The position numbers and the translations under genes are program-made. This document shows, in pieces, positions 1-22,224 of a stretch of DNA of 22,224 nucleotides. The stretch's first letter is position 1. Every line of letters starts with the position of its first letter. The notes beneath the pieces are model-generated. The model did not search any database. It was given only the letters and a program-made list of their open reading frames with translations, and had not been told where the DNA came from. The stretch is from a virus: positions 1 through 22,224 of the IMG/VR virus record IMGVR_UViG_3300049433_000079; one strand, given 5' to 3'.

Positions 1-661
1 CATCGCTCCCGTGCACGCTGGTGACGTGGGGAAAATATCCTTGCCAGTCCGGGAGCGATTGGACGTAGCTGTAAACGTCGGCCACTGGCAACGCCAGCCC
101 GCGCTCGATTGCCAGGTAGGGCTCGGACTCGGGGTCGTAGTACGGCGCGGGCATTTGCGTCTCTATCAGCGTCGGATTCAGTGCCAGGATGTACGACTGG
201 AACATCCACGTCGCCTCGTCGCCGGCCTCGTCATTGACCCCGAAATTCTCGACGATCACGTCCGCGACGATCCCATGCGGCGCTTGATTCGCACTCGACC
301 CCGGCACCCCGTAGTCGGTGACGATGACGGCGCCGGGACCGAACTGGGAATTCATCTGCGCTTGCAACTCCGCGCCGGGATTATGCACCGCTTGCGCCCC
401 GAAGTAGGTCGGCGTCGTGGTCGTGCCGTCGATCCCGTACTGCGTCGAGTCGCCGAGCAGCGCGACAGTGACAACGCGCGGGACGCATGTGGCGGCCGGC
501 GCGGCCACGGCCGCAGGAGACGTGTCCTCACCGCCGCCGCACGCCGCAATGCACGCGGCGGCAAGCAGGGAAAAAGTGGCGCGGATCACGGAGAGGAATT
601 CATCGGGGCCGATCCACTTGGTCATAGTCTTGGTCATAGTCTTGGTCATAGTCTTGGTCAT
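1..661 (-). CDS. SGNH/GDSL-type hydrolase, probable lipoprotein (3' end outside window)
   Basis: The reverse strand is open from an ATG at 661 to the left edge, giving 220 residues with no stop. It has a GDS nucleophile block (G70-D71-S72, context VALLGDST) and a GVND block at 141-144, with a Gly-Ser-Ser turn (GVPGSSANQ) between them; these are blocks I, III and probably II of SGNH hydrolases. The block V Asp-His pair is not clearly seen and may lie beyond the edge. The N-terminus has a hydrophobic stretch followed by IAAC-GGG (Cys41), a plausible lipobox, so the enzyme is probably exported and lipid-anchored. Family knowledge: these enzymes hydrolyse esters, often acetyl groups on glycans; the substrate is unknown. 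A GGAG ribosome-binding site lies about 8 bases upstream. The four N-terminal Met-Thr-Lys repeats offer alternative starts. The gene runs against the virion operon, which suits a lysogenic-conversion or surface-modification role (inference). Confidence 0.75.
   Translation of the reverse strand, partial: MTKTMTKTMTKTMTKWIGPDEFLSVIRATFSLLAAACIAACGGGEDTSPAAVAAPAATCVPRVVTVALLGDSTQYGIDGTTTTPTYFGAQAVHNPGAELQAQMNSQFGPGAVIVTDYGVPGSSANQAPHGIVADVIVENFGVNDEAGDEATWMFQSYILALNPTLIETQMPAPYYDPESEPYLAIERGLALPVADVYSYVQSLPDWQGYFPHVTSVHGSD
617..661 (-). repeat. 12-bp tandem repeat at the start of the SGNH hydrolase gene
   Basis: The plus strand shows three perfect copies of CTTGGTCATAGT followed by a partial fourth. 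On the coding strand this reads ATG-ACC-AAG-ACT, giving Met-Thr-Lys-Thr repeated and ending Met-Thr-Lys. The unit is a multiple of three, so copy changes would alter only the number of N-terminal residues and of in-frame start codons. Confidence 0.95.
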
Positions 662-680
662 GTCTGGTCTCCATTCACAC
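656..680 (-). repeat. Duplicated translation leader, copy 1
   Basis: This 25-bp segment holds the ribosome-binding site and start codon of the SGNH hydrolase gene. It matches 915-939, ahead of the neighbouring 75-residue gene, with one mismatch (coding strand GTGTGAATGGAGACCAGACA versus GTGTGAGTGGAGACCAGACA). Both copies reach into the first codons (ATGACC). Duplication of a leader, or of a whole small gene cassette followed by divergence, is the likely origin. Confidence 0.9.
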
Positions 681-692
681 CATAGGCGGCAT

Positions 693-920
693 TCATTCCG
701 GTGCGAGGCGCACGTCATATCGATCTCGCGTGGTGCTCAGATGTGCGAGGCGCACGTCATACTCCTCGCCCCTCATGACCACCACATATCGGACGGCCCC
801 GTAAATCAGGTCAAGCCGCTCACGACACGCTCGCGCAGCCCTGGCCGTTGCCATTCTGCCGACGATTTCATTGGTCCTGATGTCCACTACGAGGTAGGGG
901 TGGCTATTCTTGGTGGTCAT
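693..920 (-). CDS. Small phage protein of unknown function (75 aa)
   Basis: The chosen ATG at 920 has a GGAG ribosome-binding site in the same context as the hydrolase gene downstream; an upstream start at 1016 would run through the promoter and is not preferred. The core reads as a compact alpha/beta domain: YLVVDIRTNEIVG, then an Ala/Arg-rich helix (ATARAARACRERLD), then YGAVRYVVV. This resembles short phage proteins of the pattern 'strand, turn, strand, basic helix, strand' whose role is unknown. The C-terminus contains YDVRLA twice, encoded by a 19-bp direct repeat. It probably forms a leftward operon with the hydrolase from the promoter at 988-1016. Confidence 0.75.
   Translation of the reverse strand: MTTKNSHPYLVVDIRTNEIVGRMATARAARACRERLDLIYGAVRYVVVMRGEEYDVRLAHLSTTRDRYDVRLAPE
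701..719 (-). repeat. 19-bp direct repeat, copy 1 (second copy 743-761)
   Basis: GTGCGAGGCGCACGTCATA occurs at 701-719 and again at 743-761, 42 bp (14 codons) apart and in the same frame. It encodes Tyr-Asp-Val-Arg-Leu-Ala twice near the C-terminus of the 75-residue protein, so the tail looks like an internal duplication. Confidence 0.9.
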
Positions 921-939
921 GTCTGGTCTCCACTCACAC
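915..939 (-). repeat. Duplicated translation leader, copy 2
   Basis: Second copy of the ribosome-binding and start region also found at 656-680. It supports the choice of ATG 920 as the true start of the 75-residue gene, because GGAG, the spacing and the start codon are all conserved between copies. Confidence 0.9.
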
Positions 940-987
940 GGGCTACCAGCCCGGTCGGAGGACAGAAGCGCTCTGTCCATGTGATTA

Positions 988-1016
988 AATATACGCGTAT
1001 TAAATCCACAATGCAA
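988..1016 (-). promoter_or_regulatory. Leftward sigma70-like promoter for the two accessory genes
   Basis: On the reverse strand TTGCAT and TATATT are separated by exactly 17 bases. The -10 box matches the consensus at five of six positions and the -35 keeps TTG. It lies in the AT-rich part of the divergent intergenic region, about 70 bases upstream of the 75-residue gene. The palindrome at 991-1000 overlaps its -10 box and spacer, so a bound regulator would block it. Confidence 0.6.
991..1000. promoter_or_regulatory. Palindromic operator candidate
   Basis: ATACGCGTAT is a perfect 10-bp palindrome flanked by direct copies of ATTAAAT (984-990 and 999-1005). It overlaps the leftward promoter and sits about 50 bases upstream of the divergent regulator gene, a usual place for an autoregulated phage operator. 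Binding is inferred from position only. Confidence 0.45.
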
Positions 1017-1025
1017 GTAGCCAGA

Positions 1026-1045
1026 TACTGATCGTTTATACAGTG
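1026..1045. promoter_or_regulatory. LexA-like box ahead of the regulator gene
   Basis: TACTGATCGTTTATACAGTG fits the enterobacterial SOS-box pattern TACTG-N10-CAGT. It lies immediately upstream of, and partly across, the possible GTG start of the regulator. If bound by LexA, the gene would be DNA-damage controlled. The inverted ACTG/CAGT halves could equally be an operator for the regulator itself. The host LexA specificity is unknown. Confidence 0.4.
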
Positions 1046-1051
1046 CTCAAA

Positions 1052-1324
1052 ATGGCCACCAGACGCTCCCAGATATTCCAAGCCCGCGCCGTAGTAGAGT
1101 CTGTCCAACGCGCGCGCGTGCACAACCTGCGCTCACTCCACAGGCAAATCCCCGCCCTCGCGACCATCCTCCGCGCAGTAGGCGTCCAGCCCCGGGAACT
1201 ACATCAGATGATCTGCGACCGCCCGTCGCGCCAGATCACGGACGCAGCAGCACGCGCAATCGAGCACGCCCTCTATCAGCCCGCAGGCAGTCTCGACACC
1301 CCTACATCGCACACACCCCGGTAG
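1052..1324 (+). CDS. Small XRE-like helix-turn-helix regulator (90 aa)
   Basis: The C-terminal half (about residues 36-83) has the layout of compact Cro/CI-type proteins: a helix with ILRAVGV, then QPRELHQMI as the likely turn, then ITDAAARAIEHAL followed by PAGSLD. This resembles the 'I(S/T)DATARRIEQAL..P.GWLD' ending common in phage XRE-like regulators. The basic N-terminus may add DNA contacts or oligomerisation. It is divergent from the two leftward genes with operator-like elements between them, so it probably represses that promoter and/or itself. ATG 1052 is chosen; GTG 1043 lies in frame, inside the LexA-like box. Neither start has a good ribosome-binding site, so translation may be leaderless. 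The recognition helix is weak, so the HTH call is moderate. Confidence 0.6.
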   Translation: MATRRSQIFQARAVVESVQRARVHNLRSLHRQIPALATILRAVGVQPRELHQMICDRPSRQITDAAARAIEHALYQPAGSLDTPTSHTPR

Positions 1325-1410
1325 CACGCGCAGCAAGCGATCCCACACAGGCACGACACGCAGCCGCGCGGTACAACACGCAGCGGTCTACGCACCCAAA
1401 CGGACCGCGA

Positions 1411-1426
1411 TGTTTCACGTGAAACA
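1411..1426. promoter_or_regulatory. parS: parS centromere site (ParB-binding palindrome)
   Basis: TGTTTCACGTGAAACA is a perfect 16-bp palindrome identical to the canonical bacterial chromosomal parS sequence bound by ParB/Spo0J. It lies in a 150-base gap between the XRE-like gene and the tRNA-like gene, with no parA or parB in the window. Exact matches of this length do not arise readily by chance: about 22,000 positions over 4^16 gives roughly 5 in a million under equal base frequencies. The sequence identity is seen directly; that ParB binds here is inferred. Confidence 0.85.
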
Positions 1427-1478
1427 CTGTACGAATCCCCAGTTGCTCCGATCCCCGGGTGATGGCACACTGGCGTGG

Positions 1479-1551
1479 CACGCAGTAGCTCAATGGTCAG
1501 AGCGCACCCGCCGGGGGGTGAGATACCGGTTCGAGTCCGATCTGCGTGCCA
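1479..1551 (+). tRNA. tRNA-like gene, probably degenerate (anticodon uncertain)
   Basis: The acceptor arm pairs perfectly (CACGCAG with CTGCGTG) and extends to a 10-bp inverted repeat counting flanking TGG and CCA. TA occupies positions 8-9. The D arm is GCTC-AATGGTCA-GAGC. The T arm is ACCGG-TTCGAGT-CCGAT with the invariant TTCGA and one mismatch. The anticodon stem CACCC/GGGTG closes a 6-base loop, GCCGGG; opening one pair gives 8, never 7, and no T33 is present. CCA directly follows the acceptor strand with no discriminator base. If one G were missing from the six-G run, the loop would be seven bases with CGG (proline). Likely a decayed or unusual phage tRNA, or a run-length error. Confidence 0.5.
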
Positions 1552-1565
1552 CAAGGGGGAATGGA

Positions 1566-1772
1566 ATGCTTTACGTCGCGGCGGCTTGCATCGGAGTGGG
1601 ATACCTCGCATTCATGGCGGCGCATGGCGTGTCGCACGCGGTTATGCGGCATTGGCCGAGGCTCACGCGGTACGCGAGGGTGACGCTGAGGATGGTGCCG
1701 ACGGCGCTTGTCGCGATCGCCTCGGTAGCAATGATTCTTTACATTGTAACATATGCATTTCTCTCGATATAG
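1566..1772 (+). CDS. Small membrane protein with two helices (68 aa)
   Basis: ATG 1566 is preceded by a strong AGGGGGA ribosome-binding site about 5 bases upstream. The protein has two hydrophobic segments: residues about 2-25 (LYVAAACIGVGYLAFMAAHG) and about 44-68 (VPTALVAIASVAMILYIVTY). A basic segment rich in Arg and Trp lies between them, and there is almost no soluble tail. Size and topology would allow a class II holin, but no lysin or spanin gene is nearby, so no function is assigned. It sits just after the tRNA-like gene and immediately before the promoter at 1776. Confidence 0.65.
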   Translation: MLYVAAACIGVGYLAFMAAHGVSHAVMRHWPRLTRYARVTLRMVPTALVAIASVAMILYIVTYAFLSI

Positions 1773-1775
1773 GGC

Positions 1776-1803
1776 TTGACGGAGCAGCAGAGTGGTGTAG
1801 GAT
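1776..1803 (+). promoter_or_regulatory. Rightward sigma70-like promoter without an obvious first gene
   Basis: TTGACG and TAGGAT are separated by 16 bases, directly after the stop of the membrane protein. The -35 matches consensus at five of six positions and the -10 at four. The predicted start near 1810 leads into about 290 bases with no convincing gene. Confidence 0.5.
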
Positions 1804-2100
1804 CGGGGCATCACGAGTCATAGCAAGCTCTACAACGGGTCGCCCGGGGTTCAAGGAGCAGCAACCGGCAAGTGGTCACGAAGGACACCCCGCGAGGGGC
1901 AATCAGGCACCACCCGACCAGCGGCAACGCGGGCGGCGAGAAGTAAGACGCGAGGCGGTAGGGTGGTGGCGGGGCGGTGCAAAGGGATTCCTTGGGACGC
2001 GATGTCTCAGAGTTGAGTGCCTCACACAAGCCCCCCAAAAAACTGAATCCAAAATCGCTACCATCGAATCACTCCCGGGACGGGATGTGTGTTCACCGAC
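1804..2100 (+). other. Gene-poor stretch; possible untranslated RNA or packaging site
   Basis: No reading frame here has both a start codon and a ribosome-binding site. One plus-strand frame is open from about 1801 to a TGA near 2019 and reads protein-like (about 70 codons, ending IPWDAMSQS) but has no usable start before a late GTG pair. It may be a remnant. A C6-A6 run lies near 2030-2041. The stretch lies between two promoters and about 500 bases upstream of terL, so a leader RNA, small RNA or cos/pac site are all possible. None can be shown from sequence. Confidence 0.4.
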
Positions 2101-2129
2101 TTGACTGGCACCATGTGGATGTGTACAGT
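2101..2129 (+). promoter_or_regulatory. Rightward sigma70-like promoter, near-leaderless
   Basis: TTGACT and TACAGT are separated by 17 bases; five and four consensus matches respectively. The -10 ends only 8 bases before ATG 2138, so transcription should start at or next to the start codon. This would give a leaderless or almost leaderless mRNA for the 84-residue gene and may also feed the late operon. Confidence 0.55.
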
Positions 2130-2137
2130 GCGGTGGG

Positions 2138-2392
2138 ATGGAAGACACCCTACAAATAGAGATTGAGCAAGGTGGACCGCCTGCTCCTGCCCGGAAGGCA
2201 CCGCCTGCTCCGGACAAGATGCACTACCCGTTCGAGTTGATACCTGTTGGTGGGTGTGCTCGGTTCCCTAGGTCGGCGAACACGGTGAAAAACAAACTCA
2301 CGGAGTATCGTAGGGATACTGGGAATGATGGGCAGAGGTTTCAGATTCGGCCGTTGACGCCTAGTATGTGCAGAGTTTGGCGTATAAAATAA
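2138..2392 (+). CDS. Small phage protein of the 'YPF...VGG...RVWRI' type (84 aa)
   Basis: After a Pro/Ala-rich N-terminal linker (residues about 8-28), the domain runs YPFELIPVGGCARFP, then SANTVKNKLTEYRRDTG (basic helix), then a strand RFQIRPL, ending CRVWRIK. This pattern of two strands, basic helix, strand and terminal R-V-W-R occurs in many short phage proteins of unknown function. The fold looks like a small three-strand-plus-helix nucleic-acid-binding domain, but this is inference. GGTGGG directly precedes ATG 2138 and the promoter sits 8 bases upstream. It is the first clear rightward gene before terL. Confidence 0.7.
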   Translation: MEDTLQIEIEQGGPPAPARKAPPAPDKMHYPFELIPVGGCARFPRSANTVKNKLTEYRRDTGNDGQRFQIRPLTPSMCRVWRIK

Positions 2393-2396
2393 CCTG

Positions 2397-2591
2397 GTGA
2401 ATATTATGAATATAAATTTTGACTGGGGTCAGATTGACTTCAGTATTTTCAACATTGTTGTATTCATTTTATTTCCTGGTAGGTTGCGGGACAGGGGCGC
2501 GTGCTGGGGTAAGCCGATGCATGGTTTGAACAGGGGGGATCGGCTTGAGTCGTGGAGTTGGGGGCCGTGGGGGGTAGCGGTTCAGAGGTAG
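2397..2591 (+). CDS. Doubtful small ORF between the 84-aa gene and terL
   Basis: GTG 2397 starts 4 bases after the previous stop, and the TAG at 2591 ends 8 bases before ATG 2600 of terL, so it fits the gap exactly. An ATG at 2406 lies in frame. The first 25 or so residues are hydrophobic and AT-rich in coding (FNIVVFILFPG); the rest is Gly/Trp/Arg-rich and does not look like a folded protein. No good ribosome-binding site is visible. It may be a real small membrane peptide, or simply an untranslated spacer; the AT-rich first 80 bases might instead serve as a promoter or DNA-bend region. Confidence 0.3.
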   Translation: MNIMNINFDWGQIDFSIFNIVVFILFPGRLRDRGACWGKPMHGLNRGDRLESWSWGPWGVAVQR

Positions 2592-2599
2592 GCGGGGGT

Positions 2600-4378
2600 A
2601 TGGGCGATCTTTCTGTCGAGCGCTTCGAATCCTTCTGCGGCAAATTGAAGGTGGACACGAAGGAGCGCGGCCGGGTGCCGCTGGCGTGGTTGGGGACGCA
2701 GAGGTACTTCGTTCAGGAGGTGGCGGCGGGGTTGAGGGAGGATGTGCACGAGTTCGTGATCTTGAAGGGGCGGCAGTTGGGGATCAGCACGGTATCGCTG
2801 GCGCTCGATCTGTACTGGCTGTTCAAGAACCCGGGGTTGCAGGGGTTGTTGGTGACGGACACGGACGAGAACCGGGAGTTGTTCCGGTCGTACCTGACGC
2901 AGTACATCGACAGCCTGCCGGCGACTGCCAAGCCTAAGGGTGGGGGGCACAACAGGGTGCAGCTCACGCTGGCGAACAATGCGCGGCTGATGTACTTGGT
3001 GGCGGGGACGCGCAAGCAGGGGAACTTGGGGCGCGGGAAGGCGGGGAACTTCATGCATGCGACGGAGTGTTCGTCGTGGGGTGACGAGGAGGGGTACTCG
3101 TCGCTGATGAACACGCTGGCGCAGCAGAATCCGAACCGGCTGTACATCTTCGAGTCGACGGCGCGCGGCTACAACATGTTCTTCGAGCAGTGGGAGACGG
3201 CAAAGAAGTCGAAGACGCAGAGGGCGGTGTTCATTGGGTGGTGGAGGAATGAGCTTTACCGCAAGGAGCGCGGGTCGGTGGAGTTCGGTACGTATTGGGA
3301 CGGCGCGCCGACGTCTGACGAGAGGGTGTGGATCAAGGATGTGTTCGAGCGGTACCACTTCAATATCCAGCCCGAACAGTTGGCGTGGTGGCGGTGGTAC
3401 GTGTCGGAGCGGATGAAGGGTGATGAGTTGCTGGCGTTGCAGGAGATGCCGCCGTCGGAGGAGTACGCGTTCCAGCTTTCGGGGTCGAAGTTCTTCTCGG
3501 GTGAGCGGGTGAACTTGCAGTATCAGGAGGCGATGAGGCGGCCGGAGCCTGGGTACTACCGCTACAAGTTCGGGCTGCACTTCGAGGACACGGAGTTCGT
3601 GGAGACGAACGTCGACAACGCGGAGGTTCAGATTTGGCAGTTGCCGGTGGAAAACGCGGTGTACGTGATCGGGGCTGATCCGGCGTACGGGTCATCGGAA
3701 TGGGCGGACGAGTTCGCGATTTGCGTGCTGAGGTGCTACGCGGATCGCGTCGAGCAGGTGGCGGAGGTGGGGACGCCAGATTGGACGGAGGCTCAGTTCG
3801 CGTGGGTCATCTCGCACCTGGCCGGCAGCTACAAGGGCGCGATGCTGTGCCTGGAAATGCAGGGGCCGGGCGGGACTGTCTACAACGAGTTGCAGAACCT
3901 CAAGCGAGCGGCCGGCAGCATGCGCGCTGGCGATCCGAGGCTTGAGTTGTACGACGTGGTCGGGCGGATGCGGGATTACCTCTGGCGCAAGCAGGAATCG
4001 ATTTCGGGGCAGGTCGGGGCCTACCAGTGGCAGACCAACCTCAAGGAGAAGATTCGCATGTTCACGACGCTGCGCAACTACTTCGAGCGCGAAATGATCG
4101 GGCTGCGCTCGATGGCTTGCATCCAGCAATTCAGGAACATCCACCGAGACGGGGACAAGATTGGCGGGGAGGGCCGGGCCAAGGATGATCGGGTGGTCGC
4201 GTTGGCCATAGCGATGGTGGCATGGAACGACTGGATCATGGGGGAGATGCGGGCGAACAACCGGACGTGGGCGCTGGAGAACCGCGCCCCCGACGAGCCG
4301 CATGTCGTCACGACGGTGGAGCGCGGGGTGCTGAAGTATCTGAGCGGCCAGGGCATCACCTTCACGCCTCCCCGCTGA
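2600..4378 (+). CDS. terL: Terminase large subunit (TerL), packaging ATPase and nuclease
   Basis: 592 residues. ATPase half: a Walker A-like loop KGRQLGIST (56-64) in the common phage form with Arg-Gln before Gly; a Walker B-like segment ending at Glu156 (FMHATE); and a coupling motif YIFESTARG (182-190). RNase H-like nuclease half: VIGADPAYG (Asp360), LCLEMQGPGG (Glu419) and DDRVVALAIA (Asp529/530), the three acidic positions expected of TerL nucleases. The enzyme pumps DNA into the prohead through the portal and cuts the concatemer. ATG 2600 is chosen for its GGCGGGGG ribosome-binding site; an in-frame ATG at 2552 would add 16 Gly-rich residues of poor quality. No recognisable small subunit lies upstream. 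Confidence 0.95.
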   Translation: MGDLSVERFESFCGKLKVDTKERGRVPLAWLGTQRYFVQEVAAGLREDVHEFVILKGRQLGISTVSLALDLYWLFKNPGLQGLLVTDTDENRELFRSYLTQYIDSLPATAKPKGGGHNRVQLTLANNARLMYLVAGTRKQGNLGRGKAGNFMHATECSSWGDEEGYSSLMNTLAQQNPNRLYIFESTARGYNMFFEQWETAKKSKTQRAVFIGWWRNELYRKERGSVEFGTYWDGAPTSDERVWIKDVFERYHFNIQPEQLAWWRWYVSERMKGDELLALQEMPPSEEYAFQLSGSKFFSGERVNLQYQEAMRRPEPGYYRYKFGLHFEDTEFVETNVDNAEVQIWQLPVENAVYVIGADPAYGSSEWADEFAICVLRCYADRVEQVAEVGTPDWTEAQFAWVISHLAGSYKGAMLCLEMQGPGGTVYNELQNLKRAAGSMRAGDPRLELYDVVGRMRDYLWRKQESISGQVGAYQWQTNLKEKIRMFTTLRNYFEREMIGLRSMACIQQFRNIHRDGDKIGGEGRAKDDRVVALAIAMVAWNDWIMGEMRANNRTWALENRAPDEPHVVTTVERGVLKYLSGQGITFTPPR

Positions 4379-4380
4379 TC

Positions 4381-4740
4381 ATGGCCGACTCCGTCCTCAT
4401 GTCCAAGGCCACGATCGTGCGGCGGCTGGTGGTGACCATCCCGAAGAAGGGGATGCGACCGCCGACGCTGGAGATTCGATTGCGTGATATCGCGGCGCAC
4501 CTTCGCATGTCCGCGAAGTCGCTGGAGCACATCGCGCAAGGCAGGCGGGACATGAACGACGAGTTGCAGGTTCAGCTATCGGCCTTCTTCGTGCTGGTCG
4601 AGCGAGGGCTGATGGTCAAGGTTCGCGACGGCGACGTGTACAGGATGCAGCGCGTCGCGCGCGCGGCTGGCGTCGCCGAGCCGGCGCGCGCTACCATCGA
4701 TGTGCGCGGGCTCGCCCCGCGAATTCACTGGAGCTTTTGA
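4381..4740 (+). CDS. HTH-like protein after terL (119 aa)
   Basis: Starts at ATG 4381, two bases after the terL stop. Residues about 29-60 (LEIRLRDIAAHLRMSAKSLEHIAQGRRDMNDE in outline) look like a helix-turn-helix: a helix 'RLRDIAAHL', turn 'RMS', second helix 'AKSLEHIAQGRR'. A further helix follows (LQVQLSAFFVLVERGL). The N-terminus has two beta-like stretches. A position next to terL and a DNA-binding motif would suit a small terminase subunit placed after terL, or a regulator of late genes. Neither is proven. Only a weak ribosome-binding site is present, so it may be translated by coupling with terL. Confidence 0.65.
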   Translation: MADSVLMSKATIVRRLVVTIPKKGMRPPTLEIRLRDIAAHLRMSAKSLEHIAQGRRDMNDELQVQLSAFFVLVERGLMVKVRDGDVYRMQRVARAAGVAEPARATIDVRGLAPRIHWSF

Positions 4741-4741
4741 A

Positions 4742-5224
4742 ATGGCCATCATTCGCGAATGGAAGTGTGCCCGGCACGGCGACTTCGAGGGTAGCCATCC
4801 TCTCTGTCCTGAGATGGGGTGCGACTCGGCGCGCGTCGAGCGCGCCTTCAGAACGCCCGTGGCAATCGGCCAGGGCAAGTACGCCCGGTTCGACGCCGGG
4901 CTGCGGAAGTCGGCTGACATGATGGGCATCGACAATTGGAAGACAGCGCGCCCGGGAGAAACCGGGTTCGCCGGCCGCGCGCCGATAGGGGCGCGGGTTC
5001 TGTGGGGCGACGAGGTTGCCAAGGAGATGGGCGCGCCGCTCGCCGAGCAGATGGCCGTCGCTGCCAGGCCGCTATCTGTCGCCGGCAAAGACCCGGCGAC
5101 AGACCCCTACCTCACGGTCAACAACGGCATGCGGGCCACGGCGAACGAACTGGGCATCACCAAGGCCGTGCGACCGCCCGCCGAGACGACGATCCATCGC
5201 TCCGACGTGCGAGGCCGCACGTGA
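4742..5224 (+). CDS. Zinc-ribbon-like phage protein upstream of portal (160 aa)
   Basis: ATG 4742 follows the previous stop at once and has GGAGC about 8 bases upstream. The N-terminus carries a Cys/His cluster: Cys9-x2-His12 (KCARHG) and then Cys-x4-Cys (LCPEMGC) about ten residues on. This resembles the small zinc ribbon of FmdB-like proteins. The remainder is low in predicted structure and rich in Ala, Gly and Pro. The stop overlaps the portal GTG by 4 bases, so the two are probably translationally coupled. Similar proteins with Zn-ribbon N-termini occur between terminase and portal genes in some phages; function is unknown and virion assembly is inferred from position. Confidence 0.7.
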   Translation: MAIIREWKCARHGDFEGSHPLCPEMGCDSARVERAFRTPVAIGQGKYARFDAGLRKSADMMGIDNWKTARPGETGFAGRAPIGARVLWGDEVAKEMGAPLAEQMAVAARPLSVAGKDPATDPYLTVNNGMRATANELGITKAVRPPAETTIHRSDVRGRT

Positions 5225-6915
5225 AAATCCCGACCAATGCCGTCGAGCGGCAGATGTTCTATGCCGACGTGACGCGCCAGTGTCTGGCGTCTCGGTCGGC
5301 GCGGTTCGACTTCTACAAGACCATGCGCAATTACTACCTGTTCGGTACCGCCGACGAAAGCGGCGCGCCCTACAACAAGATCGAGTCGACCATCGACACG
5401 CTGTCCTCGTTCATCTACTCGCCCGAGGGTGTGCGATTCACGCTCCAACTCGGCGTGACGGCCGACGCGAACGACGTCCTCAAGGCCCAGCCGCTCTCGC
5501 GCGAGATCGCCGAGCAGTGGCGCATGACCGGGACGCACATCCGGTTCGGCTTGGCCGCGAAATGGGCGTCGGTGTTCGGCTGCATGCTGATGCAGGTGAA
5601 GTGGCGGCGCGGGCTCGCGCGCACCTACCTCGTCGAGCCGCATCAGTTCGGCGTGCTGCGCGAGGACATCCTGGACTTGAACGACCAGGAAGCGTTCGCG
5701 ATGTGCTACACGACGACGCGCAGTCAACTCTATTCCGACCTGGAGGGCAACCCGCGGCGCGAGACGATCCTGGAGCGGGCCGGCGCGAGCACCGCCACCG
5801 AAGGCGGTGCCAACATCAGCGGCGGCATGTCGCGCCTGCTGCTGTCCAACCCCGTCGGCGGCGTGCCGGGCTCGCGCGCGGCGCAGTTCGGCACAGGGGG
5901 CGGGACGATCAACGGCGGACTGGCTGGCCCCGGCCAGTCCTACAACTACGCCCCGCGTGTCGACGCGGAGCTGATCGACATGGTCGACCTGTACGTGTGG
6001 GATGACGAAGCGGAGGACTACCAGATCGTCACCATGGCGTCGCCCGACGTCATCGTCTACGACCGGCAGCAAAAGGTCGTTGGCGTTTCTGGCATGCCGC
6101 ACTTCGTGGTCGTGCGCGCGAACAACAACCTGTACGACTACTTCTGGGGCGACAGCTACGTCGCGCGGCTGACGTGGCTTCAAGACTGGCGCACCGAGGA
6201 CGTCTACAACATCCGCAACCTGCAGGCCAAACAGTCGCGACCACCTGTGGGCGTGTCTGGCATGGTCGGTATAGCTGAAGAGAAGCTGTTGTCGCTGACC
6301 CGCGCTGGCGGGATCACGAACCTCGGACAAATGGGCAAGGCCGAGAGCTTCGCGCCGAAGATGCCAGAGAACATCTTCGGCTCTCTCGACCAGATCGACC
6401 GCATGTTCGACGATGTCGCTGGCCTGGGGCATATCCTTCAAGGCAAGGGCGAGTCCGGGGTGAGATCGAAGGGTCAGGCCGACCTGATGGCCAGGCTCGG
6501 ATCGTCGCGGCCCAAGCAGCGCGCCATCGTGATCGAGGAATCGGCCGAGGAAATCGCCACGCTGATGCTGCGCAGCATCCAGGAGCACAGCGAGACGCGT
6601 TTCCAGGCCGAGACGCCGGCCCACGAGAAGATCACCTTCGTCGCGGCGCAGTTCACGCAGGACTTCGAGGTCAAGGTCGATGCGCATTCCAGCTCACCAA
6701 TCTTCGTCGAGGATCGCAAGCACGACGCCTCGCAGATGCTCGAAGCCCACGTGATCGACCGCGAGACGTTCCTGGAGATGTACGACCCGCCGAATTTGCA
6801 AGAGCTGAAGGAACGGCTTAAAGTGATCGAACGCAAGGAAGCCGAAGCTCAAAAGCTGCACGCCCAGATGGAAGCCCAGAAGGATGCGCAGAAACACGGC
6901 CCAGGCAAGACCTGA
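5221..6915 (+). CDS. Portal protein (564 aa)
   Basis: GTG 5221 overlaps the preceding stop (GTGA). The order after terL, the size, and the features fit a podovirus-type portal. The N-terminus is an alpha/beta wing (YKTMRNYYLFG, then KIESTIDTLSSFIYSP). The central part has VEPHQFGVLREDILDL and a beta segment DMVDLYVWDDEAEDYQIV. A long helical region around residues 430-470 (FGSLDQIDRMFDDVAGLGHI) with QGKGESGVRSKGQADLMARL matches the stem and crown region of portals. The C-terminus is a charged coiled coil (LKERLKVIERKEAEAQKL). A Gly/Ser-rich flexible segment lies at about residues 190-235. It forms the DNA channel at one capsid vertex and docks TerL and later the adaptor. Confidence 0.85.
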   Translation: MKIPTNAVERQMFYADVTRQCLASRSARFDFYKTMRNYYLFGTADESGAPYNKIESTIDTLSSFIYSPEGVRFTLQLGVTADANDVLKAQPLSREIAEQWRMTGTHIRFGLAAKWASVFGCMLMQVKWRRGLARTYLVEPHQFGVLREDILDLNDQEAFAMCYTTTRSQLYSDLEGNPRRETILERAGASTATEGGANISGGMSRLLLSNPVGGVPGSRAAQFGTGGGTINGGLAGPGQSYNYAPRVDAELIDMVDLYVWDDEAEDYQIVTMASPDVIVYDRQQKVVGVSGMPHFVVVRANNNLYDYFWGDSYVARLTWLQDWRTEDVYNIRNLQAKQSRPPVGVSGMVGIAEEKLLSLTRAGGITNLGQMGKAESFAPKMPENIFGSLDQIDRMFDDVAGLGHILQGKGESGVRSKGQADLMARLGSSRPKQRAIVIEESAEEIATLMLRSIQEHSETRFQAETPAHEKITFVAAQFTQDFEVKVDAHSSSPIFVEDRKHDASQMLEAHVIDRETFLEMYDPPNLQELKERLKVIERKEAEAQKLHAQMEAQKDAQKHGPGKT

Positions 6916-6971
6916 AGGGTGTTGGCTGCCGGCCCATGTGAGCGGTGGCCGCGAACGTAAAGGAGCACGCC

Positions 6972-7001
6972 ATGCGCCGCAGCCGTCGCCACAAGCGCTG
7001 A
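6972..7001 (+). CDS. Minute basic ORF (9 codons)
   Basis: A very strong ribosome-binding site (AAAGGAG) lies 6 bases before ATG 6972, which reads MRRSRRHKR and stops. Five of nine residues are Arg and one is Lys. It may be a true micropeptide, or a translation-based leader or coupling element, because RNA hairpins follow directly. The length alone prevents a firm call. Confidence 0.35.
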   Translation: MRRSRRHKR

Positions 7002-7007
7002 AATCGA

Positions 7008-7024
7008 GGCGGGGGAAACCCGCC
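7008..7024 (+). other. RNA hairpin between portal and next genes
   Basis: GGCGGG-GGAAA-CCCGCC forms a 6-bp all-GC stem with a purine-rich loop. It begins 6 bases after the stop of the 9-codon ORF. No T-run follows, so it is not a standard terminator; an mRNA-stability or attenuation role is possible. Confidence 0.55.
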
Positions 7025-7038
7025 CTGATGTCAGGCCC

Positions 7039-7062
7039 GCCATCACCCACCCGGGTGATGGC
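7039..7062 (+). other. Strong RNA hairpin, 10-bp perfect stem
   Basis: GCCATCACCC-ACCC-GGGTGATGGC is a perfect 10-bp stem with a 4-base loop. It lies 22 bases before the start codon of the next small basic gene. TCTATC follows rather than a T-tract, so read-through or a processing role is more likely than strict intrinsic termination. It may reduce or time expression between portal and capsid genes. Confidence 0.65.
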
Positions 7063-7084
7063 TCTATCGCCCCAAGGAGTCATC

Positions 7085-7165
7085 ATGGATAAAACCGTCG
7101 CCCCGCATCGGGGTTACACGCCCAAGCGCCACGCCAAGCGCGGCTCGAGAAGGAAATCGCGGTGA
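7085..7165 (+). CDS. Very basic small protein (26 aa)
   Basis: AAGGAGT lies 6 bases before ATG 7085, an excellent ribosome-binding site. The 26 residues end in a run of Lys, Arg and His (PKRHAKRGSRRKSR) with about ten basic and one acidic residue. The stop overlaps the GTG of the next gene (GTGA), which argues for real translation and coupling. A nucleic-acid-binding or capsid-interior role would suit the charge, but nothing more can be read from the sequence. The 9-codon ORF just upstream has similar composition. Confidence 0.55.
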   Translation: MDKTVAPHRGYTPKRHAKRGSRRKSR

Positions 7166-7650
7166 GCGTTCCGCCCGAGGTAATGCAGCGTCTGATGGCC
7201 CAAGGGGCGGGCGGAGCACCTGGCGCTCCGACGCCGCCGGGCGCGGGGGCGTCGCTGCCGAACGCCGGCCAGCAGACCCCGAGCGGATCGCCGACACCCC
7301 AGCCCCAGGAGAAGAAGGGGCTGAAGGCGGCGGCGCGCAGCAATCTCGTCATCGCCCAGAACATGGCCGAGCAGGCGTTGACGGCCTTCCAGCCCGAGGA
7401 CGCCGAGTACAAGGCGTGCTTGAAGGTGCTCAACACGCTGGCCCCGATACTGGGCAAGAACGACGCGAGCGATCTCGTCCCGGCCCAGGTCATGCGCATG
7501 GTCGGGCAGTTGCCGCAGATGGGCGGCGGCTCGGACATTCAGCGCATGATCCTCAAACAGATGCAACAGCCCCCGGGCGCCCCCCCAGGAGCGCCCGGGG
7601 CCGGTGGCCCGCCGCCAGGGCAGCAACCCCCGCAAATGCCGCAAGGCTAG
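7162..7650 (+). CDS. Pro/Gly-rich phage protein with helical core (162 aa)
   Basis: GTG 7162 overlaps the preceding stop and has GAAGGAAA upstream. The N-terminal 50 residues and the C-terminal 30 are Pro/Gly/Gln-rich and probably disordered. The centre (about 52-125) is helical, with KGLKAAARSNLVIAQNMAEQAL and a second amphipathic region ending VMRMVGQLPQMGGG. A location between portal and scaffold suggests a head-assembly accessory or minor capsid component. No enzymatic motif is visible and the family is not recognised. Confidence 0.7.
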   Translation: MSVPPEVMQRLMAQGAGGAPGAPTPPGAGASLPNAGQQTPSGSPTPQPQEKKGLKAAARSNLVIAQNMAEQALTAFQPEDAEYKACLKVLNTLAPILGKNDASDLVPAQVMRMVGQLPQMGGGSDIQRMILKQMQQPPGAPPGAPGAGGPPPGQQPPQMPQG

Positions 7651-7659
7651 GAGATTTCC

Positions 7660-7866
7660 ATGTCGAACTACCTTCGCCCGTCAGAGACGGGTCTTCGCAA
7701 GCCCACCGACGCCGACCGGATCAACGGCGTCGTCGTCAACCCGCCGAGGTACTCGGAACTGGGCGGGTTGACCGGCCCGGGCAAGGTCGCGACGACGGTG
7801 AGCAATTCCAAGTCAGACATCGGCAACCCGTTCCACATCAGCAAGCCCAACGGCGGGCGCGGCTGA
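7660..7866 (+). CDS. Small virion-region protein (68 aa)
   Basis: AGGAGA lies 6 bases before ATG 7660. The sequence is polar and loop-rich (NYLRPSETGLRKPTDADRI near the start; SDIGNPFHISKPNGGRG at the end), with no membrane segment or cysteine. Its place between the helical Pro/Gly-rich protein and the scaffold, and a strong ribosome-binding site, make it a believable gene. Function is unknown; a minor head component is inferred from position. Confidence 0.65.
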   Translation: MSNYLRPSETGLRKPTDADRINGVVVNPPRYSELGGLTGPGKVATTVSNSKSDIGNPFHISKPNGGRG

Positions 7867-7911
7867 ATATCGCAACCGAGCGCCTAACCAGCGCTTTGAC
7901 CCGGAAAAATC

Positions 7912-8511
7912 ATGGCAAATTCGCTTGAGGACATGACGGTGGACCAGCTTCTCGCTCATGCGAGGACGACGTCGCAGTCGCACAACCTGCTGCAATCCCT
8001 GATGAGCGACCCCGCGTCGCGCGAGCTGGTGCAGCGCCAGATGAAGAAGGCCAACCCAGCCCTCGTCATCCCTGAGATCGACACCGCCGACCGTGTGCGC
8101 AGCGAAATTCAGAAGGAGCGCGAGGCCCGTCAGGCGCTGGAGCAGAAGATTCTGGAGCGCGATGTGCGCGACAGCCTGGAGCGCCAGCGCGCGTCGGTGA
8201 AGTCGAAGTATGGCCTCAACGATGCCGACATGACCGAGGTCGAGAAGATGATGACCGACCCGGACGACCAGGCGCGCATCCCGACCTACGACGCGGCGGC
8301 GCGCGTGCACAAAGCCAGCAAGCAGACCGCGACGCCGACCTACTCCAGCATCGCCCCGCCGACGTTCGACATGCCAGAGACGAGCGTGTGGGGGAAGGGG
8401 ATCGGCAACAGTGCCGCGCTCAACAAGATTGCGTTGAATGAGGCTTATGCGGCGATAAACGACATCCGAGGCGGAAAAGTTGCGGGCATGGGGCCTGCTG
8501 TGCAAAACTGA
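7912..8511 (+). CDS. Scaffolding protein (199 aa)
   Basis: It lies directly before the major capsid gene. The protein is strongly helical and charged: residues about 64-110 (RVRSEIQKEREARQALEQ, then ILERDVRDSLERQR) form a likely coiled coil, followed by a helical segment to about 140 and a looser C-terminus. Size, charge and position are those of podovirus internal scaffolds, which guide capsid assembly and are released or degraded before packaging. GGAAAAA precedes ATG 7912. No protease motif is seen, so the scaffold is probably released whole or cut by another enzyme. A 67-base gap to the capsid gene holds no clear promoter. Confidence 0.75.
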   Translation: MANSLEDMTVDQLLAHARTTSQSHNLLQSLMSDPASRELVQRQMKKANPALVIPEIDTADRVRSEIQKEREARQALEQKILERDVRDSLERQRASVKSKYGLNDADMTEVEKMMTDPDDQARIPTYDAAARVHKASKQTATPTYSSIAPPTFDMPETSVWGKGIGNSAALNKIALNEAYAAINDIRGGKVAGMGPAVQN

Positions 8512-8578
8512 CCCTTATTTCCTCACACTGTCCCCTGTTTGACCGGCACGGGGCTCACTTGACAGACGGAGCATAGTC

Positions 8579-9595
8579 ATGCCGGTTTTGGGTACGGGCG
8601 TACTGCCCAGCGGTGGCGCGGGTTCTTTGGGACAGGAACTCCAATACGTCACCCGACGGGCCTTCGTCAAGAAACTCGTCGTCCAGATTTACAACACCAG
8701 CCCCCTCGCCGCCGCGCTCATCGCGAACTCGCAGCCCGCCTCGGGCGGCGTGTCCTCGGTGACGATCCCGGCGCAGGGCGCGCAGTTCGTCAACATGCAG
8801 TGGGTGGGCTACGACGGATCGTTCAATCAGCCGTCGATACAGCCCGGCGTGACGAACCTCGAATTCAACCTGAAGGGCGCGGTCATCCCGATCCCCTACC
8901 TGGGGTTCGAGGGCCTGCTTCAAGACGCACACGAGGTGATCCCGCTCCTGGCGGCGCGCATGAACGACGCGAGCAATGTCTACTGCGACGGCGTCGCAAC
9001 GGCGCTGTTCACCAACACTTCCAACACGCAGCAGATCATCGGCTTGCCGGGCGCGGTAGATGACGGCACGAACCTCGTCAACTACGGCAACCAGTCCCGC
9101 ACGCTCAATCCTTGGCTGAAGTCCAAGCGCTACGCCGCAGGCTCTGTCGCCCCGACGCGCGCGCTCGTGATGCAGTACATCACCGGGACGCTGAAGAATG
9201 GCGGCGAGCTGCCGAACTTCGGCATCATGGGGCCGGCGACCTGGCAGACGCTTGCCAACGACTACATCGCCAACGAGTCGTACGTCATCACCCCCGAGAA
9301 AGGTTTCGACGATGAGCCCTGGGGGGCGCGAAGCGCCTTCCGCGCGCTGAAGGTGTCAGGGATTCCAATCTACCTCGATCCGTACTGCCCCGAGGGTACC
9401 CTGTACCTGCTCAACACCGGGTGCATGGCGTTCTACATCCACGAGCGCGCCGCGTTCGCTTTCACCGGCTTCGAGTCCACCCTGTCGAACAACCAGCTTG
9501 GCTACATCGGCGCGATCCTGAGCCTGCTTGAACTCGTGTGCGCGAAGCCGAAGGTTTGCACCGTGGTGACGGGCTTCACTTTCGTCACCATCTAA
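8579..9595 (+). CDS. Major capsid protein (338 aa)
   Basis: ACGGAGC lies 6 bases before ATG 8579. Length, place after the scaffold and the alpha/beta make-up fit an HK97-fold major capsid protein. Residues about 25-45 (YVTRRAFVKKLVVQIYNTSP) resemble the N-arm start. PIPYLGFEGLLQDAHEVIPL (about 101-121) and the following helix LLAARMNDASNVYCDGVATALF resemble the long spine helix. The C-terminal part (GIPIYLDPYCPEGTLYLLN, then FYIHERAAFAFTGFES) is the beta-rich P-domain typical of phage capsids. It forms the icosahedral shell. No protease cleavage site can be assigned. Confidence 0.85.
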   Translation: MPVLGTGVLPSGGAGSLGQELQYVTRRAFVKKLVVQIYNTSPLAAALIANSQPASGGVSSVTIPAQGAQFVNMQWVGYDGSFNQPSIQPGVTNLEFNLKGAVIPIPYLGFEGLLQDAHEVIPLLAARMNDASNVYCDGVATALFTNTSNTQQIIGLPGAVDDGTNLVNYGNQSRTLNPWLKSKRYAAGSVAPTRALVMQYITGTLKNGGELPNFGIMGPATWQTLANDYIANESYVITPEKGFDDEPWGARSAFRALKVSGIPIYLDPYCPEGTLYLLNTGCMAFYIHERAAFAFTGFESTLSNNQLGYIGAILSLLELVCAKPKVCTVVTGFTFVTI

Positions 9596-9607
9596 ACGGG
9601 AGCGATC

Positions 9608-10864
9608 ATGTCGTTCAACAAAATATCCGGCCTTCAACCGCTGCTTGCCGCCGTGCCCTTCAGCCTGGGCGCGTCGGAATCGATGATCCTGCCGGCTGGG
9701 CAGGGCATCATCGGGGCGTTCGGGTCGGTCACGACGCCTCAGATCGCGTCTGGCAATCCGCTGTCGGGCCAGTACATCATCGGGATGGGGCAGTACACGA
9801 CCCTGCAGGCATACGACCAGGGGCTCTACACCTGGCGCAACATGCAGGTCAACCCGCAGTCCTTGGCGACGGTGTCGAGCGACGGCCAGAACTACCGCCT
9901 CGCCAACAACACCGGCTGCGTGATTGGCGCGCTCATCACGAACGCGGGTTCTGGCTACACGAACGGGTTTTACGGCTACAACCAGCAAGGCGCGGCCATC
10001 ACCATCCAGAACGGCGCGGTGACGCCCGGCAACACCACGCTGACGGTCACCCCTTCGGCTGGCGGATCGCTCTGGAACGCCATCGTCGGCGGCGCGGTGA
10101 ACACGACCATCGGCATCACCGGCACGCTGTACGAGAACCAGCCGTTCGGCGGCACTGGAACGTCGGTCACTGGGTCGGGCGGGTCGGCCTACACTCGCGC
10201 GCCGCTGCTGGTCTTCTCTCCGCCACCCAATCAGGGCGCGCAGCCCTACATCCTGCCGACGGCGGTCTGCACGATATCGGCTGGCGCGATCAACTCGGTC
10301 ACCGTCATCAACCAGGGCGCCGGCCTTCAGGGTCTGCCCAACATCACCGTCGTTCCACAACTCGGCGACACGACCGGTGCGGGCGCGGTGCTGGGATGGA
10401 CTTCCGGCAACTCGGCGATGGTCGGCACCGGCACCATCCTCGCGCTTTACCCGGCCGCGCACGGCACTGCTGCCGTCACCGCGGTGCCGACGCTCACGTT
10501 CTCGCCCGCATCGACGACGGCCGCGACCGCGATCATGAACTTCACGATCACGTCGTTCACGGCCGGCACAGCGGGCGTGGCCTACGTGGCGGCCGGAGCG
10601 GCGTTCAACGGCGGTATCGTCGCGGGAACGGCGGCGAACACCAACCCGATCCTGGACAAGGCGCTGTCGATCCCGATCTTCCCGCCCGTGAACGTCGCGG
10701 CGACGACAGGACTGCCATCTCTGTCCGGCCCGTTCGGTGGAGTCAACATCCAGGCGGTGCCGACGATAACCTCGTTCTCCAGCGGAGCGGCACCATCGAC
10801 TGCCGCGGCGACGACGGTGAACGTGGGCGGAGCGTCCGACACGCTGTTCCTCTACTCGATCTGA
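9608..10864 (+). CDS. Beta-rich virion protein with GxGY repeats, probable decoration or fibre (418 aa)
   Basis: ATG 9608 has a GGGAGC ribosome-binding site, 12 bases after the capsid stop. Lys and Glu are nearly absent; the protein is rich in Gly, Ala, Thr, Ser and Val, typical of all-beta extracellular virion proteins. Two stretches (about 107-119 and 228-265) contain 'ITNAGSGYT' and 'VINQGAGLQGLPNITVV...TGAGAVL', related to repeats in the head-tail adaptor and nozzle downstream. The first 90 residues are less repetitive and may be the capsid-binding part. A place right after the capsid gene favours a head decoration protein or head fibre; a second shell protein is also possible. Confidence 0.7.
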   Translation: MSFNKISGLQPLLAAVPFSLGASESMILPAGQGIIGAFGSVTTPQIASGNPLSGQYIIGMGQYTTLQAYDQGLYTWRNMQVNPQSLATVSSDGQNYRLANNTGCVIGALITNAGSGYTNGFYGYNQQGAAITIQNGAVTPGNTTLTVTPSAGGSLWNAIVGGAVNTTIGITGTLYENQPFGGTGTSVTGSGGSAYTRAPLLVFSPPPNQGAQPYILPTAVCTISAGAINSVTVINQGAGLQGLPNITVVPQLGDTTGAGAVLGWTSGNSAMVGTGTILALYPAAHGTAAVTAVPTLTFSPASTTAATAIMNFTITSFTAGTAGVAYVAAGAAFNGGIVAGTAANTNPILDKALSIPIFPPVNVAATTGLPSLSGPFGGVNIQAVPTITSFSSGAAPSTAAATTVNVGGASDTLFLYSI

Positions 10865-10874
10865 AGGTCCGGCC

Positions 10875-11186
10875 ATGCTGACCGAACTCCACGCCTTCCT
10901 CGCGCATTTCGGCGAGCCTGCCGACAAGAACGCCTCACACGTGGGTGTCGTCCCGCGCCCCGTTTGGGACGACATTGTCACGGCGCTCGCCAGCGAGGCC
11001 ATGTCTGTGGCCACGACTACGGCGCTGCGCGTGCTTGGCGCGTCCTATGCCGAGGTCACGCCAAGCACGGTAGTGGTGCAACTCGCCGCAGGCGGCTTGT
11101 GTGCGCTGAAGGCTCTGGCTTCGGCTTCGGCCGCCAAGGCCGCGCCGCCGGCCATCCCCGTCGTCCCCGTCCGGCCGTCGGCCTGA
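10875..11186 (+). CDS. Small virion-region protein (103 aa)
   Basis: GAAGGTC precedes ATG 10875, 10 bases after the preceding stop. Residues 1-20 (MLTELHAFLAHFGEPADKN) are a helix; the middle (about 46-80) is Ala/Val-rich and moderately hydrophobic (TALRVLGASYAEVTPSTVVVQ), and the C-terminus is Ala/Pro/Val-rich. No signal peptide or clear membrane helix is present. The family is not recognised. It may be a structural or chaperone-like component between the decoration protein and adaptor genes. Confidence 0.6.
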   Translation: MLTELHAFLAHFGEPADKNASHVGVVPRPVWDDIVTALASEAMSVATTTALRVLGASYAEVTPSTVVVQLAAGGLCALKALASASAAKAAPPAIPVVPVRPSA

Positions 11187-11213
11187 TCCACCCACAACCC
11201 GCAGAGATGACCT

Positions 11214-11546
11214 ATGCGTGAAATTTTCGTCACCAACACCAACGACTTCCACCACTCCGACCGCTTCAACGGCCAGGAGTACGAGTTTCCGCCCAAGGAG
11301 CGCGTCGCGATCTCGACGGACGCCGCGTCCCACCTGTTCGGCTTCAACATGCCAGACAAGACCGAGACGCTCACACGCCTTGGATGGGCGTCGAGGTTCA
11401 ATCCCAAGATCAAGAACTGGGAGGATGACCCGCGCGGCGTGGAGAAACTGCGCAGGTTCGTCTTCACCAAGGCCGTGATGGTCGAGGCACCGGTCGAAGA
11501 AGTGGCTGCCGAGGCTGAGGAAGGCCAAGACGACCGGGCGTCGTAA
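11214..11546 (+). CDS. Conserved-looking phage virion-region protein (110 aa)
   Basis: ATG 11214 follows a short AGAG site. The fold reads as beta-rich: REIFVTNTNDFHHSDRFNG, then YEFPPKERVAISTDAASHLFGF, then TRLGWASRF. This 'RFNG..Y.FP..E.V.I..DAA.H.FGF...TRLGW' pattern occurs in small phage proteins encoded next to capsid or adaptor genes in podo- and siphophages. The C-terminus is acidic (EEVAAEAEEGQDD). Function is unknown; a head-completion or minor head protein is the likely role from context. The next gene starts 12 bases downstream. Confidence 0.7.
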   Translation: MREIFVTNTNDFHHSDRFNGQEYEFPPKERVAISTDAASHLFGFNMPDKTETLTRLGWASRFNPKIKNWEDDPRGVEKLRRFVFTKAVMVEAPVEEVAAEAEEGQDDRAS

Positions 11547-11558
11547 GGGCGACTCGTC

Positions 11559-12407
11559 GTGACGCTGCTCAGCGACTACGAGGCCCAGGTCGCTGACCTT
11601 CTGCACGACCCGAACAATGTCATCTGGTCGACGCTACAGCTCGACCGATACATCAACGAGGCCCGCCGGCAGTTGGTCATGGACACGGGCTGCTTGCGCG
11701 TGCTCCAGACGGCCTACCTCTGGGCCGGTCAGGAGTCCTACACCTTCGGTCAAGTCACTGGCGCGGTCATCAACGCGGCCGGCTCGCACTACGTCACGCC
11801 CGTCGTGAATTTCACGGGCGGCGGGGGCAGCGGTGTAGCCGCCACGGCGACGCAGAGCGGGGGTGCGGTCAACGCCCTCGTCTTTTCGTCGTTCGGTGGC
11901 GGCTACACCAGTGCCCCCGCCGTCACGATCACGGATGTCGGCGGGGGCACGGGCGCGCAGGTCGTGGCCGGGGTCATCAGTGCCAACACCTACGACGTAC
12001 TCGGTGTCAGCGTCGTGTGGGGAACGGAGCGGTATGCCCTGTTTTGGGCCGCGTTCTCCAACTTCTCGGCCAAGCTGCGCGTCTGGCTTTCCACCGCCTA
12101 CCAGCGCCAGCCAGAATGTTGGGCGGTGTACGGCAACACGCAGTTCTTCGTTGGCCCACCGCCCGACCAGCCCTACCAGTTCGAGGTTGACTCGCTGGTG
12201 CTGCCGACGCCGCTGGCCGACTACACGACCATCGACCCGATCCCGGTGGTCGTGCAAGACCCGATCAAGTTCTACGCCGCGCACCTGGCGAAGATGAACA
12301 ACCAGGCGTACGGCGAGGCCGAAATGATGCTCGCGGCGTACAACCGGCGCATGCACGAGGTCGAAGCCGCCTACACGCGCCGCATTCCCAACCCCTACGA
12401 GGTTTGA
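11559..12407 (+). CDS. Head-to-tail adaptor with inserted GxGY-repeat domain (282 aa)
   Basis: GTG 11559 has AAGGGCG upstream. The helical N-terminus (LLSDYEAQVADLLHDPNN, then QLDRYINEARRQLV) and C-terminal half (IKFYAAHLAKMNNQAYGEAE, then MLAAYNRRMHEVEA) are typical of podovirus adaptor proteins (T7 gp11/P22 gp4-type role), which sit under the portal and recruit the nozzle. Between them, residues about 66-140 form a Gly-rich insertion with two repeats (PVVNFTGGGGSGVAATAT; GGGYTSAPAVTITDVGGG) that is not part of the ordinary fold. The fold resumes at YDVLGVSVVWGTERYALFW. It is followed after 3 bases by the nozzle gene. Adaptor function is inferred from helical pattern and gene order. Confidence 0.75.
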   Translation: MTLLSDYEAQVADLLHDPNNVIWSTLQLDRYINEARRQLVMDTGCLRVLQTAYLWAGQESYTFGQVTGAVINAAGSHYVTPVVNFTGGGGSGVAATATQSGGAVNALVFSSFGGGYTSAPAVTITDVGGGTGAQVVAGVISANTYDVLGVSVVWGTERYALFWAAFSNFSAKLRVWLSTAYQRQPECWAVYGNTQFFVGPPPDQPYQFEVDSLVLPTPLADYTTIDPIPVVVQDPIKFYAAHLAKMNNQAYGEAEMMLAAYNRRMHEVEAAYTRRIPNPYEV

Positions 12408-12410
12408 TCC

Positions 12411-14495
12411 GTGGCCAGCCGAAGCTCGGGGGTCAGCTTTTCGTCCGATCCGAAAAGCAAGCAACGCGAAGAGGAATCGGCCGAGACGATCGTCCTGCGC
12501 TCGTTCGGCGGCATCAACACGCAGAGCCCGCGCGAGAACATCGCCGACGACGAGTTCTACTGGCTCGAAGAGCTGATCCCGATATCGGCCGGCAACCTCG
12601 CGCCAGTGCTCGGGCCAGGTAGCAACATCGTCACCATCTCGGGCGAGACAGGAGCGCCATCGCTCACCGTCCCATTCTCATCTGTCGGCGTCGATTCAAC
12701 GCTGGCGATCTGGTCGAACACCGGCAATGCGTGGGTCGGAACAATGGCCGCGCCCATAGTGTGGACAAAAGTCGCAACCGGCCTGTTCACGAGTGGAAAG
12801 ACGGCGGCGACACCATGGAGCAACCTGGGATTCCTGATCGTCGATCCCGTCGCGGGGTACTACGACTACGGGGTGACGGCGGCAAACACGTTCACGAACC
12901 TATCGGGCCAGCTCTACGGCCCGGCCATGACCGCGACCACCCCGGCGCAATTGGCGACTGCGACGGTGCCGGCGCTGCGCGTGGTTGGCGCGCCGGGGTC
13001 GGGCGGGACCATCGGCGCGAGCGCATCGGTCGTCGAGATTTCCATCACGGCGGCGGGCACCGGGTACTCGGCGGGCGATCTGCTCGTGGCCACGGGCGGC
13101 ACGCTTACGACGTCATCCTCCGCGCCTGCTTCGCAGCAGAACCAGCCCCTCATCCTGAGCGTGACGACGATCAACACCAGCACAGGCGCGGTGACCGGGA
13201 TATCGCTCACGTCCGTGGGTTACTACCATGCCGGACCGGCCAACGCCATCGCGTTCACTGGTGGGACAGGTACCGGGTTCACCGGAACGGCGACGTGGGC
13301 TGTCGCAAACCCCTACCTCATCACCCCTGGGCAGGCGTACGTCGCGCCCGTTGTGCAGGCGTTCATCGGGGGGGTGTGGGTGGCCTACGCGATGTCCGTC
13401 TTCACGAGTGGAACGCTGCTCGGAACGGCCATTGCGACCTATGCCGGCCGGGTGTGGATTGCCATCGACCGCACGGTGCAGTTCACCGACGCGCTGTCGT
13501 ACAACTCGTTCGCGAACTCGGGTTCGGCGTTCACGATCAATGATTCCTACCTTCACAACAACATCACCGCGTTGTTCGCGGCGAACAATTACCTCTACAT
13601 CTTCGGGGACGACTCGATAGACATCCTGTCGAACGTGACGGTGGTCAGCGGGATCGCGCAGTTCAGTCGCATCAACGCTTCCTCCTCGGTCGGTACAACG
13701 CAGCCGAACTCGATATTCCCTTTCTTGCGCGGCTTGGCGTTCTGCAACAACTCGGGCTTCTACGTGATTTCCGGCGCGACGCCGGAGAAGGCGAGCGACA
13801 AGCTCGACGGCCTGATTGCCTCGATCGTCTTCTCGGCACCGGTCTACGGCTGTCAGGTGATGGTGGAAAACATCCTCTGCGCGGCCTTCCTCATCAGCTT
13901 CAAGGACAGCTTCGTGCGTTCCCCAACGCAGACGCGCAGCATCCTGGCGGTGCGATTCAGAGATCGGTGGTGGCTGACTTCTCAGCTCCCGGCGACCGGG
14001 GTCAACCTCGGGGCGGTGTTCTCGCTGCCGATCAACGGGCTGTCGACGATGTTTGGGTGGTCCGGGAACACGCTGTTCAAGCTGCTGAGTGAGCCCAACA
14101 TCAACCCGTGGTTGCTCAAGACGAAGCTGTGGGACGCCCAGACCCCGATCCTCGACAAGCAGATGATCGACGTCGGATTCGGGGCGGTGTTCGCGGGCGC
14201 ATCGACGCCCGGGTTCACGCTGACGGTTGACACCGAATTCACGTCGATAGCGGTGACGCTCGGGCGGTTCACCCCGATTGTCCAGTGGGTCAACAACTCC
14301 AATCAGGTCGTCCAGTGGACGAACAACGCCGGACAGATTGTCCAGTGGGAGATAGCCCCGATAGGATACCGGCTCCTCACCGGGCCGGCCAACAGCGGCG
14401 CGGGGAAGTACGCGGGGATCACGGTGACGGGCGGCACGAACGTCACGCAGATTCGCATGCTGGCCCTGGAGCTTGAACGCCGGAGGCGCTGGTGA
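12411..14495 (+). CDS. Tail nozzle / hub protein, beta-propeller type (694 aa)
   Basis: Starts at GTG 12411. The N-terminus LRSFGGINTQSPRENIADDEFYWLEELIPI (in outline, residues 29-58) followed by GNLAPVLGPG is typical of podovirus nozzle proteins (P22 gp10/T7 gp12-like role), which extend the tail below the adaptor. Many beta-strands with Trp/Tyr-rich turns (YLYIFGDDSIDIL; FYVISGATPEKASD) suit a beta-propeller. Residues about 205-300 contain GxGY-type repeats similar to those in the adaptor, and 623-647 hold a 10-residue QW-NN repeat. The gene ends with a basic LERRRRW and overlaps the next gene by 4 bases. Confidence 0.75.
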   Translation: MASRSSGVSFSSDPKSKQREEESAETIVLRSFGGINTQSPRENIADDEFYWLEELIPISAGNLAPVLGPGSNIVTISGETGAPSLTVPFSSVGVDSTLAIWSNTGNAWVGTMAAPIVWTKVATGLFTSGKTAATPWSNLGFLIVDPVAGYYDYGVTAANTFTNLSGQLYGPAMTATTPAQLATATVPALRVVGAPGSGGTIGASASVVEISITAAGTGYSAGDLLVATGGTLTTSSSAPASQQNQPLILSVTTINTSTGAVTGISLTSVGYYHAGPANAIAFTGGTGTGFTGTATWAVANPYLITPGQAYVAPVVQAFIGGVWVAYAMSVFTSGTLLGTAIATYAGRVWIAIDRTVQFTDALSYNSFANSGSAFTINDSYLHNNITALFAANNYLYIFGDDSIDILSNVTVVSGIAQFSRINASSSVGTTQPNSIFPFLRGLAFCNNSGFYVISGATPEKASDKLDGLIASIVFSAPVYGCQVMVENILCAAFLISFKDSFVRSPTQTRSILAVRFRDRWWLTSQLPATGVNLGAVFSLPINGLSTMFGWSGNTLFKLLSEPNINPWLLKTKLWDAQTPILDKQMIDVGFGAVFAGASTPGFTLTVDTEFTSIAVTLGRFTPIVQWVNNSNQVVQWTNNAGQIVQWEIAPIGYRLLTGPANSGAGKYAGITVTGGTNVTQIRMLALELERRRRW
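14281..14348 (+). repeat. 30-bp in-frame repeat near the end of the nozzle gene
   Basis: TCCAGTGG recurs at 14281, 14311 and 14341, exactly 30 bp apart. The protein reads IVQWVNNSNQ, VVQWTNNAGQ, IVQWEIAPIG, so two full 10-residue copies and a partial third. The regular Gln-Trp pairs suggest a strand repeat or intersubunit contact. Confidence 0.85.
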
Positions 14496-14899
14496 ACATT
14501 GATGTCGTCTCGACGCTCTCGTTCGGCGACCGTCAGGGGTTGCAGGACTTCTTCTTCGTCCACCGGTTGGTGCACTTGCAGATCGATGAGGTTCTGGCGC
14601 AGCGCGGCTCCGGCTCGCAGCCAAACGCCACGCTCGACAGCCAAGCCGCGCTTGATGCATGGCTCGCCGCGATGGCTGCCGGCGCCGATGGCGAGATCGA
14701 CCAGAATGAACAGCGCGCGCTGACAGACTGGCTGCAGTTGCATGCGAACCTGCACGAATCGGAGTACTTGGCGCTCAAATTCGGCGATGCGCCGGACTTG
14801 TCGCAGGCCGACTTCCGCAGCCCGGAGCAGTTCTACGAATGGATGTACGCGCACGCCGCTCTGCACGATACTCTGAGTGCCGCTATTGGCTTGAATTGA
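14492..14899 (+). CDS. Helical phage protein (135 aa)
   Basis: GTG 14492 overlaps the nozzle stop by four bases (GTGA), so translation is probably coupled. The protein is mostly helical and has little repetition: LQDFFFVHRLVHLQIDEVLAQ at about 18-38, ALDAWLAAMAAGADGEID at about 53-70 and ALTDWLQLHANLHESEYLAL at about 76-95. The C-terminal half has several His and Trp residues. Similar small helical proteins sit between nozzle and ejection genes in other podoviruses. Function is unknown. Confidence 0.65.
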   Translation: MNIDVVSTLSFGDRQGLQDFFFVHRLVHLQIDEVLAQRGSGSQPNATLDSQAALDAWLAAMAAGADGEIDQNEQRALTDWLQLHANLHESEYLALKFGDAPDLSQADFRSPEQFYEWMYAHAALHDTLSAAIGLN

Positions 14900-14908
14900 A
14901 AGAAGATC

Positions 14909-15397
14909 ATGGATTTTGACCGAATCCGAGCCCGTTTTTCCACCATAAGGATTCAACCTTTCGAGCCGAGGTTCACCGACGGAATGCTCGTCGTGGCGCG
15001 CGAGATTCATGCCCATTCGATCTACTGCGACATGCCTCTCAACGAGGAGAAGTTGGTGCGTCAGCTCAGTGCCTCGGGTGGCTCCGTGCCGGACAGGTAT
15101 TTCCGTTTGGCAGTGCGTGACGACGAGGTACTCGGAGGCTTCTACGGTTGCAAGTTGCGGGTGTTCTTCAGCGGTGAGACCATTGTGAAGGACATGGGCT
15201 GGTGGGTGCGCCAGGAGTCGCGTGGGTCGGTGGCGGCGATGCTCCTGCTTGGGGACTTCGAGCAATGGGGCCGCGAGCAGGGCGCGCGGCGCGCCATGAT
15301 CGGGCAGTCCGGCGTCGAGAACATTGACCGCACCCGCAAACTGTTCGAGCACTGCGGATACAAGGTGACCGGCTACAACACATCGAAGGACCTTTGA
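14909..15397 (+). CDS. GNAT-family N-acetyltransferase (162 aa)
   Basis: AAGAAG precedes ATG 14909. The fold has the GNAT order: helices near the start (GMLVVAREIHAHSIY), a strand pair around 64-86 (FRLAVRDDEVLGGFYGCKL), then the acetyl-CoA loop and helix at about 98-113 (WWVRQESRGSVAAMLL, an R/Q-x2-G/S variant), and a C-terminal segment RKLFEHCGYKVTGYNTSK typical of motif B. GNAT enzymes move acetyl from acetyl-CoA to an amine. Such a gene among virion genes is known from podo- and siphophages, but the substrate is unknown; a virion protein is the natural guess (inference). Two bases separate it from the ejection gene. Confidence 0.8.
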   Translation: MDFDRIRARFSTIRIQPFEPRFTDGMLVVAREIHAHSIYCDMPLNEEKLVRQLSASGGSVPDRYFRLAVRDDEVLGGFYGCKLRVFFSGETIVKDMGWWVRQESRGSVAAMLLLGDFEQWGREQGARRAMIGQSGVENIDRTRKLFEHCGYKVTGYNTSKDL

Positions 15398-15398
15398 A

Positions 15399-16652
15399 AT
15401 GGCAGACGCGGGCGTAGGTGAAGCGGCAGTTGCAGAAGGCGCGAAGAGTGCAGGCGAGGCAGCGGCTGCCGACGCCGCAGTTGCAGAAGGCGCTGGTGCG
15501 ACCGCGGCGGGGGGGGTTGGCGCTGGTGCGACCGCGGCGGGGGGGATTGGCGCTGCAGACGCTGGCACAGGTATTGTTGCCGGAACGGCCGGTGCTTCGG
15601 GCGGAGCCGGGGTCGGAGCCGGGGTCGGAGCCGGGGTCGGAGCCGGGGTCGGAGCCGGGGCCGAGATCGGGATTGGTGCGGGAGACGCTGGCACGGGGGT
15701 TCTCGCCGGAACGGCTGGTGGCGCGGGTGGAGCCGAGATCGGGACCGAGGTCGGGATTGGCGCGGGAGATGCAGGCACGGGGGTTCTCGCGGGCACGGCC
15801 GGTGATGGAGCCATAGCTGACACGTCGTTCCTGCCAACGACGGGGGCGGCCGGTTTGGACGGAATGGCTTCGTTGACCCCAGAAGTGTCCAACATGCTCG
15901 GAATCGATGCAGGATCTGCGGCGGGTGCCGCGCCGGCCGCAGTCGATTCCACCGCGCCGATGGTGGCCGACCCAGGAAGTTACGCTGGCGTGATGGGGGC
16001 TGGAGGAGACACCGCGTCGGCCGACTCGTTCGCCGGCCTATCTGGAGACGCCACGGGAGGGGCTGGCGGATTGTGGGATTCCGTCAAGAACTCAGGGATC
16101 GGGCAGTGGGTGGGCAATAACCCAGCTCAGGCCGGACTGCTTGCAAACTCGATGCTGACCGCCCTGAAGGGGCAGAAACTGCCGAGCGCGGCGAATGCGG
16201 CGCTGAACTCGTCTTCGGCTGAAGTGCAGCAGGCGCAGGGCATTCTCGCATCGGGCGGCACTACTTCTCCGGGATGGGCGGGGCAGAAGGCTGCCATCGA
16301 CCAACAGGTGGATGCGAACCTCGCCAACGCCATCGAGCAGGCCAAGCAGTCCGCCGCGAACAGTGGCATGGGTGGCTCCAACTCGGCTGTGGTGCAGCAG
16401 CAGATAAACCGTTTGCAGCAGCAGGCCGCGACTCAGAAGCAAGCGATGTACACGCAGGCTCTGAACAGCATCGTGTCGTCGGCGGTGGGCGAGTTGTCAG
16501 GTGGGAACGCGACGCTGAGCAGCATCGCGCAGATGCAGATGCAGCAGTCCCATGGCGCTCAGGCCGCCGCCGCGCAGACGGCTCAGCTCGCGCTGATGCT
16601 GTCGAAGATGAGCGGCTCGGGTTCGGGCTCGACAAGAACCGGAGGGCCGTGA
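15399..16652 (+). CDS. Ejection (internal virion) protein 1 with repetitive N-terminus (417 aa)
   Basis: AAGGA lies 8 bases before ATG 15399. Residues 1-145 are extreme low complexity (Ala, Gly, Val, Thr) and built of repeats: ten-residue GAGATAAGGV units, a four-residue GAGV run, and three copies of an 'IGAxDAGTGxxAGTAG' block. The middle is Ala/Asp/Ser-rich. The C-terminal 180 residues are Gln/Ala-rich and helical (SAEVQQAQGILAS, then VVQQQINRLQQQAATQKQ), a composition common in podovirus DNA-ejection proteins. With the next two genes it would form the three-protein ejection set that enters the host envelope. This role is inferred from position and composition. Confidence 0.65.
   Translation: MADAGVGEAAVAEGAKSAGEAAAADAAVAEGAGATAAGGVGAGATAAGGIGAADAGTGIVAGTAGASGGAGVGAGVGAGVGAGVGAGAEIGIGAGDAGTGVLAGTAGGAGGAEIGTEVGIGAGDAGTGVLAGTAGDGAIADTSFLPTTGAAGLDGMASLTPEVSNMLGIDAGSAAGAAPAAVDSTAPMVADPGSYAGVMGAGGDTASADSFAGLSGDATGGAGGLWDSVKNSGIGQWVGNNPAQAGLLANSMLTALKGQKLPSAANAALNSSSAEVQQAQGILASGGTTSPGWAGQKAAIDQQVDANLANAIEQAKQSAANSGMGGSNSAVVQQQINRLQQQAATQKQAMYTQALNSIVSSAVGELSGGNATLSSIAQMQMQQSHGAQAAAAQTAQLALMLSKMSGSGSGSTRTGGP
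15491..15540 (+). repeat. 30-bp tandem repeat in ejection protein 1 gene
   Basis: CGCTGGTGCGACCGCGGCGG occurs at 15491-15510 and 15521-15540, followed by similar G-runs, giving ten-residue Gly-Ala-Thr-Ala-Ala-Gly-Gly units. The period is a multiple of three, so the frame is kept. Confidence 0.9.
15603..15662 (+). repeat. 12-bp tandem repeat in ejection protein 1 gene
   Basis: GGAGCCGGGGTC is repeated four times exactly (15603-15650), with a fifth copy carrying one change to 15662. It encodes Gly-Ala-Gly-Val units. Larger blocks of the same gene (around 15545, 15671 and 15755) repeat an IGAxDAGTG segment. Confidence 0.95.
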
Positions 16653-16653
16653 C

Positions 16654-17982
16654 ATGGCCGACCTGCAATCAGGCATCGACGCCCAATCGGGCTCGCTCGA
16701 CGCGGAGTCGAAGCAGGCTGGCGCGCGCCAGGCAGCGCTCGATGCGCGCCAGAGCGCTTCTCTGACGGCCCAGGACGCCGAAATGAAGCCGCTGGAGCGG
16801 CAGTTGAGCGACACGCTCAACCAACCAATGCCGCAGCGTGAGCAAGTTTCCATGCCATCGCCGCCTCCGAACAAGCCGATCATCGACGCGAAGGAGTACG
16901 AGGGCCTGTCCTACGGGCTGCTGGCGATGGCGATGGTAGGCGGGCTGGCCTCGCACGGAAAGTGGACTGCCGCAAGCGCGGCGCTGAATGGCGGCTTGCA
17001 GGGCTACCTCGAAGGGAACCAGGAGAAGGCAAAGCAGGGGATAGAGCAGTACGAGCGCGAATTCAAGGCCGCTAAGGCGCACGAGGACGACGTCAACAAG
17101 CAGTTCGACGACATCCTCAAGAACCGCAACCTGTCGATCAACGAGCAACTCCAGCGCATCAAGGTGGTGGCGGCGCAGAATGGGCGCGAGGACGTGCGAA
17201 TCGCCGCCGAACAGCGATCCATAGACACCCTCACGCGGCAGATCGACGCGCACCGAACTCAGCTCCTCGGGGTCGAGCAGCGCAACGACGCCGTGCAGGA
17301 GCGCATTGGCGCGGCGCGTGAGCTTCATGCAGCATCAGGCGGCAGTGGCGCGGGCGGAGACATCAACAGCGTCGCCGAAGCGGTCGCAACGGGCCGGCTC
17401 GACCCGCGCATGTTGAGCGTGAGGGGTGGGTGGCGCGAGAAAGTCCTAGAGCGCGCCATCCAGATCAATCCCGATTACGACAGCAAAAACTACGCATCCG
17501 ATGCGGCTTTCGCGATATCGAGCATGCGCACAGCCGGCACGCAAGGTGCGAACACGGCCATCGCGTCCGGCGCGGCCCAGGGAGGGGCCGACATCCTCAT
17601 GAAAGCTGCTGCCTCGGTGCCGCGAACGAGTTGGCGCAGCCTCAACAAAGTGATCCTGTCCGGGAAGACCGAGACGAACGACCCCGCCGTCGGGGCCTTC
17701 AACGCCGCGTTGAACACCTTCGTCAACGAGTACGCGCGAGCTATCAATCCGAAGGGGACGGCGACCGTGAGCGACAAGGAGCACGCGCGCGAAATACTCT
17801 CGGCATCCGACAGCCAGCAGGCCCTGGCGGCGAAGATGGACATCCTGCTTCAGGAGATGCAGCGCGGCCGTCAAGCGCCCCAGGATGTGGCGCGAGACCT
17901 GCGCAACGCGCGACTCGGAGCGGCACCGGCCGGACACCACCCGGCCGACATCGATGCATTGGTGAAGAAATATGGCGGATAA
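16654..17982 (+). CDS. Ejection (internal virion) protein 2 (442 aa)
   Basis: ATG 16654 follows the previous stop at once. The N-terminus (about 1-60) is a helical, Gln/Ser-rich coil. Then comes LSYGLLAMAMVGGLASHG at about 85-102, a short hydrophobic segment that could insert in a membrane, and a long charged coiled coil (about 120-225: KAKQGIEQYEREFKAAKAHE and onwards). The C-terminal domain has NPDYDSKNYASDAAFA and later AFNAALNTFVNEYARAIN, a helical domain I recall from phage internal virion or structural proteins. It overlaps the next gene by 11 bases. It probably acts with its neighbours in DNA delivery (inference). Confidence 0.65.
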   Translation: MADLQSGIDAQSGSLDAESKQAGARQAALDARQSASLTAQDAEMKPLERQLSDTLNQPMPQREQVSMPSPPPNKPIIDAKEYEGLSYGLLAMAMVGGLASHGKWTAASAALNGGLQGYLEGNQEKAKQGIEQYEREFKAAKAHEDDVNKQFDDILKNRNLSINEQLQRIKVVAAQNGREDVRIAAEQRSIDTLTRQIDAHRTQLLGVEQRNDAVQERIGAARELHAASGGSGAGGDINSVAEAVATGRLDPRMLSVRGGWREKVLERAIQINPDYDSKNYASDAAFAISSMRTAGTQGANTAIASGAAQGGADILMKAAASVPRTSWRSLNKVILSGKTETNDPAVGAFNAALNTFVNEYARAINPKGTATVSDKEHAREILSASDSQQALAAKMDILLQEMQRGRQAPQDVARDLRNARLGAAPAGHHPADIDALVKKYGG

Positions 17983-19360
17983 CGATGCCCTCTACACCGC
18001 ACTGCGCAACGCGGACGCGGCCGGCGACACAGCCGCCGCGACGAAGTTGGCGACCTACATCAAGTCGTTGCCAGCGGGTGCCGCCGCGCCAGCCAGCGCG
18101 CCGACCTCGCCCGAACGTTCCGCCGCGCCGGCCGCGGCCCCCCAACCAGGATGGACCACCCTCCCGGGCCGGGTTCTAGCCGGGGCCGGCGAGGCTGGGC
18201 TAAACATGCTGACGGGGGTCGTCGCGAAACCGGTGTCCGATGTCATGGGCATGTCGGCAGAGGCGAGCGACGTTCTCAGCGGGCGCAACGACGGAAACGC
18301 CGAGGGCTTCAAGAACAGCGTGCGCGACGCGCTGACGTACCAGCCCCGCACGACCGCCGGACAGAACATCGCCCAGTACAACCCGCTGGCGCTGATCGGG
18401 AAGGGCGTTGATGCCATCGGCCAGGGTGCGCAAGGCGCGATCGCCCCGGATGGCAGTGGCACCGTGCGACAGATGCTCGGGGCAGGCGTGCACGAGGCCA
18501 TCAACCAGGCCCCGCAGTTCCTTGGCATGAAGGGGCCGGGGGCAGGAGTGAGCGTCGGAGACATGCTCAAGGGAAAGGCGCGCGACACGATGCAGAGCGC
18601 CTTGAAGCCGCCGCTGGCCAGCCTCCGGACTGGCGCAGCCGGCCGCGCCGTAGATACCATGCTCGACCAGGGCGTGAACGTCACCCAGGGCGGCATCAAC
18701 AAGCTTCAGGGTCGCGTCGCCGACCTCAACACGCAGATCGCAAGCGCCGTCCAGAACTCGCCGGCCGTCATCGATAAGCAGGCCGTCGGCTACCGGCTTC
18801 AGGGCGTGCTTGACGATTTTCAGAATCAGGTCAACCCGAAGGCCGACATGCACTCGGTGCAAAAGGCATGGGACGAATTCCTCGATCACCCGTTGCTGAA
18901 TGGAACGAGGGACATCCCCGTCCGCCTGGCGCAGCAGATGAAACAGGCGACCTACAAGTCCTTGGGAAACAAGTCCTACGGCGAGCTGAAGGGTGCCGAC
19001 ATCGAGGCACAGAAGGCCCTGGCGCGCGGCATGAAGGAAGACATCGCCCAAGCCGTGCCACAAGTTCATCCTCTCAACGCCGAGGAAACGAAGCTGTTGG
19101 ACACGCTCCCGCTGGTGGAGCGCCGCGTGCTCATGGATGCGAACAAGAACCCTTTCGGGCTCGGGTGGCTGACGCTCAACCCTGCAAAGTTCGCTGGCTT
19201 CATGGCCGACAGAAGCCCGCTCTTCAAGTCGATCGTGGCGCGCATGCTGAATCAGGCAGCATCGGCCGCGCCGGCCGCCGGCCGCGCCGCGCGCGCTGGC
19301 GGCGTGCTTGCCACGCAGAGCGCCAACCAAGCCCAGGCCCCGGAACTTGCCGCCGAGTAG
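17972..19360 (+). CDS. Ejection (internal virion) protein 3 (462 aa)
   Basis: ATG 17972 lies within the end of the preceding gene, with GAAGAAAT upstream. After an Ala/Pro-rich linker (about 34-62) comes a Gly-rich amphipathic stretch (RVLAGAGEAGLNMLTGVVAK) that could interact with membrane. The large C-terminal part is helical: SYGELKGADIEAQKALARGM at about 331-350, then NAEETKLLDTLPLVERRVLMDAN at about 369-391. Such 'YGELKG.EIEAQKALARG' segments are familiar from large phage injection-type proteins. The last 40 residues are Ala-rich. No lysozyme motif is seen in any of the three ejection-type genes, unlike T7 gp16 type. Confidence 0.65.
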   Translation: MADNDALYTALRNADAAGDTAAATKLATYIKSLPAGAAAPASAPTSPERSAAPAAAPQPGWTTLPGRVLAGAGEAGLNMLTGVVAKPVSDVMGMSAEASDVLSGRNDGNAEGFKNSVRDALTYQPRTTAGQNIAQYNPLALIGKGVDAIGQGAQGAIAPDGSGTVRQMLGAGVHEAINQAPQFLGMKGPGAGVSVGDMLKGKARDTMQSALKPPLASLRTGAAGRAVDTMLDQGVNVTQGGINKLQGRVADLNTQIASAVQNSPAVIDKQAVGYRLQGVLDDFQNQVNPKADMHSVQKAWDEFLDHPLLNGTRDIPVRLAQQMKQATYKSLGNKSYGELKGADIEAQKALARGMKEDIAQAVPQVHPLNAEETKLLDTLPLVERRVLMDANKNPFGLGWLTLNPAKFAGFMADRSPLFKSIVARMLNQAASAAPAAGRAARAGGVLATQSANQAQAPELAAE

Positions 19361-19381
19361 GTGCGCGAAGGACAATGTGAC

Positions 19382-19585
19382 ATGGCCCCCCGACCTAAAC
19401 CGCCTTCTCCGAACGAGGACATCGACGCGGCGATCCTGCTGATGATGAAGAAGCTCAAGAAGCCTGGCGACGAGAGCTTCCCGCCCGACGTTGCCGTGAA
19501 GATCATCAACACGGCCATCGCGTGGGAGAAGGCCAAGCACCAGATTCAAGACGCCGAAAACCCGTTTGACCCGGACTCGATATGA
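19382..19585 (+). CDS. Small phage protein (67 aa)
   Basis: GAAGGA lies about 9 bases before ATG 19382. The N-terminus is Pro-rich and basic (MAPRPKPPSPNED); the remainder is helical (AAILLMMKKLKKPGDESF, then DVAVKIINTAIAWEKAKHQI). The stop overlaps the next ATG (ATGA). It is short and soluble, with no motif of known function. It may be a virion-assembly or small regulatory component; position after the ejection genes and before the membrane protein gene does not define it. Confidence 0.6.
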   Translation: MAPRPKPPSPNEDIDAAILLMMKKLKKPGDESFPPDVAVKIINTAIAWEKAKHQIQDAENPFDPDSI

Positions 19586-19818
19586 ACGACGACCTCTCGC
19601 AAGCCACTCGACTCGAAATCACCGGCCAACTCGTCGGGATCGCGCTGCGGGTGCTCAGCACGCGCACGCTGGTCCTCATCAGCCTTTTGCTGAACACGGG
19701 CGTGTTCGTGTGGGCGATGTCGTGCGCGACCTGGCTGCACCTGGCCGGCGCGGCGACGTTCGCCGTCACGAGCTGGTGCACCGTCAACTTACAGCCCCCG
19801 AAAGGACACGAGCCATGA
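19582..19818 (+). CDS. Small membrane protein (78 aa)
   Basis: ATGA overlap with the preceding gene. It has hydrophobic helices at about 30-48 (LVLISLLLNTGVFVWAMSC) and about 53-70 (LAGAATFAVTSWCTVNL), with an amphipathic N-terminal segment. Two Cys lie in or beside the helices. In phages, small proteins of this kind include holins, but no endolysin is present in the window, so holin is only a suggestion. It also overlaps the next gene by four bases. Confidence 0.65.
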   Translation: MNDDLSQATRLEITGQLVGIALRVLSTRTLVLISLLLNTGVFVWAMSCATWLHLAGAATFAVTSWCTVNLQPPKGHEP

Positions 19819-19967
19819 AGCACCCATTCAACGACTATCCCGCGAACGGAAACATGCCGCCCATCGTCAAGCCGAGCGGGCAGCCGGCATCTGTGCCGCG
19901 CCTACCGGAGCAGCGCGAGAAGGCGATGGATGTCCATCGCCCGGCGTGCCCGAAGAAGGGCGGCTGA
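19815..19967 (+). CDS. Small phage protein (50 aa)
   Basis: AAAGGA lies 8 bases before ATG 19815, which overlaps the previous stop. The protein is polar and Pro-rich (HPFNDYPANGNMPPIVKPSG), ends HRPACPKKGG with a single Cys, and is probably largely unfolded. The gene is supported mainly by its ribosome-binding site and its coupling to neighbours. Similar short Pro-rich phage proteins have no assigned function. Confidence 0.55.
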   Translation: MKHPFNDYPANGNMPPIVKPSGQPASVPRLPEQREKAMDVHRPACPKKGG

Positions 19968-19968
19968 A

Positions 19969-20286
19969 GTGAGCAACATAGGCCCCTTCGCGCCGCGCCT
20001 GCCGGCTGGCACCACGTCGCTGGCCGTCACGGCGACGGCTCAGCCCATGGCCCCGAACCCGGCTGGCCACTCGATGCAGTACCGATTCGCCAACGTGGGG
20101 ACGCAGGTCATATTCTGGCTCGCCGCGGCGCCGAACGCGGCGTTGCCGGTCGCCACCGCCGCCAACGGCATCCCGATGCAGGCCGGATCGGTGGAAACGT
20201 TCACGCTCCCGCCGAACGTGCAACTCTCGTTCATCGCCGCAGCGACTGGTTCCACGGTCTACGTGACCCCGGGCGAGGGGATCTGA
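19969..20286 (+). CDS. Small beta-rich virion protein (105 aa)
   Basis: GTG 19969 starts one base after the previous stop, with AAGGGCGG upstream. The sequence is all-beta: TTSLAVTATAQ, then MQYRFANVGTQVIFWLAA, then PMQAGSVETFTLPPNVQLSFIAA, ending GSTVYVTPGEG. This pattern ('...R.ANVGT...F.A.G...PV.AG..E.F.....T..A.....GTTVYVTPGEG') is frequent in small phage proteins encoded next to tail or receptor-binding genes. It probably forms part of the virion surface, though its exact place is unknown. Confidence 0.7.
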   Translation: MSNIGPFAPRLPAGTTSLAVTATAQPMAPNPAGHSMQYRFANVGTQVIFWLAAAPNAALPVATAANGIPMQAGSVETFTLPPNVQLSFIAAATGSTVYVTPGEGI

Positions 20287-20287
20287 C

Positions 20288-22224
20288 ATGGTCGTGCGCG
20301 CCATGGCCGGGGCGGGGTCGTTCCTGCGTCGCTTGCGCGCGGCGACAGCGTCAGAGTCTGGTCCTCCTGTGGGGGGACTGATGTCGCTGACAATCGCAGA
20401 CGACACACCAATCGACCCGGTTTCCAGCATCGGCGCGAGCGGCAGCGGGTGGGTCGCGATTGTGACTCTCAGCGGCATCACCAGCCTCGTTGGAACGTGT
20501 GTCCCGAGCGCGCTGACGATCAGCGTCTCTGATCCCGGCTACGACACCAGCGGCAATGTGACAACGGTCACGCGCACGATTACCGGCGTAGCCCAAGTAC
20601 GCCGTCAGTACCCGAACGGCGCGTCGAAGATGATTTCCACCGACGGGACGAACCTCACGCTGCTGGTCAGTCTGGACGGTTGGATATACAGCGGGACCAC
20701 GCTCGTGTCTGCGACGATTGGCAGCACGTTCTACACGGGCTGCACGGCCGGAAACACTGGGGCGGCCTACACGAACTCATCGACAATCGCCTACACGAAG
20801 CCTCTATTTTCTTGGATCAATCCACAGCAAGACCGGGCGACTGCGAGCAGCTACGCGGTCGAGGCAGTAGCCTTTCACCGCCACGCGACAGCGGGCCAAC
20901 AGGTCGCCGCGATTCAGTTCAGTATCACAGATGGGTCGGCGACGACGACGCCAGTCATCACAAGCACGCCGACGCTCTCCGCCAAGATCACGCAAGGGCA
21001 GGTGCCAGAGGTATGGGCGGCAAATCTCGATTTGTCGACGCTCGCAAACTCGACCGCCTCCACAATCTGCACAGCGAGCGCCAAGGTCTATCCGTGGCTC
21101 GGAGATTCGACGGCGGTGCTTGACCTGGCTGTGAGCGGAGCGGCGTGGCCAACATCGCTCCCGATCACCACGTTGCGGGTATTCAATGACCGAACGATGG
21201 CCTACGGCGGAGGGTATGCCTACGTGAATGTTGGGGCCGTTGGAGGCGTGGTGTCATCTAACGCTACAGTCGCGGCGGCGACACCATTCCCAACAGTCAC
21301 AGCCGCCCTGACGGCAATGGTTTCCTGGAACAACTCAAACAAGTCCCACAATGACCTCGGCGGCGGCATCGTGCGCCTGATGGATAATTTAGGTAGTGCT
21401 CAAACCCACACCATCACCGGCAACATGTCTCAGACAGCCGGCGCTACGTGGTGCGAGATTGTCGTCGATCCCGCTGCTACAGGAGTCGTGAGCTACACGT
21501 GGTCGGCTCAGTCTTCAATGCCAAAGAATCTCAGATTCCGAGGTTTGAAATTCATTTCATCGGCTTCAACGTCATTCATGCTTCTTGGAAATAACACTTC
21601 CAGAGAAATGGTTTGCGTAGAGAATTGCACTGTCGATATGACAGCTGCCGCCGCAAGTTTCATAACTTGGGTGGCGATGAAATACACTTACAATTTAACA
21701 ATGGTTGGGGGGCGTCTTACATCATTCACGAACCTGGCGCCGGCAACAGATAACTGGGTAATAAATGCCGGGATGGTCGCTACAGCGGCCAACTCTGGAC
21801 CGGCATCTGCCAGTATGCCTCACGTCATGATAGGGTGCAACACGCCTAAAGTCGTCGCTACTCAAGACCCGAGTGCTACAGGAGACGGCAATCACGGAGG
21901 AATAAATTATAATAATAGGCTTTATCGTATGCTGTTCAATAATTTATCTTCAGCGACCGCGATAAACAACGGTTTTGCTAACGTTCAAAATCAGTTCGAG
22001 CATGACGGTGCTGACGCTGCGGCAATGGCGATGAACTTCCTCGCGGATGGAGACTTGACGACAATAAAAAACTACATCGAGTTCCATACTACCGCCGTAG
22101 GTAATAGATGCTCACGGATGTATAACGATGTCGTAGCGACAAAAGTTGTTCCGAATGGAGTCATAAAGTACGGCGCATCAAAATATTGCATCTGGGATAA
22201 CTACAATATAAAATCTGATACATT
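20288..22224 (+). CDS. Tailspike or tail-fibre protein (645 codons visible, 3' end outside window)
   Basis: ATG 20288 has GAGGGG about 8 bases upstream; an alternative start at 20381 (MSLTIADDTP) also has a G-rich site. The frame stays open to the right edge. The first 300 residues are beta-rich with Thr/Ser/Ala (TISVSDPGYDTSGNVTTV). From about 340 on the pattern turns to a right-handed beta-helix: FPTVTAALTAM, GGGIVRLMDN, NLRFRGLKFIS, MVCVENCTVDM, MVGGRLTSF, as in phage tailspikes and pectate-lyase folds. No catalytic residues can be assigned. The last part is notably AT-richer than the neighbouring genes. Likely the receptor-binding protein, perhaps a depolymerase. Confidence 0.75.
   Translation, partial: MVVRAMAGAGSFLRRLRAATASESGPPVGGLMSLTIADDTPIDPVSSIGASGSGWVAIVTLSGITSLVGTCVPSALTISVSDPGYDTSGNVTTVTRTITGVAQVRRQYPNGASKMISTDGTNLTLLVSLDGWIYSGTTLVSATIGSTFYTGCTAGNTGAAYTNSSTIAYTKPLFSWINPQQDRATASSYAVEAVAFHRHATAGQQVAAIQFSITDGSATTTPVITSTPTLSAKITQGQVPEVWAANLDLSTLANSTASTICTASAKVYPWLGDSTAVLDLAVSGAAWPTSLPITTLRVFNDRTMAYGGGYAYVNVGAVGGVVSSNATVAAATPFPTVTAALTAMVSWNNSNKSHNDLGGGIVRLMDNLGSAQTHTITGNMSQTAGATWCEIVVDPAATGVVSYTWSAQSSMPKNLRFRGLKFISSASTSFMLLGNNTSREMVCVENCTVDMTAAAASFITWVAMKYTYNLTMVGGRLTSFTNLAPATDNWVINAGMVATAANSGPASASMPHVMIGCNTPKVVATQDPSATGDGNHGGINYNNRLYRMLFNNLSSATAINNGFANVQNQFEHDGADAAAMAMNFLADGDLTTIKNYIEFHTTAVGNRCSRMYNDVVATKVVPNGVIKYGASKYCIWDNYNIKSDT

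Follow-up and report, generated by a model that had tools for sequence, protein, structure and literature searches.

An exact copy of the 16-bp parS palindrome of bacterial chromosomes is present between two elements of a tailed phage genome, and the same core recurs upstream of the terminase gene in related phages that have no identified parA or parB of their own. Judged from the sequence comparisons described below, the 16-mer is very probably a real loading site for host ParB that has been kept by selection, and these phages probably borrow the chromosome-segregation machinery of their hosts. The more specific proposal, that host ParABS acts through this site on phage genomes outside the chromosome and partitions or positions them, has in our estimate about an even chance of being correct.

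A chromosomal-type parS site in a phage genome

The window (the whole stretch of DNA analyzed) is a 22,224-base fragment from IMG/VR that belongs to an uncultured tailed phage and in which terminase, capsid and other virion genes are present. It contains the perfect 16-bp palindrome TGTTTCACGTGAAACA at positions 1411–1426 (no strand assigned). This is the sole match in the window at up to three mismatches (0.03 expected in shuffled sequences), and being exact it confirms the claim of an earlier sequence-only reading that a phage genome carries a chromosomal-type parS. The site is intergenic: gene gC ends 86 bp before it and a tRNA-like element starts 53 bp after it. It was placed outside any credible gene because the ORF starting at position 1410 reads through the tRNA-like element.

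Gene gC (1043–1324, + strand) encodes a 93-aa protein with an HTH repressor-like assignment. It matched PHROG 12107 “transcriptional repressor” weakly (E=5e-4); its AF2 model is all-helical (pLDDT 75), with the phage Rep repressor 5d50 as the best PDB fold match (probability 1.00 but E=0.34). The predicted protein may thus be tentatively termed repressor-like. Homologs of gC were found in L157, L158, L161, L216 and L219, as well as in the parS-bearing L335. On the other side of the site, gE (2138–2392, + strand; 84 aa) is conserved upstream of the terminase gene, with tblastn homologs in 11 relative loci, including L122 and L131. Since both gC and gE have homologs in relatives, both flanks of parS are phage DNA. 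This rules out host contamination or a piece of host chromosome, an origin that the sequence-only reading had named as fatal to its claim.

The locus was anchored on the terminase large subunit gene (2588–4378, + strand; PHROG_2, 8.5e-17), and the major capsid protein gene (8579–9595, + strand; PHROG_9953, 5.4e-24) served as the clade marker. Comparison of the window with 50,697 phage records gave no close match, and no closely related isolate or plasmid was found. Complete relatives indicate that the whole genome of the window phage is probably 34–41 kb long.

Recurrence of the site upstream of the terminase gene

Perfect parS cores were identified in 8 of 37 non-redundant regions upstream of the terminase gene. 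These eight lineages contribute nine sites, against a total of 0.0015 expected for 115 kb of non-redundant sequence upstream of terminase. A search of related phages for the same palindrome at the same locus, which had been suggested as a check, was therefore positive in seven lineages besides the window. All of the sites fall 0.8–2.3 kb upstream of terminase. Relative to the terminase match, their positions are −1177 (window), −821 (L128), −2264 and −2209 (L340), −2136 (L344), −2063 (L334/L335), −1572 (L346), −1626 (L395) and −1207 (L397). The last four lineages were obtained in a later, independent terminase-alignment scan of IMG/VR, and in each of them the site lies within the same 0.8–2.3 kb interval. 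The 414 kb of downstream sequence contains only two sites, both representing the coding coincidence described below.

Each site-bearing phage has one or two sites, located between the accessory/early genes and the late genes led by terminase. In L335 and L346 parS follows a primase/helicase gene, and in L344, L395 and L397 it is placed at the junction of leftward and rightward genes. Outside the core, nothing visibly similar was seen in the flanks of the nine sites; the same core is nevertheless shared by the distant, AT-richer L395 and L397 and by the GC-rich window phage.

The perfect site is absent from 29 of the 37 regions, including those of the two phages closest to the window, L122 and L131 (terminase identities of 83% and 82%), and it is therefore dispensable and quickly gained and lost. 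Absence from all close relatives, which the sequence-only reading regarded as counting against the site, was thus observed in part: L122 and L131 lack it, and seven other lineages carry it. No exact site was detected at the capsid loci of the wider clade, many of which do not include the region upstream of terminase; the L395 and L397 sites emerged from the terminase scan after the capsid loci had given none.

In a census of every perfect 14-bp palindrome in 44 dereplicated relatives (747 kb), GTTCCACGTGGAAC showed the highest recurrence of the 69 palindromes counted (five genomes) and GTTTCACGTGAAAC was found in two genomes, the first-order expectation being about 0.003 for each. Intergenic copies of GTTCCACGTGGAAC occur in three of the five genomes (G014, G030 and L128). 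The in-gene copies of G018, G020 and L173, located in the gene after the capsid gene, were rejected as parS sites, as they reflect a coding coincidence within a conserved SAGGS[TL]WN peptide. An in-gene GTTTCACGTGAAAC of G002 was considered ambiguous and left out of the counts. This perfect copy (L205/L206, position 16101) is in frame within a virion gene, and its codons (GTT TCA CGT GAA ACG) are mostly A/T-ending despite the GC-rich genome. One-mismatch sites in G021, G027 and W02 were not counted (about 0.5 such matches expected by a hand estimate).

The region upstream of terminase also harbors a conserved non-coding module, of which the window has a degenerate copy, AAGGAATTCCTTGGG ... CCCCCAAAAA (1981–2050, + strand). 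Its form in relatives is approximately CATAATnnCCATTATG ... CAAGGAATTCCTTGGG ... GGTGACCCCCAC ... CCCCAAAAATTTTT, also given with the ending CCCCCACAAAAATTTTT. The module is present in the window and in L128, L335, L340, L344, L337, L339, L140 and L129, and a function in packaging, replication or regulation is possible. In the window and in L128, L335, L340 and L344 it lies 0.2–0.8 kb from parS, at varying distance and in varying order (reversed in L128). A further palindrome, AAGGAATTCCTT, recurrent in 7 genomes, is part of this module and was rejected as a parS candidate.

Comparison of the core with chromosomal parS

Single-step symmetric changes of the core can give 21 variants, of which only T5C/A12G is seen in the clade; the pattern used in the site search already allowed T5C, and the 21-variant count is independent of that pattern. 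In Burkholderia parSc1, symmetric changes compatible with ParB binding are restricted to positions 1-16 and the T5C/A12G transition (PMC5450999). The sole variant of the clade is thus the only internal symmetric change known from that study to preserve binding. The phage sites accordingly show the features of chromosomal-type parS: an invariant core within TGTTTCACGTGAAACA, with variation confined to the outer bases and T5C/A12G. The chromosomal sites of Burkholderia chromosome 1, Pseudomonas and Bacillus have the identical 16 bp and tolerate the same variants (PMC5450999, PMC7022226); unlike them, the phage parS is carried by a phage, is not accompanied by parAB and lies away from a chromosome origin.

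A one-arm T5C change, observed in L335 and L395, is common in host-like genomes, where parS normally has either of the two core forms or the mixed form. In the class of a betaproteobacterial MAG, parS was detected in 50 of 58 genomes (mostly 1–3 sites per genome, two being the usual number), compared with 1 genome for the reversed control. In one host-like genome the sites lie beside mnmE, mnmG, rsmG and parA, and in another in the dnaA-dnaN-recF-gyrB region (gene names read from translations).

Par and integrase genes

Profile searches, in which bacterial controls gave matches, revealed no ParB_N domain (PF02195) in 40 relative records (34 plus 6 further site-bearing ones), no ParA domain (AAA_31; PF13614) in 12 records and neither domain in the 22-kb window fragment. 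Three relatives, G030, G210 and G211, are complete (terminal repeats of 127, 121 and 100 bases, respectively) and have perfect sites, yet contain no ParB_N, ParA or integrase domain. The earlier statement that no parA or parB lies nearby therefore holds for three complete site-bearing relatives; for the window, a fragment, it holds within a limited stretch.

Tyrosine integrase genes were found in G021, G027 and G028, none of which has a perfect site. No tyrosine integrase was detected in the site-bearing records and no serine recombinase in the site-bearing relatives. The mutual exclusion of parS and integrase is suggestive, though not significant with only three integrase genomes, and several members without an integrase likewise have no site.

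Occurrence in other viral sequences

The exact 16-mer was found in at least 120 IMG/VR stretches; the two palindromes used as controls occurred in 1 and 33. Among the matches listed, 73 of 132 sites are intergenic, and the corresponding figure for the control is 3 of 31 sites (p = 2e-6). A ParB_N match was obtained in 5 of the 99 contigs checked (about 95% without), many of which are short fragments, so that the lack of a match says little about any single one. Portal, terminase and tail proteins are frequent among the longest ORFs of 56 of these contigs, and therefore at least a good part of the site-bearing contigs are viral. It could equally well prove right or wrong that an orphan chromosomal parS is a widespread and undescribed strategy, by which many unrelated Par-less phages load host ParB for partition or positioning.

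Arrays of sites were also observed. Contig L087 (IMGVR_UViG_3300037518_000322; 116,662 bp, 65% GC) has twelve parS-like sites, mostly gaTGTTTCACGTGGAACAt, within 5 kb (8906–13878); this layout is array- or operator-like, and no ParB_N match was found in the contig. Short viral contigs carry arrays of 3–6 parS or near-parS sites (L017:2657-3444, L044:10535-11462, L053, L063 and L116), with no ParB_N match in the L017, L044, L053 and L063 records. The L087 and L116 contigs showed no near match to known phages.

Possible roles of the phage parS

ParB loads at parS as a CTP-dependent clamp and then spreads. In the proposed mechanism, the 16-mer would act in cis as a centromere: the chromosomal ParB of the host would load on the phage parS and the phage DNA would become a cargo of host ParA. 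The circular phage genome would most likely benefit by being stably segregated or positioned for as long as it stays outside the chromosome, whether as a plasmid-like prophage or in a carrier state, with the site standing in for an integrase or a self-encoded parABS. A single origin-proximal parS is sufficient for chromosome partition in P. aeruginosa (PMC4368675). A plasmid-like lysogeny or carrier state is preferred because of the repressor-like neighbor, the missing integrase, the small number of sites (one or two) and the precedent of SGI1 (see below). The repressor-like gC (weak match) and the lack of an integrase in site-bearing relatives favor partition without proving it. No member of the group was found as a plasmid record, and a prophage search of genomes revealed no close lysogen; distant matches were in contigs of MAGs, whose binning may be wrong.

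A role in the lytic phase, requiring no lysogeny, is possible but doubtful. Host ParB (possibly with SMC) would then localize, condense or protect replicating phage DNA at parS or, in a variant of the same reading, act at a packaging or replication region adjoining the conserved module. In each of the eight lineages parS precedes terminase and no integrase was found. These features are consistent with such a role, as are the proximity of parS to the module in five of the phages and the lytic-type replication genes of complete members (e.g. DNA polymerase A and VapE-like primase). Against it, the site has the repressor-like gC as a neighbor and no fixed spacing or order relative to the module, and one or two sites fit partition.

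It is unlikely that the site serves titration, in which amplified phage DNA would absorb host ParB and upset host segregation, or silencing, in which ParB spreading would shut off nearby phage genes. One or two sites at low phage copy number are fewer than the ParB copies of a host, which counts against titration in these phages, although arrays in other viral contigs, such as the twelve sites of L087, would fit it. Silencing would agree with the location of the site where leftward and rightward genes meet (L344, L395 and L397) and with the reported repression of promoters adjoining parS3/4 by P. aeruginosa ParB (PMC5521831), but the neighboring genes differ between lineages and present no common target.

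We consider it very improbable that the palindrome is a parS-like operator of a phage regulator, or a product of chance, and not a ParB site. Chance look-alikes do exist, as the in-gene copies of G018, G020 and L173 demonstrate, but with the very low number of sites expected, a core common to distant phages whose flanks are otherwise unshared, and variation of the ParB-permitted kind only, this explanation has little to recommend it. It is also very improbable that a ParB of the phage's own is encoded in the part of the genome missing from the 22-kb fragment, given that ParB_N was absent from all relative records searched, complete site-bearing ones included, and that a ParB encoded by a phage generally has a centromere of its own, such as the 8-bp repeats of RedRock (PMC7157519).

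Relation to known systems

Among known systems, the closest precedent for partition by host ParABS is, by analogy, SGI1, whose parS-like sites hijack the ParABS of IncC plasmids (PMC10954446). Like these phages, SGI1 is a mobile element with one or two ParB sites and no parAB of its own. It is stabilized via the ParABS of another replicon, the counterpart of which would be the host system in the case of the phages. SGI1 is, however, an integrative element that exploits a plasmid-borne system, whereas here a tailed phage has a site matching the host chromosome parS. As in a parasitic centromere, a parS without parAB resides on a mobile element and matches the parS of host-like genomes.

The cluster A mycobacteriophage RedRock forms an extrachromosomal prophage that carries parABS (PMC7157519). 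RedRock and phage P1 are temperate phages in which partition replaces an integrase, as is proposed for the window phage, but they encode ParA and ParB with their own centromeres, and the family of the window phage has neither gene. Staphylococcus phage Lacachita also combines an incomplete Par system with the lack of an integrase (PMC10286716); it carries a ParB protein alone, and the window phage family the site alone. Parasitic centromeres on SGI1 and parABS-bearing plasmid prophages are thus already known. No report of a phage with an orphan chromosomal parS was found in the open literature, and an earlier one may exist among subscription papers or preprints, which were outside the scope of the search.

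If the proposal is true, phages parasitize the centromere system of the host chromosome as a cheap alternative to an integrase or a self-encoded parABS, which would explain the persistence of phages that have neither. With the 16-bp sequence, extrachromosomal lifestyles could then be tested for in metagenomes, and ParB loading could be studied on small, non-chromosomal DNA; host specificity is predicted to be set through the type of parS.

Other elements of the phage genomes

The tRNA-like element next to parS (1479–1550, + strand; identified by ARAGORN) has an 11-bp closing stem (fold z=-3.5) and a 6-nt anticodon loop with no readable anticodon. It gave no Rfam match at the gathering score, and ARAGORN detected no tRNA in 22 relative loci; possible explanations are decay of a tRNA, tRNA mimicry or a sequencing error in the G run. 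It is followed by gD (1566–1772, + strand), a small ORF of 68 aa with no assigned function, no homolog in the fetched relative loci and no PHROG match. Divergent from gC is gB (693–1016, − strand; 107 aa), also with no assigned function.

The parS-bearing relative G030 encodes a 106-aa protein (L225:4748-5068) with an Acb2/Tad1 hairpin domain (2.7e-11), likely an anti-CBASS/Thoeris sponge. The protein encoded at the left end of the window (2–718, − strand) combines a GDS motif with a lipoprotein-like leader, LLAAACIAACGGG, and is possibly a GDSL/SGNH hydrolase as judged by eye. Four tandem 12-bp units (600–665) give a MTKTMTKTMTKTMTK repeat, which precedes the GDS motif.
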